From the NCBI GenBank assembly GCA_039980135.1, contig JBDXCV010000002.1, positions 1 through 64,000 on the forward strand: a stretch of 64,000 nucleotides of DNA. Direction: 5' to 3'. The translations under genes and the position numbers were made by a program. Origin of the DNA: Alphaproteobacteria bacterium (GTDB lineage: Bacteria > Pseudomonadota > Alphaproteobacteria > UBA6615). Below are positions 1 to 64,000 of the stretch, in pieces; the first letter of the stretch is position 1; each line of letters opens with the position of its first letter. A model generated the notes under the pieces. It saw only the letters and a program-made list of their open reading frames with translations. It was not told the origin of the DNA and searched no databases.

Positions 1-333
1 ATTCAACTCAGTGAACTCGGCCGCCGTCGACGCGGACTGCGCGCTGATGGCAATACCCTTCAGCTGGTCGACGATGGAGTCGACCGCGTTGACCGCTTCG
101 AGAGCAACCGAAACGGAGCTCACGGCCTGGTCGATGCCGTCTTTCTTCTCACTGAGGGTGGAGGCGCGATCGTTGAGCGCCTTGGCCTCGAAGAAGATCT
201 TCGCGTCGTCGGCCGGACCATTGACCTTCAGGCCCGTCGCCAGACGGTCCTGGGTCCGATCAATCAGATCGGACGTTCGGGCAAGCGTGAGAAGGTTGCT
301 GCGTACTGCAGAACTAAGTGAGATATCAGCCAT
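1..333 (-). CDS. Flagellin, N-terminal part (cut by window edge)
   Basis: Only the first 111 codons lie inside the window; the gene continues past position 1. The readable part begins MADISLSSAVRSNLLTL and ends ...STAAEFTELN, the conserved D0/D1 helical region of flagellin, the secreted filament subunit. By eye about 13 of 111 residues differ from the next flagellin (663-1484), so the two are tandem paralogues. The start is set by AGGAGA a few bases upstream of the ATG. A sigma-54 promoter and a cluster of inverted repeats lie upstream. It is a full-looking N-terminus with no frameshift; length and C-terminus cannot be judged here. Confidence 0.93.
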   Translation of the reverse strand, partial: MADISLSSAVRSNLLTLARTSDLIDRTQDRLATGLKVNGPADDAKIFFEAKALNDRASTLSEKKDGIDQAVSSVSVALEAVNAVDSIVDQLKGIAISAQSASTAAEFTELN

Positions 334-391
334 GATGGGTTCTCCTAACTATGGCGTTGGTGTGAGGGACTTCTTGTCCCACCCAACAGGC

Positions 392-407
392 AGCAATTGC
401 CGTGCCA
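392..407 (-). promoter_or_regulatory. Sigma-54 promoter of the first flagellin
   Basis: On the minus strand the bases read TGGCACGGCAATTGCT, a full match to the -24/-12 consensus TGGCACG-N4-TTGCW. It lies about 59 bp upstream of the flagellin start, giving a leader of roughly 45-50 nt. Sigma-54 promoters need an activator bound upstream; the inverted repeats at 455-509 are well placed for that. Confidence 0.9.
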
Positions 408-454
408 GTATCGAGAATCCAGTGAAACCAACGGGTTGCCCGCGGGGCGAAGCT

Positions 455-509
455 TGCCGACCGGCAATTATTGCCGGTCGGGCGGCAATAATTGCCGCAG
501 TGGCGGCAA
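455..509. promoter_or_regulatory. Array of CGGCAA/TTGCCG inverted repeats (activator sites)
   Basis: Two adjacent palindromes sit here: 457-481 (12-bp arms around one base, core CCGGCAATTATTGCCGG) and 482-498 (8-bp arms, GCGGCAATAATTGCCGC). Half-sites TTGCCG (455-460, within the first) and CGGCAA (about 504-509) flank them. They lie about 50-105 bp upstream of the sigma-54 promoter of the first flagellin. Similar but single sites occur upstream of two other sigma-54 promoters in this window. Inferred to be FlbD-type enhancer sites; the binding protein itself is not in the window. Confidence 0.7.
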
Positions 510-611
510 CATGTATCCTAAATATTTGTTTAAAAACATATAGTTAATTACATTTAACCATGCCGGCGGTAATTCGTCCGGTGGCTCATGGGGATGGTGT
601 GATCGGGATAG

Positions 612-634
612 AAAAAGGGGGGCCGGAGCCCCCC
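612..634 (-). terminator. Rho-independent terminator of the second flagellin
   Basis: On the minus strand a 7-bp G/C stem (GGGGGGC, loop TCCG, GCCCCCC) is followed directly by TTTTT. It lies about 30 bp past the stop of the flagellin at 663-1484, separating it from the next flagellin. Confidence 0.9.
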
Positions 635-662
635 TCGTTCGAAATGTTTCCTGTCAGTTCGT

Positions 663-1484
663 CTAGTTGAACAGGGACAGGACCGACTGTTCGGCCTGGC
701 CGGCGAAGGAGAGGGCGGAAATTCCCAACTGCTGGCGCGTCTGTAACGCCACCAGGTTGGCACCTTCTTCCGTGACGTCGGCGAGGCGTAGCTTGTCGGC
801 GCCGCTTTCGAGCTCGTTGACATAGCTCTCGGTAAAGTCGAGCCGGGTCTGGAGCAGGGCGACGTTCGAGCCCAGCGTCTTGGCCTTGGCACTCAAGGTG
901 GCAATGGCCGTATCGAGCTGGTTGATCGCACAGGTATTCAGCGACGACGCACTGAGCGTGGCCCCTGTTGTAATCGACAGACCGTTCGAACTATGCCGAA
1001 GGTCGACCGATGAGACGGAGAGCACACTCGAGGTGCTTTCGCTGAAATAGACCGTCAGCGTTGTGCCGGTACCGTTGACCAGGTTGGTCCCCTGGTAGCT
1101 GGCGTCGGCTGTCACGTTGCCGATCTGTGTGACCAGATTGTTGTACTGCGCGTTCAACTCGGTGAACTCGGCAGCCGTTGAGGCGGATTGGGCACTGATC
1201 GCAATGCCCTTCAGCTGATCGACGATGGAGTCGATTGCGTTGACCGCTTCGAGAGCGACCGAAACCGAACTTACGGCCTGATCGATGCCATCCTTCTTCT
1301 CCGACAGAGTGGTGGCGCGGTCGTTGAGCGCCTTCGCCTCGAAGAAGATCTTTGCATCATCGATCGGTCCGTTGATCTTCAGGCCTGTCGACAGACGCTC
1401 CTGCGTCCGGCTGATGAGGCCTGCGGTATCACTGAGCGACAGAAGATTACTGCGTACGGCAGCACTTAGGGAAATGTCAGCCAT
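663..1484 (-). CDS. Flagellin
   Basis: Filament subunit exported through the flagellar type III system. The 273-residue protein has a conserved N-terminal D0/D1 region (MADISLSAAVRSNLL..., residues 1-140), a short variable centre (about 140-190) and a conserved C-terminal helix ending QSVLSLFN. The size is typical of the short alphaproteobacterial flagellins without large outer domains. A single cysteine occurs near residue 184 (SSLNTCAIN), which is unusual for a flagellin. It has its own sigma-54 promoter upstream and a strong terminator downstream, so it is probably monocistronic. The downstream neighbour is a close paralogue. Confidence 0.95.
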   Translation of the reverse strand: MADISLSAAVRSNLLSLSDTAGLISRTQERLSTGLKINGPIDDAKIFFEAKALNDRATTLSEKKDGIDQAVSSVSVALEAVNAIDSIVDQLKGIAISAQSASTAAEFTELNAQYNNLVTQIGNVTADASYQGTNLVNGTGTTLTVYFSESTSSVLSVSSVDLRHSSNGLSITTGATLSASSLNTCAINQLDTAIATLSAKAKTLGSNVALLQTRLDFTESYVNELESGADKLRLADVTEEGANLVALQTRQQLGISALSFAGQAEQSVLSLFN

Positions 1485-1568
1485 GCGTGGGTTCTCCTTC
1501 TACTGGCGATTGACGGTTCATGACAAAATTCTCGATTGCCGGATCGTTTCTGATTCCACTCAGTACAT

Positions 1569-1584
1569 CGCAAGGGCCGTGCCA
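1569..1584 (-). promoter_or_regulatory. Sigma-54 promoter of the second flagellin
   Basis: The minus strand reads TGGCACGGCCCTTGCG, matching TGGCACG-N4-TTGC with the correct GG/GC spacing. It lies about 85 bp upstream of the flagellin ATG at 1484. Confidence 0.88.
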
Positions 1585-1658
1585 GAAAAATAACAAGTAA
1601 AAACAATATGTTATGAATATTCCGGCTCGACGAGGTGGGCAGCGGCTGCCGTGTGCAG

Positions 1659-1671
1659 GGCAAGTCTTGCC
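1659..1671. promoter_or_regulatory. Inverted repeat upstream of sigma-54 promoter
   Basis: GGCAAGTCTTGCC is a 6-1-6 palindrome placed about 75 bp upstream of the -24 element at 1569-1584. It shares the GGCAA...TTGCC pattern with the array at 455-509 and the site at 17178-17194. Inferred activator site. Confidence 0.6.
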
Positions 1672-1707
1672 GGATCGAATGAACTTCTGGCCGGTTGCAG
1701 CGGGTCG

Positions 1708-1745
1708 AAAAAGCAAAGCGCCGGCCCCCATCGAGGGACCGGCGC
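1708..1745 (-). terminator. Rho-independent terminator after the 283-residue gene
   Basis: On the minus strand a 7-bp stem GCGCCGG/CCGGCGC, extended by a TCCC/GGGG inner part, is followed by TTTGCTTTTT. It lies about 30 bp past the stop of the gene at 1775-2626. Confidence 0.85.
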
Positions 1746-1774
1746 CGGCCGTTCGATGCTGCGCGGGTTCAGGT

Positions 1775-2626
1775 TCAGGAAAACAAGTTCAGGACCGAAC
1801 CGGCGGGGGTCTTTTTCTCAAAATTCACTTCCTGCGCGATGAAGTTCGTGAACTCCTGGGACGCATCGAACGCGAGGGAGATCACAGTCAGGATCTTGGA
1901 ATAGAGTTCCTGCTGCTGCTCGATCGAAGCCGTGGCGGCGGACTGTGCCGAAATTTCGATGTCGAACACGTCGCTGCGTACGGAAAGTGTCTTGGCCGAA
2001 TTCGCACGCTGCAGATCGAACGCGATGTCGCTGTTAATGTCGACGAGCGCCTTGGATACGTTGAGATCGTCCTGGATCGACGTCAGCAATGCGAGCGTGT
2101 CGTCGATGTCCTGCTGGGTCGCGAAATTATTGTGATTGTGGGCATCGATGGCCGCCAGGGCGGCGACTTTGGTTTTCTTGAGGCGATCATGGTTCCCGAA
2201 CTGCTCGTAGGTCGGGCTCGGCGTTTTCTGAAGCGTGTCGCGCAGCAGGGCGAACTTCTCATCGAACTCGGCGGCCGTTGAGGAATCCGCGAGGCTCTGA
2301 AGTTCGGTGATGTATTCCAGCGCCGCCTCGATCTTCTTGCTCTTGGAGTCGGTGGTGCTCTTGTAGTCGGAGATCTTGGCGCCGGTGTCTTCCAGCTGCG
2401 CGATCTTCACTTTCAACAGCGCTGTGGCACCGTTGGTGTTCACCCCGTTCTGAATTTCGGTCACTTCCTCATTCAGCTTGTCGAGCAACGCATTCTGGGT
2501 GTTGAAGAATGCAAGTTCGAATTGCGGGCCGGCGGCCAGCTGCTGCGCCTGGACGAAGGATTGCCCGAAGCTCTGCTCGCCACGGAGCATGTTGGTAAGT
2601 GCCAGACCTTCGACGGGGGAAACCAT
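1775..2626 (-). CDS. Unrecognised helical protein, possibly flagellin-related
   Basis: I do not recognise this 283-residue protein. It has no signal peptide or membrane segment and looks almost entirely helical, with few Pro and Gly and many Gln, Asn and Asp. Two stretches echo the flagellins next door: SSTAAEF (about residue 118) and ISAQSA (about 230), and the C-terminus GSVLNLFS resembles the flagellin ending QSVLSLFN. It lies between flgL and the flagellins, has its own terminator, and shows no sigma-54 promoter of its own, so it may be read through from flgL. It could be a diverged filament component or a partner of the filament. Only the location and the short sequence echoes support that. 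Confidence 0.75.
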   Translation of the reverse strand: MVSPVEGLALTNMLRGEQSFGQSFVQAQQLAAGPQFELAFFNTQNALLDKLNEEVTEIQNGVNTNGATALLKVKIAQLEDTGAKISDYKSTTDSKSKKIEAALEYITELQSLADSSTAAEFDEKFALLRDTLQKTPSPTYEQFGNHDRLKKTKVAALAAIDAHNHNNFATQQDIDDTLALLTSIQDDLNVSKALVDINSDIAFDLQRANSAKTLSVRSDVFDIEISAQSAATASIEQQQELYSKILTVISLAFDASQEFTNFIAQEVNFEKKTPAGSVLNLFS

Positions 2627-2743
2627 CTCGGCAATTCCTTTGCGATTCAGCGCTGTCGTGCGCGCGGGGCATCCTGCCCCTTATGACCCATCATGACCTC
2701 GATGGCTTAACGAAAGGTTTCCGGGCGCGCGCCCGTGTCCCCG

Positions 2744-3934
2744 CTAATTCAGATAGTTGACCAGAGACAGGCCCTGGAGCTGCGAAAGGGTCGAGTAGGA
2801 GGCCTGCAGGACCACTTGATCCGCCTGCATCCGCGCAATGACCTCGGCCTCCTCGATACCCTCCACATCATCCATCACGTCGGCGGCGTAGTTGATGAAC
2901 CTGACATGGCCCTCACGGGTGGATTCGAACAGGTTAAGTGGCCCCAGAACACGGCTTCGGAGCTCGGTGATGGATTCAAACGTTGTCGTCGGGTCGGCCT
3001 CGATGACCGTGTTCATCATGCCGCGGACATGATCGAACACTTCGCCGAGATAGGTTTCGTTGGGCGCGGTGACCGGCAGGTTTGCGATCGTATCCAGGCC
3101 GATGAGGAGTTGCTGAATTGCCTCCTCGCGCGCGTTCATGCCGTAATTGACGTTGGTGCGTTCCGAGATCCGCGCCGTCGCGACGCCGGCGTCGCCGTCA
3201 TAATAGTCGAGCTTCGGGTTCGCCAGCATCTCGGTCGAACTCAGGCGGCTGACATAATAGTCCCACAATGCCGCGTCCTCGCCGACGAGTTCGTCCAGGG
3301 TCGGATTGTCGAGGTCGGCCGGCAGCGGTGCGGTCGGGGCGACACCATTCTTGTCGAAGTAAAGTTGCTCGTAGAACGAGCCGGCGGGGAACCCCGCGCT
3401 GCCCAATACATCGGCGCGGTACTGCGCGTAGAACGTGGAATCGACGGTCGTTGCGTCGGACTGGATCAGGCTGGTGGACGTGTAGCCCGGCGCATCGAGG
3501 GAGGCGGCGGGGCGGTCTACCCGGTCGCCGGAAAACAGATACCGGTCGCCGTCGCGCGCGTTCAGATGCTCGATCAGCAGCGCGCGCGCATTGATCGCGT
3601 ACTGGCGGGCATCGACATGGTTGTCGACGGGACCATTTTGCGCGCTTTCGAGGACCGACCGCAATTCGCGCGCAATATTCTCGATGCCCTCGAGATTTGA
3701 GTCTGTCAGGCCGATGCGGCGTTCGGCCGTTTCGATGCTCTGGATGTACTGCTCGGCGCGCAGGCGCGAGGATTCGGCTGAAATCAGGCGGTTGGAATCC
3801 TGTGCGATGCCCGAATAATTCTGCGACTTCTGGCCGGTGGCGATCTGAATGTTGCCGGCGTAGAGGCGGTTTTGCGCCTGCAACGTATGGAACATCGTGA
3901 GCTGCTGTTGTGCGAAAGGGGCGACGCGGGTCAT
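2744..3934 (-). CDS. flgL: Flagellar hook-filament junction protein FlgL (HAP3)
   Basis: FlgL joins the hook (through FlgK) to the filament. The 396-residue protein starts MTRVAPFAQQQLTMFHTLQAQNRLY, with the N-terminal helix typical of FlgL/flagellin, and ends in a conserved helix LSQLQGLSLVNYLN. The sequence LFSGDRVD (about residue 135) is the FlgL signature at the start of the variable domain. It lies 10 bp after flgK, so it is co-transcribed with flgI-flgJ-flgN-flgK. The start has GGAGA about 6 bases upstream. Length is somewhat above the usual 300-350 residues. Confidence 0.93.
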   Translation of the reverse strand: MTRVAPFAQQQLTMFHTLQAQNRLYAGNIQIATGQKSQNYSGIAQDSNRLISAESSRLRAEQYIQSIETAERRIGLTDSNLEGIENIARELRSVLESAQNGPVDNHVDARQYAINARALLIEHLNARDGDRYLFSGDRVDRPAASLDAPGYTSTSLIQSDATTVDSTFYAQYRADVLGSAGFPAGSFYEQLYFDKNGVAPTAPLPADLDNPTLDELVGEDAALWDYYVSRLSSTEMLANPKLDYYDGDAGVATARISERTNVNYGMNAREEAIQQLLIGLDTIANLPVTAPNETYLGEVFDHVRGMMNTVIEADPTTTFESITELRSRVLGPLNLFESTREGHVRFINYAADVMDDVEGIEEAEVIARMQADQVVLQASYSTLSQLQGLSLVNYLN

Positions 3935-3944
3935 GGCCGGTCTC

Positions 3945-5996
3945 CTAGCGGATGATGCCGATCAGCGTGTCCATCATGTCGCTCACCGCCTGGGTGACAC
4001 GCGCGGACGCCTGATAGGCATTCTGGAGGATCATGAGTGACGACATCTCTTCGTCGATGTTCACCTGGCTCAGATTTGCCGATTTTGTCGACAGGGCTGC
4101 GCGGTAGCTCTCCTGGACTTCGAGCTGTGCGGTCACGTCGCTGGCCTGGGTCGAGTTCAGTGAAACGATGCTGGCGGCATAGTCGGCCAGGCGCATCGTG
4201 GAGACCGGCAAGCCGCCGGCCGCGGAGATGGTTTGGTCGGCGCTGAAGACGTTGGCCAGGGCGTTGAGCGCAGTGCTGTCGCCGGCCGAGATCGCCGGGT
4301 CGCCAACTGCCAATGTGCCGCTGCTCGACAACTCGCCGGTAGACAAAAGGTTCGGGTCGGCCACGATATCGCTCCGCACCGCGACCAGCGATGCCGAACC
4401 GGGCTGGCCCACGCGGACATCGAGTGTGCTCGTGAACGACCCGGAATCGGTGACGAAGAAGTTGCCGCCATCGGTGTCGTTGATGTTCAGGCGGAAGCGG
4501 CCATTCTCTTGTATGACGGTGGCGGAGATGTTCTGCCCGGCCAGGGCTGTCGTGATGTTTGCGGCGATCGTGGTGAGCGATTCACCGACCACATAGGCCA
4601 CGGCGCTGGTGCCGCCCGGGTGATTGAAAGTGAGTGTGCCGCCGATCCCAAGCGCGGCGGTGGCGCTCGCCTGATGTCCCGATGTGTATCGGGTGTAGTC
4701 CGTATTGAGCGTGATCAGATCGTTCAGGCCGAGGAACTGCGCCAGGCCGGTCGTCTCGTTGCCGGTCGTCACGGCGCTGGTCATTTCGTTGACGGCCACG
4801 GCGTTGCCGCCGGTTGCCGAGATCACCAGTTTGCCCTGGGCATTCAGGCTCGCCGTGGCGTTGGTCATGCCGTCGATGGCGGTGACGAGCGCCCCGATGT
4901 CGGCCAGGCCGGCCAGCGCGATATCCGTCGTTTCGACCACATCGCCGCTGCTATCCAGGATGGAGACCCGGAACGTGCCGCTCATCCCCGGATCGTCGCC
5001 GGTGGCGAACCCGCGCGTGCTGGTCAGCGTCGTGGGCGGGGGGAACGAGGTCCCGGCGTTGTGGGCGGCATTGATCCCGCTGGTCATGGTTTCGGTGATA
5101 CGGTCGTATTCTTCCTGCAGTTCGACGAGCCGCTGGTCACGCATTTCGATGAGGCCGGCGAGCCGGCCGTTGGCGATTTCGGTCGTGATGTCGATGCTGC
5201 CGGCACCGTAGGTGATGCCGCTGACATTCCCGGGATAGCTGATCGATGCGTCGAACTGTGCCACGGCCGTGTGGGACAGGTTGACGACGCCGTTGTCGAT
5301 CAGCGGGCGGCCCGAACTGGTAAAGACCACCACATGGCCGTTGGAGCGATCGAAGGTCTGAATTTCGATCAGCTCGGACAGTTCCGCCATGACCTTGTCG
5401 CGGGCGTCTTCGAGATCCGCCGCGGATTGCTGCTGTCCGAATGCGAGCGATATCTGGTTGTTCAGATCGTTAATGGTCGTCAGCTTGGTGTTCACCAGGC
5501 TGACGGCATCCGAGATATTGCGGTCGACCTCTCGGCGCATCTGCTGAATTTCCGAACTCAGCAGGTTGAGCCGGTCGGTAAACTGCACGGCCTGCGCGAT
5601 GGTGTCGTATTTTCCCGGTGCGCTTTCCGGCGTGGTCGCCAGGGATTCGATGGCGACGCCGAATTCGGTCAGCAGGTGCGAGACATCGGAGTTGCTGCCG
5701 GGCGATCCGAACAGGTCCTGGATACGGCCGTAGTAATCGCTGCGGACAGACAGATCCTCGACCTTGGCGAGCTGTTCGCGGATCTGGCGCAGGAGATTCT
5801 GGTCGACCACGCGCTGAATGTCGGTGAGCCGCACCCCGCTCGCGCGGCCGGCGACGATCTGGGTCTGGGTGGCGACGGTTTTCTTGGTGAAGCCCTCGGT
5901 CGTGGCGTTCGCGACGTTGTTCGATACGACCTGCATCGCACCCTGAGTGGCATTCAGGGAGGCGAGAGCGGACTGCAGTGAAATCGTAAGCGACAT
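3945..5996 (-). CDS. flgK: Flagellar hook-associated protein FlgK (HAP1)
   Basis: FlgK sits between hook and FlgL. The 683-residue protein begins with the axial-protein helix and rod motif (VVSNNVANATTEGFTKK, about residues 23-39) and ends with the matching C-terminal helix (SSLMILQNAYQASARVTQAV). A large Thr/Ser/Gly-rich middle region (about 280-590) is beta-rich and variable. The start is supported by AGGA about 10 bases upstream. It follows flgN by about 40 bp and precedes flgL by 10 bp. The long plus-strand reading frame opposite it is a shadow. Confidence 0.96.
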   Translation of the reverse strand: MSLTISLQSALASLNATQGAMQVVSNNVANATTEGFTKKTVATQTQIVAGRASGVRLTDIQRVVDQNLLRQIREQLAKVEDLSVRSDYYGRIQDLFGSPGSNSDVSHLLTEFGVAIESLATTPESAPGKYDTIAQAVQFTDRLNLLSSEIQQMRREVDRNISDAVSLVNTKLTTINDLNNQISLAFGQQQSAADLEDARDKVMAELSELIEIQTFDRSNGHVVVFTSSGRPLIDNGVVNLSHTAVAQFDASISYPGNVSGITYGAGSIDITTEIANGRLAGLIEMRDQRLVELQEEYDRITETMTSGINAAHNAGTSFPPPTTLTSTRGFATGDDPGMSGTFRVSILDSSGDVVETTDIALAGLADIGALVTAIDGMTNATASLNAQGKLVISATGGNAVAVNEMTSAVTTGNETTGLAQFLGLNDLITLNTDYTRYTSGHQASATAALGIGGTLTFNHPGGTSAVAYVVGESLTTIAANITTALAGQNISATVIQENGRFRLNINDTDGGNFFVTDSGSFTSTLDVRVGQPGSASLVAVRSDIVADPNLLSTGELSSSGTLAVGDPAISAGDSTALNALANVFSADQTISAAGGLPVSTMRLADYAASIVSLNSTQASDVTAQLEVQESYRAALSTKSANLSQVNIDEEMSSLMILQNAYQASARVTQAVSDMMDTLIGIIR

Positions 5997-6035
5997 ATTC
6001 GCGAGGATCCTGGGCTGGTGAGCCGGGTTGGGCTC

Positions 6036-6497
6036 TTAGAGCGTCTGGTTCACTGAAACGGTGAGCGGTGTCTGAGCCGCGTGTCCCATCTGGGCGTTCG
6101 CACCGTAGGTTGCGTTTTCGTTGCCGCGGCTGCGGATTGCATCGGCGATCGCCTCCATCAGTCGGGTGTTCGCCTCGACGGCCGTGCGCAGCGCAATCGA
6201 ATTGCCCAGCGCCGATTTTTCCAGGCGCGCTGCGGCCCGGCGTAGGGCCGAGTTGCGCCCGTCATCGATCCCGGTCAACGCGTCGGGTGTGGCATGCAGA
6301 TCGCTCATCATGCGCTGATAGACGGCGGTCAGGGATTCCTTGTCGGTCTGTAGCGCCTTGATGTCGCGCGCGCGGTTGCCGCGCAGCAGGTCGACTTCGG
6401 TTTCCATGAGCGCCGAGAGGCGTTCGGTCACCCGGATGAGGCTGTCGGCGAAATCGGTGCCGGTCGGCAGAGCGGGGGCGGTTTGTGTGGCGGCCAT
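6036..6497 (-). CDS. flgN: FlgN-type export chaperone
   Basis: This 153-residue cytoplasmic helical protein lies between flgJ and flgK, the usual place of the FlgN chaperone that guides FlgK and FlgL to the export gate. It shows a long helical core (about 15-130) and a C-terminal tail ending TPLTVSVNQTL, resembling the usual FlgN ending. The start has GAGGA upstream. It begins 2 bp after flgJ ends. The call rests on position, size and the tail; the family is poorly conserved. Confidence 0.75.
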   Translation of the reverse strand: MAATQTAPALPTGTDFADSLIRVTERLSALMETEVDLLRGNRARDIKALQTDKESLTAVYQRMMSDLHATPDALTGIDDGRNSALRRAAARLEKSALGNSIALRTAVEANTRLMEAIADAIRSRGNENATYGANAQMGHAAQTPLTVSVNQTL

Positions 6498-6499
6498 GA

Positions 6500-6829
6500 C
6501 TATTTGTCCTCTTGCATTGCGATGAGATCGCGCATCACTGAATCGGCTATTCCAACGCCGCCGTTCTTGGCCAGCGCCTTGCCATACTCTTCGTTCATGA
6601 GAGATCGGAACATGGTCTCGCCCGGGCCGCCGCCGAACACCGGATCGACGTCGAGACCCTCAAACATCTGGGCGAATACCTGGGACAGGAAGAAAGCTTC
6701 GAAATCCTCGGCCGTCTCGCGCGTTGCGTTCTTTGCGCCGGGCTGCAGTTTCGGGCCTGCACCCTGCAGGGCGAGGGTTGTGGTTTCGAAAACTGCGTTG
6801 GGGATCAGGCCCCCGCCGATATCCGACAT
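6500..6829 (-). CDS. flgJ: Rod-binding protein, FlgJ N-terminal domain only
   Basis: This 109-residue protein matches the rod-binding half of FlgJ, the cap on which the flagellar rod assembles in the periplasm: DFEAFFLSQVFAQMFEG, then GGGPGETMFRSLMNEEYGKALAKNGGVGIADSVMRDL. The glucosaminidase (muramidase) half found in enteric FlgJ is absent, as in many alphaproteobacteria, so another enzyme must open the peptidoglycan. Its ATG overlaps the flgI stop by one base (ATGA), showing translational coupling. Confidence 0.9.
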   Translation of the reverse strand: MSDIGGGLIPNAVFETTTLALQGAGPKLQPGAKNATRETAEDFEAFFLSQVFAQMFEGLDVDPVFGGGPGETMFRSLMNEEYGKALAKNGGVGIADSVMRDLIAMQEDK

Positions 6830-7983
6830 CAGATCACCTCAATCTCGGCCTGCAACGCGCCGGCCGCCTTGATGGTTTGCAGGATGGAGATCATGTCGCG
6901 CGGGCCGATGCCCAACGCGTTCAGTCCGTTGACCAGTTCCTGCAATGTAATTCCCGGGTCGAGCACGGCCAGACGCTTGTCGGAATCGTCGGTGATCTCG
7001 ATGTTCGACCGGTCGACCGTTGTGGTCGTGCCTTGGCTCGCGAATGCATTTGGCTGGCTGACTTGCGGGGTTTCTGAGATCCGGATTGTCAGATTGCCCT
7101 GGGCGATGGCCACGGTGCTGATCTTCACCTCCTGGCCCATCACGATGACGCCGGAATGTTCCGCGATCACGACGCGCGCCACCTGGTCGGGCGTGACTTC
7201 GAGCTGTTCGATCGCAGTCAGCATGCCGATCGTGTTGCCGGCGAAGGCGGCCGGCACCTTGACGCGGACTGTGGCCGGGTCGAGGACGGAGGCGCTGCCG
7301 TTGCCCAGCAGGCCGTTGATCGACTGGGCGATACGCTGGGACGTTGTGAAATCGGGATTGCGCAGGTTGAGGTGCACCTGGGTGAGGGCGGCGAGATCGA
7401 ACATGATCTCCCGTTCGACGATTGCGCCGGAAGGGATACGCGCGGTCGTCGGCACGCCCTTGGTGATGGTCTGGGCGTTGCCCTCTGCCGAGAATCCCGA
7501 GACCACCAGGGGGCCTTGCGCGACCGAATAGACTTCGCCATCGGCGCCGAGCATCGGGGTAACGAGAAGCGTGCCGCCGCGCAGGCTCGTGGCGTCGCCG
7601 AGCGCGCTGACGGATATGTTTATCCGTGATCCCTGGCGCGCGAAGGCAGGCAGGGTGGATGTGACCATGACGGCCGCGACATTGGCGGTGTTGAGGGCGT
7701 CGATGTCGTTGCGGGTGTTGACGCCCAGGCGCTCGAGCATGCCCACGAGGCTCTGGGTGGTAAACGGCGCGTTCGCCAGCGTGTCGCCGGACCCGTTCAG
7801 GCCGACCACGAGGCCGTAACCGACGAGTAGGTTGTCCCGGACACCCTCGATCGCGACGATATCCTTGATCCGCGACTGTGCGTCGGCCGGTGTGGTCTTG
7901 CCCGCCACAATCGTTGTGGCTGCGATGAACAGCACCAGCGCGGTGAGCCTGGCAAAACGTGAAATAATCTGGATCGAAATCAT
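6829..7983 (-). CDS. flgI: Flagellar P-ring protein FlgI
   Basis: FlgI forms the P-ring around the rod in the peptidoglycan layer. The 384-residue precursor has a signal peptide (about residues 1-36, ending ADA-QS) followed by the family core SRIKDIVAIEGVRDNLLVGYGLVVGLNGSGD and the conserved ending TLQELVNGLNALGIGPRDMISILQTIKAAGAL. Length is normal. It is the first gene of flgI-flgJ-flgN-flgK-flgL, with a sigma-54 promoter about 50 bp upstream. Confidence 0.97.
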   Translation of the reverse strand: MISIQIISRFARLTALVLFIAATTIVAGKTTPADAQSRIKDIVAIEGVRDNLLVGYGLVVGLNGSGDTLANAPFTTQSLVGMLERLGVNTRNDIDALNTANVAAVMVTSTLPAFARQGSRINISVSALGDATSLRGGTLLVTPMLGADGEVYSVAQGPLVVSGFSAEGNAQTITKGVPTTARIPSGAIVEREIMFDLAALTQVHLNLRNPDFTTSQRIAQSINGLLGNGSASVLDPATVRVKVPAAFAGNTIGMLTAIEQLEVTPDQVARVVIAEHSGVIVMGQEVKISTVAIAQGNLTIRISETPQVSQPNAFASQGTTTTVDRSNIEITDDSDKRLAVLDPGITLQELVNGLNALGIGPRDMISILQTIKAAGALQAEIEVI

Positions 7984-8031
7984 ACTGGTTCCGTTTGCGA
8001 CGTTTCGGGCATCTCTTCCCGACCCATGATT

Positions 8032-8047
8032 TGCGAGAAATGTGCCA
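8032..8047 (-). promoter_or_regulatory. Sigma-54 promoter of the flgI operon
   Basis: The minus strand reads TGGCACATTTCTCGCA. TGGCAC and GC have the correct spacing, with one departure from the -12 consensus (TCGC for TTGC). It lies about 49 bp upstream of the flgI ATG. Confidence 0.8.
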
Positions 8048-8317
8048 GTTTCTGAAAGTCATCAACTATCTGAAAATAAACGATAAAATATATACACCGG
8101 TTCGTACTGAGGGCTGTTCGGGGCAATCCATGACCCGTTGGGGGGCAAGATTTTCCCTGTGATGAGCCGTTTCTCGTCCGGGTCGAACAGAGGTACGCAC
8201 GCGCCCGCGTGATGCGTGCGCTGGGACCACGCGTCCCGCAATTTCGTCCGGCATCCCGGCGTGCGATAGGGGATGAACATGTTGATATGGACCGTCTTTA
8301 GCCGGCCGCCGCGTGCC

Positions 8318-8334
8318 TTAACCGCCCGTTAACC
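8318..8334 (+). promoter_or_regulatory. CtrA-type binding site before fliX
   Basis: TTAACCGCCCGTTAACC is a perfect TTAA-N7-TTAA(C) box, the recognition pattern of the response regulator CtrA. It lies about 58 bp upstream of the fliX start, a normal place for activation. In Caulobacter fliX is an early, CtrA-controlled flagellar gene. Confidence 0.75.
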
Positions 8335-8391
8335 GCGTTTATTCAGAATGGTTTAGGACATTCCCGTTCCAGCCTTCGCGGACAGTGACAC

Positions 8392-8811
8392 ATGAAAATT
8401 GCAGGCACAGGATCCCTACGAAGCAACGCACCGCGCCGCAGAGGCGGCACGGATGCCGCCGCCGGCGACTTTGCCGGCCACATGAACGGCCCTGAAAAGG
8501 CGCAGACGCCGGCAGTTTCCGGCACCACACAGATCGCGTCCGTCGGGGCGCTGGTGGCGCTGCAGGCTTCGGGTGGTTTCGGCAGCGATTCCGCCGCAGC
8601 CGAGATCGATCGGGCCGGCGATCTGCTGGATCAACTGGATCGCATTCGGGTCGGCATTCTGACGGGCGGCATCTCGGGTGCCACATTGCAGAACATCGTC
8701 CAGCGCCTGGCTCAGCGCCGAACGGAAGGGGTGGAACCCCGCCTCGCGGCCCTGATCGACGAAATCGAGCTGCGCGCGCGCGTTGAAATAGCCAAACTAT
8801 CCATGAACTAG
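8392..8811 (+). CDS. fliX: Flagellar assembly regulator FliX
   Basis: This 139-residue protein looks like FliX, which in Caulobacter couples early flagellar assembly to the sigma-54 activator FlbD. It starts MKIAGTGSLRSN, has a flexible Gly/Ala-rich region (about 15-65), then a conserved helical C-terminal half (AAEIDRAGDLLDQLDRIRVG ... EIELRARVEIAKL). The N-terminal MKI...G pattern and C-terminal helices are the family marks. It is divergent from the sigma-54-driven flgI operon, which it would control indirectly. A CtrA box lies upstream. Confidence 0.85.
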   Translation: MKIAGTGSLRSNAPRRRGGTDAAAGDFAGHMNGPEKAQTPAVSGTTQIASVGALVALQASGGFGSDSAAAEIDRAGDLLDQLDRIRVGILTGGISGATLQNIVQRLAQRRTEGVEPRLAALIDEIELRARVEIAKLSMN

Positions 8812-9037
8812 GCCTGTGACAACGACCTGGCGCCCGAATGGCGCCGCACTGTTGCACACATGTGGCTTGCCGGTTCCTCCGGATCGTTGATGCACCCGCC
8901 CGTGCCGGGGCATCCGAAGTCGATAACGTCACAATTTCGTCACGCGAGGGTACTTGCCGCAACGGGGTCTCACGCATATATTCCGCGCGCAAAATCGCTT
9001 GGTGACGAAAACCAGGGATGCAAGGGAAGAGATTTAC

Positions 9038-9457
9038 ATGTCGTCCAACATGCTTTCGCCGGACTACACGCCGACCGACAAAGAAGACTTCATGAATCCA
9101 ATGATGGAGGAATTCTTCCGCCAGCGCTTGACCGCGTGGCGCGAGGAGTTGCTGCGCGAATCCGGCGTGACCCTCCAGAACATGCAGACAACCAGTGTTC
9201 AGGAGCCCGATATCGCGGATCGTGCCTCGCTGGAGAGTGAACGTACGCTTGAGCTGCGCACCCGCGATCGGGAACGCAAGCTGATTTCCAAGATCGATGC
9301 CGCACTGCGTCGTATCGAGACCGGGGAATATGGCTACTGCGAGGATACCGGCGAGCCCATTGGCGTCGGCCGATTGATCGCGCGTCCGATCGCGACCATG
9401 AGCATCGAGGCCCAGGAGCGCCACGAGCGGATGGAGAAGACCCACCGCGACGAGTAG
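9038..9457 (+). CDS. dksA: DksA-type RNA polymerase-binding transcription factor
   Basis: DksA binds the secondary channel of RNA polymerase and modulates rRNA and amino-acid promoters with ppGpp. The 139-residue form starting MSSNMLSPDYTPTDKEDF is chosen because GGGAAG lies about 9 bases upstream; a longer frame starting at 8954 is less likely. A coiled-coil (about 25-90) with a DIADRASLESE acidic tip precedes the C-terminal region GEYGYCEDTGEPI. Only one of the four zinc cysteines is kept, as is usual for alphaproteobacterial DksA. It lies downstream of fliX without a clear operon link. Confidence 0.93.
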   Translation: MSSNMLSPDYTPTDKEDFMNPMMEEFFRQRLTAWREELLRESGVTLQNMQTTSVQEPDIADRASLESERTLELRTRDRERKLISKIDAALRRIETGEYGYCEDTGEPIGVGRLIARPIATMSIEAQERHERMEKTHRDE

Positions 9458-9646
9458 CCCGGCGCGTTTTCCCTCCCTTTACCGGGCTGAATTTCACCTA
9501 TCTGAAAAGTGCGGACGCGCGTGCACTACCCGCCGCCGCTGCTTGTGCATGCCCCGTTGAAACCTGCTAGCGTTTGTCCAAGCGGGTCCGGTCAGAGGCC
9601 CGCGCGACAAATGTTTCGATTGGAATATCGAGGGGGAGGCGGCACG

Positions 9647-10675
9647 ATGCGTGCGATGGTCGTCAAGGAGTGGGGGCAACCCTTTACACTTGAGGAGCGT
9701 CCCGATCCGGAACCGGGGCCCGGCGAGGCGGTACTGAAGGTGCGTGCGGCGGGGGTCGGTCTGACCCTGGTCACCATGCGGACCGGGGTCTTCGGCGGCG
9801 AGGCCCCGCGGATTATAGGCCATGAACTCGGCGGCGATATCGTCGCCATCGGCGAGGGCGTGACCAACGTCAAACCCGGCGACCGCTGCGCGGTTTACTT
9901 CTATCTCAATTGCGGGCATTGCCGATGGTGTCACGGCGGCCGCGAGACCCTGTGCGAGAATCATGGTGGCTATGTCGGAGTCCATGTGGATGGCGGCTAT
10001 GCGGATTATGTGTGCTTGCCCGCCGGCAATTTTTTGCCGATCCCCGAGGGACTAGACTATGAGGGCGCGGCGATCGCGGCCGATGCGGTCAATACCAACT
10101 GGCATTGCATGCGCGAGCGGGCCCGGATATCGCCTCACGACGATGTGCTGCTGATCGGCGCGGGCGGCGGCGTCGGGGTGCACGGCATTCAGGTTGCCAA
10201 GGCGTTTGGCGCGCGGGTCATTGCGGCCGATATTTCCGACGAGAAGCTGAACTTTGCGCGTCAGTGGGGCGCGGACGAGGTGATCAATGTCCGCGCGGTC
10301 GACGATCTCGCCGAAGCCACCCGCAAGCTGACGGATGGTAAGGGTGTCGATGCCGCGGTTGATTATGTCGGCGCGTCCGAAACCTTCACGGCGGCGATCG
10401 ACGCGCTGGCCACGGCTGGCCGCGCGGTGGTGATCGGCGCCAAGCCGGGCAAGGTCGAGATCGATCCGATCGAGCTGCTGATTACCGAAAAAATCGTGAC
10501 TGGTTCGCGCCATTCGACACGCACGGAGCTGCTCGAGACCATGGAGGTCATGGCCAAGGGCACGATCAAGTCGGCCATCGGCAAGCGCGTGCACTTCACC
10601 GAGGTCGAGACGCTGTTCGAGGATTTGCAGGCCGAGACCCTTCTGGGCCGCGGCGCGCTGACTTACGACGACTAA
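9647..10675 (+). CDS. Zinc-type alcohol dehydrogenase family protein
   Basis: A medium-chain dehydrogenase/reductase of 342 residues. The GroES-like domain carries GHELGG and a structural zinc lobe with four cysteines (CGHCRWC...TLC, about residues 87-101). The NAD(P)-binding motif GAGGGVGVHG is near residue 172. The usual catalytic-zinc cysteine (normally ACGVCGTD, here AAGVGLTLV) is missing, so it may not work as a classical zinc alcohol dehydrogenase. Start: AGGGGGAGG about 7 bases upstream of MRAMVV. It is followed after 25 bp by an acyl-CoA dehydrogenase and a cupin, suggesting a small catabolic operon of unknown substrate. Confidence 0.87.
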   Translation: MRAMVVKEWGQPFTLEERPDPEPGPGEAVLKVRAAGVGLTLVTMRTGVFGGEAPRIIGHELGGDIVAIGEGVTNVKPGDRCAVYFYLNCGHCRWCHGGRETLCENHGGYVGVHVDGGYADYVCLPAGNFLPIPEGLDYEGAAIAADAVNTNWHCMRERARISPHDDVLLIGAGGGVGVHGIQVAKAFGARVIAADISDEKLNFARQWGADEVINVRAVDDLAEATRKLTDGKGVDAAVDYVGASETFTAAIDALATAGRAVVIGAKPGKVEIDPIELLITEKIVTGSRHSTRTELLETMEVMAKGTIKSAIGKRVHFTEVETLFEDLQAETLLGRGALTYDD

Positions 10676-10700
10676 CAAAGAAAAATCACGGAGGTAACAG

Positions 10701-11945
10701 ATGGTCGAATTTGCACTGACGAAGCGGCAGATTGCCCTGCGCGACAAGGCCCGGAAATTCGCGATCGAAGAGATGATCCCCGTTGCCGAGATCGGCGACC
10801 GCGAACCGGATCCGGCCGAATCCTTCAACTGGGATGTCATCCGCAAGGCGGACAAGCTGGGTCTGCGCACGCTGTCGGTGCCGAAGGAATATGGCGGTGG
10901 CGGCGCCGACGTGATGACCCTGTCGATGGTCGGCGAGAATCTCGCTTACGGAGATCTGGGCATTGCGGTCGCGTTCGATCAGACGTGGAAGATCATGACC
11001 ATGATCAGCCATCTCACGACGGCCCGACAGCGCAAGAAATGGCTGCCCCGGGTGATGGACGACCCGACCTGCCTGCTGGCGGCTGCGGCGACGGAGCCTC
11101 TGTCGGGCAGCGATTCCATCCTGCCGTACAACAAGCCCGATGGCGGTGTACGCATGACCGCCAAGAAACGCGGTGACAAATGGATTCTCAATGGGGAGAA
11201 GCGCTACATCTCGAACGGCGGGCTGGCGAAGGTTGTCTATGTGATGGCGCGCACGGACATGCGCAAGCCGCCGCTCAAGAGCATGACCGGATTCCTGCTG
11301 ACGTCGGATACGCCGGGCTACTCGGTGACCGAGATATGGGACAAGCTGGGCCAACGCAACGTCGCCAACGGCACGATGATTTTCGACAATGTCGAGATTC
11401 CCCAGGCCGATGTGATGGGTACGCCCAACGGCGCGCTCGGCGAGTTGGGGGCGTTGCTGACCCGTTTCGGCTCAAACATCCAGGCGGGTGCGACGGTACT
11501 GGGTGTCGCCCAGCGCGCCTACGATGTGACCCTGCAATACGCAAAGCAGCGGGTGCAGGGCGGCAAGCCGATTTTCGAACATCAGATCCAGTCCCAGCGG
11601 CTCGCGCGCATGCGCATGCTGATCGAGTCTGCCCGCTATTATCTGTGGTACTCGGGCTGGTCTGCGTCCGAGGGCCAGCCGGATGCCGTTGCCGCATCGC
11701 TGTGCAAGGTGAATGCGGCAGAGGCTTCGGTGAAGGTCTTGATGGAAGCCTTCGAACTCTGGGCGGCCACCGGGTACATGAAGAAAAACCCGATCGAGAA
11801 GCTGTTGCGCGACGGGCTGAGCTTCGTGCATTCCGACGGCACCAACGATGTGCTGCTGCTCAAGGCCTCGCGGCTGCTGGGCGAGATCAAACGTGGCGAC
11901 CCGCGCTACAGCCGGCGTGTCGAACTGGCGGCCAAGGGCCGCTAG
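10701..11945 (+). CDS. Acyl-CoA dehydrogenase family protein
   Basis: A FAD-dependent acyl-CoA dehydrogenase of 414 residues with the three family domains: N-terminal helices (FALTKRQIALRDKARKFA), the beta domain with AAAATEPLSGSDS and a lid, and C-terminal helices with WAATGYMKKNPIEKLLRD. Where the family usually has the catalytic glutamate (IYEGT), this protein reads HSDGTNDV, with Asp in the place of Glu. GGAGG stands before the ATG. It lies between the dehydrogenase and the cupin and is probably co-transcribed with them; the substrate is not evident. Confidence 0.88.
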   Translation: MVEFALTKRQIALRDKARKFAIEEMIPVAEIGDREPDPAESFNWDVIRKADKLGLRTLSVPKEYGGGGADVMTLSMVGENLAYGDLGIAVAFDQTWKIMTMISHLTTARQRKKWLPRVMDDPTCLLAAAATEPLSGSDSILPYNKPDGGVRMTAKKRGDKWILNGEKRYISNGGLAKVVYVMARTDMRKPPLKSMTGFLLTSDTPGYSVTEIWDKLGQRNVANGTMIFDNVEIPQADVMGTPNGALGELGALLTRFGSNIQAGATVLGVAQRAYDVTLQYAKQRVQGGKPIFEHQIQSQRLARMRMLIESARYYLWYSGWSASEGQPDAVAASLCKVNAAEASVKVLMEAFELWAATGYMKKNPIEKLLRDGLSFVHSDGTNDVLLLKASRLLGEIKRGDPRYSRRVELAAKGR

Positions 11946-11986
11946 CGGCGGGCTGCGGTCTGGAAGCGGCCAAGGAGAGAGAAAGA

Positions 11987-12532
11987 ATGGACGTGCCCTT
12001 CGTTAGTCGAGAGGAAATGCTGGCGAATAATGTGTCGCGAGCATCCGAGATGCGCGGGTCCCCGCTGGCATTTCTGGACACGCGCATGCCGGCGTATGAG
12101 CGCGAGAACATCAACGTGATCGGTCTCAATGTGACCGAGAATATGGATGATCCGGCGCTGGCGCCGATCATCAAGGCACCGGCCCATGGGTTCAGTGTCG
12201 GCTATATCCGTGCCAGGGACGGTCGCGGCGCAGCACTGCACGCCCATGAAACGGAAGAGGTCTTCATTCCGGTTCATGGTCAGTGGGAGATCTACTGGCT
12301 CGCGGGGGAAAAGGAGCTTGCGGTCACGCTGGACGTCGGCGATGTGGTCAATGTCCCCATCGGAATTTATCGCGGATTTCGCTGTGTCTGCGACGATCCT
12401 GACGCGTTGCTGCTGGCGGTGGTCGGTGGGCCTGACCCCGGAAAACCCAACTGGCATCCCTCTGTTATCGAGGCTGCGCGCGAGACGGGTCTCTCGGTGG
12501 ACGACGAGGGCAATCTTCGCGACGACGGCTAG
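11987..12532 (+). CDS. Cupin-domain protein
   Basis: A soluble 181-residue protein with one cupin barrel. The metal-binding motif HAHETEEVFIPVHGQWEIYW (about residues 85-104) provides two His and a Glu; the second cupin motif is GDVVNVPIGIYRGF. It could be a small dioxygenase, isomerase or sensor. The start has AAGGAGAGA upstream. It lies 41 bp after the acyl-CoA dehydrogenase. Its TAG stop shares the bases CTAG with the stop of the convergent hydrolase. Confidence 0.85.
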   Translation: MDVPFVSREEMLANNVSRASEMRGSPLAFLDTRMPAYERENINVIGLNVTENMDDPALAPIIKAPAHGFSVGYIRARDGRGAALHAHETEEVFIPVHGQWEIYWLAGEKELAVTLDVGDVVNVPIGIYRGFRCVCDDPDALLLAVVGGPDPGKPNWHPSVIEAARETGLSVDDEGNLRDDG

Positions 12533-13395
12533 GGTTTGGCGTCCGCCGCGAGCAATGTCGGTAGCAGGGTATTGAAGTCGTCTGCGGCTTCATACTGAAC
12601 CCAATGTCCCGTCTCCCTGAAAACGTGGAACGGCGCTTCGGGTCGGATACCAGCCGCGGCGGCGCGGACGCCGTCCAGGTCCGGATGCAGGGTCGGGTCG
12701 CCGTCCCCAAAAATGAAGTTCAGGCGGCAGGGCAGGTCATGAAGGGTGTCCGCCGTGATGAACGACCGCGCGATCCGGCGCGAGCGCAGCCGGGTCTTGC
12801 CCATATTGGACACGTGCAGGGCCATCGCCAGATCGTCCACGGCCGCGGGGTCGTGGACCATCAGCTTTTCCAGGTTTTCCCGATACAGCGGTGCGGCCGC
12901 GTCGGGTGACATGTCGCGCGGCACGGCGACCAGGTCGTTGGCCTTGCCCGTGGTGGTCAGGCCCAGAATAGGTGTGCCGACGATGGTGAGGCTGCGAATG
13001 CGTTTGGCCTGGGCGTGGGCAACCAGGCCGGACAGGGTGCCGCCGAAGGAGAACGCCACCAGGTCGAACGCCGTATTGCCGCCGGCGAATAGCTGATCGA
13101 TGCCGTCCGAAAGGATCGCCGCGAGGCTCGCGGCGTCATAGGGCGCTGGCGGGTCGTCCGAATCGCCGCAGCCCGGCAGATCCGGCACGATCACGCGGAA
13201 GTCGGCCTCCAGCGCGGGAATATTGCGTACCCAGTGGTTCCACGCGCCGAACCCGCCATGCAGAAGTATGATTGCCGGCTGTTCGGGAGCGCCCCAGATG
13301 CGCCATACCAGATGCCCTTCGCCACACGGCGTCAGGTCCTCTCGGCTGCGGGCAAGCAGTTCGTTGAGTGTGTCTTGCGGTGACGCGTCGATCAT
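12529..13395 (-). CDS. Alpha/beta hydrolase
   Basis: A 288-residue cytoplasmic alpha/beta-hydrolase fold enzyme. It has the oxyanion motif LLHGGFGAWNHW (about residue 44), nucleophile elbow AFSFGG (Ser about 116), acid in FGDGDPTLHPD and catalytic His in ETGHWVQYEA near the C-terminus. Substrate unknown; similar enzymes cleave esters or C-C bonds of ring-fission products. It is convergent with the dehydrogenase/cupin genes, overlapping the cupin by four bases. Confidence 0.88.
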   Translation of the reverse strand: MIDASPQDTLNELLARSREDLTPCGEGHLVWRIWGAPEQPAIILLHGGFGAWNHWVRNIPALEADFRVIVPDLPGCGDSDDPPAPYDAASLAAILSDGIDQLFAGGNTAFDLVAFSFGGTLSGLVAHAQAKRIRSLTIVGTPILGLTTTGKANDLVAVPRDMSPDAAAPLYRENLEKLMVHDPAAVDDLAMALHVSNMGKTRLRSRRIARSFITADTLHDLPCRLNFIFGDGDPTLHPDLDGVRAAAAGIRPEAPFHVFRETGHWVQYEAADDFNTLLPTLLAADAKP

Positions 13396-13517
13396 GGCTG
13401 CGGGATCTGGGGCTTACGGGAACGGGATCAGCGCGCGAAGATACCGTCATAGCAGGTGCAGAGCACGGGCGGATTTCGGCCATGACCATGGATTCCGAAG
13501 TCGAGAATAGGCCGGGC

Positions 13518-13558
13518 GAAAAAGAAAGGGCCGGCTCCTGCCTGGAACCGGCCCTTTT
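13518..13558 (-). terminator. Rho-independent terminator of the flgF-G-A-H operon
   Basis: A 10-bp stem AAAGGGCCGG/CCGGCCCTTT with a 13-nt loop. On the minus strand it is followed by CTTTTTC, and on the plus strand by a short T run, so it may act in both directions. It lies about 75 bp past the flgH stop. Confidence 0.85.
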
Positions 13559-13631
13559 GACTTTCCTGGGCTACCTGCCCGGGTGGCCTACCTGGCCTGT
13601 CTTCCGATACTAGGGATGCTGCCTATGCCGC

Positions 13632-14417
13632 CTAGAACGGGAAGATGATGTCGAGCACCTGCTGCCCGTAACGGGGCTGCTGGAGATCGGAAATCTGTCC
13701 GCGACCGCCGTAGGACACGCGGGCCTCGGCGATCTGGTCGTATGCGATGGTGTTGGTCGAGGTGACGTCCTCGGGCCGGATGACACCGGCGACCTGAAGC
13801 TGGCGTGCCTCGAAGTTCACCCGTATCTCCTGGCGCCCGTAGATCGCCATGTTGCCGTTCGGCAGAAGCTGCGTCACGACGGCGGCGATGCGAAGCTCGA
13901 TGTCTTCGTCACGCGCGATGGTGCCGGTGCCGCTGGAGTTCGTGGCGCTGTCGGCGTCGAGCAGATTGCCCGGGTTGATCGCCTCGGGAAGTACGGCGTC
14001 CAGGCTCGTTTCATAGCCAAGCAGGGCGTTCAGCGAAGCATCTTCCGTCGCCGTGCGCGCGCGCGTCGTCGCGTTGTTGATTTGCGCCTGGTCGTCGAGA
14101 TCGACCACGACCGTCAGGATGTCGCCGATCTCGCCGGCACGCTGGTCCTTGAAGAACGCGCGCGCACCCGTGCGCCACAGGGAATTGGCGTTGCGCTCGA
14201 TCGGGCGCGGTGCCGGCATCGGCATCGAGACCGGTCGATAGTCGGGACGGGCAACCGGGTTCTCGATCTGGGTCAGCGGGGGTTCGGCGCCGACCGAGGC
14301 AAGCCGGCTCAGGGCGTTGCAACCGGTCAGGGCGACGGCGAGGCCGACCAGTGCGATGACGCGCGGTGCGTGAGCGGACCGGGCCCGCAGGGTGCAGATG
14401 GCAGGAGAGGCATTCAT
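13632..14417 (-). CDS. flgH: Flagellar L-ring lipoprotein FlgH
   Basis: FlgH forms the outer-membrane L-ring. The 261-residue precursor has a long N-terminal signal with lipobox VALTGC (Cys about residue 33), then the FlgH core NSLWRTGARAFFKDQRAGEIGDILTVVV, and ends in the conserved RYGQQVLDIIFPF. The start overlaps the flgA stop (ATGA), so translation is coupled. It is the last gene before a strong terminator. Confidence 0.96.
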   Translation of the reverse strand: MNASPAICTLRARSAHAPRVIALVGLAVALTGCNALSRLASVGAEPPLTQIENPVARPDYRPVSMPMPAPRPIERNANSLWRTGARAFFKDQRAGEIGDILTVVVDLDDQAQINNATTRARTATEDASLNALLGYETSLDAVLPEAINPGNLLDADSATNSSGTGTIARDEDIELRIAAVVTQLLPNGNMAIYGRQEIRVNFEARQLQVAGVIRPEDVTSTNTIAYDQIAEARVSYGGRGQISDLQQPRYGQQVLDIIFPF

Positions 14418-15505
14418 CGTGTCGTTCCTCGATTGGTGCCGTTATTGTCGGCAAGCTGCGGCAGGGTCAGGACCGTGACCCGGTCCGGACCGGTAACGCG
14501 GGCATCGATCACAAGTTTGGTCTGTCTGTTGCGGACGCGGATGATGTCGCCGTCGGTGCCGTTGCCTTCCGCGATGCCCGTGGCGCTGAGCGTCATGGCG
14601 CGGGTTTCGTAGAGCATGGTTACGACGTTGCCCTTGCTGACGGTTTGCGGCCGGCGAAGGTCGGCACGGCGCACCGGTGTGTCCTGGCGCAGCGCGCGAC
14701 GCGGCTCCATGTCGATCAGGTCATCGGCGTCGGTAATTGTGCTGTCGTGGACGACACGCGCCCGCACGGGCTTCCATCGAATATCATCGGCCCGGATTGT
14801 CTCGCCGGGACGCAAGGTCGTGACCGGCACCGGCACGTCGAGCATCGCGAAGATGCGCCCGGCCACGGTCAACCGCTTGGCGCGCGGGTCGCCGGCGGGA
14901 ACCGTGATAACGGCGTTGAAACGCTCGGTGGACGGATCGACGGAAAGCGATGCGATGCCGATGGTTCCGGGGAGGCGGCTGTCGATATGGATCAGCAGGT
15001 TGTGGTTCGAGATCTCGATGTCGAATGTGTCGCCGAAGCCGCGTTCCGCGAGTTCGGCGGCAATCGTGTCGCGTACGGCGTCACCATTGATCAGCGTGCT
15101 CGTGCGTTCCGCGACAACCCGGTCGAGCCGGGTGGCCGGGCGCCAGTTCAGCCGTAGCCGATAGGCGAGCCGTGAAAGCCATTCCGCATCGAAAATCGCG
15201 CGGCGGCCCGGCTGCGGTGCATACGCAACCACGGTATCCGCGTCGACGCCGGCGGCGGCGCTGATCCGGCCGTCGAAAAGGTCGCCCAGGCGGATCGTCT
15301 CCTGATCGATGACAATCTGCCGACGTAACGAGAGCTGCGTGTCCGGGAGTACCGACCCTTTGGCTGGCGTGGCGCTGACATGGGCATTGACGTCGTGGCT
15401 GATGCCGCTGTCGATGGCCAACGCCGGCGGTGTGAATGCCAGGGCCGCGGTGACGGCGAGTGCCGCTGCGAGTTTTCGGGTGATGGGTGCGATGTCGTGG
15501 CTCAT
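14414..15505 (-). CDS. flgA: P-ring assembly chaperone FlgA
   Basis: FlgA is the periplasmic chaperone for FlgI polymerisation. The 363-residue precursor has a signal peptide (about 1-30, ...PPALA-ID) and a C-terminal SAF-like region (about 225-350) with the typical VTTLRPGETIRADDI and GNVVTMLYETRAMTLSATGIA. It is longer than enteric FlgA because of an extended N-terminal domain, as in other alphaproteobacteria. It lies 10 bp after flgG and overlaps flgH by 4 bp. GGGAG precedes the start. Confidence 0.93.
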   Translation of the reverse strand: MSHDIAPITRKLAAALAVTAALAFTPPALAIDSGISHDVNAHVSATPAKGSVLPDTQLSLRRQIVIDQETIRLGDLFDGRISAAAGVDADTVVAYAPQPGRRAIFDAEWLSRLAYRLRLNWRPATRLDRVVAERTSTLINGDAVRDTIAAELAERGFGDTFDIEISNHNLLIHIDSRLPGTIGIASLSVDPSTERFNAVITVPAGDPRAKRLTVAGRIFAMLDVPVPVTTLRPGETIRADDIRWKPVRARVVHDSTITDADDLIDMEPRRALRQDTPVRRADLRRPQTVSKGNVVTMLYETRAMTLSATGIAEGNGTDGDIIRVRNRQTKLVIDARVTGPDRVTVLTLPQLADNNGTNRGTTR

Positions 15506-15515
15506 CGAACGCTCC

Positions 15516-16301
15516 CTATCTCAGCCGGTTGATGGTGCTGAGCATTTCGTCCGAAGTCTGGATGACCTTCGAATTCATCTCGTAGGCGCGCTGCGCCGTG
15601 ATCAGGTTGGTGATCTCGCTCACCGTGTTGACGTTGGAGGTTTCGAGAAACCCCTGGAGGATTGTCCCGAGGCCGGTCACGCCCGGATTTCCGGATGTGG
15701 CGCTGCCCGAAGCCGGAGTCTCGAGAAACAGATTGTCGCCAACCGGGTTGAGACCGGCGGGATTGGCAAAGTTCGCCAGGGTCAGCTGGCCGACATTCTG
15801 CTCGGCAACCTGACCCGCGATCTGGGCCAGCACCTGGCCGCTCGAGTTGACGGTGATCTGGACCGCGTTGGCGGGAATGGTGATCGCGGGATCGACGGTA
15901 TAGCCGTCAACCGAGACGAGCTGACCGGTGGGGCTCAGCTGGAACGATCCGGCCCGGGTGTAGGCGGTCTCGCCGGTCGGGAGCGAAATCTGGAAGAAAC
16001 CGCCGCCGCTGATCGCGAGGTCGAGGGGGTTCTCGGTCGATTGCAGGTTGCCCTGCTCGTTGATCGTGTAGACCGACGCGGTTTTGACACCGAGACCGAT
16101 CTGCACGCCGGCGGGGACGATCGTGCCACTGTCGGACGACGTCGAGCCGACCCGGCGCTGGCTTTGATAGAGCAGGTCCTGGAACTCGGCCCGCTGACGT
16201 TTGAAGCCGGTCGTGTTCATGTTGGCGATGTTGTTCGAGATGACCTCGACGTTCAGCTGCTGGGCCAGCATGCCCGTGGCTGCGATGCTCAAAGATCTCA
16301 T
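15516..16301 (-). CDS. flgG: Flagellar distal rod protein FlgG
   Basis: FlgG builds the distal rod. The 261-residue protein has the rod N-terminal motif VISNNIANMNTTGFKRQRAEFQDLLYQ (start of that run about residue 20) and the C-terminal partner VNTVSEITNLITAQRAYEMNSKVIQTSDEML. Length is exactly in the family range. A strong GAGGAGG precedes the ATG. It follows flgF by 17 bp. Confidence 0.97.
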   Translation of the reverse strand: MRSLSIAATGMLAQQLNVEVISNNIANMNTTGFKRQRAEFQDLLYQSQRRVGSTSSDSGTIVPAGVQIGLGVKTASVYTINEQGNLQSTENPLDLAISGGGFFQISLPTGETAYTRAGSFQLSPTGQLVSVDGYTVDPAITIPANAVQITVNSSGQVLAQIAGQVAEQNVGQLTLANFANPAGLNPVGDNLFLETPASGSATSGNPGVTGLGTILQGFLETSNVNTVSEITNLITAQRAYEMNSKVIQTSDEMLSTINRLR

Positions 16302-16318
16302 ATCTGTACCTCCTCAGC

Positions 16319-17041
16319 TCACACGGTCCGCGTGAGAATATCGATCGCTTCTTCTTCGCGATCTTCTTCCTGGGTGATCGTCTGCGCGGCCGACTGATAG
16401 CTGCGCAGGATTTCGATCATTCGGGTCATTTCCGTGATCGCGACGACGTTCGAGCCTTCGAGCATGCCCTGCACGACCTCGGTGTCGGCGGCCTCGATGG
16501 GCGCCTGATCGGTGGCGAACATGCTGCTGCCGCGATGTTCCATGTCTTGCTGGTTGGCGAAGGTCACGATCCGCAGGGTTGCGATCTCGCCATTGTCGGT
16601 GCGCACCACGCCGTCGCGGCTGATATCGATATTCACCTCGTCGGGGCTGAACACGATCGGATTGTCCTGCTCGTCCAACACGGCAGCGCCGCCGCTCTGG
16701 ATCAGGCGGCCGCTCTCATCGACCTGGAACTTGCCGTTCCGGGTGTAGAAAAACTCGCCGTCGTCCTCGACCACGAAATAGCCTTCGCCCTGGATGCCCA
16801 CATCGAGGCGATTGCCGGTGAAGGCGAGGGGCCCCTGGTTGATATCCCGGATCGTCCCGAGATCCTCCACATAGGAGACCTTGGTGCCGTCGTCGCCCAC
16901 CTCGGCCAGAAATTCCGCGAACATCGGGCGGCTGCCCTGAAAGCCCGTGGTGGACATGTTGGCGATGTTGTTGGCGGCGACGTCGAGCTGGTTTGACAGC
17001 GCGGATTGATAGGAGAGTGCGACTTGCGAAGTGGTTGTCAT
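16319..17041 (-). CDS. flgF: Flagellar proximal rod protein FlgF
   Basis: A proximal rod protein of 240 residues when started at MTTTSQVALSYQ. That start is chosen because AGGA lies upstream and the longer frame (from 17152) would run through the sigma-54 promoter. It has the rod motif VAANNIANMSTTGFQGSRPMF, the central LDVGIQGEGYFVV and C-terminal VVAITEMTRMIEILRSYQSA. It is the first gene of flgF-flgG-flgA-flgH. Confidence 0.94.
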   Translation of the reverse strand: MTTTSQVALSYQSALSNQLDVAANNIANMSTTGFQGSRPMFAEFLAEVGDDGTKVSYVEDLGTIRDINQGPLAFTGNRLDVGIQGEGYFVVEDDGEFFYTRNGKFQVDESGRLIQSGGAAVLDEQDNPIVFSPDEVNIDISRDGVVRTDNGEIATLRIVTFANQQDMEHRGSSMFATDQAPIEAADTEVVQGMLEGSNVVAITEMTRMIEILRSYQSAAQTITQEEDREEEAIDILTRTV

Positions 17042-17076
17042 GTCTTTGTCCTGGTGCGAATCATCGCCGGAACAGG

Positions 17077-17092
17077 TGCAGACACCGTGCCA
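17077..17092 (-). promoter_or_regulatory. Sigma-54 promoter of the flgF operon
   Basis: The minus strand reads TGGCACGGTGTCTGCA, matching TGGCACG-N4-(T)TGCW with one change and correct spacing. It lies about 36 bp upstream of the flgF ATG. Confidence 0.87.
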
Positions 17093-17177
17093 GACCGAAA
17101 AACCCCGGTTTTCAGGGGATGTTCGTGGGTCCGCGCGCATCGGGCACGGCAAGAATGGTCGGATGAGGCCGTGACAC

Positions 17178-17194
17178 CCGGCAAAGTCTGCCGG
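17178..17194. promoter_or_regulatory. Inverted repeat upstream of flgF sigma-54 promoter
   Basis: CCGGCAAAGTCTGCCGG has 6-bp arms with a 5-base centre. It lies about 85 bp upstream of the -24 element, matching the layout at the two flagellin promoters. Inferred FlbD-type activator site. It is also about 115 bp from the divergent fliL start, so it might act on that operon as well. Confidence 0.6.
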
Positions 17195-17218
17195 ATTTGG
17201 AGACGATTCCGGGCCACC

Positions 17219-17234
17219 TCAACAGATTGTTAAC
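17219..17234 (+). promoter_or_regulatory. CtrA-like site before fliL
   Basis: TCAACAGATTGTTAAC fits TTAA-N7-TTAAC with one mismatch in the left half. It lies about 75 bp upstream of fliL. In Caulobacter the fliL-fliM operon is a CtrA-dependent early operon. Confidence 0.5.
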
Positions 17235-17309
17235 CAGACTGGCCATAGATTGCCGGGGTCAGGGCCATTCATAGGTGGATGGCCCCCAATCGCCCGGAAG
17301 CATTGCACA

Positions 17310-17858
17310 ATGGCCGAAGAAGAGACGAACGAAGACGACGGCGCCGACATCGACGCGGCAGGTGATGAGGATTTCGACGACGAGGGCGGACCCCGGAAGT
17401 CGAAAAAGAAGAAACTCATCATGATCGCGCTGCCGGTGCTGCTCCTTTTGATCGGGGGCGGCGCGTTCATGACCGGCATGTTCGATTCGGTTTTGGGCGG
17501 CGGTGATGAGCATGCCGAGGAAGCGGTCGAGGAACATGACAAGGCCGAAGCGAATTCGGTTTACTACGAACTGCCCCAGATGCTGGTGAATCTGAACAGC
17601 CCCGGGCGGCGCTCGAATTTCCTGAAAATCATCGTTTCGCTTGAACTCACGGATGCCCACGACATCGAGAAGCTCGAATCCTCGATGCCGCGGATCGTTG
17701 ACAATTTCCAGGTCTATCTCCGCGAACTGCGGGTCGAGGATCTGCGTGGTTCGGCCGGCATATACCGCTTGCGCGAGGAACTGCTGTTCCGCGTCAACGC
17801 AGCGGTGCGTCCGGCCCGGGTCACCGACGTGCTGTTCAAGGAAATGCTCGTTCAATAA
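17310..17858 (+). CDS. fliL: Flagellar basal-body associated protein FliL
   Basis: FliL is an inner-membrane protein around the stators. The 182-residue form starting MAEEETNEDD is chosen; the longer frame from 17250 adds an unlikely N-terminus. An acidic cytoplasmic tail and basic KSKKKK precede one membrane segment (about residues 36-58), followed by a periplasmic domain with YYELPQMLVNLNSPGRRSNFLKI and C-terminal RVTDVLFKEMLVQ. First gene of a seven-gene motor operon; fliM follows within 20 bp. Confidence 0.94.
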   Translation: MAEEETNEDDGADIDAAGDEDFDDEGGPRKSKKKKLIMIALPVLLLLIGGGAFMTGMFDSVLGGGDEHAEEAVEEHDKAEANSVYYELPQMLVNLNSPGRRSNFLKIIVSLELTDAHDIEKLESSMPRIVDNFQVYLRELRVEDLRGSAGIYRLREELLFRVNAAVRPARVTDVLFKEMLVQ

Positions 17859-17873
17859 CTGTTTGTAGGTGCA

Positions 17874-18935
17874 GTGGTGAGTTTGGAAGATACTGAAGAC
17901 AACGCATTGAGCGACGAAGCAGCTGCCGCCCCGCCGATGGCGGCGGAGGACGGCGACGACGAGACGGGCAATCGCGTCCTGGATCAGGACGAGATCGACA
18001 GTCTTCTCGGTTTCGACGGCTATGACGGCGAGAATGAAGACGACGGTATTTCCGTTCTCATCAATTCCGCGCTCGTCAATTATGAACGCCTGCCGATGCT
18101 CGAGGTCGTCTACGATCGCCTCGTTCGATTGATGACCACGAGCCTGCGCAACTTCACATCCGACAATGTGGAAGTGTCGATCGACTCCATCCAGTCGATC
18201 CGGTTTGGCGACTATCTGAATTCCATTCCGCTGCCCGCCATGCTCGGCGTGTTCCGCGCAGAGGAGTGGGACAATTACGGTCTCCTGACCGTCGACAGCT
18301 CCCTGATTTACTCGACCGTGGATGTGCTTCTCGGCGGGCGCCGCGGCACCGCCGCGATGCGGATCGAAGGTCGGCCCTACACGACCATCGAACGCAATCT
18401 GGTGGAGCGGATGATCAACGTGGTCCTGGTGGACCTCTCGGCCGCGTTCGATCCGCTGGCACCGATCAATTTTCGGCTCGACCGGCTCGAGACAAACCCC
18501 CGGTTCGCGACGATCGGCCGGCCGGCGAACGCCGGCATCATTACGCGATTGCGGATCGATATGGAGGACCGTGGCGGCAAGCTCGAACTGATGCTGCCCT
18601 ATGCGACCCTCGAGCCCGTTCGTGACGTATTGCTGCAGATGTTCATGGGCGAAAAATTCGGCCGGGATTCGATCTGGGAGAACCATCTCGCATCCGAACT
18701 CTGGCAGACCGACGTCCCGCTGCGCGCGGTGCTCGACGAGCAGACGATCTCGCTCAACGAGGCCTTGAATCTGAAGAAGGGGCAGCATTTGCCGCTGAAT
18801 ACCGGCCCCGATTCCGAAATCAAACTCTATTGCGGCGAGGTGCCGATGTTCAGTGGCCGGATCGGTCGCAAGGGCAACATGGTCGCGGTCCAGGTCGAGG
18901 AACGCATGGCTGCAGCCGAGGAAATTGTCGAATGA
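17874..18935 (+). CDS. fliM: Flagellar motor switch protein FliM
   Basis: FliM is the C-ring switch protein that binds CheY-P. The 353-residue protein has the CheY-binding motif LDQDEIDSLLG (about residues 36-46) after an acidic N-terminal tail, a middle CheC-like domain, and a C-terminal SpoA domain (about 270-345). The start is GTG, either of two adjacent GTG codons, preceded by TAGGTG; ATG is not available. It overlaps the next gene by 4 bp. Confidence 0.96.
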   Translation: MVSLEDTEDNALSDEAAAAPPMAAEDGDDETGNRVLDQDEIDSLLGFDGYDGENEDDGISVLINSALVNYERLPMLEVVYDRLVRLMTTSLRNFTSDNVEVSIDSIQSIRFGDYLNSIPLPAMLGVFRAEEWDNYGLLTVDSSLIYSTVDVLLGGRRGTAAMRIEGRPYTTIERNLVERMINVVLVDLSAAFDPLAPINFRLDRLETNPRFATIGRPANAGIITRLRIDMEDRGGKLELMLPYATLEPVRDVLLQMFMGEKFGRDSIWENHLASELWQTDVPLRAVLDEQTISLNEALNLKKGQHLPLNTGPDSEIKLYCGEVPMFSGRIGRKGNMVAVQVEERMAAAEEIVE

Positions 18936-19498
18936 GTGTCGCCATAATGCTGGACGTTGTTGTCGCCGCACTCCTGATCGCAACGATCACCTACGCTGTC
19001 ATCCTGAACCGGAAGCTGGGTCGCATGCGTCTCGACCGCAGCGGGTTCGAGAAAATGCTCAAACAGTTCGTTGCCGCGACGGAGCGTGCGGAAAGCGGGG
19101 TGGCCCTGCTGCAGCGTGTGGCCGATGCCAGCGCTTCCGAGCTGGATGACAAGCGCGGCTCGACCACGGCGCTTCGTGACGACCTCGAATTTCTGGTCTC
19201 GCGGGCCGAGGCGCAGGCGAGCAAACTCGAAACGCTGATTGCCAGCGGTCGATCGCGCGAATTGAAGCGCGCCGAGACGCCGACATCGAATATGAATCAG
19301 CCGCGCGACGTGCCGCGCAAGACGCGCGCGCCCGGCGACGATCCGGAAGCACGGTATCTTTTCGAGCCTTCCGAGGAAGCGCTGGCCCCCGCCGAGCATG
19401 CGTTCGACGAATCCGGCGACGCAGAGGCCGTCGACAAGACCCCGGCCTGGCTGGCCTCCGCCCGCAAGATGGCCGGTGTCGACGAGGTGCTGCGCTGA
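18932..19498 (+). CDS. DUF6468-type flagellar-operon membrane protein
   Basis: A 188-residue protein with one N-terminal membrane segment (about residues 5-25, LDVVVAALLIATITYAVIL), then a basic stretch (NRKLGRMRLDRS), a helical probable coiled coil (about 40-105) and an acidic, likely disordered C-terminal half. It ends PAWLASARKMAGVDEVLR. This pattern next to fliM fits DUF6468, a family of unknown function found in alphaproteobacterial flagellar operons. The start overlaps the fliM stop (ATGA), and its stop shares a base with the motE start. The family name is from memory; the role is unknown. Confidence 0.78.
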   Translation: MSVAIMLDVVVAALLIATITYAVILNRKLGRMRLDRSGFEKMLKQFVAATERAESGVALLQRVADASASELDDKRGSTTALRDDLEFLVSRAEAQASKLETLIASGRSRELKRAETPTSNMNQPRDVPRKTRAPGDDPEARYLFEPSEEALAPAEHAFDESGDAEAVDKTPAWLASARKMAGVDEVLR

Positions 19499-20166
19499 TG
19501 GGTCGTCTGATCGGAAAGTTTCTTCGGGCCGTTCGCCTGCTGCCCGTCCTGGTGGTGGCGTCGGTGTTGCTGCTGACCGTACGCGCGGGTGAGTTCGCCG
19601 GCGGTATCGAACTCGGCGGTACCACGGTGGCGCTTGCGGAAACCAAGAGCGAGGCGCCTGCGAAACCGGCCGCGGCGCCCGCGGCGCGTGCTCCGGAGCC
19701 GGTGGACGACGATTCCTTCGATCCCGTCACCCGGTTCACAGATGAGGAACTCGAGATTCTGCAGGATCTCGCGAAACGCCGGCAGGAATTGATCGCGCGC
19801 GAAGACGAGATAGATTCCCGCAATCGCCTTCTGGACGCGGCCGAGGCCCGGATCGATACGCGAATCACCGAGTTGCAGGAGATCCGCAACGCGATCGAGG
19901 CGCTCGTGCGTCAGTACGACAAACAGGAACAGGCCGAGCTGGAAAGCGTCGTCAAGATTTACGAGACGATGAAGCCGAAGGATGCGGCCCGCATTCTCGG
20001 CGAGCTCGAACTGACGACCCTGCTGGGCATCATGGAGCGCATGAACACCCGGAAAACCGCCCCGATCCTGGCGGCGATGCAGCCCGAACGCGCACGCGAA
20101 GTGACGGAAGAACTGGCCCGGCGCAAGACCGTCGACTTGTCGTCGCCGCGCGCCGTGGGCGGCTAG
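19498..20166 (+). CDS. motE: MotE-like flagellar motility protein
   Basis: A 222-residue exported or membrane-anchored protein. It has an N-terminal hydrophobic segment (about 8-29), a Pro/Ala linker, a long coiled coil (about 80-145, TDEELEILQDLAKRRQELI...) and a C-terminal MgtE-N-like helical domain with YETMKPKDAARILGELE and MNTRKTAPILAAMQPERA. This architecture is that of MotE, the periplasmic chaperone of the MotC stator component in rhizobia. No MotC is recognised here, but the large periplasmic protein three genes downstream may take a related place. Confidence 0.85.
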   Translation: MGRLIGKFLRAVRLLPVLVVASVLLLTVRAGEFAGGIELGGTTVALAETKSEAPAKPAAAPAARAPEPVDDDSFDPVTRFTDEELEILQDLAKRRQELIAREDEIDSRNRLLDAAEARIDTRITELQEIRNAIEALVRQYDKQEQAELESVVKIYETMKPKDAARILGELELTTLLGIMERMNTRKTAPILAAMQPERAREVTEELARRKTVDLSSPRAVGG

Positions 20167-20209
20167 GGCATTCCGGCCCGCTGCCGGACATCATTCGTGA
20201 ACGGACCGA

Positions 20210-20914
20210 ATGGCGACATCGAACACAACTGAGATTTCCGAAGGACCGGCCATCGCCGCGCCGCGCCGCGGTTCGCGTGGCGGTCCGTCGGGCGTGATGT
20301 CGATGTTGTCCATCTTCCTGTTGTTGCTGGCATTCTTTGTCATGCTCAACACCCTGGCGCAGTTCGAGACGACCAAGACCCGCGCGGTGATCGGCAGCCT
20401 GAATGCCACGTTCAATATTGGCAATCCGTCGGGCCCCGAGCATGAGTTCGGGTCATTCGTCGGCCGCGTCGGGGCCGCGAGCCAGGTGCAGGCCGAGCTG
20501 AATCAGCTCTTGCGCACGCTGTTCGGGGTCGGTCGCTACGAACTCATCCGTCTCGGCAATGTCGTCGTTCTGGATATCGATGCGGACGCGTTGTTCACCC
20601 GCGCGGCCAGACCGTCCCCGGCGCTGCTTGTGTTCGCGAACCGCATCACCGGGCGTGTCCTGCCGCCGCCGCCCGGCACGCGCCTCAATCTCGAAGTCAC
20701 GACCTACCGCGGCGTGGGGAGTCTCGATGGCGCCGACCTCAAGACAATCAACGTCGCGACCCGCCGTGCCGGCGCAATCGTTCGCGGGTTCGAGCGCGTC
20801 GGCTTCGAGGCCGATCAATTGGTCGCCGGCCTGGCCGAAGGCAGCCCGAGAAAAATTCGCATCGAGTTTCGCGTCACCGATCTGCTCTCGCGGACCCGCG
20901 GGGTATCACCGTGA
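20210..20914 (+). CDS. MotB-like protein lacking the ion-channel aspartate
   Basis: A 234-residue protein with a MotB-like layout: basic cytoplasmic N-terminus, one membrane segment (about residues 29-50, including LLAFFVMLNTLA) and a periplasmic domain with loose OmpA-like character. Aligned with the next gene on AFFV, the position of the proton-binding Asp is Ser (about residue 34). The C-terminal OmpA signature (RRVDI) is not seen, only IRIEFRVTDLL. It may be a non-conducting partner of the next gene product. Overlaps it by 4 bp. Confidence 0.75.
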   Translation: MATSNTTEISEGPAIAAPRRGSRGGPSGVMSMLSIFLLLLAFFVMLNTLAQFETTKTRAVIGSLNATFNIGNPSGPEHEFGSFVGRVGAASQVQAELNQLLRTLFGVGRYELIRLGNVVVLDIDADALFTRAARPSPALLVFANRITGRVLPPPPGTRLNLEVTTYRGVGSLDGADLKTINVATRRAGAIVRGFERVGFEADQLVAGLAEGSPRKIRIEFRVTDLLSRTRGVSP

Positions 20915-21660
20915 GCGCGACGGAAACCGCCCCAACGATCGTCGGCCGTCCGATGACGGCGGCCCGAAAGAAGCCGGCCGGCCAGCCACCCCAGTGGCTC
21001 GTTACGTTTGCCGATCTGGCAGCCGTTCTGGTCGCGTTTTTCGTCCTGATGTTCTCAATGTCCGAGGTGGATACCGATCGTTGGAATGGCGCAGTGGATG
21101 CCCTCGACCGTCAGTTCGATCTCACCCGGGTGGCCGAAAAGGCGAAGCCGGCCGCGGAGCAGAACATCACGCAGCTTGTGGCCGAAGATGGGCTCGATCT
21201 GGGTTACTTGCGGCGGATTCTTGCCGGCCATGTGGCGGAAGAGCCGATCCTCGAAGGCGCGCGGTTGCGGGTTGCCGACGGGTCGCTGATCGTCACGCTC
21301 CCGGCCGGACTGTTGTTTGAAAGCGGCGGTTCGCGGATCGGGGCCGATGGGCGGCGCTCGGTCTTCGTCCTCGCCGGCGTACTGGGGCGTATCAAGAACG
21401 ATATCGAAGTCGTCGGTCATGCCGATCCGCGTCTCGTGCGCGACGGTGGCAATGACACCAACTGGGAATTGTCGCTCGCCCGCGCGGCGTCCGTGGCGCG
21501 CGCGCTCAACGCCGCAGGGGTATCGCGGACAATTCGTGTCGCCGGGGCGGGGGCGGGGCGCTTCGACGACATTGATCCCGATCTGCCGGCGGCCCGGCGG
21601 CTGGAACTGGCGCGCCGTGTCGACATCGTCGTCCGGGATCGGTTCGGAGGTTTGAAATGA
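20911..21660 (+). CDS. MotB-family protein with OmpA-like domain
   Basis: A 249-residue stator-type protein. The membrane segment WLVTFADLAAVLVAFFVLMFS (about residues 29-49) keeps the conserved Asp35 that carries ions through the stator in MotB. The C-terminal OmpA-like domain (about 120-245) shows VVGHADPR, NWELSLARAASVARAL and ARRVDIVV, giving the Asp and Arg that bind peptidoglycan. No MotA homologue is in the window, so whether this is the main MotB or an accessory stator part is open. Start and stop both overlap neighbours (ATGA). Confidence 0.85.
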   Translation: MSATETAPTIVGRPMTAARKKPAGQPPQWLVTFADLAAVLVAFFVLMFSMSEVDTDRWNGAVDALDRQFDLTRVAEKAKPAAEQNITQLVAEDGLDLGYLRRILAGHVAEEPILEGARLRVADGSLIVTLPAGLLFESGGSRIGADGRRSVFVLAGVLGRIKNDIEVVGHADPRLVRDGGNDTNWELSLARAASVARALNAAGVSRTIRVAGAGAGRFDDIDPDLPAARRLELARRVDIVVRDRFGGLK

Positions 21661-24600
21661 CGCGTTGGATGAAAACCCATCGACTGATGAACAGGTCCCG
21701 TCGAAATGTGCGGGGATTCTGGGTCGGGCTCGTCATCGCGGGCGCGCTCCTCGTGACGCCTTTGACCGCCCTTGCCACGGACGCCGTGACGGTGCGCGCC
21801 GGTGAGCATCCCGGCTTCGGCCGCATCGTGCTCGACCTTCCGCGCGCGATCGACTACGAGGCCCGGGCCGACGGAGACCGGATCGAAATCAAGTTCGACA
21901 CGCCGATCGAGGCCGCGTTCGACGATGTATCGCGGGTCCTGGGCGACTATGTGCAGGCGATCTCACTGGAAGGCGGCAACACCATCGTCGCCACCCTGAC
22001 CGGGCCGCATCGGATGCGGGACTTCATCAATGAAGGTTCGGTCGTGATCGACCTCCGGAAGGTCGCGCCTTCGGCCGCCGGTCGGGACATCCCCGAAGTC
22101 GCGACCCGCTTCGGCCGCCACGCGAATTTCACGCGCCTGGTGTTCGACTGGTCGTCGAATGTGGGCTACCGGGTCGACAACCGAAACGGCGACGTGACGA
22201 TGCGGTTCAGCCGGGCCGCCGATATACGTTTCAAGCCCGCAGATGTCCGCGCCGCGCGCGGCTTCGCATCCGCATCGGCCGTGCCCGATTCCGCGAACGC
22301 CACGATCGTGCATCTCGATGTCACCGGGCGCATCCGCCATTTCCGCGACGGGCTCAAGGTCGTGGTCGATGTGTTCGACACGCCCCGGCCGGCAACGCAG
22401 ACCGCCGCCGCGGCGCCCACGGAGACTCCGTCGAAGGCGCCAGCGCAGGCATCATCGCGGGCACAGACACCCCCGCCCGTGCCGCCGGCACAGGCGGTTG
22501 CAGCACCGACCGGGCCGGTCTCGCTGATCTCCGATGCGAACGCGGTCAGTGCGGACCGAGCCCCGCAAGCGAACTCGGAACCTGATCCCGTGATCCAGAC
22601 GACCGCGCTGGCTGCGATACAGGGCACGGACACGCCACAGGCTGTTTCCGCACCGCTGGACCTGCGCCCGCCGGCGATGGTTCCTGCGCCGCGAACCCTC
22701 GATCGTCTGGCCGACAACGTCGCCGCGCTCGAAATCAAAGTCGAAGCCGAACTCGATGGCGCGCTCATTCGTTTTCCGTTTATTTCGCCGACCGGCGCCG
22801 CCCTGTTTCGGCGCGGCGGACGCCTTTGGATCGTGTTTGATCGCGTCGCGCGGATCGACACGGAACGAATCATGTCTGTGGCCGGTGAATTCGTGCACGA
22901 TGTCGAGCAGGTGCCGCATGAGCGCGCGACGATACTCCGCCTGACGACGATCCCCGGCTTCAATGCCTTGAGCGTGCGCGACGGCAACGAGTGGGAAATC
23001 GTCCTGGCGCCGCAGCTGTTGAAGCCCGAAATCCCGATGAACGTGATGGCCAATATCGGCAGCGTACCGTCCGTTACCGTTGGGCCCACGGTGCCCGGAA
23101 TTCCGGTCAGTATCGTCGATCCTGAAGTCGGCGATGCGATCCATGTGATCCCGGTGCGCCAGACGGGCGACGGGGTCGCGCGGCGCCATTCTTTCCCGGA
23201 TTTCCGGTTGCTGGTTTCCATCCAGGGCGTCGCGATTGTGCCGGTCTCCGACCGCGTCGATGTGCGCGCGGGCGACGACCGGGTCATCGTCACTGCCGGC
23301 GGCGGGTTGCGTCTGACGGAGGCTGCCGCGCGCACACGTGTGCTTGCCGACGGCCCCGACGACGATATCGAGCGCCTGTTCCGCTTCGTCGAGTGGCGCC
23401 ATGCCGAGCTCGGTGAGTTCGCGGCATCCGAACGTGAGTTGCTGGCGCAGGTCGGCAAGGCGGAGCCCGCGGACCGCAACACCGCCCGGCTTGAACTGGC
23501 GCGATTCTACGTGGCTTACGGTCTCGCGGACCGGGCGATCGGCCTGATCGACGTGATGGTCGGCGAGGCGCCCGAGTTGGAGCGGGTCCCGACCCTGCGC
23601 GCGTTGCGCGGCGCCGCCCGTTTCGTGATGGGCGATGTCGCCGGGGCCGAGCGGGATCTGTTCGATCGCGAGCTTGATCTGGAGCCGGAGCTGGAACTTT
23701 GGCGGACCGCCATCCGCGGCGCCCAGGGCGATACGCTCAACGCCTCGATCGAAATGCAGACAGCCGAGCGGTTCGTTCAGGACTACCCCGATTCACTGCG
23801 CACACGGTTCGGGTTTCTGGGCGCCGAACTGTCGCTCGCGGCACACGACCCGGTGGCCAGCGAATTCTGGCTCGAGGTCATCGGCGAAGCCGACCTGACC
23901 CCCGCCGAGATCGATCGTCGCCGTGTCCTGCAGGCCGGGATTGCCGCCCAGAATGGCGAAGTCGATACCGCGATCGCGCTGTATGACCGGACGATCAACG
24001 GCCGCGATCGGCTGAGCCGCGCGCTGGCCGTGCTGGAGAAGACCGAGCTGCTGCTGTCGGAAGAAGACATGTCGCCGGCGGAAGCCGTCGAGGCTCTGGA
24101 CAGCCTGCGTTACGTGTGGCGCGGGGATACGCTTGAATTCCGTATCCTGCGCCGGCTCGGGCAACTCGAGCTGGCGGCCGGCGACTACCGCGACGGCCTG
24201 CGCACCCTGAAGCGCGCGGCGAGCAATTTCCCCGAACATCCCCTGGCGCCACTCCTGGCCGACGAGATGCGCATGCTGTTCGAACGGCTCTATCTCGAAG
24301 GCGAGGCCGACGAGCTTGCGCCGATCACCGCGATCGCCCTGTTCAACGAGTTTCGCGAGCTGGCACCGGCCGGCGCTGCGGGCGACGCCATGATCCGGCG
24401 GCTGGCCGACCGCCTGGTTGCCGTCGATCTGCTGGATCAGGCCGCCGAACTGCTGGCCCATCAGGTCGAGTTCCGCCTCGTGGGTGTCGAAAAGGCGGAG
24501 ATCGGGGTTCGTCTGGCGATGGTGCAATTGCTCAACCGTAAACCGGAGCTGGCGCTCGAGGCGCTCGAACAAAGCGAGGTGGGCGGGCTCCCGGACGCGC

Positions 24601-25091
24601 TGATGAAGGAACGCCAGGTTGCCGTGTCACGCGCCCGCACCCTGCTGGGCGAGTATGGCCCCGCGCTGGCGTGGCTGGATGGCCTGGATGGCGAGGAAGT
24701 CGATCTGCTGCGCGCCGAAATTCACTGGCGGTCCCAGGACTGGAAGGCCGCCGCGCGGGTCCTGACGCGGCTCGCCGGCCCGCTGCCGGGCCCGGACGAA
24801 ACCCTTGGTCCCGAACAAAGCCGCCACGTGATGAACCGCGCCGTGGCGCTGGCGCTGGCGGGCGAATCGAACCGCCTGACCGCGCTCGCCACGACCCATG
24901 GGGCGGCGATGGCGGGAACCCCTTTCGGCGCGGACTTCCGGGTTCTCACCGCGGTGGAAACCGCCCCGCGCGACTTCGCCGAAGTCCTCAAGCGCGTCGC
25001 CAAGGTGGATGAACTCCAGGCCTTCATGGACAGCTACCGGGCCCGCCTCGCGGCAGCCTCGGATGGATCCCCGGCAACCACCGGTTCGTGA
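21657..25091 (+). CDS. Large periplasmic TPR protein of the motor operon
   Basis: I do not recognise a named family for this 1144-residue protein. An N-terminal basic segment and signal-like helix (about 20-42, ending ALA-TD) suggest export. Then come beta-rich AMIN-like repeats (about 43-240), a Pro/Ala/Thr-rich linker (about 245-335), another beta region (about 350-550) and a long helical TPR-like solenoid (about 575-1125). It overlaps the MotB-family gene by 4 bp and ends the operon, so it is likely made with the stator proteins. A periplasmic scaffold for motor or stator assembly is a fair guess. Confidence 0.8.
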   Translation: MTRWMKTHRLMNRSRRNVRGFWVGLVIAGALLVTPLTALATDAVTVRAGEHPGFGRIVLDLPRAIDYEARADGDRIEIKFDTPIEAAFDDVSRVLGDYVQAISLEGGNTIVATLTGPHRMRDFINEGSVVIDLRKVAPSAAGRDIPEVATRFGRHANFTRLVFDWSSNVGYRVDNRNGDVTMRFSRAADIRFKPADVRAARGFASASAVPDSANATIVHLDVTGRIRHFRDGLKVVVDVFDTPRPATQTAAAAPTETPSKAPAQASSRAQTPPPVPPAQAVAAPTGPVSLISDANAVSADRAPQANSEPDPVIQTTALAAIQGTDTPQAVSAPLDLRPPAMVPAPRTLDRLADNVAALEIKVEAELDGALIRFPFISPTGAALFRRGGRLWIVFDRVARIDTERIMSVAGEFVHDVEQVPHERATILRLTTIPGFNALSVRDGNEWEIVLAPQLLKPEIPMNVMANIGSVPSVTVGPTVPGIPVSIVDPEVGDAIHVIPVRQTGDGVARRHSFPDFRLLVSIQGVAIVPVSDRVDVRAGDDRVIVTAGGGLRLTEAAARTRVLADGPDDDIERLFRFVEWRHAELGEFAASERELLAQVGKAEPADRNTARLELARFYVAYGLADRAIGLIDVMVGEAPELERVPTLRALRGAARFVMGDVAGAERDLFDRELDLEPELELWRTAIRGAQGDTLNASIEMQTAERFVQDYPDSLRTRFGFLGAELSLAAHDPVASEFWLEVIGEADLTPAEIDRRRVLQAGIAAQNGEVDTAIALYDRTINGRDRLSRALAVLEKTELLLSEEDMSPAEAVEALDSLRYVWRGDTLEFRILRRLGQLELAAGDYRDGLRTLKRAASNFPEHPLAPLLADEMRMLFERLYLEGEADELAPITAIALFNEFRELAPAGAAGDAMIRRLADRLVAVDLLDQAAELLAHQVEFRLVGVEKAEIGVRLAMVQLLNRKPELALEALEQSEVGGLPDALMKERQVAVSRARTLLGEYGPALAWLDGLDGEEVDLLRAEIHWRSQDWKAAARVLTRLAGPLPGPDETLGPEQSRHVMNRAVALALAGESNRLTALATTHGAAMAGTPFGADFRVLTAVETAPRDFAEVLKRVAKVDELQAFMDSYRARLAAASDGSPATTGS

Positions 25092-25126
25092 TTTCTGGAT
25101 GGAAGTTGGAAGCTGGCAGTGGGTGG

Positions 25127-25762
25127 TCAGCCGCCGGGCCGGACCAGCGCCGTGACAAATCCCGCCCCGACCAGGAAGCCGGCGCCGATCCGGTTGAGAC
25201 GGCGCAGCATGGGCGGTGAATGAAACCGCGTTCGCATTTCTCCCGCCAGCACAGCCCAGATCACGATATTCACCGCTGCCAGCGTAAGGAACGTCGCCTC
25301 GAGGATGATGAATTGGGGCCAGAGCGGCTGCGCGACATCGACGAATTGGGGTACGAACGCGACGAAAAACACGATGCCCTTGGGATTGAGGGCTGTCACG
25401 ATGTAGGCGTTCGCGAACATGCGAAACCAGCCGCCGGGCGCGGCCCCGGCGGCCCGCCCCGGCGGTGTGGGTGTGTTTGAAGAGGCGCGCCACATTCGGA
25501 TGCCCAGCCAGACGAGGTACGCCGCGCCGGCCAGTTTCAAAGCCGTGAACATCGCCGCCGACGCGGCGAGGATGGCACCGGCTCCGAGCAACGATAAGGT
25601 CATGGCGGTGAAATCCCCCAACGCGACTCCGGGCACCGTGGCCCAGCCCGAGACGCGGCCGCGATTCAGCGCGTAGCTCACGACGAGCATGACCGTGGGG
25701 CCGGGCACCGCGAGCAGGGCGGTGCTGGCCAGCGCAAAGGCGAACCAGAGTTCAAACGACAA
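25127..25762 (-). CDS. LysE/RhtB family amino-acid exporter
   Basis: A 211-residue inner-membrane protein with about six membrane segments and the family N-terminal motif VPGPTVMLVVSYALNRGRVSGWATVPGVALGD (start of that run about residue 19) and LKLAGAAYLVWLGIRMWR. Such proteins export amino acids or homoserine-lactone-like compounds; substrate unknown. It lies downstream of fliP with a gap of about 120 bp and is not functionally related to it. Confidence 0.92.
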   Translation of the reverse strand: MSFELWFAFALASTALLAVPGPTVMLVVSYALNRGRVSGWATVPGVALGDFTAMTLSLLGAGAILAASAAMFTALKLAGAAYLVWLGIRMWRASSNTPTPPGRAAGAAPGGWFRMFANAYIVTALNPKGIVFFVAFVPQFVDVAQPLWPQFIILEATFLTLAAVNIVIWAVLAGEMRTRFHSPPMLRRLNRIGAGFLVGAGFVTALVRPGG

Positions 25763-25882
25763 GGGGCTTCCTTCGGGCAGTTCTATACGGAACCGTCCGA
25801 GATAAGCCGGTTATCGTCGATGTGCAAATTCGGGGATGGCGAATTGGCGCGTGAGCTGAAGGCCGGTACGCAAACAGCCTCG

Positions 25883-26635
25883 CTAACCGAAGCTCTGCAC
25901 CAGGCTGCCGGCCACCAGGTACCAGCCATCGACCAGCACGAAGAAGATCAGCTTGAACGGCAGCGAAATCATGATCGGTGGTAGCATCATCATGCCCATC
26001 GACATCAGCACCGACGCGACGACCATGTCGATGATGACGAAGGGCACAAACAGCAGGAAGCCGATCTCGAAGGCGCGGCGCAGCTCGGAAATCATGAAGG
26101 CCGGGATGAGCGCGCGCAGCGGGGTTTCCTCGATGCTGCCCGCCGTCTCGATTTCGGCCATGTCCATGAACAGCCGCAGATCCTGTTCGCGGACATGCTG
26201 CAGCATGAAGTCCCTGATCGGCGCCATCGTTCGGTCGAACGCCTCGCCCTCGGTGATTTCCTCGGCGATCAGCGGCTGAATGCCCTGCTCGTAGGCGGTC
26301 TCCAGGGTCGGCGCCATGACGAAGGCCGTGAGGAACAGCGCCAGGCTGACAAGCACGGTGTTTGGCGGTGTCTGCTGGGTGCCGATGGCCGAACGCAGGA
26401 AGGCGAGCACCACCACGATCCGGGTGAAGCTGGTCACCATCACGATGATCGACGGGGCCAGCGACAGGACCGTGAGCAGGGCGATGAATTGCACGACCCG
26501 CGCGGTCGTCGAGCCGCCATCGCCGAAATCCAGGTTGAAATTCTGGGCCTCGGCGATGCCGATCGAGCCGAGGAAACCGATCCCCAGCGTACCGAGCGCG
26601 ATCGCGTATCGGTTCAGGCCGCGGAACCCGGTCAT
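25883..26635 (-). CDS. fliP: Flagellar export gate protein FliP
   Basis: FliP forms the core of the flagellar type III export gate. The 250-residue protein has an N-terminal signal, four membrane segments and family motifs FTRIVVVLAFLRSAIGTQQTPPNTVL, TEGEAFDRTMAP and FVIIDMVVASVLMSMGMMMLPP. It overlaps fliO by 4 bp (ATGA), and ends GWYLVAGSLVQSFG, the normal FliP ending. Confidence 0.97.
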   Translation of the reverse strand: MTGFRGLNRYAIALGTLGIGFLGSIGIAEAQNFNLDFGDGGSTTARVVQFIALLTVLSLAPSIIVMVTSFTRIVVVLAFLRSAIGTQQTPPNTVLVSLALFLTAFVMAPTLETAYEQGIQPLIAEEITEGEAFDRTMAPIRDFMLQHVREQDLRLFMDMAEIETAGSIEETPLRALIPAFMISELRRAFEIGFLLFVPFVIIDMVVASVLMSMGMMMLPPIMISLPFKLIFFVLVDGWYLVAGSLVQSFG

Positions 26636-26964
26636 GGGGAGGTCCCGCCGGCATCGTTCGCGGCGTCGTTTTGAGTTGCGTCGAGATGGTCGGTGAAGTT
26701 CGCGCCGGGTGTGATCCCGGTCTCGATAACCGTCTCGCTGGTCGGCCCGAGCAGCAGCAAATGCTCGACGCCGTCGCGCCGGATGAGCACGAGGCGGCGC
26801 TTGGCATCGATATGCGACGCCTCGACCACCCCGAGCCGCCCCTTGCCCGCGCCGAGCGTGACCCGGCCCGCGCCATAGCGGCGCAGGATCCAGGCAAGTG
26901 CTGCGATCAGGCCGAGGACGACGACGAGCGCGAGGACGAAACGTAATCCGGAGACCAGATCCAT
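26632..26964 (-). CDS. fliO: Flagellar biosynthesis protein FliO
   Basis: FliO helps FliP assemble. The 110-residue protein has one N-terminal membrane segment (about 8-28) followed by a small cytoplasmic domain with the family sequence LGVVEASHIDAKRRLVLIRRDGVEHLLLLG, and an acidic tail. The ATG at 26964 is listed; a TTG two codons upstream (26970) has a better-placed AAGGG and may be the true start. Translationally coupled to fliP. Confidence 0.9.
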   Translation of the reverse strand: MDLVSGLRFVLALVVVLGLIAALAWILRRYGAGRVTLGAGKGRLGVVEASHIDAKRRLVLIRRDGVEHLLLLGPTSETVIETGITPGANFTDHLDATQNDAANDAGGTSP

Positions 26965-27002
26965 AACCAACTAAACCCTTGGGAAGTAACTAAAAAAGTC
27001 GA

Positions 27003-27353
27003 TTAGGCCGCGTCGTCCGGCGGGGTGTCGGCTTCCGGGATGGAAATGCCGGCGCTGTGACCGGTGCGCGCGGCGGCGTTTTCGGTGCGCGCGAGCTGTT
27101 CGGCGATCTCTGCCTGCTCGGCCTCGATCTCGGCGCGGATCTCGTTGAGCTGGCTCAGGAGAGTCTCGAGCTGTTCGCGGACCAGGGGGATGTCGGCGCG
27201 GGGCAGCTCGACGGCCGCCTTGCAGGTCTCGGCAACCTTCAGGTTGAACGTGTCGAGATCGACATCCTGTCCGTCGCGCATGGCGGCGCGGATATCGTCG
27301 AGGGAGTTTGTCGCGGTATCGAGGTCCTCGCGGACCGCTTCGAGCGTGGGCAT
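27003..27353 (-). CDS. Small helical protein upstream of fliO
   Basis: A 116-residue cytoplasmic protein with a helical N-terminal half and a likely coiled coil (about residues 58-92, rich in Glu, Gln and Leu), then a polar tail. I do not recognise the family. It lies between csrA and fliO on the same strand, so a flagellar role such as a FliT-like or FliH-like accessory is possible. A CtrA-like box lies about 200 bp upstream. Cys near residue 49 is the only cysteine. Confidence 0.65.
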   Translation of the reverse strand: MPTLEAVREDLDTATNSLDDIRAAMRDGQDVDLDTFNLKVAETCKAAVELPRADIPLVREQLETLLSQLNEIRAEIEAEQAEIAEQLARTENAAARTGHSAGISIPEADTPPDDAA

Positions 27354-27549
27354 CGTCTAGGACTCCAGGTCGTTTTGAGAATGGGTGAGGCCAGCCGCAG
27401 GCGCGTGCGCGGTCCGCTGAAACGTGGACCGGCGCGGAACATGAAGGGGCATGACGCCCAGTTGCGCGAAGGGGGTGGCAGGCACGCGTGCTTCTCGTTG
27501 CGTTGTTGAGCGGCCTTCTGCCGCACGCCCAGAGGATCGCGGATTATGC

Positions 27550-27564
27550 TTAAGAAGAGATTAA
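27550..27564. promoter_or_regulatory. CtrA-type box before the fliO/fliP group
   Basis: TTAAGAAGAGATTAA is a perfect TTAA-N7-TTAA. It lies between the csrA stop and the start of the 116-residue gene, about 200 bp from the latter, with no gene on the plus strand nearby. It may drive the 116-residue gene, fliO and fliP. Confidence 0.5.
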
Positions 27565-27588
27565 GGAAGCCGTGCGGCCCGGCGGTCG

Positions 27589-27852
27589 TTACTCGGCGGG
27601 GCCGTCTGTCGTCTTGACGGGCGCTTCTTCGTCCGGCGCATCGGCGGCCTCGCCACCGGCGTTGCCATCCGTGGCGCCTTCGCCCGCCTTTTCGGCCTGG
27701 ATGCGCTCATAGACCTCATGGCGGTAGACCGAGACGTCCTCGGGGAAGGTCAGGCCGAGCTTGATCGATTTCCCGCGCACGTCGACGACGGTCACTTCGA
27801 TGTCGTCGTTGATGATGATGGAATCACCGATTTTGCGCGTCAGATAGAGCAT
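27589..27852 (-). CDS. csrA: Carbon storage regulator CsrA
   Basis: CsrA binds GGA motifs in mRNA leaders and, in many bacteria, controls flagellin translation. The 87-residue protein begins MLYLTRKIGDSIIINDDIEVTVVDVRG and has VYRHEVYERI near residue 42, both family marks. An acidic Ala/Glu/Gly-rich tail of about 30 residues is longer than in the usual 60-residue CsrA. It is divergent from the flgB operon. Confidence 0.95.
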   Translation of the reverse strand: MLYLTRKIGDSIIINDDIEVTVVDVRGKSIKLGLTFPEDVSVYRHEVYERIQAEKAGEGATDGNAGGEAADAPDEEAPVKTTDGPAE

Positions 27853-27941
27853 GTCCCCAACCGGCGTCCCGTTGCGGCCGGTCCTTCATGACCAACGCGG
27901 GTTCGCCGCACCTCCCTGCGGTTTGGCACAGCTTATACCGC

Positions 27942-27957
27942 TTTACCGTTTGTTAAC
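27942..27957 (+). promoter_or_regulatory. CtrA-like site before flgB
   Basis: TTTACCGTTTGTTAAC matches TTAA-N7-TTAAC with one mismatch. It lies about 105 bp upstream of the flgB start and about 90 bp upstream of csrA on the other strand. Confidence 0.5.
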
Positions 27958-28061
27958 AGCGCGCCGTGATACTGGGGCAATCGATAAAGTTTTCGGCAAA
28001 TTTGCCTCTATTTGCGCGTTCGGAACTGCCTGCCCGGCGCGCAATGCCAACGGGACTGCCT

Positions 28062-28475
28062 ATGGATTTCAATAATCTTCCCGTGCTGCAGATGATGACC
28101 AAGAAGATGTCCTGGTTGTCACACCGCACCGAGATCATCTCGCAGAATGTCGCCCATGGCGACACGCCCGGCTTCAATGCCAAGGACCTGAAGCAAGTGA
28201 GTTTTCAGGAACTGGTGCGCAAGGAATCGAACCAGAACGGGTTCCCGCCGAACCGCACCCACGGAACCCATTTGGTCGGGATGTCGGCGCGCACGCCGTT
28301 TGCCACGGAGGAGGCGCCCGATGTGTATGAACGGACTCTCGACAAGAATGACGTCAGCATCGAACAGCAGCTGACCAAGCTGGGCGAGACCCAGATGGCC
28401 TACCAGACCACGCTCAATCTGTATCGCAAGCATCTGGATTTGCTCCGCACGGCGCTCACCCGACCGGGCCGCTAG
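28062..28475 (+). CDS. flgB: Flagellar proximal rod protein FlgB
   Basis: A 137-residue proximal rod subunit when started at MDFNNLPVLQMMTKKMSWLSHR. That start is preferred because CGGGA lies upstream and the length fits; upstream ATG codons (28044, 27966) have no ribosome site. The rod motif IISQNVAHGDTPGFNAKDL is near residue 25 and the ending YRKHLDLLRTAL is typical. First gene of flgB-flgC-fliE-fliQ-fliR-flhB. Confidence 0.93.
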   Translation: MDFNNLPVLQMMTKKMSWLSHRTEIISQNVAHGDTPGFNAKDLKQVSFQELVRKESNQNGFPPNRTHGTHLVGMSARTPFATEEAPDVYERTLDKNDVSIEQQLTKLGETQMAYQTTLNLYRKHLDLLRTALTRPGR

Positions 28476-28513
28476 GCGCATGGCAATCAACTCCGGAACG
28501 AGGATCGCCGCCC

Positions 28514-28924
28514 ATGTCTGATCTCAACAAGGCCATGCAGATCGCCGCATCGGGTATGCTCGCCCAGAATGTGCGTGTCCGCATCATTTCCCAGAACATC
28601 GCCAACGTCGACAGCCTGGCGACCAGCCCCAACCAGCTGCCCTACCAGCGCCAGACCGTCAGTTTCCGCAATGTGTTCGACCGGACGCTGGACACGCACA
28701 AGGTCGCGGTGCACGACATCGGCGTCGACAATTCCGAATTCAGCCGCCGGTTCGAGCCGGGCCATCCGGCCGCGGACGACACCGGCTATGTGCTGCTGCC
28801 GAACGTCAAGACGATGATCGAGATGGTCGATCTGCGCGCCGCGCAGCGCAGTTACCAGGCCAACCTCCGGGTCGTCGATGTGGCCCGCACGATGGTGTCG
28901 CGCACCCTGGAGCTGCTCCAGTAA
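28514..28924 (+). CDS. flgC: Flagellar proximal rod protein FlgC
   Basis: A 136-residue rod protein with N-terminal MQIAASGMLAQNVRVRIISQNIANVDS and C-terminal MIEMVDLRAAQRSYQANLRVVDVARTM, both FlgC marks. It lies 38 bp after flgB with GAACGAGG upstream of the start, and 62 bp before fliE. Confidence 0.96.
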   Translation: MSDLNKAMQIAASGMLAQNVRVRIISQNIANVDSLATSPNQLPYQRQTVSFRNVFDRTLDTHKVAVHDIGVDNSEFSRRFEPGHPAADDTGYVLLPNVKTMIEMVDLRAAQRSYQANLRVVDVARTMVSRTLELLQ

Positions 28925-28986
28925 CCAACCCCGCACCCCTTCCATCCAACCACTAGCCGGCGAACCCTTGCCACGGGAGTTCTCGC

Positions 28987-29292
28987 ATGACTGCCAACCT
29001 CACCAGCGCCATCGGCGCATACACCAATGCCGCACGCGGCGGCGCCGGGATCGAACCCCGGCCCCAGCAAGCCGGAGAGAGTTTCTCCGACCTGGTCCAG
29101 TCCGCCGCCGAAGGCGCACTGCAATCGGGCCTACGGGCCGAGGCCGTGACCCTCGAGGCGATCGACGGCAGCGCCGAGGTCTCGGAGGTGGTGACCGCCA
29201 TCGCCGATGCCGAAATCGCGCTGCAGACCGTCGTTGCGATGCGCGATCAGGTCGTCGCGGCCTATCAGGAAATTCTCCGCATGCCGATCTGA
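28987..29292 (+). CDS. fliE: Flagellar hook-basal body protein FliE
   Basis: FliE links the MS-ring/export gate to the rod. This 101-residue protein has the family core SFSDLVQSAAEGAL and ends VVTAIADAEIALQTVVAMRDQVVAAYQEILRMPI (conserved FliE ending). CGGGAG precedes the ATG. Located between flgC and fliQ as expected. Confidence 0.95.
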   Translation: MTANLTSAIGAYTNAARGGAGIEPRPQQAGESFSDLVQSAAEGALQSGLRAEAVTLEAIDGSAEVSEVVTAIADAEIALQTVVAMRDQVVAAYQEILRMPI

Positions 29293-29349
29293 CGATCGGA
29301 CTTTCGTTTCCCGTTTTTACGGCCACCATCTCCGGCAGAAGGCTCCTCG

Positions 29350-29616
29350 ATGGATACCGCCACCGTTCTCGACATTTCGCGTGAAGCCGTGATCGTGCTT
29401 CTGAAATTGTCGGCCCCGCTGATGATCACCGCCCTGGTCGTCGGTCTGATTGTCTCGCTGTTTCAGGCGCTGACCCAGATCCAGGAAATGACGCTCGCCT
29501 TCGTGCCGAAGATCCTCGTGATTTTCGTCTCGCTGCTGGTCTTCCTGCCGTTCATGATCACGACCCTGATAACCTTCACCGAAGGACTGGCCGACCGGAT
29601 CATCGGCCTTGGCTGA
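29350..29616 (+). CDS. fliQ: Flagellar export gate protein FliQ
   Basis: An 88-residue membrane protein with two membrane segments (about 15-38 and 50-75). It shows VVGLIVSLFQALTQIQEMTLAFVPKI, the family signature. Part of the FliPQR gate. It precedes fliR by 14 bp. Confidence 0.97.
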   Translation: MDTATVLDISREAVIVLLKLSAPLMITALVVGLIVSLFQALTQIQEMTLAFVPKILVIFVSLLVFLPFMITTLITFTEGLADRIIGLG

Positions 29617-29630
29617 CGGGCAGCACGTTC

Positions 29631-30395
29631 ATGCTTGAAGGTCTGCTGGTCACCGATGTCTATCTGTTCATGATGATCTTCGCGCGCCTCGGCAGCGCGC
29701 TGATGCTGCTGCCGGGATTCGGTGAGGTCAGCGTGCCGGTGCGGGTCCGCCTGATTGTCGCGCTCACCGTGACCTTCCTGGTTTTCCCGATCGTCTCGTC
29801 CACCATCCCCGCGACCCCGCCGATCCTGTCGGAACTGTTTCTTCTGTTGGGCGGCGAGATACTGATCGGGATCGCAATCGGCGCCATTGCCCGGCTTCTG
29901 CTGTCGATGTTGCAGGTCGGCGGCACGATCATCGCGTTCAACTCGGGCCTTGCCAGCGCCCAGCTCTTCGATCCCACGGCCGGTCAGCAGGGTGCGATCA
30001 CGGGGGCCTTCCTGGCCACCATCGGCGTGACCCTGCTGTTCGTCACCAACATGCACCATGTGATGCTGATGGGGCTGGTCGACAGCTATGTACTCTTCGT
30101 GCCGGGGCAGGGCTTCCCCGTCGGGGACTTCTCGGACATGGCCGCGCGGGTGGTGGCGGACAGTTTCCGGCTCGGCCTGCAGATCGCACTTCCGGTGCTG
30201 GTCGTCGGCATGCTGATCTATGTCTCGATGGGCCTGATGGCCCGGCTGATGCCGCAGATCCAGGTCTTCTTTATCGCCCTGCCGCTGCAGATCCTCGTCG
30301 GGTTTTCCATTCTCTCGATCACGCTGGGCGTCAGCATGATCGTGTTCCTCGATCATTTCGAGACCGTCATGGGCGGTTTCCTGCGGTCGTCATAG
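29631..30395 (+). CDS. fliR: Flagellar export gate protein FliR
   Basis: A 254-residue membrane protein with about six membrane segments. Family motifs include FARLGSALMLLPGFGEVSVPVRVRL, GGEILIGIAIG and LQVGGTIIAFNSGLASAQLFDP. It completes the FliPQR gate with FliP encoded in the divergent cluster. The start lacks a strong ribosome site and may depend on read-through from fliQ; flhB follows after 9 bp. Confidence 0.96.
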   Translation: MLEGLLVTDVYLFMMIFARLGSALMLLPGFGEVSVPVRVRLIVALTVTFLVFPIVSSTIPATPPILSELFLLLGGEILIGIAIGAIARLLLSMLQVGGTIIAFNSGLASAQLFDPTAGQQGAITGAFLATIGVTLLFVTNMHHVMLMGLVDSYVLFVPGQGFPVGDFSDMAARVVADSFRLGLQIALPVLVVGMLIYVSMGLMARLMPQIQVFFIALPLQILVGFSILSITLGVSMIVFLDHFETVMGGFLRSS

Positions 30396-30404
30396 GGGGC
30401 GTCG

Positions 30405-31523
30405 ATGGCCGATCAGGATCAGGACGACGCGCAAAAAACAGAAGAGCCGACCGCCAAGCGTCTGCAGGATGCCCGCAAGAAGGGCAATGTGGCCCAGTCG
30501 CGCGAGATCACGAACTGGTTCGTGCTGTTGTCGGGCACCATGGCGGTCGGGCTCTTTCTGCCGTCGACCGGCAGCGCGATGATCCGCGACCTGCGGCGTT
30601 TCATCGAGCGGCCGCATGATATCGCATTCGGCCAGGAATCCCTGGGACTGCTGCTGACCGAAGTCGCGTCGGGGGTCGCGCTGGCGATTGCCTTCCCGAT
30701 GCTGCTGTTCGTGCTGGCGGCGATCGCCGCGCCGCTTGTGCAGCACGGCATCATATATGCGCCCGAGAAGCTGAAGCCGAGCCTCGAGAAAATATCCCCG
30801 ATCAAGGGTCTGAAGCGCATGTTCTCGCTGCGCTCGGTGACCGAACTGGTCAAGGGTCTGTTCAAGATCGCCATGGTGGCCGCGGTCGCGGCGGCGGTGA
30901 TCATCCCCGAACTCGAGGAGATACCGCATATCCCGGTCATGGATCTGCGCACGGTCCTGGAGCTTCTGTTCAAGCTGGGGGTGAAGATTTTCGGCGGCGT
31001 CGTGATTGTGCTGACGGCGCTGGCCCTGATCGACTTCATGTATCAGATATTCGACCATCGCAAAAAACTGCGCATGACCCGCCAGGAAGTGCGCGACGAG
31101 GCGAAGCAGGCCGAGGGTGACCCGCACGTCAAGGCGCGGCTGCGCCAGATACGCATGGAACGCTCGCGCCAACGCATGATGCAGGCGGTGCCGACGGCGG
31201 ATGTGGTGATCACCAACCCGACCCATTATGCCGTGGCACTTTCTTATGATCAGGAGATGATGGCGGCGCCGAAGGTCGTGGCGAAGGGCGTGGACGCGGT
31301 GGCGTTCCGGATTCGCGAGACCGCCGAGGAACATGACGTGCCGGTCTTCGAGAACCCGCCGCTCGCGCGGGGTCTTTTCGCCTCGGTAGAGATCGACGAG
31401 TTCATCCAGCCCGAACATTTCAAGGCGGTCGCCGAGATCATTGCGTTCGTGATGGGAATCTCGAAGGTACGCCCCAAACCGTTGCGCGACGGTGACCTGA
31501 CTCTTCCCGGCGATGCGGATTGA
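30405..31523 (+). CDS. flhB: Flagellar export switch protein FlhB
   Basis: FlhB switches export from hook to filament proteins by autocleavage. The 372-residue protein begins with the typical EEPTAKRLQDARKKGNVAQSREI stretch (about residues 14-36), has four membrane segments and a cytoplasmic domain with the cleavage motif NPTH (in VITNPTHYAVAL, about residue 271). Last structural gene of the flgB operon; cckA follows after about 55 bp. Confidence 0.97.
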   Translation: MADQDQDDAQKTEEPTAKRLQDARKKGNVAQSREITNWFVLLSGTMAVGLFLPSTGSAMIRDLRRFIERPHDIAFGQESLGLLLTEVASGVALAIAFPMLLFVLAAIAAPLVQHGIIYAPEKLKPSLEKISPIKGLKRMFSLRSVTELVKGLFKIAMVAAVAAAVIIPELEEIPHIPVMDLRTVLELLFKLGVKIFGGVVIVLTALALIDFMYQIFDHRKKLRMTRQEVRDEAKQAEGDPHVKARLRQIRMERSRQRMMQAVPTADVVITNPTHYAVALSYDQEMMAAPKVVAKGVDAVAFRIRETAEEHDVPVFENPPLARGLFASVEIDEFIQPEHFKAVAEIIAFVMGISKVRPKPLRDGDLTLPGDAD

Positions 31524-31578
31524 TCGGGATTGATACCGCCGGTGCTTGGCGGACGCGGCGGCAACGGGCTATGAGTTG

Positions 31579-34182
31579 ATGGATGAGGGAACGCAAGCCC
31601 GGCTGAAAGCGGCCCGGGCAGGCCCGGCGATGGGAGCGGTGATGGGAGCGGCGAAGCCGACAGCGGAGCGCAGCACTAAAAGCGCGGACTCGGGTTCGAC
31701 CGAGGATTCACTGCTGATCGGCACGGTCGCGGCGATCTTCGCGGTGTCGCTGGCCGGAATCGGCGTATTCGCATGGCTCGGCCCCACCAACGAACAACTC
31801 GCTGTCGCGATCGGCGCGATTGTCCTCGTCAAGGTGACGGGTCTCATTGGCCTGTGGGTGATGATCCGGCGCCAGCGCCGCCTGGTGCGCAATTCGGCCA
31901 TCTGGAGCGCGGTCGGCAACGTGCTGCCCTTTCCCTGTTGCATCGTCGACCCGAACGGCCGCGCCGTGTTTTCGAACGCCGGCTACAAGTCCATGTTTCC
32001 GGATTCCGATCACGCCCCCCTGGCCCGGCTGGGGGAACGGATTGGCGGCGGCCTTGAAACCTCCGAACGGCTCGGACGCCTGACATCGGCGGTGGCGAAC
32101 AACGTGCCGATGACCGATGAGATACAGATATCCGACACGGGCGACGGGATCACATGGTTGCGGATGTCCGCCTACCCGCTGGCCGACGTGCCGGGTGCGG
32201 CGCTCTGGGCCGTCGAGGATATCAGCGCGCGTCGGCGGATGGAGCAGACCATCCATGACGAGCAGGCGAAGCTTGTCGATTTCCTCGAGCATGCGCCGAT
32301 CGGCTTCTATTCCGTCGACCAGGACGGCCGGTTCTTGTTTGTGAACAACGCTCTCGCGACATGGCTCGGATACACGACCGAAGAAATGCTGGCGGGGGAG
32401 ATGCACCTGCATGATTTCCTGTCGACGCGGCCGTCTCCCGAGGTGCCGGCCTTCCGTCCAAGCCTGCTGGCGCCGGACGAAACCGTGACCGGCGGGTACG
32501 AAATTTCGCTGACGGCCCGCGATGGCCGGGCGATACAGGTCTATATCGGGCAGACGGAAGTCCGCACCGATGAGGGTGAGGTGCGCACCCGTTCGGTTGT
32601 GCGCGACCTGACACCCGAACGCGAATGGGAACAGGCGCTACGCCGCTCCGAACAGCGCTTTGCCCGATTCTTCGAAGATGCGCCCGTCGGCATTGTGCTG
32701 CTCGACGCGGAAGGCCGGGTGACGGAATCCAACCGGGCGTGGCGTACCCTGGTGGCGCCGGTGGAACAGAAGCTGCTCGGCCGGCCGATCCGCGACTTCG
32801 TGGCGTCGGAGGATGACGGCAAGGTCACGACGTGGCTCGACCGGGTGATGTCCGATGCGGACCTGACCGCGCCCATGGACGTGCGGCTGCGGACGGCCAA
32901 CGATGCCGGGGTCAGCCGGATCGCGACCATGTATGTCAGCCGCATGGATGATGGTCAGGGCGGTGTTTACGGGCTGATCGTGCATTTTCTCGAGACCACG
33001 GAGCAACGCTCGCTGGAAGAGCAGTTTGCGCAGGGCCAGAAGATGCAGGCGGTCGGACAACTGGCCGGCGGTATCGCCCATGACTTTAACAATCTGCTGA
33101 CCGCGATGATCGGGTTCTGCGACCTGCTCCTGCTGCGCCACAGCCCGGGCGACCAGTCGTTCGGCGACATCATGCAGATCAAGCAGAACGCCAATCGTGC
33201 CGCCCGACTGGTTCGCCAGTTGCTGGCCTTCTCGCGTCAGCAGACCCTGCAGCCCCGCATTTTGTCGATGACCGATGTGCTCGGGGATCTGGCGAACCTG
33301 TTGCGCCGCCTGATCGGTGCGAATATCCGGCTGAACATGGTGCACGGGCGCGATCTTTCGCTGGTGCGGGCCGATCAGGGGCAGGTCGAACAGGTCATCA
33401 TCAACCTGGCGGTGAATGCCCGCGACGCGATGACCGAGGGCGGCGAACTCACCATCGAGACCGGCAACCAGACCTTCATCACCAGCCAGCGCCGGGGTGG
33501 CGAGACCGTGCCGCCTGGCGACTATGTGTCGGTCAGGGTCGTGGATACCGGGGTCGGAATCCCGAAGGAGAATCTCGAGCATATTTTCGAGCCCTTCTTT
33601 ACCACCAAGGAAGTCGGGGCCGGGACGGGGCTGGGGCTGTCCACGGTCTATGGCATCGTCAAGCAGACCGGCGGCTATGTTCTGGTGGATTCCGATACGG
33701 GTGCGGGCACGTCGTTCACGATTTACCTGCCGGCGCATGCGCAGGAAGCGGGTGCGGCGGAGAAGGCCGAGGCGGCGGATTCCCCGAGCGCGGCGGACAC
33801 CACCGGCGCCGGCACGGTGCTGGTGGTCGAGGATGAGGATGCCGTGCGGCTGTTTTCGGCGCGCGCGCTCCGCGCCAAGGGATACAAGGTCCTGGAGGCG
33901 CGTACCGGGGAGGCGGCGATGGAGCTGATGGGGGTTGTCGCGGAGCCGATCGACCTTCTCATTACGGACGCGGTGATGCCGGAAATGGACGGCCCGACCC
34001 TGATCAAGAATGTGCGTGAAGAGAAGCCCGAAATGCCGGTCATCTGTATCTCGGGCTATGCCGAGGAAACCTTCCGGAACCGGCTCGGCGAGGATCAGGA
34101 TATCCATTTCCTGCCCAAGCCGTTCTCGCTCGCCCAGCTGGCCGGCAAGGTGAAGGAAGTGATGGACCGGGTGCCGGCCTAG
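31579..34182 (+). CDS. cckA: CckA-type hybrid histidine kinase
   Basis: A membrane-bound hybrid kinase of 867 residues (ATG at 31579; a TTG start at 31546 would add 11). It has two membrane segments (about 40-95), three PAS-like domains (about 110-225, 235-350, 360-480), a HisKA domain with phospho-acceptor His501 (GGIAHDFNN), a HATPase with N-box [10 protein letters not shown] and G-boxes DTGVGIP and [13 protein letters not shown], and a C-terminal receiver with Asp797 ([13 protein letters not shown]). The receiver end [17 protein letters not shown] is typical of CckA, which feeds ChpT and CtrA. Its place right after flhB is common in alphaproteobacteria and fits the CtrA-like boxes in this window. 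Confidence 0.88.
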
Positions 34183-34290
34183 GTGGCCCGTCCGGGGTGG
34201 CGACTCCGGCGCGTGCCCTATAGTCGATTCTCCAGTCGCGAATGTCGTGATATCGTGCAAATAGCCCGAAATACCGGCGCTCACGCATGA

Positions 34291-34305
34291 GAACAAAAAA
34301 AGAAC
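34291..34305 (+). promoter_or_regulatory. SOS (LexA) box of recA
   Basis: GAACAAAAAAAGAAC is a perfect GAAC-N7-GAAC direct repeat, the alphaproteobacterial LexA site (GTTC-N7-GTTC on the other strand). It lies about 130 bp upstream of the recA start. A third GAAC at 34316 is out of phase. Confidence 0.88.
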
Positions 34306-34432
34306 TTTACAACCAGAACAAAGCAAGTACATTTACGCTCTGAACCGCGATATCGGGTTGTAGTCCCGCGCGGTGCCGCAGGAACCAGCGGGATCCCGGT
34401 GGGGATCTCCAGAGGAAACGGAGGAGCGATCC

Positions 34433-35581
<1,149 letters not shown>

Positions 35582-35629
35582 GCAGGCGTCCCGCAACGAA
35601 TGGTCGCCCACTTGGTGATTGCGAAAAAC

Positions 35630-35660
35630 GGCCTCTCCCGGCGACGGGAGGGGCCTTTTT
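35630..35660 (+). terminator. Rho-independent terminator of recA
   Basis: An 11-bp imperfect stem GGCCTCTCCCG / CGGGAGGGGCC with loop GCGA, followed by TTTTT. It lies about 50 bp after the recA stop; preceding AAAAA makes it potentially bidirectional. Confidence 0.92.
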
Positions 35661-35859
35661 CGTCTCACTGTGTGTGACAGGATGTCGGTCACGCCCGGTC
35701 TGCGTGACACGACTTCCATAGATTGTGTTTCGGGCTTGGCGATTAATCCGACGCGGACATCTGTTTGCAGGTCCGTGACAGTTGGCGTGGTAGCCTCGAC
35801 AGGCATTCGGGCGCACGGTAAAACCGCCCCCGCACCTCGTTTTGACCGGCCCGGCAGAT

Positions 35860-38541
35860 ATGGCGACCACCAGCGAAATACGTTCAGCGTTTCTCGATTA
35901 TTTTGCCCAGGACGGGCATGAGGTCGTCGAGTCATCACCCCTCGTGCCCCATAACGACCCCACGTTGTTGTTCACCAATGCGGGCATGGTGCAGTTTAAA
36001 AACGTGTTCACGGGTGCGGAGAACCGGCCCTATAGCCGCGCCACCACATCACAGAAATGCGTGCGCGCAGGCGGCAAGCATAATGACCTCGAGAATGTCG
36101 GTTATACGGCCCGCCATCACACATTCTTCGAGATGCTCGGCAATTTCTCGTTCGGCGATTATTTCAAGGAACATGCGATCGAGCTCGCCTGGAACCTGAT
36201 CACCAAGGAATATGGCCTGCCCGCCGATCGTCTGATCGCGACGGTCTATGCCGAGGATGACGAGGCGTTCGATCTCTGGAAGAAGATCGCCGGCTTGTCG
36301 GAAGACAAGATCATCCGTATCGCGACCCACGATAATTTCTGGGCCATGGGCGATACCGGGCCATGTGGGCCGTGTTCGGAAATTTTCTTTGACCATGGCG
36401 ACAAGATCCCCGGCGGCCCCCCCGGCAGTCCGGACGAAGACGGCGACAGGTTCATCGAGGTCTGGAACCTCGTGTTCATGCAGTATGAGCAGCGCAATGC
36501 GGATTTGCGTGAAGACTTGCCCAAGCCGTCGATCGACACGGGCATGGGACTGGAGCGGATCGCCGCGGTGCTTCAGGGCAAGCATGACAATTACGATATC
36601 GATCTGATGCGCGGCCTGATTGAGGCCTCGGCCCATGCTGCCAATGTGGACCCGGATGGCGAAGGCGCGGTCAGCCACCGGGTGATCGCCGACCATCTGA
36701 GGGCCTGTTCGTTCCTGATGGCAGACGGCGTGCTGCCGTCGAACGAGGGGCGCGGCTATGTCCTCCGCCGGATCATGCGCCGCGGCATGCGGCACGCCCA
36801 TCTTCTGGGCTGTCGCGATCCGCTGATGCACCGGCTGGTGCCGTCGCTGGTCTCTGCCATGGGAGACGCGTTTCCGGATTTGCGTCGGGCCCAACCGCTT
36901 GTCACCGAGACCTTCCGGCTGGAGGAAGAACGGTTCAAGCAGACCCTCGATCGCGGCCTGAAGCTGCTCGAAGAGGAAACCGACAAGCTGGGTCACGGTG
37001 CGGCTCTGTCGGGCGAGGTGGCGTTTCGCCTGTATGACACGTTCGGCTTTCCGCTCGACCTGACCGAGGACATCCTGCGGGGACAGGGTCGTTCGGTCGA
37101 CAACGCGGCATTCGATGCGGCGATGGACGCGCAGCGCGCTGCCGCCCGGCGGGCCTGGTCGGGCTCGGGCGACGCCGCGACCGAGGAGGTCTGGTTCGAT
37201 ATCCGTGAGGAGACCGGCGCCACCGAATTTCTGGGCTATGACACCGATGTTGCCGAAGGGAAAGTCGTCGCGATCGTCGTCGATGGAGAGCGGGTCGACA
37301 CCGCCACGTCGGGGCAGGATGTGGCCGTCATCGTCAACCAGACCCCGTTCTACGGGGAATCCGGTGGTCAGATGGGCGACGCAGGCGTGATGTTCAGCCC
37401 CGATGGTGCGGAGATCGGGGTCCGCGATACCCAGAAAAAGCTGGGTGATTTGCATGTTCATCTCGGCACCGTCTCGGGCAAGCCGCTGTCGGTCGGCGAT
37501 GTCGTCGAATTGCGGATCGATACCATGCGCCGCGACCGGCTGCGGGCCAATCACTCGGCGACCCATCTGCTGCACGAGGCGTTGCGTGGTGAATTGGGTG
37601 CGCATGTCGCCCAGAAGGGCTCGCTGGTGGCGCCCGACCGTTTGCGGTTCGATATCTCTCATACCAAACCAATGGATGCGGCAGAAATCGCCGCGGTCGA
37701 GGCCGAGGTCAATGACCGGGTTGCGGTCAACGCGCCCGTCAACACGACCCTGATGACACCCGATGAAGCGATCGACGCCGGGGCACTGGCTCTGTTCGGT
37801 GAGAAGTATGGCGATGAGGTTCGGGTCGTCGCGATGGGTGGTGCCGCCAACGACGATGTTGAGGGAAACCGCGTGGCCTATTCGGTGGAACTGTGCGGCG
37901 GCACCCATGTGCGCCGGACGGGGGACATCGGCTTGATCAAGATTGTCTCGGAAAGTGCGGTCTCGGCGGGTGTGCGCCGTATCGAAGCACTCACAGGCCC
38001 CGATGCGCGCGCCTATATGGAAACCCAGGACCGGCTGTTGCGCGAGACGGCTGACATTCTGCGGACCACGCCGGATGCCGTGCCCGAACGGGTGACGCAG
38101 CTGCTCGAGGAACGCAGGAAACTCGAGCGCGAACTCACCGAGACCCGACGCAAACTCGCAGCGGGCGGCGGGGGAGTGTCGTCCGGTGACGACGCGTCTC
38201 AGGATATCGGCGGCGTGACATTCACGGCGCGGGCCCTGACCGATGTACCGCCGCGAGAACTCAAAAGCCTGGTCGATGACATCAAGGACAGCGTCGGTTC
38301 CGGCATCGTTGCCGTGGCGGGGGCGTTTGACGGAAAGGGCTCGATCGTGGTCGGCGTGACGTCGGATCTGATCAAGCGGTTCAGCGCGGTCGATCTCGTT
38401 CGCATCGGCGTGGCGGAGCTGGGCGGCAAGGGCGGCGGCGGACGTCCGGACATGGCCCAGGGCGGCGGACCGGATCCCGCGAAGACCGATGCTGCGTTGG
38501 CGGCCATCGAGGCGGCATTGAAAAACGAACTGGCTGTCTGA
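35860..38541 (+). CDS. alaS: Alanyl-tRNA synthetase
   Basis: Charges tRNA-Ala. The 893-residue protein starts [23 protein letters not shown]; a TTG six codons upstream (35842) is possible but less likely. Class II motifs: [41 protein letters not shown] and GMGLERI. The editing domain has the zinc set HSATHLLH and CGGTHV, and the C-terminal oligomerisation region ends with a glycine-rich [14 protein letters not shown]. Length normal. recA-alaS order is common in alphaproteobacteria. Confidence 0.98.
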
Positions 38542-38564
38542 CCCACGGTCAACAAGGAGTGAAC

Positions 38565-39416
38565 ATGCGCTTCGAAGGCACCAAGACCTATGTCGCGACC
38601 GACGATCTGCAGATTGCGGTTAATGCGGCGATCACCCTCGAGCGTCCGCTGCTCGTGAAGGGCGAGCCGGGTACGGGCAAGACCGTCCTGGCGCATGAGA
38701 TCGCCGATGCGCTGGGGGCGCCGCTCATCGAGTGGCACGTCAAATCCACGACCAAGGCCCAGCACGGCCTGTATGAATATGACGCCGTGGCGCGGTTGCG
38801 CGATGGCCAGCTCGGGGACGCGCGTGTCCAGGATATTTCCAACTACATCGTCCAGGGCAAGCTCTGGGAGGCATTCGAGAGCGAGCAGCGGCCGGTCCTG
38901 CTGATCGACGAGATCGACAAGGCGGATATCGAGTTTCCCAATGATCTGTTGCTCGAGATCGACCGGATGGAGTTCCACGTCTACGAGACGAAGCAGACGA
39001 TCGTGGCGCGGCACCGCCCGATCGTGATCATCACGTCGAACAACGAAAAGGAACTGCCCGACGCGTTCCTGCGCCGTTGTTTCTTCCACTACATCGCGTT
39101 TCCGGATGCCGATACGATGACCCGGATCGTCGACGTGCATCACCCTGACATCAAGAAACGGCTGCTGCGCGAGGCGCTCACCTCTTTCTATGACCTGCGC
39201 GAGGTGCCGGGCCTCAAGAAGAAGCCGTCCACATCGGAACTGCTCGACTGGCTGAAGCTTCTCATGGCCGAAGATATCGACCCCGAGGAGTTGCGCACCA
39301 ACGATCCGGCGAAACTGATCCCGCCTTTGTATGGCGCACTGCTGAAGTCGGAACAGGATGTGCAGCTGTTCGAGCGGCTGGCCTTCCTGAACCGTCGCGA
39401 ACGCGCCGGCAGCTAG
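38565..39416 (+). CDS. MoxR-family AAA+ ATPase
   Basis: A 283-residue ATPase with Walker A GEPGTGKT (about residue 36), Walker B VLLIDEIDKAD, and sensor region IITSNNEKELPDAFLRRCFFHYI. The ATG at 38565 follows AAGGAG by 5 bases; an upstream GTG (38559) lies inside that site and is unlikely. Coupled with the vWA gene after 10 bp: MoxR-vWA pairs mature metalloenzymes or protein complexes, for example CoxD/CoxE in CO dehydrogenase clusters. No client enzyme is nearby. Confidence 0.94.
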   Translation: MRFEGTKTYVATDDLQIAVNAAITLERPLLVKGEPGTGKTVLAHEIADALGAPLIEWHVKSTTKAQHGLYEYDAVARLRDGQLGDARVQDISNYIVQGKLWEAFESEQRPVLLIDEIDKADIEFPNDLLLEIDRMEFHVYETKQTIVARHRPIVIITSNNEKELPDAFLRRCFFHYIAFPDADTMTRIVDVHHPDIKKRLLREALTSFYDLREVPGLKKKPSTSELLDWLKLLMAEDIDPEELRTNDPAKLIPPLYGALLKSEQDVQLFERLAFLNRRERAGS

Positions 39417-39426
39417 GCGCGGTGCC

Positions 39427-40611
39427 ATGTTCGCGGATTTCTTCCAGACCCTGCGAAAGGCAGAAATCCCGGTATCCCTGCGCGAGTATCTCGATCTCCT
39501 GACGGCGATGGAGCGCGGGGTCGCCAAGTACAAGGTCGAGGATTTCTATTATCTGTCACGTGCCCTTCTGGTGAAGGATGAGCGCCATATCGACAAATTC
39601 GACCAGGTCTTTGGGCATGTGTTCCGGGGGCTTGAGCCGCCCGAGTTCGACGATCTGGAGGGTGAGATCCCCGAGGAATGGCTTCGCAAGATGGGCGAAC
39701 TGGAACTGACGGATGAGGAAAAGGCCCAGATCGAGGCCATGGGTGGCTGGGAAAAACTGATGGAAACCCTGCGCGAGCGGCTCGCCGAGCAGGAAGGCCG
39801 ACACCAGGGTGGCAAGAAATGGATCGGCACCCAGGGCACGTCTCCCTACGGTGCCAATGGCTATAACCCCGAAGGGGTGCGCATCGGCCAGGAGGGAAAC
39901 CGCAACAATTCCGCGGTGAAAGTCTGGGACCGCCGCGAATTTAAGGATCTCGACGGCGGGGTCGAGATCGGCACCCGCAATATCAAGGTGGCGTTGCGCC
40001 GGCTGCGGAAGTTCGCCCGCGAGGGCGCGGCCGATGAGCTTGACCTCGACGATACGATCAACTCAACGGCGCGCAACGGCGGCTGGCTCGACATCAAGAT
40101 GGTGCCCGAACGCCATAATGCGGTGAAGGTGCTGTTGATGTTCGACGTCGGGGGGTCGATGGATCCGCATATCCGGATGTGCGAGGAATTATTTTCCGCC
40201 GCGCGGACCGAGTTCAAGCATCTCGAATATTTCTATTTCCACAATTGTATCTATGAATCCCTGTGGCGGGAGAATCGCCGTCGCCGCGCCGGCGGCACGG
40301 GTACATGGGATGTGCTGCACACCTATCCGGCGGACTACAAGCTGGTGCTCGTCGGCGATGCGACCATGAGCCCCTATGAAATCTCCCATCCCGGCGGCAG
40401 CGTCGAGCATTGGAATGAGGAGGCGGGCGAAACCTGGCTACGCCGCCTGGTGCGGACCTACCCGCAGGTTGCCTGGCTCAACCCGATGCCACAGGACCGA
40501 TGGCGCTATTTTCCGTCGATCGGCATGGTCAGCGAAATCCTCGATGGGCGCATGTACCCGCTCACGATCGAGGGACTGGACGATGCGATGCGTGGATTGA
40601 GCCGAAAATAG
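39427..40611 (+). CDS. vWA-domain protein (CoxE-like)
   Basis: A 394-residue cytoplasmic protein that works with the preceding ATPase. The N-terminal half is helical (FFQTLRKAEIPVSLREYLDLL), typical of CoxE/VWA partners of MoxR. The C-terminal vWA domain has the MIDAS-like motif MFDVGGSMD (about residue 240) in which the usual DxSxS reads D-V-G-G-S, and a conserved GDATMSPYEI near residue 318. Substrate complex unknown. Confidence 0.9.
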   Translation: MFADFFQTLRKAEIPVSLREYLDLLTAMERGVAKYKVEDFYYLSRALLVKDERHIDKFDQVFGHVFRGLEPPEFDDLEGEIPEEWLRKMGELELTDEEKAQIEAMGGWEKLMETLRERLAEQEGRHQGGKKWIGTQGTSPYGANGYNPEGVRIGQEGNRNNSAVKVWDRREFKDLDGGVEIGTRNIKVALRRLRKFAREGAADELDLDDTINSTARNGGWLDIKMVPERHNAVKVLLMFDVGGSMDPHIRMCEELFSAARTEFKHLEYFYFHNCIYESLWRENRRRRAGGTGTWDVLHTYPADYKLVLVGDATMSPYEISHPGGSVEHWNEEAGETWLRRLVRTYPQVAWLNPMPQDRWRYFPSIGMVSEILDGRMYPLTIEGLDDAMRGLSRK

Positions 40612-40717
40612 ACATTTAATTCAACGCTTTAAGAAAAATGGAATGGTAATCGGCGGTGGGGTGTTTATCTCTATGTAACGACCTGTGTTCACCAACATAT
40701 CTATAGGAGACATATCC

Positions 40718-40954
40718 ATGTCCATTACCCGTATTCTCGCCGCCGCAGGCATCGCTTCCATCGCCTTCACTGGTGCCGCTTTGGCGCAGGGCACGAGCAA
40801 AGACGCTGCCATGTCCGCAAAAGACCAGATGATGAAGGAAGAGGCGATGAAGAAGGATGCCATGAAGCATGACGATGGCATGAAGAAAGACGAAATGAAG
40901 AAAGACGCCATGATGAAGAAGGACGAAATGAAAAAGGACGCGATGAAGAAGTAG
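40718..40954 (+). CDS. Exported MXKDX-repeat protein
   Basis: A 78-residue small protein. Signal peptide MSITRILAAAGIASIAFTGAALA (cleavage about residue 23), then a Lys/Met/Asp-rich tail made of degenerate five-residue repeats (MKKDA, MKKDE, MMKKD). It matches the pentapeptide MXKDX repeat family, whose function is unknown. AGGAGA precedes the ATG; the longer frame starting at 40685 is rejected. It lies just upstream of an ECF sigma factor and anti-sigma gene and may be their target or share their promoter. Metal binding by the Met/Asp-rich tail is only a possibility. Confidence 0.88.
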   Translation: MSITRILAAAGIASIAFTGAALAQGTSKDAAMSAKDQMMKEEAMKKDAMKHDDGMKKDEMKKDAMMKKDEMKKDAMKK

Positions 40955-40990
40955 CGTCGTTTCGTTCAGGCCCCTTCGCGCCGGTCTCCG

Positions 40991-41506
40991 GTGAGCACAG
41001 AATCCAAGCGCCAGGCAGTGACCGCGGAACTCCCGCGGCTCCGCCGGTACGCGATCGCGCTGATGCGTGACCGTGTCGAGGCGGACGACCTCGTTCATGA
41101 CGTGGTTGTCCGGGCGTTGGACAAGCTCCACCTTTGGCGCGAAGGGACCAACATGCGGACCTGGCTGTTCACGATCATGCACAACCTTCATGCCAATGAG
41201 ATGCGCCGGCGCAGCCGGGCTCTCGATTCCGTCCCGCTCGACGCGGCGCCGCCGCGCGCCGAGCCGGCAGGGCAGGAAGCGGCTGTCGAATGGTCCGAAC
41301 TGTCCAGCGCGATGACCGGCCTCTCGGTCGTGCACCGCCAGGTGCTTTTGCTGGTTGGCCTCGAAGGCATGACCTATGCGGAGGCGGCCGGAGTCCTTGA
41401 AGTGCCCGTCGGAACCGTTATGTCGCGCCTGTCTCGCGCACGCGAGGATTTGCGGCGCCGCATCGACGAAGGGGCCCGGGTCTCGACGATCCGGAGGGTC
41501 AAGTAA
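40991..41506 (+). CDS. ECF RNA polymerase sigma factor
   Basis: A 171-residue sigma-70-type ECF factor. Region 2 is LRRYAIALMRDRVEADDLVHDVVVRALDKL...MRTWLFTIMHNLHANEMRR (residues about 17-75), and region 4 is VHRQVLLLVGLEGMTYAEAAGVLEVPVGTVMSRLSRAREDLRRR. The start is GTG. The stop overlaps the anti-sigma start by one base (TAATG), showing tight coupling. The signal it answers is unknown. Confidence 0.95.
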   Translation: MSTESKRQAVTAELPRLRRYAIALMRDRVEADDLVHDVVVRALDKLHLWREGTNMRTWLFTIMHNLHANEMRRRSRALDSVPLDAAPPRAEPAGQEAAVEWSELSSAMTGLSVVHRQVLLLVGLEGMTYAEAAGVLEVPVGTVMSRLSRAREDLRRRIDEGARVSTIRRVK

Positions 41507-42306
41507 TGGGCGAAGATCGCGTACCCGACAGCGAACTCAACGCCCTTGTTGACGGTGAACTCGATGCCGCCAGGCAGGCCAAGATCGAGGCCTGGCTGGC
41601 CGATAACCCGGAGGCCGCACAGCGCGTGGCGCGTTACCGGGCGCAGAGCGCGGGGCTGCACGCCCTGTATGACGATATTCTGAACGAAGAGGTGCCGGCC
41701 AGTACGATGGCGTTGCTCGATGTGCGACGCGCCGGGGTACCGGCCTGGGCGGCCATGGCAGCGGCAATCGCGCTGTTTGTTGTTGGCGCCGCAGGGGGCT
41801 GGTTCATTCGCGGCGAGGGCGTGCCCGACGCGGGCGCTCAAATTGCCGCCGTACCCACGACCCCGCCCATCGATACCCAGGTTTTGATGCAGCGCGCATC
41901 GATGGCCCATGTGGTGAGCCACCAGGACGAACTGCGAAGCCCCGCCGCCGGCGGGCCGGCGGCCATGGCGGACTACATCGCCGATCGCATGGGCAAGCAG
42001 GTGCGCGTGCCCAGCCTGGATTCCTTTGGCTACCATATGGTCGGCGGGCGGGTGCTGCCGGATACAGACGGACCGGCCGCGCAGTTCGTCTTCACCGACG
42101 AAAACGGCCAGAAAGTGTCGCTGTATGTCCGCAGCGAGCAGGCCAACGGCGTGGATATCACCTACGCACTGGCCGACGACCTGTCGATGTTCTACTGGAA
42201 CGATTCGGATCGTTCCTATGCCCTGGTCACCCGGATCAACAACGATACCGGCCGGGAAGCATTGCTGACGGCCGCGAAGGCCGTCCACCGGCAACTCAGC
42301 CAGTAG
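41506..42306 (+). CDS. Membrane anti-sigma factor
   Basis: A 266-residue protein. The N-terminal cytoplasmic domain (DSELNALVDGELDAARQAKIEAWLADNPEAAQRVARYRAQ) is an anti-sigma fold without a clear zinc motif, followed by one membrane segment (about residues 83-105) and a periplasmic domain with FGYHMVGGRVLP and YALADDLSMFYWNDSDRSYALV. It should hold the ECF sigma factor encoded just before it. Start overlaps the sigma stop. Confidence 0.9.
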   Translation: MGEDRVPDSELNALVDGELDAARQAKIEAWLADNPEAAQRVARYRAQSAGLHALYDDILNEEVPASTMALLDVRRAGVPAWAAMAAAIALFVVGAAGGWFIRGEGVPDAGAQIAAVPTTPPIDTQVLMQRASMAHVVSHQDELRSPAAGGPAAMADYIADRMGKQVRVPSLDSFGYHMVGGRVLPDTDGPAAQFVFTDENGQKVSLYVRSEQANGVDITYALADDLSMFYWNDSDRSYALVTRINNDTGREALLTAAKAVHRQLSQ

Positions 42307-42516
42307 CCCATCACCAAAACCGGCCTTTCAGGCACCTGTTTCCCGACATCGTCGCTTTTTCAACAGATCGTCATGGCTTGAGCCGGCGAGGCTCTTTACA
42401 GGAGTGTCCGTTCGCAGCATACAGAGGCTCGCGAACGACTTTGTCCTATCCGAATTCACCGGAAGCGGCGGGGTTGGCTGATCCACACTGGTAACCATCG
42501 AAAAAAAGAGGCGAAG

Positions 42517-43887
42517 ATGATCGATCTCATGTCCATTGCGCGAACCGAGGCCGACGGCGGCGATCTGTTCGGCACCCTGCAGGGGCTTTATGAGCCGAGC
42601 GATGTGCGCCCCGACGGATTTCCCGACGCGGTGGTCTGGCAGGGTGGCAGTTTCGACACCGGCGTGAACCCGGTTGGCCACTCGATGACCGACGCCTACG
42701 CGTTGCTCGGAACCATCGCCGCCATCGATATTCTGGGCCTGCCTTTCTATGCGGTGCCGATGTGGTCGCAGTATCGCCATGACACCAAGCTCGAATGTCT
42801 CGGTTGGTTCGGTAATCTGCCCTCGACCTCGATCAAATGGTCGACGGCCGGTGACGCCTATGTGAACGACGGCGACGGCAAGAAGGTCGTCGTCATGGGC
42901 AAGTCGGGCAATGCTCCGCTGCGCACCCAGGCCGGCGTGTACTGCAACGTGCGCCCCTACGGCCCGATCACGGTCGTGCGCTGCATGCCTTGCCTGCCAT
43001 ACTCCCAGAACCGGCCGCTCTTCAAAGTCGATCCTGAAACGGGTCTGGTGCATTCGGAAATGAACTCGCCGGGTGTCCAGATGGCCTATGCCAACCGCCT
43101 GTTCCTGCAGATGGTGCACGAGAGCGGCAAGCTCGGCCGTGTCGCCATGAAGCCGACCCAGGCCATGGAAGACGGTATAAACGCCGGCCTGCACGCCTGG
43201 CTGCTGAAAGGCACCAAGTTCGAGGTCGGGCGGAAATACGCTGTCGATCCCTATGAGGAGCATAAGGAGAATATCGACCGGATCGTTGCTCTGCTGCCCG
43301 ACGATTTCAAGGATGGCATGGAGAATTGGGGCGGACGGATCGAGCAGCATATTGCCGACACGAATTATGGCCTGCTGCTGTGGGATCTGATTGAGCAACG
43401 TGATTGCATCGTATTGGCGACGGATCTCGACGGTGACCGGCTGACCGATCTGCTGGCCGACGTCTCTGACCCCTTGCGCGCCTACAGCAAGCTGGTCGCG
43501 AAGAAGCTTGGGCAGGATGTGGATTCCGGTGAGCTGTGGAGCGACATGGGTTACACGACCGGCAACGGGCGCGACATGACATCCGTGATGCACCGGATGT
43601 CCGGCCCGCCGATCCACGAGCAGACTCTGGGGTCGGCCGATGCGATGCTGCTGCGTCTGCTCGATGGCGATGAATGGGTCGGCGGCACCAAGCAGCCTTA
43701 TGACCCGCGCATTCACTTCGTGCTGATCCGGGACGCCTATATCGACGCCAACCCGGGCAACGACAAGTTGAAGGCCTGGCTCGACGACGTTTTGGTGAAG
43801 TTCGACGAAGTCTATGCCGGTGACCGTCCGGGTTTCCTCGACGGTTACGCGAAACTAAAGGAAGCCATCACGCCCTGGGGTGCCTAG
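42517..43887 (+). CDS. Unrecognised soluble 456-residue protein
   Basis: I do not recognise this protein. It has no signal peptide or membrane segment. Features seen: an acidic, aromatic-rich N-terminal half with WQGGSFDTGVNPVGHSMTDAYALLG and PFYAVPMWSQYRHD; a CMPC pair near residue 154; MNSPGVQMAYANRLFLQMVHESGKLGRVAMKP; and a helical C-terminal part (DPLRAYSKLVAKKLG, KAWLDDVLVKFDEVY). GAGGCG precedes the ATG. It stands alone between the anti-sigma gene and a convergent LOG gene, with a palindromic terminator after it. Codon use looks like that of its neighbours. Confidence 0.85.
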   Translation: MIDLMSIARTEADGGDLFGTLQGLYEPSDVRPDGFPDAVVWQGGSFDTGVNPVGHSMTDAYALLGTIAAIDILGLPFYAVPMWSQYRHDTKLECLGWFGNLPSTSIKWSTAGDAYVNDGDGKKVVVMGKSGNAPLRTQAGVYCNVRPYGPITVVRCMPCLPYSQNRPLFKVDPETGLVHSEMNSPGVQMAYANRLFLQMVHESGKLGRVAMKPTQAMEDGINAGLHAWLLKGTKFEVGRKYAVDPYEEHKENIDRIVALLPDDFKDGMENWGGRIEQHIADTNYGLLLWDLIEQRDCIVLATDLDGDRLTDLLADVSDPLRAYSKLVAKKLGQDVDSGELWSDMGYTTGNGRDMTSVMHRMSGPPIHEQTLGSADAMLLRLLDGDEWVGGTKQPYDPRIHFVLIRDAYIDANPGNDKLKAWLDDVLVKFDEVYAGDRPGFLDGYAKLKEAITPWGA

Positions 43888-43944
43888 ACGGATACAGCCG
43901 AGGCAAACCGTCAACAGGCGGGTTTATCGGATCGAATGGAGCGA

Positions 43945-43970
43945 GGCGCCTTTAAAGGCGCCCCGTTTCT
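43945..43970. terminator. Palindromic bidirectional terminator
   Basis: GGCGCCTTTAAAGGCGCC is a perfect 18-bp palindrome, followed on the plus strand by CCGTTTCT. It lies about 55 bp after the plus-strand 456-residue gene, and it includes the stop codon of the convergent LOG gene. The T run is short, so efficiency is uncertain. Confidence 0.55.
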
Positions 43971-44551
43971 ATGTGGGTCTCGCCGGTGAGTTGCGCTTCG
44001 AGTGCGGACAGGGCGCCGGCCGCGTCTGATACAAAATGGGCCAACCCGGTAGTTTCGGGCCGCGCATACCCCGCCGCCACAAGGTCTTCGATCAGCCCTC
44101 GGAGACGGTCCCAATGGCCGTCCGGATTGATCACCACGATCGGCTTGTCGTGCAGCCCGAGCTGACGCCAGGTCATGATTTCGAACAATTCCTCCAGTGT
44201 GCCGAGACCGCCGGGCAGAACGATGAAGGCATCGGACAGCTCAGCCATGCGCGCCTTGCGTTCGTGCATGCTGGCGACGACTTCCAAATTCGTGACGTCA
44301 TGGTGCCCATGTTCGCGCCGCATCAAAAAATCGGGAATAACCCCGGTCACCGTGCCGCCGGCAACCAGCACGGCGTCGGCGACGGCGCCCATGACCCCGA
44401 CGCGGCCGCCGCCATAGATCAGCTGAACGCCATTGGCAGCCATCTGTTGGCCGAGATCACGGGCAAGGTCGCGGTGGGCGCCGGGTCCGTTGTCCGACGA
44501 ACCGCAATAAACGCAGATGGACTGGAGTTTTGAGTTGTCGGTCACTGCCAA
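43952..44551 (-). CDS. LOG-family nucleoside phosphate ribohydrolase
   Basis: A 199-residue protein of the LOG (Lonely Guy) family, which releases base from cytokinin- or nucleoside-5'-monophosphates. Motifs: VYCGSSDNGPG, YGGGRVGVMGAVADA, and the signature LPGGLGTLEELFEIMTW with the PGGxGTxxE catalytic site. The start is TTG with AGGA 6 bases upstream; a GTG two codons later is an alternative. Often annotated as a TIGR00730 or lysine-decarboxylase-like protein; bacterial physiological role unclear. Confidence 0.93.
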   Translation of the reverse strand: MAVTDNSKLQSICVYCGSSDNGPGAHRDLARDLGQQMAANGVQLIYGGGRVGVMGAVADAVLVAGGTVTGVIPDFLMRREHGHHDVTNLEVVASMHERKARMAELSDAFIVLPGGLGTLEELFEIMTWRQLGLHDKPIVVINPDGHWDRLRGLIEDLVAAGYARPETTGLAHFVSDAAGALSALEAQLTGETHIETGRL

Positions 44552-44633
44552 AGGATCCTGTGCGGTGTCGATTGCGTTGAATCAGGCGCCGTAATACGTT
44601 GTTCATATAACAGGAATCTTACAGGACAGGGCC

Positions 44634-45584
44634 TTGAACCGTTCACTACTCATTGGTGGAATTGGCGTACTCGCGCTGGCGATCATTGTCGGCGCGTGGC
44701 TCTTCTTCCGGACACCGGAACCGACAGCGCCTGTGGCAGAACCGGCAACGACGACCGATGAGACGGTGACCGATACCGCTGCGCCTGCAGGCCCCATGCG
44801 CCCGGACTTCGATGTCGTGCGGGTGGACAAAGACGGGAACGTGGTGATCGCCGGACGCGCGACACCGGGTTGCACCATCATCATTCGCGATGGCGGGACC
44901 GAAGTTGGCCGTACAACCGTCGACCGGGCCGGTGAATGGGTGCTGGTTCCCGACGATGCCCTGGCGGCCGGTGCACGTGAATTGACGCTGGTTGCCGAGT
45001 GCGAGGGCGCCGAGCCCCTGACGGCGGATCGTGTGGTCGCGGTCGTCGTGCCGGAGCGCAACCTGGAGCCGGGCGGCAACGCCCTGGCCGTGGCGCTCCC
45101 CAATGATGGTGATGCCGAAGTCCTGCAGCGGCCGGCGCCGGCTGCAGCGGTGGGAAAAATCGATTATGACGAGACGGGCCGGACGACCCTTTCGGGTGTG
45201 GCGGCTCCGAATGCCACAATACGCCTCTATCTGGACAATGAACTGGTCGGCACCACGCAAGCCGATGGTGACGGGGTGTGGTCCCTGACCCTGGATAAGA
45301 AAATACCGGCAGGCAGCTATACTCTGCGGGTGGATCAGGTACATCCGGATGGCACCGTGCTGGCGCGTTCAGAGCTGCCATTTGTGCGCGGCGAGCCGAC
45401 GCTCGAACTGCCGCCGGGCCGGGTGGCGATCATCCAGCCGGGTGATCATCTTTGGAAAATTGCCCGCCAGCGCTATGGCTCCGGCTACCAGTTCACGCTT
45501 ATTTACGAGGCCAACAAGGATCAGATCCGGGACCCGGATCTGATTTATCCCGGCCAGGTCTTCACGCTGCCGCCCGCAAACTAG
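44634..45584 (+). CDS. LysM-domain envelope protein
   Basis: A 316-residue protein with an N-terminal membrane anchor (about residues 5-25), a Thr/Pro/Ala-rich linker, two Ig-like beta domains (about 55-130 and 165-235, each with a G-x-A-x-P-N/G-x-T-I pattern), and a C-terminal LysM domain (about 263-313, IQPGDHLWKIARQRYGSGYQFTLIYEANKDQI...PGQVFTLP). It probably binds peptidoglycan in the periplasm. The start is TTG after ACAGGACAGG. It shares CTAG with the stop of the convergent RND gene. Confidence 0.9.
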   Translation: MNRSLLIGGIGVLALAIIVGAWLFFRTPEPTAPVAEPATTTDETVTDTAAPAGPMRPDFDVVRVDKDGNVVIAGRATPGCTIIIRDGGTEVGRTTVDRAGEWVLVPDDALAAGARELTLVAECEGAEPLTADRVVAVVVPERNLEPGGNALAVALPNDGDAEVLQRPAPAAAVGKIDYDETGRTTLSGVAAPNATIRLYLDNELVGTTQADGDGVWSLTLDKKIPAGSYTLRVDQVHPDGTVLARSELPFVRGEPTLELPPGRVAIIQPGDHLWKIARQRYGSGYQFTLIYEANKDQIRDPDLIYPGQVFTLPPAN

Positions 45585-48500
45585 GCGGGCTGAGGTCCGG
45601 ATAGGGCGTCCCGGCGCGCCTGACGCCGGGCGATGAAATTCTCTCGTAACATCAAGGCGCTGGGCGTGATCACCAGGGTCAGAATCGTGGCAAAGGACAG
45701 GCCCGCGACAATCGCGGTTGAAAGCTGAACCCACCACTGGGTCGAAGGCGCGCCCTGACTGATTTCACGGGTGACGAAGTCGATGTTGATCTGCAGCACC
45801 ATCGGTAACAGACCCAGCACGGTGGTAACGGTTGTCAGCAGGACGGGCCGTAGACGCTGGGCGCCGGTCATCAGGATGGCATCGAGCGGGTTGGCGACCT
45901 GTTTTCGCAATCGGTCGAACGTGTCGATCAGGACAATGTTGTTGTTCACCACAATGCCGGCGAGGGCGATGACCCCGATTCCGCTCATGACGATGCCGAA
46001 GGGCTGACCGACGATCAGCAGGCCGAGCATCACGCCGACCGTGGACATGATGACGGCGGAGAGGATCAGGAAGGCGGAATAGAAGCTGTTGAACTGGGTG
46101 ACCAGAATGATCGCCATCAGGAACAGCGCGACCGCAAACGCCTTTTGCAGGAACGCCTGCGCGGCTTTCTGCTCCTCGTCCTCGCCGCGGAACTCCACCT
46201 CGACGCGCGGGTCAATACCGGCCGTGGGCAGCCAGGCCCGGATCTGTTTGACCATGTCATCGGCAAGCACGCCGGGCAGGACATCAGCCCGCACCGTCAT
46301 CACCCGGACGGCGTCCACCCGGCTCAACTGGCTGGTGAGAGGCTTGGCGACCCGTTCGACGAAATTGCTGATGGGCACGAGGCCCTCGGATGTTTGCAGG
46401 CGGATCTCATCGAGTTGGTTGATCGTGCGGTCGTTGTAGGGATAGCGCGCCACGATATCGATTTCGTCGTCGCTGTCGTCGGGCCGGTAGTCGGTGATTT
46501 TCATGCCGTTGGTGACAAATTTGACCGCGTTGCCGACCATCGTGACGTCGGCGCCGAACTTGGCGGCCTCGGCGCGATCGACATTGATCTCCCATTCGAT
46601 ACCGGGCAGGGGACGGCTGTCTTCCACATCCTTCAGGCCCTGCAGGGTGTCGACGAAAGCGCGCACCTTCGCCACTTCGCTTTCGAGGAGGTCGGGGTTG
46701 CGGGAACTCAGCTGGACCTGGACCGGTTTGCCCACCGGCGGGCCGGATTCCTGTTTGCGTGTCTCGACAAGAATGCCCGCGAGGTCGCCCGAGCGGGCGA
46801 TGATATCTGCGAGGATGATGTCCGCGGGGCGACGTTGGTCCCAGTCCGCGAATTCGACGCTGATCGTGCCGATCACGTCTTCGGCCACGTCTTCCTGTTG
46901 CTGGTCGGGGTTGCCGGACAGGGAATAGACCGAATCGAACTCGCCGCGCTCGGCCTGGAGTTCCAGGATGCGTTTCTCGACATCGCCGACGAGGGACGCC
47001 TTCTCCGATACCGACAGATTGCCGCGGGCGTGGATCTGGACGGCGGCCTGTTCGGGCTCGACGCTGGGGAAGAACTCGACGCCCTTGCCCAGCGCGCCAT
47101 ACAGCACCCACGAGCCGATCAGCGTCGCGAAGGCCAGCGACAAGATGATGGCGGGGCGTTTCAGAGCGCTGCGCAGCACGCCCACATAGGCGGCCGTGAC
47201 ACCGGTAAGTGATGCCAAATCGACGCCGTCATCGTCACCACGGGTGCCGGCCTCGCCGTCATTCCTTCCTCTGGCTGCACTGGCGCCGGCGGGTGCCATG
47301 GGGCGCGACAGTCCGCGCTCGACGATGGTCGCCAGGCGAAGGCCGAGCCAGCCGCCGCCGACAGCCCCTGCCGCTCCGGGCAGGATCGTTGCCAGTAAGG
47401 GCGCGAAACCCGGCGCGGTCGTGTCACCAATGGTCGCCCACAGGATTGCGTTGCCGATGGCGCTGCCGAGGATGGCGCCCAACGCGGTTGCACCGATCAG
47501 GATGACGTAGCGCGAGACGGTCGCGAAATTTGCCCCGAGAACGGGGACAAACAACAATGCCATCGCCAGAGACGCCGTCAGCGTGGCGACGAGGGTGATG
47601 GGCAGAAACTTCATGAACTCGCCGACAATACCCGGCCAGAACAGCAGCGGCGCGAATGCGGCCAGGGTAGTTGCGGTCGAAGCAATGATCGGCCATGCCA
47701 TGCGTTTGGCGGCCAGGCCGTAGGCGCGTTCGGGCGGTTCTCCCTCACGCAGCTTCCGGTCGGCATATTCGGTGACAACAATCGCGCCATCCACCAGCAT
47801 CCCGACGGCCAGGATGAGGGAGAAGAGGACGACGATATTCACGGTCAGGCCGAGCGCGTTGATCACCAGGATCGCCGTCAGGAATGAACCCGGGATGGCG
47901 ACCGCCACGAGTATGCCCGAGCGCAGGCCGAGCGCGCCGACAACCGCGATCATGACCAGCAGAACCGCGCTCAGGACGTTGTTCTGGAGGTCACTCAACA
48001 TGGTGCGGACCTGCACCGACTTGTCTTGCGAGAAGTTGATTGTGACGGCGTCAGGCCATTCCGTGCTCTCGGTGAGCACGATGTCGCGGACCTGTTCGAT
48101 GGTCTCGATGATGTTCGAGCCCGTCCGCTTGGAGATTTCCAGTGACACGGCGGGCTGACCGTTTACGCGGGCAACCGTATCGCGGTCGCGGAAGGTCCGG
48201 CGCACGGAGGTCAGGTCACGAAACGTCACCTTGGCGTTGTCGTTCACTTTCACCGGGAGGTTGAGAATGTCGTTCACATTCTCGATCAGTCCGGGGACCT
48301 TGATGGCGAATCGCCCCTGACCGGTGTCGATCGCGCCGGCGGCAACGAGCTGGTTCGAGCGTGACAGGAGCTCAAGCAGGGCTGCGGGGTCGACGTTGTA
48401 GCTTTCGAGAAGCTGTGGCTCGACCACTATTTCGACAAGTTCGTCGCGGTCGCCGCCGATTTTCGCTTCAAGCACTTCGGGGATGGCCTCGACCGAATCC

Positions 48501-48979
48501 TGCAGATCGCGCGCCAGGCGCATCAGCGTGCGTTCGGGTACATCGCCCGAAAGGGTGACGACGAGAACCGGGAACAGGCTCAGATTGACCTCGTTGACGG
48601 TGGGCTCGTCGGTGTCGTCGGGCAGCTCGGGGCGGACGAGATCCACCTTCTCGCGGACGTCGTCGATCGCGGTGTCGGGATTGAACCCGGCCTCGAACTC
48701 GAGAACCACGTTGCCGCCGCCGAGATACGAGGTGGCTCTCAGCTCCTTGATGCCCTCGATCGAGCGCATTTCCGCCTCCATCGGGCGGACGAGCAATCGC
48801 TCGGCATCTTCGGGCGAGATTCCCTCATGGTGCATGGAAACGTAGATGATCGGGATATTGACGTCCGGTTCGGCTTCCTTGGGGATGGCGACAAACGAGA
48901 ACGCGCCCGCGATTAGCAGGAGAACCAGGGTGGCGAGGACCGTTCGTGAACGGTTGAGGCCGGCGTCGATCAGGCTCAT
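45581..48979 (-). CDS. RND efflux transporter, inner-membrane permease
   Basis: An AcrB/HAE1-type resistance-nodulation-division pump of 1132 residues. Two halves each have a large periplasmic porter domain and six membrane segments. In the proton-relay helix (LAVGMLVDGAIVVTEYADR, about residues 390-408) the first Asp (397) is kept and the second is Gly. A hydrophobic Gly/Ala-rich insertion with an acidic loop (about 488-590) sits between the halves and may add membrane helices. Overlaps the MFP gene by 4 bp; last gene of the PadR-MFP-RND operon. Confidence 0.94.
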   Translation of the reverse strand: MSLIDAGLNRSRTVLATLVLLLIAGAFSFVAIPKEAEPDVNIPIIYVSMHHEGISPEDAERLLVRPMEAEMRSIEGIKELRATSYLGGGNVVLEFEAGFNPDTAIDDVREKVDLVRPELPDDTDEPTVNEVNLSLFPVLVVTLSGDVPERTLMRLARDLQDSVEAIPEVLEAKIGGDRDELVEIVVEPQLLESYNVDPAALLELLSRSNQLVAAGAIDTGQGRFAIKVPGLIENVNDILNLPVKVNDNAKVTFRDLTSVRRTFRDRDTVARVNGQPAVSLEISKRTGSNIIETIEQVRDIVLTESTEWPDAVTINFSQDKSVQVRTMLSDLQNNVLSAVLLVMIAVVGALGLRSGILVAVAIPGSFLTAILVINALGLTVNIVVLFSLILAVGMLVDGAIVVTEYADRKLREGEPPERAYGLAAKRMAWPIIASTATTLAAFAPLLFWPGIVGEFMKFLPITLVATLTASLAMALLFVPVLGANFATVSRYVILIGATALGAILGSAIGNAILWATIGDTTAPGFAPLLATILPGAAGAVGGGWLGLRLATIVERGLSRPMAPAGASAARGRNDGEAGTRGDDDGVDLASLTGVTAAYVGVLRSALKRPAIILSLAFATLIGSWVLYGALGKGVEFFPSVEPEQAAVQIHARGNLSVSEKASLVGDVEKRILELQAERGEFDSVYSLSGNPDQQQEDVAEDVIGTISVEFADWDQRRPADIILADIIARSGDLAGILVETRKQESGPPVGKPVQVQLSSRNPDLLESEVAKVRAFVDTLQGLKDVEDSRPLPGIEWEINVDRAEAAKFGADVTMVGNAVKFVTNGMKITDYRPDDSDDEIDIVARYPYNDRTINQLDEIRLQTSEGLVPISNFVERVAKPLTSQLSRVDAVRVMTVRADVLPGVLADDMVKQIRAWLPTAGIDPRVEVEFRGEDEEQKAAQAFLQKAFAVALFLMAIILVTQFNSFYSAFLILSAVIMSTVGVMLGLLIVGQPFGIVMSGIGVIALAGIVVNNNIVLIDTFDRLRKQVANPLDAILMTGAQRLRPVLLTTVTTVLGLLPMVLQINIDFVTREISQGAPSTQWWVQLSTAIVAGLSFATILTLVITPSALMLRENFIARRQARRDALSGPQPA

Positions 48980-50082
48980 ATGTTGTCCGCTCCCACGATG
49001 CGCGGCTTGCCCGCAACGGGTTCGACCCGTTCGCCGTCGAGCACAAATTCCTGGCCGACCGTGATCAAGCGGATGTTCCGGGGCAGCCCGCCCAGCCAGA
49101 CGCCGTCGGGTTCATCGGCGATGATCTCGACGGGCCGGAACGACACCATGTTGTCGGGCGTCACCAGTTTCACGCCCACGATGCCCTCGTCGTTGAGGGT
49201 CAGCGTGGAGGGTGTTACGAAATGGGCATCGGCTTCGCTGACCGGGATTTCGATTTCGGCCGTGATCCCGTCGCGGATCGAGACGTCCGCGTTGGGAATT
49301 TCCAGCTCGACGCGATAGGTCCGGGTGCTTGGTTCGGCGACGGGTGCGACGAAGCGGATGATGCCGTCACGCTCGGTCCCGTCGATGAGCCGGACGATGC
49401 CCGGCATGCCTTCATGCAGGCTGTTCACCTGACGCTCGCTGACATTGCCGACCACGAGAATCGGGTCGAGGTCCACTACGGTTGCCGCGATATCGCCGAC
49501 CTGAACATAGTCCCCCAGTTCGATGTGTCCTGAATCGACCATGCCGTCGAACGGCGCGCGGAAAGTGGTGCGCGCGATATCGACTTCAATCTGTTCAACG
49601 ACCGCGCGCGCGCCGTCTAGCCGGGCCTGCGCGGCGGCCTCCTCGGTTTCGGAACGGAATCCTTTTTGTCTCAGTGATTGCGCCGCCGTGAACTCGATCT
49701 CGCGTTGCCGGAGCGAGGCCTTCGCTTCTGCGAGTTTGGCGGTGCGGTCATCGAGGCGCAGCCGCGCGATGGGGGCGCCTTTTTCGACATTGTCGCCGCG
49801 TTGGCGCAGTAGTTCCCGGACCTGTCCTTCGGTCTCGGCCCGGATCTGAACCTTGCGCGATGCCTCGGTGCGGCCCGTGACATCGACCCGTTCGACACGC
49901 ATGACGGCTTCAAGGTCCGCAACGCGAACCCGCATCGGGGCTTTATTCACCTCGGCGGATGGTGGGGAGACCGCGTCGCTGCCGGTAGTCACTGCCGCCT
50001 CGTCGGAACCGAACTGGCCCGATGCGATCCAGCCGACGCCGATGACGGCGAGGATGAGGGCTGTGATGATGGATTTACGCAT
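48976..50082 (-). CDS. RND efflux membrane fusion protein
   Basis: A periplasmic adaptor of 368 residues linking the RND pump to an outer-membrane channel. It has an N-terminal membrane/signal segment (about 6-24), a lipoyl/hairpin region (VTGRTEASRKVQIRAETEGQVRELLRQRGDNVEKGAPIARL), a coiled-coil hairpin (about 110-170), and a beta-barrel (DIARTTFRAPFDGMVDSGHIELGDYVQVGD). It follows padR by 37 bp and overlaps the pump gene (ATGA). No outer-membrane channel gene is in the operon. Confidence 0.94.
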   Translation of the reverse strand: MRKSIITALILAVIGVGWIASGQFGSDEAAVTTGSDAVSPPSAEVNKAPMRVRVADLEAVMRVERVDVTGRTEASRKVQIRAETEGQVRELLRQRGDNVEKGAPIARLRLDDRTAKLAEAKASLRQREIEFTAAQSLRQKGFRSETEEAAAQARLDGARAVVEQIEVDIARTTFRAPFDGMVDSGHIELGDYVQVGDIAATVVDLDPILVVGNVSERQVNSLHEGMPGIVRLIDGTERDGIIRFVAPVAEPSTRTYRVELEIPNADVSIRDGITAEIEIPVSEADAHFVTPSTLTLNDEGIVGVKLVTPDNMVSFRPVEIIADEPDGVWLGGLPRNIRLITVGQEFVLDGERVEPVAGKPRIVGADNI

Positions 50083-50119
50083 TATGCTTTCCAGGTTGTT
50101 CGGCTGTTTGTTCCGCTAT

Positions 50120-50665
50120 CTATTCCGCGACGGCGCGAGAGGGCGCCAGGGCGGCGGCGACGAGCTGGTGGCGATTGTCTTCGATATAGTCGGCCATGGC
50201 GCGCTGGACGGTGGCGGCGAATCCGTTGACGAATTCTTCGCCCACGCTTTCGAAACCGCCCGACGCGCGTGTCTGGATCCGTGCCAAACTGGCTTGAATC
50301 TCCTCCATACGCGCATCGATCATGGAGTTAATGACGGACGGCGGCAGAATGTCGGCAAACAACATTCGAAACAGGAAGTCGGATCTGACGCGGTCGGATT
50401 CCGTCGGGTCCTGCAGGGCGTTGAGCAACGCGAGCCGGCCGTCGGATGTCAGCCGGTAAACCTTCTTGTCGGGTCGGCCTTCCTGGGCAAGCTCGGTAAC
50501 CGAAACCAGCCCGTCGTCCCGCAATCGGGACAAGGCGGGGTAGATCGAGCTGAAACCGATATCCTGAATATGGCCGAACGGCCCTTCCTCTACGGATTTC
50601 CGGATTTCATAGCCCGATGCTTCGCCCTGGCTCAATACGGCCAGACAAACGGTTTTTGCGTCCAT
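50120..50665 (-). CDS. PadR-family transcriptional regulator
   Basis: A 181-residue regulator with the PadR winged-helix domain at the N-terminus (LAVLSQGEASGYEIRKSVEEGPFGHIQDIGFSSIYPALSRLRDDGLVS...GRPDKKVYRLTSDGRLAL), followed by a helical dimerisation part. It probably represses the operon it heads (padR-MFP-RND) and is induced by a substrate of the pump. An AT-rich operator-like repeat lies just upstream. Confidence 0.93.
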   Translation of the reverse strand: MDAKTVCLAVLSQGEASGYEIRKSVEEGPFGHIQDIGFSSIYPALSRLRDDGLVSVTELAQEGRPDKKVYRLTSDGRLALLNALQDPTESDRVRSDFLFRMLFADILPPSVINSMIDARMEEIQASLARIQTRASGGFESVGEEFVNGFAATVQRAMADYIEDNRHQLVAAALAPSRAVAE

Positions 50666-50705
50666 ATCAACTCTCGATGTCCTACTGCAGCGAGCCGGAC
50701 AATCT

Positions 50706-50750
50706 CATATGATATGATACAAAACAATATATATCATTTTGTAATATATA
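50706..50750. promoter_or_regulatory. AT-rich inverted-repeat operator before padR
   Basis: An AT-rich stretch unlike the surrounding sequence. TACAAAA (50718-50724) and TTTTGTA (50737-50743) form a 7-12-7 inverted repeat, and ATGATA/TATCAT arms are nested in it. It lies about 50 bp upstream of padR. PadR proteins often bind such AT-rich repeats to repress their own operon; this is inferred. Confidence 0.6.
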
Positions 50751-50891
50751 ACGCGAGCCAATCCCCTTGAGCAATTCCGAGTTACGCCGGCAAGGGTATG
50801 CAGCTTGAAACAGTTTCCGAATAGCAGGGCGCGGCAAACTCGACGGGAATTTGCCGCGCATGCACAGCTGACGTTGCGGCTTTGCGCGCGC

Positions 50892-51779
50892 CTACGTCAG
50901 ATATTTGTTGAACCAGTCCACGGTGCGCGACCAGGCCAAATCGGCGTTGGCCTCGTCGTAGCGCGGGGTCGAATCGTTGTGGAAGCCATGATTGGCCCCG
51001 GCATAGATGTGACCCTCGAAAGTCTTGCCCTGGGATTTCAGCGCCGCTTCGTATTCGGGCCAGCCGGCATTGATCCGCGTGTCGAGCTCGCCATAGTGAA
51101 GCAGCAGCGGCGCCTGAATCTTGGCGACATCGGCGGTCTTCGCCTGGCGACCGTAGAACGGTACAGACGCGTTGAGTTCGGGATAGGCGACCGCAAGCGC
51201 ATTGCAAACACCGCCGCCATAGCAGAAGCCGACGCTGCCGACCTTGCCGGTGGAATCGTCTCGCGCGGCGAGATGTTCGTAGCCGGCGAAGAAGTCATTC
51301 ATCAGTTTCGTACCGTCGACCTTCTTCTGGAGATCCCGCCCTTCCGCGTCATTGCCCGGGTAACCGCCGACGGATGTCAGGCCGTCGGGCGCCAGCGCCA
51401 TGAACCCGGCTTTGGCGACGCGGCGCGCGACATCCTCGATATAGGGGTTAAGACCGCGATTCTCGTGAATGACGAGAACGGCGGGCAGTTTTCCCGTGGC
51501 TTTGGACGGGCGTACGACATAACCGCGGACGTCGCCGTTGCCGTTGGGTGAGTTGTAGGTTTCGTAGCTTGCCGTGATGTCGGGATCGTTGAACGATACC
51601 TGTTCGGCCATCGCATAGTCCGGCTTGAGCATGTTGAACAGGCCGAGTGCGGTGACGCCACCGACGGCGTACTTGCCGGCGCGGTCGAGGAACTCGCGCT
51701 TGGTCAGGCCGCCATGCACATAGAAATCGTAAAGCTCGAGGAGTCCCTGGTCGAAATCCTTGGCGGTCATTCGTGTCAT
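50892..51779 (-). CDS. Dienelactone hydrolase family protein
   Basis: A 295-residue alpha/beta hydrolase with the dienelactone-hydrolase set: HENRGL (Glu), nucleophile Cys in GFCYGGG (about residue 177), Asp in ELDTRINAGWP and His in ANHGFHND. An N-terminal extension with TKREFLDRAGKYAVGGVTALGL looks like a Tat-type signal with KR for RR. The ATG at 51779 is chosen over the TTG just before it. Substrate unknown. It is alone between the efflux operon and the tRNA region. Confidence 0.9.
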   Translation of the reverse strand: MTRMTAKDFDQGLLELYDFYVHGGLTKREFLDRAGKYAVGGVTALGLFNMLKPDYAMAEQVSFNDPDITASYETYNSPNGNGDVRGYVVRPSKATGKLPAVLVIHENRGLNPYIEDVARRVAKAGFMALAPDGLTSVGGYPGNDAEGRDLQKKVDGTKLMNDFFAGYEHLAARDDSTGKVGSVGFCYGGGVCNALAVAYPELNASVPFYGRQAKTADVAKIQAPLLLHYGELDTRINAGWPEYEAALKSQGKTFEGHIYAGANHGFHNDSTPRYDEANADLAWSRTVDWFNKYLT

Positions 51780-51827
51780 CAATCTTGCCCCTAATGTTGG
51801 ATACAGGTTGTCATCTTACCCGACCTG

Positions 51828-51902
51828 GAACCGGCAAGCGTTCAGATCAACTGGAAATTGACGTTATCCACTCGATCTTGAACCGGCAAGCGTTCAGATC
51901 AA
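51828..51902. repeat. 23-bp perfect direct repeat
   Basis: Two identical 23-bp copies (51828-51850 and 51880-51902) begin GAACCGGCAAGCG and end TTCAGATCAA, spaced 52 bp start to start. They lie between the hydrolase start and tRNA-Gln, about 115 bp before the tRNA 3' end. No gene or stem-loop accounts for them. Confidence 0.85.
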
Positions 51903-52017
51903 ATCCAAAAAACTGGTTATCGCGAGATTGTTACGGTCGATTTCGGCGTGCGAATACATGCGTCCGTTTCGGCAGCTGCGAACATGCAAAGTTCGGGATG
52001 CTGTGGCGCGAAATGGC

Positions 52018-52091
52018 TGGCTGGGGGAGAAGGATTCGAACCCTCACTGGCGGAGTCAGAGTCCGCTGTCCTACCATTAGACGATCCCCCA
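52018..52091 (-). tRNA. tRNA-Gln (anticodon CTG)
   Basis: On the minus strand 74 nt fold as a tRNA: acceptor TGGGGGA/TCCCCCA with discriminator G and encoded CCA, D-arm with TAATGGTA, anticodon stem GCGGA/TCCGC with loop CTCTGAC giving anticodon CTG, and T-arm GAGGGTTCGAATCCTTC. CTG reads CAG codons, hence glutamine. The encoded CCA and intact stems suggest a working gene. Confidence 0.95.
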
Positions 52092-52139
52092 ATGGCCAAC
52101 TGGGCGCGGTCTTTAGCATACCTGCGCCAGCGTGTGTAG

Positions 52140-52424
52140 ATGAACAAGGTGGCACAGAAAAATTATCGACTGATTGACGAAACCGGGCGTGCCTATGAAA
52201 GCGCTAAACCGGGCGCTCTCGGCGGGCACCGGCGGACCCGGATCTATGGGCGGCTCGACTGTCCCAATGCCCTGCGCTGGCTGGCGAAGGGGCACTACGC
52301 GCCACAGCGGGTGTTTTTTGCCGATGAGGGTACCGCGCGGAAAGCGGGGTATCGCGCGTGCGCGATCTGCATGCCGGCGGCCTATCGCGCCTGGAAGCGG
52401 CGGCGGCCCGGGGAGGGTTCCTGA
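52140..52424 (+). CDS. Small Ada-like metal-binding protein
   Basis: A 94-residue protein matching the zinc-binding domain of Ada: RIYGRLDCPNALRWLAKGHYAPQRVFFADEGTARKAGYRACAICMP. Three Cys (positions about 41, 74, 77) fit the Ada metal site, which normally has four. The DNA-repair methyltransferase part is absent. It may be a standalone damage- or methyl-responsive domain, or simply structural. Confidence 0.85.
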   Translation: MNKVAQKNYRLIDETGRAYESAKPGALGGHRRTRIYGRLDCPNALRWLAKGHYAPQRVFFADEGTARKAGYRACAICMPAAYRAWKRRRPGEGS

Positions 52425-52485
52425 TCGCGCACGGCCCGTGTAGATTCAATCGCTTGGGATTGCATCCATCCCGTCGTTGGAGAAC

Positions 52486-53571
52486 ATGGTGGCATCGAGA
52501 CGCGCCAGACACGCACACAGTAAGAACGGTCAGCGCCGCGACGGACGCTGGCGGCATGTCTATGGTGCGCTTGATCTCGGAACCAACAATTGCCGTCTGC
52601 TGGTGGCGAAGCCCAATCAGGACGGGTTTCAGGTGATCGATGCGTTCTCACGGATCGTGCGGTTGGGCGAGGGCCTCGGGAATTCGAGCATACTTTCCGA
52701 ACATGCGATGGATCGCACCATGGAGGCGTTGCATGTGTGCCGCTCGAAGGTCGAGCGCAATGGCGTGACCCGGCTCCGCGCAGTGGCGACCGAGGCGTGC
52801 CGCCGGGCGGACAATGGCGCGGAATTCATCGAGCGGGTGCGCGCCGAAGCCAATATCGATCTCGAGGTGATTGCGGCCGATGAAGAAGCCGAACTGGCCT
52901 TGATTGGCTGTTCACCGCTCTACGATGCGCCACAGGGTGACAAGGCATACGCGCTGTTGTTCGACATCGGTGGCGGCAGCACCCAGATCACCTGGCTCAA
53001 GCTGCACCATCCGGCGGGGACAGCAAATCAGGTCGATACCGAAATCATCGACTGCATCTCGGTGCCGTGCGGCGTGGTGACCCTCAGCGAACGGTTCGGC
53101 TGCGGCGAAGACGAAGAAGGCCGGGCGTCACCGGAGTTGTACCGCCAGATTTGCGAGCATGTCCGCGATCTGCTGACGGCGTTCGATGTGCGGCACAATA
53201 TTTCGAAACTCGTGGCGGACGGCGCCGTCCAGATGGTTGGCACCTCGGGCACCGTGACGACGCTGACGGGTGTGTTTCTCAAGCTGCCGCGTTACAACCG
53301 CGATCGCGTTGATGGTCGCGAGCTCAACTTTGCAGAGCTGGGCAGCGCGCGTGATCATCTCCTGGGCCTCGACCGACGCAACCGCGCGGCGCACCCCTGT
53401 ATCGGGCCCGAACGCGCCGATCTCGTCGTTTCCGGATGCGCTGTGCTGGATGCCATTTGCGGGCTTTGGCCCGTCGGCCGGCTTCGCGTTGCCGACCGGG
53501 GACTGCGCGAAGGCATTCTCCACGGCCTGATGCGCTCCGCCGACGGCGAAGCAATACAGACCGGAGCCTGA
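52486..53571 (+). CDS. Ppx/GppA phosphatase family protein
   Basis: An exopolyphosphatase/pppGpp phosphatase of the sugar-kinase/ASKHA fold, about 361 residues. Phosphate-binding motifs YGALDLGTNNCRLLVA and LLFDIGGGSTQITW are seen, plus TSGTVTTLTG and EGILHGLM. The ATG at 52486 (GGAGA just upstream) is chosen; a GTG at 52489 and a TTG at 52477 are alternatives. It precedes rlmE by 7 bp, a common alphaproteobacterial pair. Confidence 0.93.
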   Translation: MVASRRARHAHSKNGQRRDGRWRHVYGALDLGTNNCRLLVAKPNQDGFQVIDAFSRIVRLGEGLGNSSILSEHAMDRTMEALHVCRSKVERNGVTRLRAVATEACRRADNGAEFIERVRAEANIDLEVIAADEEAELALIGCSPLYDAPQGDKAYALLFDIGGGSTQITWLKLHHPAGTANQVDTEIIDCISVPCGVVTLSERFGCGEDEEGRASPELYRQICEHVRDLLTAFDVRHNISKLVADGAVQMVGTSGTVTTLTGVFLKLPRYNRDRVDGRELNFAELGSARDHLLGLDRRNRAAHPCIGPERADLVVSGCAVLDAICGLWPVGRLRVADRGLREGILHGLMRSADGEAIQTGA

Positions 53572-53578
53572 TCGGGCC

Positions 53579-54280
53579 ATGGCGCGGGGCCGCAAGTCAT
53601 CCGGAGACGATGGTTCGCGCATGCGCTTTGAGCGTGTGCGTTCCGCGCGCGGCCGCAGATTGTCTTCGACGCGTTGGCTGCAGCGGCAGCTGAATGACCC
53701 CTATGTGCAGGCCGCCAAGCGCGACGGCTACCGTTCGCGAGCCGCCTACAAGCTGCTGCAGATCGACGAACGGTTCGAGCTTTTGACGCCGGGCAAGCGC
53801 GTTGTCGACCTGGGGGCCGCACCCGGCGGGTGGACGCAGATCGCGGTCGACAGGGTCGGATCTCTGGATACAGCGAAATCCGTCGTCGCCATTGATATCC
53901 TCGAAATGGAGCCGCTGGCGGGGGCGGCGATCCTGGTCGGCGATATCGAGGACGAAGCCGCGGTGGCACGCCTGCGGGAGGCCATCGGGGCGCCGGTCGA
54001 TCTGGTACTCTCGGACATGGCAACTTCGACCACGGGCCATGCGTCGACAGACCATTTGCGCACTCTGGCGCTCGCGGAAGCGGCGCTTGTGTTTGCCTGT
54101 GAAGTGCTGTTGCCGGGCGGCGGGTTCGTGACCAAGGTCTTCCAGGGTGCCGACGAACCGGCGCTTTTCGATGCGATGACCGCGAAGTTCGACTCCGTGC
54201 GTCGTTTCAAGCCGAAAGCGAGCCGGAGCGACTCGGTCGAGATGTTCCTCGTCGGGACCGGCTTCAATGGCGCCGGATAA
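53579..54280 (+). CDS. rlmE: 23S rRNA U2552 2'-O-methyltransferase RlmE
   Basis: RlmE (FtsJ/RrmJ) methylates the ribose of U2552 in 23S rRNA. The 233-residue protein has the Lys of the KDKE tetrad in SRAAYKLLQIDE, SAM motif VVDLGAAPGGWTQIA, Asp in VLSDMAT, Lys in GGFVTKVFQG and Glu in SVEMFLVG. A basic N-terminal extension of about 45 residues is usual in alphaproteobacteria. It precedes guaB by about 100 bp. Confidence 0.95.
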   Translation: MARGRKSSGDDGSRMRFERVRSARGRRLSSTRWLQRQLNDPYVQAAKRDGYRSRAAYKLLQIDERFELLTPGKRVVDLGAAPGGWTQIAVDRVGSLDTAKSVVAIDILEMEPLAGAAILVGDIEDEAAVARLREAIGAPVDLVLSDMATSTTGHASTDHLRTLALAEAALVFACEVLLPGGGFVTKVFQGADEPALFDAMTAKFDSVRRFKPKASRSDSVEMFLVGTGFNGAG

Positions 54281-54365
54281 CCGGGTTTTTTCCGTCCGCC
54301 GCACGAACGCTTGTCCATGCGTGCCCCTTGTGTATATAAGCCGCGTCAACTCTCGATTCCGCTAA

Positions 54366-55838
<1,473 letters not shown>

Positions 55839-55877
55839 CCCGGGCCCCTGCCCGCGACCACGCGTGCGAAATTCTCC

Positions 55878-57161
55878 ATGACACCCGCCGCGCGCACCGC
55901 CGCCACAATCGAAATACTGACCGAAGTTGCACGCGGCGATGCGCCTGCGGATGCTGTCCTGGCCGACTGGTTTCGCGGCCACCGGTTTGCCGGATCAGGT
56001 GACCGCCGTGCCATCCGCGAAGCCGTCTACGGCGATTTTCGTGCCGGCGCGCGGCGTCGCTGGGCCGTGCAGATGGCCGACGGCGATCCGGAACTGCCGC
56101 GCTTGCGAACCATCGCCGGGCTGGCGCTGGAGGCGCCGGGTGAGCTGGATTCGCTGTTCGACGGGGCGGGCTATGGGCCGTCGCCTTTGGATGCCCGGGA
56201 GCAGGCCATGGCAGCCACAGTCCGCGCGCTGGAACCGGCCGCGGCGCCGGCCCATGTGGACGGCAACTGTCCGGCTGAGTTGCATGGTTTGTTCCGTGAA
56301 CAATGGGGAGACGGCACGGCCGAGGAACTCGCCGCGCTGAACCGGACCGCGCCGGTGGATCTGCGGGTCAACATCCTGCGCGCGACCCGGGAAACGGCGC
56401 AGACGCGTCTGGCGGCAGACGGATATGCGGCGGACCCGACCCCGTTCAGCCCGACCGGGCTGCGCGGCACCGCGCGGGGCAATTTCCAGCAGCTCGGCGC
56501 CTATCGCGAGGGGATGATCGAGCCGCAGGATGAATCGAGCCAGCTCGTCACCATGCTGGTGGATGCTGCACCGGGTCTTCGGATAATCGACTATTGCGCG
56601 GGTGCGGGCGGCAAAGCGCTGGCGCTGGCGGCGGCCGCGGAGAACCAGGCCGAGATTATTGCCTGTGACGTGTCCGCCTCCAGGCTCGGGCATCTGGAGC
56701 CCCGCGTGACCCGGCTGGGTGTGGAAGGGGTGCGGAGCCTCACGGTTGCTGCAGACCAGGCACCCGATGAGATCAGGGATTGGGCGGACCGGGTGTTGAT
56801 TGACGCGCCGTGTTCGGGAACGGGCACATGGCGGCGCAGCCCGGATATGCGTTGGCGCACCAGCCCGGAGACGATAGCGGGCTTTGTGCGTGAACAGGAC
56901 AATCTGCTCGATACCGCCGCGACCATGCTGCGGGCAGGCGGGCGGATCGCCTATGCGGTCTGTTCGGTGCTCGAGTGTGAGGGCCGTGCGCGTGTCGATG
57001 CGTTCCTCGCGCGGCATCCGGGTTTCCGGCGTCTCCCGATAAGCGACGTCCTTGGGCTGGAGATGACCACGGATTTGGGGTGTGACGACGATCTGGTTCT
57101 GACCCCCCACCGGCACGAGACGGACGGGATGTATGGCGCGGTACTGACGCGCCGGGCGTGA
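55878..57161 (+). CDS. RsmB/NOP-family RNA methyltransferase
   Basis: A 427-residue SAM-dependent 5-methylcytosine-type RNA methyltransferase. An N-terminal helical region (NusB-like but short) precedes the catalytic domain: IIDYCAGAGGKALALA, the first catalytic Cys loop in IDAPCSGTGTWRRSPDMRWR and AYAVCSVLECE. Homologues are called RsmB (m5C967 of 16S rRNA), but the N-terminus differs and the exact target is not certain. It sits between guaB and guaA. Confidence 0.9.
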   Translation: MTPAARTAATIEILTEVARGDAPADAVLADWFRGHRFAGSGDRRAIREAVYGDFRAGARRRWAVQMADGDPELPRLRTIAGLALEAPGELDSLFDGAGYGPSPLDAREQAMAATVRALEPAAAPAHVDGNCPAELHGLFREQWGDGTAEELAALNRTAPVDLRVNILRATRETAQTRLAADGYAADPTPFSPTGLRGTARGNFQQLGAYREGMIEPQDESSQLVTMLVDAAPGLRIIDYCAGAGGKALALAAAAENQAEIIACDVSASRLGHLEPRVTRLGVEGVRSLTVAADQAPDEIRDWADRVLIDAPCSGTGTWRRSPDMRWRTSPETIAGFVREQDNLLDTAATMLRAGGRIAYAVCSVLECEGRARVDAFLARHPGFRRLPISDVLGLEMTTDLGCDDDLVLTPHRHETDGMYGAVLTRRA

Positions 57162-57244
57162 TTGATTCTGGCCAAGTGTCGTTGCCTGTGGATGAAGCCG
57201 AACAGCGCTAGTGCGGGGCGAATTCGAATCGGCTAAATATCCCT

Positions 57245-58813
57245 ATGGTCACATCGCTTCCCGTCTCCGAAAAAATCCTCATCATCGACTTCGGTTCGCA
57301 GGTCACACAGCTGATCGCGCGGCGTGTGCGCGAGTCTGGTGTCTACAGCGAAATCCACCCCTGTTTCCGGATCGACACGGCCTTCATCGAGGCGTTCGCG
57401 CCCGACGCGATCATCCTGTCGGGCGGTCCGGCCAGCGTGATGGCGGACGGGGCACCGTCTGTCGATCCGATCGTCTTCGAGTGCGGCGTGCCGGTGCTCG
57501 GTATCTGTTATGGCCAGCAGCTCATGTGCCATGCGCTGGGCGGGGTGGTCGAAGATTCCGACCATCAGGAGTTCGGTCGTGCGATCCTCGAAGTGACGGA
57601 TCACTGCGGCCTGTTTCATCGGGTCTGGCTGCCGGGTACCGTGCCTGAGGTCTGGATGTCCCATGGCGACCGCGTCACGGCATTGCCCGACGGGTTTCGG
57701 GTCGTTGCGACGAGCCACGGCGCACCGTTCGCGGCGATCGCGGATGATGAGCGCAAGTTCTACGGCGTTCAGTTCCATCCCGAGGTGGTACACACCCAGG
57801 ACGGTTCACGCCTCTTGTCGAATTTCGTCCATCATGTTGCAGGCTGCCGCGGTGACTGGACAATGGCGGCATTTCGGGCGGCGGAGATCAAGAAGATCCG
57901 AGAACAGGTCGGTGACGGCCGGGTGATCTGCGGGCTGTCGGGGGGCGTGGACAGCTCCGTCGCAGCGGTGCTCATCCATGAGGCGATCGGCGACCAGTTG
58001 AATTGCATCTTCGTCGATCATGGCCTGTTGCGCGCGGGCGAGGTGGAGGAAGTGGAGCGGGTGTTCCGCGAGCGGTTCAACATTCCCCTGGTTGTGCGTG
58101 ACGCGAAGGACATGTTCCTCGACAAGCTCGACGGCGAGTCCGACCCGGAGACGAAGCGGAAGATCATCGGCGGGACCTTCATCGATGTGTTCGAGGAGGA
58201 AGCCGCGAAGATCGGCGGCGCGGATTTTCTGGCCCAGGGGACGCTCTATCCCGATGTCATCGAATCCGTCAGCCCGTTCGGCGGGCCGAGCGCGACCATC
58301 AAGTCCCACCATAACGTGGGTGGGTTGCCCGAACGCATGAACATGGAATTGGTGGAACCGTTGCGTGAATTGTTCAAGGACGAGGTGCGTGACCTCGGTC
58401 GTGAACTGGGCATGCCCCACGAGATCGTCGGCCGCCACCCGTTTCCGGGGCCGGGCCTCGCGATCCGGATGCCCGGAGACTTCGATCGTGAAAAGCTGGA
58501 GATGTTGCGCCAGGCCGACGCGATTTATCTCGATGAAATTCGCAAAGCCGGCCTGTATGATTCGATCTGGCAGGCCTTCGCCGTGCTGCTGCCGGTGCGG
58601 ACTGTGGGCGTGATGGGCGATGCACGCACATATGATCATGTCTGCGCGTTGCGGGCCGTGACCTCGACCGACGGCATGACGGCGGATAGTTATCCTTTTG
58701 AGCATGCCTTCGTGGCCAGGGTGGCGACCCGCATCATTAATCAGGTACGCGGTATCAACCGGGTGGTTTACGACGTAACCTCGAAACCGCCGGGCACGAT
58801 TGAGTGGGAATAG
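57245..58813 (+). CDS. guaA: GMP synthase (glutamine-hydrolysing)
   Basis: GuaA converts XMP to GMP. The 522-residue protein has a glutamine amidotransferase domain with the nucleophile in GICYGQQL (Cys about residue 88), His/Glu pair in FHPEVVHT, an ATP-pyrophosphatase domain with [14 protein letters not shown], and the dimerisation end [10 protein letters not shown]. Length normal. Confidence 0.98.
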
Positions 58814-58927
58814 TCGTCCTTGCGCGTGAATGAATTTGGGGGTCATCCTTCGACGCCAATTTCTGCGGCAGTGCACTGGAGAAGAGCAGGTCGCAAAAGA
58901 CGGCTTTCCCGAAGGACGCAACGAGCC

Positions 58928-59740
58928 ATGAACATGCCGCAGTTCGTAAAGGAAGTCGCCGACGGGAAGCGTTTCGAGTTCGGTAAAAACTGGAAAAAAT
59001 TCCTTGGAACGCTCAGTGACGAGCGTATCGCCGATGCTGAAACCTCCCTCCGGACGATGCTCGAGGTCGAGGACCTCGAGGGCAGGACATTTCTGGATAT
59101 CGGCTGCGGAAGCGGTCTTTTCTCTCTGGCCGCGAGAAACCTTGGTGCGGACGTTCGTTCATTCGACTATGACCGCTCGTCTGTCTGGTGCACCGCCGAA
59201 TTGAAAGACCGCTACCATAAGGACGACCCGCGATGGATCATCGAGCAGGGGTCCGTGCTCGATATCGAATACCTTAAGTCATTGGGAACATTCGATATTG
59301 TCTATAGCTGGGGGGTGCTTCACCACACCGGCGATATGTGGAATGCGTTGGAAAATGTGTGTTCGTCCGTTAACGACGGCGGCCAGCTGTTCATCGCGAT
59401 CTACAACTATCAGCAGTTCGCGAGCGGCTATTGGTCCTTTGTGAAGCGAAGCTACAATTCGAGCAAGTTGATGCGCCCGTTCTGGGTTCTGCTGCACCTG
59501 ATCTACCCGACGATACCTTCGATAATTCTAAAAACCGTTCGGGGCCGCCGGCCTCCGAGAGGGATGACCTATTGGTATGACCTCTTGGACTGGCTCGGCG
59601 GATATCCGTTCGAAGTCTCATCGCCTAAGCGCATCTTTGATTTCTACAGGCAACGCGGTTTTGCCCTGACGCAGCTGGAGACGGTTGGCGGCAAGCATGG
59701 GTGCAACGAGTTCGTGCTCCGGAAATCGAAACTTGATTGA
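58928..59740 (+). CDS. Class I SAM-dependent methyltransferase
   Basis: A 270-residue methyltransferase. The SAM motif is FLDIGCGSGLFSLAARNLGADV (about residue 53), followed by post-motif DIVYSWGVLHHTGDMWNAL. The C-terminal third has an amphipathic, aromatic stretch (FVKRSYNSSKLMRPFWVLLHLIYPTIPSIILKT) suggesting membrane contact. Start MNMPQFVKEVADGKR at 58928 is preferred to the longer frame from 58820. Base composition seems less GC-rich than its neighbours by eye, so acquisition is possible. Substrate unknown (lipid, sugar or small molecule). Confidence 0.88.
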   Translation: MNMPQFVKEVADGKRFEFGKNWKKFLGTLSDERIADAETSLRTMLEVEDLEGRTFLDIGCGSGLFSLAARNLGADVRSFDYDRSSVWCTAELKDRYHKDDPRWIIEQGSVLDIEYLKSLGTFDIVYSWGVLHHTGDMWNALENVCSSVNDGGQLFIAIYNYQQFASGYWSFVKRSYNSSKLMRPFWVLLHLIYPTIPSIILKTVRGRRPPRGMTYWYDLLDWLGGYPFEVSSPKRIFDFYRQRGFALTQLETVGGKHGCNEFVLRKSKLD

Positions 59741-59817
59741 CACTTGGCCACATGCTGCAGGAAACAGCGGTTGGTAAGCTTTCTCCATTTCCTCCTTTCC
59801 GCAGTCGCGGCATCCCG

Positions 59818-60555
59818 ATGATCGAAAAAAATTCACTTGGCCAGAATGTTGGGATTTCGTTGCCCGGCTGGGTGCCGCCGCCACGCCCACCACGTGAAGC
59901 TCTGTTGGGGAAATTCTGCCGGCTGGAGCCGCTGGATGTCGCCGCGCATGCCGGCGACCTGCATCACCATTTCGGCGAAGACACGGATGGACGCGACTGG
60001 TCTTATCTGCCCTACGGGCCGTTCGATAGCCTCGGGGCATTCGAAGCGTGGATGACCGATACCTGTCTCGATGCGGACCCGTTCTTCTATGCCATTGTCG
60101 ATACCGCAACAGGACGCGCGGCCGGGATGGTGAGTTTTATGCGCATCAATCCCGCGCATGGCTCGATCGAGGTGGGGCACGTGCACTACGCGCCTGCGAT
60201 TCAGCGTGGTCGGGTGACGAGCCAGGCCATGTATCTGATGATGCAGTGGGCTTTCGAGGCGGGTTACCGGCGTTATGAATGGAAATGTCATAGTTTCAAT
60301 CGTCCTTCGCGCGTCGCGGCGCAGCGGCTGGGGTTTTCCTATGAGGGCGTGTTTCGCGATCACATGATCCATCGGGGGCGCTCGCGCGATACGGCCTGGT
60401 ATGCCTGCGTCGCGTCCGAATGGCCGGCGCTGAAGGCGGCCTATGAAACATGGCTCGATCCGGATAATTTCGATGCCGAAGGTAACCAAAATATACGCTT
60501 GTCCACGCTTACGAGACCCATCCTCGTGGCCACCGATCCGGAGTTGGAACCATGA
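59818..60555 (+). CDS. GNAT-family N-acetyltransferase
   Basis: A 245-residue GNAT protein of the RimJ/RimL type. The start MIEKNSLGQNVGISLPGW fits; the frame from 59737 overlaps the preceding gene and is less likely. Core: LEPLDVAAHAGDLH, GRDWSYLPYGPFDS, GSIEVGHVHYAPAIQRGRVTSQAMYLMMQWAFEAGYRRYEWKC and NRPSRVAAQRLGFSYEGVFRDHM, including the acetyl-CoA region. It overlaps the following gene by 4 bp, so they are co-translated. Confidence 0.93.
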   Translation: MIEKNSLGQNVGISLPGWVPPPRPPREALLGKFCRLEPLDVAAHAGDLHHHFGEDTDGRDWSYLPYGPFDSLGAFEAWMTDTCLDADPFFYAIVDTATGRAAGMVSFMRINPAHGSIEVGHVHYAPAIQRGRVTSQAMYLMMQWAFEAGYRRYEWKCHSFNRPSRVAAQRLGFSYEGVFRDHMIHRGRSRDTAWYACVASEWPALKAAYETWLDPDNFDAEGNQNIRLSTLTRPILVATDPELEP

Positions 60556-61808
60556 CCGAAGATAGTCCGAAGGCGGGTTCCGAAGAGCCCGATTACAAGG
60601 TCACGGCGGGGCGGCCCGACACGTCGACGCGTGCGGGCAAGCTCAAGATGCTCTACCCAACCATCGAGGATTTGCGCGCCAAGGCGCGCAAACGCGTGCC
60701 GCGCTTTGCCTTCGACTATGTGGATGGTGCGGCCGGGGCGGATGAACCGAACCGCAAGGGCAACGCTGCCGCGCTGGACGGAATCGAAATTCTGCCGCGC
60801 TACGGGGTCGAAAACTACAGCGCCGACACTTCTGTAGAGCTGTTCGGCAAACGCTATGCGGGGCCGTTGGCCATTGCCCCGATGGGGCTGCCCGGCCTCG
60901 TGCTGCCGGGTGGCGAGGAGATTTTCGCGCGCGCCGCGGCGGCAAATGAGATCCCGTTCACGCTCGGCAGTTCGGCGCTTGCGCCGGTCGAACATGTGGC
61001 CGAACTGGCCAACGGCTTCGCATGGTTCCAGATATATCGGATGCCGCGCGACGATCTCGCCATCAACATGGACTGGATCGCCCGGGCAACGGCCGCAGAG
61101 GTCGCCGCCCTGGTCGTTACCATCGACGTGCCGGCGCGTACGAAGCGCCCCCGCGAGCTGCGCAACAGGCTGGTGCTGCCCTACCGGATCGGGCCGCGTA
61201 CGGTCGCGGATGTGGTGACTCATCCGGCCTGGTTGAGGGCCTATCTTCGTCACGGGCAGGCGATGTTCGCCAACTTGCGTAAGTATGCGGGCGAAAATGT
61301 CAGCCATGCCGAGGTCGCGGACTTTGCGCGGCGCGAGGGCGGCGGCGCCTTCACCTGGGACGAAATCGGTCGGTTCCGCGACGCCTGGAAGGGACCGCTC
61401 GTGATCAAGGGCATCCTGCATCCGGGTGACGCCGAAAAGTCCGCCGAACTCGGCGCGGACGGGATCGTGGTCTCGAATCATGGCGGCCGTCAGCTCGAAG
61501 CCGCGCCGGCTTCCGTGGATGTCCTGCCGGGCATCGTCTCGGCGGTTGGCGGACGCACGGAAATCCTGTTCGACGGTGGCTTGCGCAGCGGGGTGGACCT
61601 GATGCGGTCGGCCGCGCTGGGCGCGCGGTTCAACCTGGTCGGCCGGGCGTTCATGTACGGGCTTGCCGCACTGGGCGAGGACGGACCGGGTTTCGTCGCA
61701 GACTTCTTCATCGAGGAACTGCGCGAGGCGCTTCGCCAGGTCGGAGCGCGTGATCTCTCGGGCGCGCGAGACTTGGATATACGCCATCCCACGGCGTGGA
61801 AATTCTAG
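60552..61808 (+). CDS. FMN-dependent alpha-hydroxy acid dehydrogenase
   Basis: A 418-residue flavoprotein of the lactate/glycolate/mandelate oxidase family. FMN and substrate motifs: LAIAPMGLPGLVLPGGE, FQIYRM, VTIDVPARTKRPRELRN, GPLVIKGILHPGDAEKSAELGADGIVVSNHGGRQLEAAPAS (active-site His and Arg present) and ILFDGGLRSGVDLMRSAALGA. Probably oxidises L-lactate or a related hydroxy acid; the exact substrate is unclear. Its start overlaps the GNAT stop, and its stop overlaps the adenine deaminase stop by CTAG. Confidence 0.92.
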   Translation: MTEDSPKAGSEEPDYKVTAGRPDTSTRAGKLKMLYPTIEDLRAKARKRVPRFAFDYVDGAAGADEPNRKGNAAALDGIEILPRYGVENYSADTSVELFGKRYAGPLAIAPMGLPGLVLPGGEEIFARAAAANEIPFTLGSSALAPVEHVAELANGFAWFQIYRMPRDDLAINMDWIARATAAEVAALVVTIDVPARTKRPRELRNRLVLPYRIGPRTVADVVTHPAWLRAYLRHGQAMFANLRKYAGENVSHAEVADFARREGGGAFTWDEIGRFRDAWKGPLVIKGILHPGDAEKSAELGADGIVVSNHGGRQLEAAPASVDVLPGIVSAVGGRTEILFDGGLRSGVDLMRSAALGARFNLVGRAFMYGLAALGEDGPGFVADFFIEELREALRQVGARDLSGARDLDIRHPTAWKF

Positions 61809-62836
61809 TCGGCGTCGCGGATAAACGTCTCGGCGTGGCGATCGACAGCATCGATTCGGGCCTGTTTCTCGCCATCGGGCAGGAAGGACGCGGCGAAGGA
61901 GTTCTTCGCCAGAGTCACGATATCGCCAGGTGACAGGCCGAGCGCGTCGGAGACCGCCTGGTAGTTGTCGTTGATATAGCCGCCGAAATAGGACGGGTCG
62001 TCGGAATTGACCGTGACCAGCAGGCTCGCGTCGAGCGCTTTCTTGACCGGTTGCTCGGCCATGGACGCAATCCCGCTGAGCCGCAGGTTTGATAGCGGGC
62101 ACATGGTCAGCGGTGTCTTATCGCGCGCCAGGCGGGCAACGAGCGCCGGATCGTCGAGCGCGTGATTACCGTGGTCCACCCGCGATACCTTCAGAATATC
62201 CAGCGCGTCGGCGACGTATTCGGCGGGGCCTTCCTCACCGGCATGGGCGACGGCGAGGAAGCCTTCGTTGCGCGCGGCCTCATACACCCGGGCGAAGTTC
62301 GCCGGCGGGTTTCCGGCCTCGCCGGAATCGAGGCCGACGCCGTGGATATGGTCCTTGTGGCGGCACGCCGAATGAAGCGTGTCGAAGGCCTGCTCCTCGG
62401 GCAGGTGGCGCAGGAAGCACATGATCAGCCGCGACGTGATGCCGAGCTCGGTCTGGCCCTGCTCCAGCGCAGAGACGATCCCGCCCAGCACGGTCTCGAA
62501 TGCCACGCCCCGGTCCGTATGGCCCTGGGGGTCGAAGAAAATCTCGACATGGGTCACGCCCTGATCGGCGACCTTTTCCAGATAGGCCCAGGTCAGGTCG
62601 TGGAAATCGCGGGCCTCGATGAGGACGGACATGCCGGCATAGTAGAGGTCGAGGAAGTCCTGCAGCCCATCGAAGTTATAGGCCGCGCGGATTTCTTCGA
62701 CATTGTCGTAGGGCAAACTGACACCATTACGCCGTGCCAGTGCGAGCATCATCTCGGGTTCAAGGGTGCCCTCGATATGTAGGTGCAACTCTGCCTTGGG
62801 CAGCTTGTCGATCAGCTTGTCGGTGGTGTCAGCCAT
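61805..62836 (-). CDS. Adenine deaminase (ADA superfamily)
   Basis: A 343-residue metal-dependent deaminase. N-terminal metal motif LPKAELHLHIEGTLEPEMML, later HAGEEGPAEY with His/Glu, VDHGNHALDD, and the end motif NSDDPSYFGGYINDNY, which is the form seen in adenine deaminases (Aah1 type) rather than adenosine deaminases. It would convert adenine to hypoxanthine, linking to the gua genes nearby. Start at MADTTDKL; the frame extending to 62911 is not favoured. The assignment to adenine over adenosine is from the motif only. Confidence 0.85.
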   Translation of the reverse strand: MADTTDKLIDKLPKAELHLHIEGTLEPEMMLALARRNGVSLPYDNVEEIRAAYNFDGLQDFLDLYYAGMSVLIEARDFHDLTWAYLEKVADQGVTHVEIFFDPQGHTDRGVAFETVLGGIVSALEQGQTELGITSRLIMCFLRHLPEEQAFDTLHSACRHKDHIHGVGLDSGEAGNPPANFARVYEAARNEGFLAVAHAGEEGPAEYVADALDILKVSRVDHGNHALDDPALVARLARDKTPLTMCPLSNLRLSGIASMAEQPVKKALDASLLVTVNSDDPSYFGGYINDNYQAVSDALGLSPGDIVTLAKNSFAASFLPDGEKQARIDAVDRHAETFIRDAD

Positions 62837-62911
62837 CGACGCCGATTTTAACCGACTGCCCGGGTCCGTGCCGCGAATTAATCGCGACATGGACACCGGT
62901 TGTCGGAACAA

Positions 62912-63223
62912 TCAGGAATGGTCACGGTCCATTTTCTTCATATGTCGCCCGTCATGATCGTCGTCGTCGCCATGGCGTTGTCCCTCATGACTTTCACCGT
63001 GGCGACCCTCGCCGCGATGGTCTTTGTCGTGGTCGGATCGGCTGGCCGTGGAATGTCGTTCTTTTTCGGAACCCATACCCCGGCCCATATGCTGCCCGTC
63101 GCCATCCTGCATTTGGGTATGCGGCCCGGTCATGCCCGGGCCTTTCATGGAGTCCCCATCGGCGAGTGCCGCACCGGAAATCAACAGGGCCGCGAGTGCG
63201 GCGGTTGTCAGTAGGGTTTTCAT
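62912..63223 (-). CDS. Small His/Asp-rich exported protein
   Basis: A 103-residue protein. Signal peptide MKTLLTTAALAALLISGAALA (cleavage about residue 21), then a very polar tail rich in His, Asp, Met and Gly (about 20 His+Asp in the last 40 residues, including DHDKDHRG and HGDDDDHDGRHMKKM). It probably binds divalent metals (nickel, copper, zinc or cobalt) in the periplasm. GGAGAATCGC precedes the ATG. No metal transporter gene is in view. Confidence 0.82.
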   Translation of the reverse strand: MKTLLTTAALAALLISGAALADGDSMKGPGMTGPHTQMQDGDGQHMGRGMGSEKERHSTASRSDHDKDHRGEGRHGESHEGQRHGDDDDHDGRHMKKMDRDHS

Positions 63224-63445
63224 TGCGATTCTCCAGTTGTTTATAAGAGAAACATAATATTAGAATATTCTGAATAAAGGGGTGCGGCGGAATATCGCGC
63301 TTCCGGTCGCGGCGACCGTTCTCCGCGTCTTCACGGCAATGGCCGGAAGTCACAAGACCGTGAAAGATGTTTAATGCGCTTTCGGCCTCCCTTAATCTAA
63401 GCGGCGCGGCTAATCGCGCGACCGAAAATTGGATCAGAGATCGAC

Positions 63446-63934
63446 ATGACCACTGATGGACTGACACGCCGGACCATACTCGTCGCAGGGGTGGCTGCCG
63501 TTGTGACCGGCACTCCCGGACTGCTCGTGCCTGCCCGCGCACAGGGGCTGGCGCCGACACGATCAATGCGGGGCGGTTCCAATAATTATCAGCCCGGTGC
63601 GCCTGTCGTGGAGAAGATCGGCGGTGGCGGCTTCTGGATGTCCGGTACCGTGCGGCGCGCGGGTGATGGCGCGCCGGTCCCGGGCCAGCGTATCCAGATC
63701 TGGGCCCATACGACCGAGGGTCGCGAGCGGGATCCGCAAAGCCACGGGGCGACACTGTCAGACGCAAATGGCGAGTTCCGCCTGGAAATGCCGCAGATTG
63801 TGCCGACCTTCGGCCAACCCCATGGTCATCTCGCCTATGACGGCGGAGATTTTGAAACCGTTTTCCTGCGCCCGGTCATGCGAAGTGCGGAGCAGACAAG
63901 CCTCCGCGCGGACTTTGTGCTGCGCCCGGCCTGA
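63446..63934 (+). CDS. Tat-exported intradiol-dioxygenase-like protein
   Basis: A 162-residue protein with a Tat signal (LTRRTILVAGVAAVV, about residues 6-20; cleavage near ARA-QG). The mature part resembles the beta-sandwich of intradiol dioxygenases: GGFWMSGTVRRAGDGAPVPGQRIQIWAHTTEG, TLSDANGEFRLEMP and FGQPHGHLAYDGGDFET. At least one of the iron-binding His is kept, but two Tyr of the enzyme site are not evident, so catalytic activity is doubtful. It starts divergently from the His/Asp-rich gene about 220 bp away and is followed by another gene. Confidence 0.78.
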   Translation: MTTDGLTRRTILVAGVAAVVTGTPGLLVPARAQGLAPTRSMRGGSNNYQPGAPVVEKIGGGGFWMSGTVRRAGDGAPVPGQRIQIWAHTTEGRERDPQSHGATLSDANGEFRLEMPQIVPTFGQPHGHLAYDGGDFETVFLRPVMRSAEQTSLRADFVLRPA

Positions 63935-63939
63935 CTACG

Positions 63940-64000
63940 ATGAATGACCGGGGCAGGCACCGGGTCCCTGGATTTCTGATCTGGGCCGCGCTTCTGGTCG
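63940..64000 (+). CDS. Start of a membrane protein (cut by window edge)
   Basis: The first 20 codons are present: MNDRGRHRVPGFLIWAALLV, a basic N-terminus leading into a membrane segment. It begins 6 bp after the Tat-exported protein, so both are probably in one operon. A membrane redox partner is possible but the family cannot be judged from this fragment. Confidence 0.6.
   Translation, partial: MNDRGRHRVPGFLIWAALLV

Follow-up and report, generated by a model that had tools for sequence, protein, structure and literature searches.

The window analysed here, a 64,000-nucleotide stretch of alphaproteobacterial DNA, carries on its forward strand a series of flagellar genes beginning with fliL (17310-17858), fliM (17874-18935), pflI (DUF6468; 18932-19498) and motE (19498-20166), all assigned by profile matches. 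The motE product is an E-ring protein of the COG3334/FlgY type with an MgtE_N domain (28.6 bits, cut-off 25.9), and it is also recognized by the FlbB model (E-value of 2e-8). The next two genes encode MotB paralogues: MotBa (20210-20914), with Ser in place of the proton-carrying Asp and without the peptidoglycan motif, and MotBb (20911-21660), which possesses both the proton-carrying Asp and an OmpA-type peptidoglycan motif. The series is closed by a motK-type gene (21657-25091). The MotB-family gene adjoining motK is not the main stator gene, which is located elsewhere in the genome.

The motK-type gene is a single open frame whose ATG start overlaps the stop codon of MotBb by 4 bases (ATGA, 21657-21660), and it encodes a predicted exported AMIN/TPR protein of 1144 aa. 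Since 76 full-length relatives (median length of 1112 aa) were found, the frame is not a product of chance and represents a real gene. Residues 1-40 (21657-21776) constitute a Sec-type signal segment, delimited by hydrophobicity and the family alignment, with Met11 as an alternative start; within the scanned residues 5-60, the hydrophobic export segment spans residues 18-41 and is followed by ALAT-DA. Two AMIN domains come next, at about residues 44-134 (21786-22058) and 145-241 (22089-22379), both indicated by repeat comparison and a structure model, and the second also by Pfam (AMIN-like PF24837, 29.2 bits, cut-off 27). They are separated by a proline-rich linker (residues 246-350; 22392-22706), the length of which varies among relatives and in which 19 of 105 residues are Pro (about 18% vs about 5% in the rest of the protein), from a third AMIN-type repeat (residues 355-460; 22719-23036), matched by hhalign to repeats 1 and 2 with E-values of 4e-12 and 3e-13, respectively. 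A conserved, mostly beta region containing a DPEVGD motif (residues 470-565; 23064-23351, defined by the family alignment) showed no similarity in a comparison with the AMIN repeats. The remainder is a TPR-type helical solenoid (residues 566-1135; 23352-25061), recognized by profile matches and predicted secondary structure; the Pfam TPR matches are weak and fall below their cut-offs, and a low-confidence full-length model (two-row alignment, pLDDT of 45) places about 30 helices across residues 568-1135. Among 40 homologues, Pfam reported the AMIN-like domain in 19 and some TPR model in 20. The description given in the earlier note (a 1144-residue exported AMIN/TPR protein with a Pro-rich linker, translationally coupled to a MotB-family gene) was thus borne out by the ATGA overlap, the hydrophobic segment, the PF24837 match and the linker composition.

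The structure model of residues 40-245 (pLDDT of 78) consists of two AMIN domains, each of eight strands and a short helix. In a fold search, its best match was AmiC (4bin; Z of 11.5, rmsd of 2.8 over 101 residues), and PilQ (3jc8) was also matched (Z of 10.4). The AMIN fold is therefore what the protein has in common with AmiC and PilQ, but it carries neither an amidase nor a secretin domain, and Pfam found no catalytic domain in it. The protein does not have the make-up of FimV (a LysM domain, a transmembrane segment and a cytoplasmic TPR part): no LysM match was obtained with Pfam, and the hydrophobic segment in the scanned residues 5-60 is the N-terminal export segment. A PDB sequence search with a six-row profile, bearing on a relation to PflA or a solved spoke, gave no match at an E-value of 1.

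This protein almost certainly belongs to the MotK/FssB family, as one of its long members, and the statement in the earlier note that no named family comes to mind has to be withdrawn, as MotK (PMC10954123) and FssB/CC_2058 (PMC7885107) have already been studied. In Cereibacter sphaeroides, MotK (RSWS8N_12065) is a periplasmic, exported protein that binds MotE and MotB in vitro, and the motK mutant is flagellated and non-motile (PMC10954123). The fssB (CC_2058) mutant of Caulobacter crescentus is flagellated and paralysed (PMC7885107). Membership is assigned because the anatomy (export signal, AMIN, linker and TPR parts) is that of MotK and PflA (PMC10954123, PMC11870540), because the operon with FliL, FliM, PflI and MotE is conserved, and because a MotK of the Paracoccaceae with the published operon order matches the family profile. 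The latter protein, from Paroceanicella profunda, was matched by two profiles of the motK-type family (E-values of 1.1e-17 and 1.7e-11), and the MotK proteins of five genomes of a single family (f21) scored 43-74 bits; in all six genomes the order FliL-PflI-MotE-MotA-MotK equals that of the published MotK operon. The long and short forms of MotK are, at the level of sequence profiles, joined by the profiles built here, while the placement of CC_2058 with the family is proposed on the basis of a published structural comparison and operon order.

A single-protein scan of genome contigs yielded one partial relative, and it was replaced by family and gene-order searches. A profile search detected the MotK-type family in 213 of 386 alphaproteobacterial genomes. 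When compared with FliM across 386 genomes, the two were found together in 192, the family alone in 7 (5 of which have FlgI), FliM alone in 25 and neither in 162 (Fisher P=5e-71); with an improved profile, 4 of 10 genomes with clear FliM only gained a MotK-type match. Full-length matches were confined to the Alphaproteobacteria, and other classes gave short partial matches, many of them at AMIN-repeat positions. The possibility that the genomes with divergent FliM are rhizobia was rejected for those tested, as their MotB fell under the cut-off of the rhizobial model; a rhizobial-type MotB was found in one family (f160). The usual gene order, mostly in one operon, is FliL-FliM-PflI-MotE-(CheY-CheZ)-(MotBa-MotBb)-MotK, and the operon with FliL, FliM, PflI and MotE is conserved across about 65 families. 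Of 68 MotK-type loci, 57 have motE upstream in the same orientation, and in a few genomes the MotK-type gene is remote from flagellar genes (loci L093 and L113). Homologues are hence mostly found with flagellar genes (their prevalent occurrence elsewhere had been named as what would refute a motor role), and the suggestion of a motor scaffold, a working counterpart of MotC, is probably correct. In the database records examined, these proteins are labelled "hypothetical protein". MotK has been known from one species, with a link to Caulobacter CC_2058 by structure only, and what is new here is the reach of its family. Since nearly every sampled alphaproteobacterium that has a clear FliM is matched by the profiles, a rotor-stator scaffold once thought local belongs to the motor throughout the class.

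A widespread MotBa-MotBb pair was an unexpected finding beside motK. It is present in 37 of the 68 MotK-type loci with enough upstream sequence. MotBa is devoid of the proton-carrying Asp in 40 of 41 cases and of the peptidoglycan motif, while MotBb retains both. No description of such a pair was found in the literature. No motA gene adjoins it in the loci examined, and the gap of ~1.2 kb preceding it in relatives, considered as a possible site of motA, holds CheY and CheZ. Nor are MotBa and MotBb the only MotB of the cell, because canonical MotAB is encoded elsewhere in the genome: a separate canonical MotB was identified in all 12 tested genomes with the pair and in the window's own genome. 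MotBa and MotBb may, tentatively, form a second hetero-oligomeric MotB-type unit, separate from canonical MotAB, with MotK as its scaffold. Were this true, the motor would have either a stator mixed from MotA, MotBa and MotBb, with one proton site, or a static ring derived from MotB; the pair, in which one partner lacks the proton site and the wall-binding motif, could thus serve to test how many proton sites are needed per stator, or else reveal an unrecognized ring. That the long MotK is dedicated to the adjoining pair and not to canonical MotAB, as the scaffold of a second, hetero-oligomeric ring of the MotB type, seems rather unlikely. Such a dedicated scaffold is favoured by the close spacing of the MotBb and MotK genes, which overlap or almost abut in most of 44 loci, by the frequency of the pair and by the separate canonical MotB, but 24 loci have MotE and MotK without the pair, the Caulobacter and Cereibacter proteins function without any known pair, and no MotA is encoded beside the pair.

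The explanation preferred here is that of a MotK/FssB-type stator spoke, which as a whole is given a probability of about 0.83. The most likely function is that of a periplasmic spoke that connects the stators with peptidoglycan and with the E-ring formed by MotE, and the protein is very probably an essential stator scaffold. It is predicted to be exported to the periplasm, as established experimentally for Cereibacter MotK. Judging from their fold, its AMIN domains would probably bind peptidoglycan, and the TPR solenoid, as suggested by Cereibacter MotK, would probably bind MotE dimers (the E-ring around the MS-ring) and periplasmic MotB. Each molecule would then be one spoke of a ring that holds and activates the stator units, and its loss would leave a complete but paralysed flagellum, as is known for MotK and FssB.

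The three AMIN-type domains could also point to a factor acting mainly in cell-wall remodelling or anchoring when the flagellum is inserted or positioned at the pole. AMIN domains bind peptidoglycan in AmiC and PilQ, and AMIN proteins often direct amidases. However, mutants of this family do form filaments and show the same paralysis as motB mutants (PMC7885107, PMC10954123), the protein has no catalytic domain recognized by Pfam, and its gene is coupled to motE and the MotB-family genes; such a role is very improbable.

Another question concerns MotC of Sinorhizobium and its relatives, a periplasmic MotE partner required for rotation, which is about 430 aa long and has no AMIN domain. A true homology, with MotC and the window MotK forming one line in which rhizobia lost the AMIN domains, is possible, though doubtful. 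MotC is described as TPR-rich, two papers call it a homologue of MotK on structural grounds (PMC13023049, PMC11870540), no match to the motK-type family was obtained in rhizobia-like genomes that carry MotB-MotC-FliK, and hhalign gave a colinear weak match (P of 0.01) that includes MotC ARLNAPGTIVEEAALRR against LRYVWRGDTLEFRILRR. On the other hand, profile searches in both directions left MotC among background proteins (best E-value of 3.1, not significant), and its gene lies between motB and fliK, whereas the MotK-type gene ends the fliL operon.

Among known systems, Cereibacter MotK is likewise an exported AMIN and TPR protein ending a fliL-pflI-motE operon, but it has 652 aa and one AMIN-like region, whereas the window protein has three AMIN-type domains in its 1144 aa; the Cereibacter gene is preceded by motA instead of the MotBa-MotBb pair, and the window operon includes fliM. 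FssB/CC_2058 (PMC7885107), a proposed distant homologue of MotK, is a secreted TPR protein encoded directly 3' of motE (CC_2059) in published maps, with no MotB pair reported alongside. The proposal of an undescribed flagellar system in the earlier note is not supported: MotK, MotC and CC_2058 are treated as PflA-type spokes in a preprint of 2025 and a review of 2026 (PMC11870540, PMC13023049). PflA of Campylobacter and Helicobacter (PMC12222027, PMC11870540) is composed of an AMIN-like beta-sandwich, a flexible linker and a TPR superhelix, a domain order matching that of the window MotK, although PflA has one AMIN-type domain and a partner, PflB. An exact PflA-like spoke geometry is slightly favoured for the window MotK, and just as PflA is a partner of the E-ring protein FlgY, the counterpart of MotE, the window MotK is encoded together with MotE.

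The motK-type gene of the window (21657-25091, + strand) is an intact open reading frame of 1144 aa, whose product contains AMIN repeats and a helical solenoid; the earlier note was right in recognizing a gene for a large AMIN/TPR protein. The start codon shares bases with the stop of MotBb, the MotB-family gene before it (ATGA), and the genes encoding FliL (17310-17858, the first of the set), FliM, PflI/DUF6468, MotE (in which an MgtE_N domain was recognized), MotBa (20210-20914), MotBb (20911-21660) and MotK are placed on one strand, with short gaps or overlaps. The interval between motK and fliP contains a putative LysE-like transporter gene, read by eye, on the opposite strand (25127-25762, - strand); in a sister genome (L019) its place is occupied by another gene.

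In Pfam searches with the window MotK, AMIN-like exceeded its cut-off and several TPR models gave sub-threshold hits, and among 40 MotK homologues these models were found in 19 (AMIN-like) and 20 (TPR). Three AMIN-type repeats were distinguished, because sub-profiles made from the family for residues 40-140, 144-245 and 355-460 are mutually similar (hhalign E-values of 3e-27, 4e-12 and 3e-13), while in the same comparison the sub-profile of residues 470-560 showed no similarity to them. The second and third repeats are separated by a proline-rich linker (19 Pro in 105 residues), and the protein also comprises one further conserved beta region and the helical solenoid. The predicted structure of residues 40-245 (pLDDT 78) shows a four strands-helix-four strands pattern twice, and among solved structures it best matched the AmiC AMIN domain (4bin; Z 11.5, with 101 residues aligned at an rmsd of 2.8), followed by PilQ of the pilus machine (3jc8; Z 10.4, though the rmsd across two domains is large), a cyanobacterial protein (5h3k; Z 10.1) and small heat-shock proteins (Z < 7). 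Foldseek by itself gave the AmiC, PilQ and 5h3k matches with weak E-values. The full-length model (pLDDT 45), in which helices occupy residues 568-1135, was too poor for a fold search.

Of 386 genomes sampled from the class Alphaproteobacteria, 213 (155 of 266 genera) matched a six-row profile of the MotK family, and 217 of the 386 had FliM. Strong family matches and FliM occurred together in 192 genomes, the family only in 7, FliM only in 25 and neither in 162 (Fisher P 5e-71, a value that overstates independence, as the genomes are related; the family label nonetheless spans more than a hundred families). FlgI was present in 5 of the 7 genomes with a family match but without FliM. Where FliM was clear, a strong match was obtained in 190 of 200 genomes, and at least 4 more gained one with a 40-row profile. 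Within the window's own order, the MotK-type protein and FliM were each found in 7 of 24 genomes, 6 of which were common to both; the seventh carrier (G004) has a motK fragment only, its short contig also carrying FliP- and FliO-like genes. When 299 genomes of the phylum were searched, only Alphaproteobacteria gave full-length matches; other classes gave only short partial matches, many at the AMIN-repeat positions and in frames 400-500 aa long, which would fit amidases.

Among 76 full-length loci of about 65 families, with a median MotK length of 1112 aa (range 810-1412), the gene order is usually FliL-FliM-PflI-MotE-(CheY-CheZ)-(MotBa-MotBb)-MotK. Upstream sequence of 6 kb or more was available for 68 loci; 57 of these carry MotE upstream on the same strand, and the MotB pair is present in 37. 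In many relatives (L063, L055, L059, L064 and others), genes reading as CheY and CheZ stand between motE and motBa, and none are found there in the window's own family. In a few genomes the motK-type gene is placed elsewhere (loci L093 and L113); in L113, from a genome with FlgI and no FliM match, it (8729-11158) has two T2SSF pilus-type genes in its vicinity and no flagellar genes nearby.

Over half of the loci contain the MotBa-MotBb pair upstream of motK. In 40 of 41 MotBa proteins the proton site is occupied by Ser, Gly, Ala or Thr; MotBb proteins carry Asp there in 44 of 46 cases, the two exceptions resembling MotBa (L069) and a chance frame (L097); the peptidoglycan-binding motif is kept by MotBb and lost from MotBa. 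In a tree with long branches and unsettled bootstrap, MotBa formed a single group (98/81), at whose base stands an Asp-bearing sister (L091), and all MotBb rows but one formed another (99/94). Two first-position paralogues that retain Asp (L091 6077-6856 and L086 6907-7641), and that branch basally in the MotBa group or fall outside it, may show the state preceding Asp loss. No MotA gene lies beside the pair. The window's genome encodes canonical MotA-MotB at another place, as well as one more MotA/MotB-like pair, and canonical MotB was also present in 12 of 12 tested genomes bearing the MotBa-MotBb pair. In the same genome a third MotB-like locus (L154; G000:C9, about 672 kb) adjoins a MotA/ExbB-like gene, and the stretch read there does not place it with flagellar genes. 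Our literature search found no account of the pair, and a recent MotAB survey would miss it, because B subunits were assigned there by proximity to A. A one-site mixed stator and a static ring are candidate readings of the pair to test.

In Cereibacter sphaeroides, MotK is periplasmic, binds MotE and MotB2, is required for rotation but not for assembly, and is encoded in the operon fliL2-pflI-motE-motA2-motK (Velez-Gonzalez et al. 2024; PMC10954123). The order fliL-pflI-motE-motA-motK is exactly kept in five loci of one genome family (f21) and on a plasmid of Paroceanicella profunda (Paracoccaceae). The last gene of the P. profunda operon matched two profiles of the window family (E-values of 1.1e-17 and 1.7e-11), its AMIN and TPR segments being colinear, and the last genes of the f21 operons scored 43-74 bits; Paracoccaceae MotK and the window family are thus, by sequence, one family. 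The window protein adds a new, long member to this family, and the earlier note was wrong in suggesting an undescribed system. Caulobacter CC_2058, proposed as a distant MotK homologue from structure and not BLAST (PMC10954123), is FssB, whose deletion leaves filaments but abolishes swimming, a paralysed phenotype analogous to that of a motB mutant (PMC7885107); its placement in the family follows the published papers, not our own sequence comparison. Short MotK forms, of which the TPR part alone was recognized, occur in plasmid-borne flagellar clusters of Erythrobacter aureus (L233 11431-13602; annotated as a 548-aa hypothetical protein within a 724-codon open frame) and Sphingobium sp. V4 (L234 7431-9563). 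What is added here is that the family reaches across the class and is linked to MotK by sequence, together with the recognition of three AMIN-type domains and of the MotB pair.

Rhizobial MotC, recovered from genomes carrying rhizobial MotB, differs in having no AMIN and in its gene position, between motB and fliK. It fell in the background of MotK family profile searches, and profile-profile comparison gave only P 0.01, with one suggestive stretch: ARLNAPGTIVEEAALRR of MotC (L225) aligns with LRYVWRGDTLEFRILRR of MotK (window 23352-25061), a non-significant alignment that hints at common descent. The functional parallel between MotC and MotK stands; their sequences have no significant match.

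A review of the E-ring (PMC13023049) and a preprint (PMC11870540) name MotE as the protein of this ring and regard MotC, MotK and CC_2058 as counterparts of PflA. Periplasmic location, paralysis upon loss, and binding of MotE and MotB were demonstrated in MotK-family relatives (PMC10954123, PMC7885107); anatomy, family, operon and co-occurrence were obtained for the window protein itself. Its AMIN domains would bind the cell wall, and we likewise infer the spoke number and geometry in this motor and what the two additional AMIN-type domains do. In Campylobacter, the TPR spokes of PflA, with an AMIN-like head, connect the E-ring and the stators (PMC13023049, PMC11870540, PMC12222027). Since the window MotK has the same parts and is encoded together with MotE, we read it as the spoke or stator-holding scaffold of this flagellar motor; the earlier guess of a motor scaffold was right.
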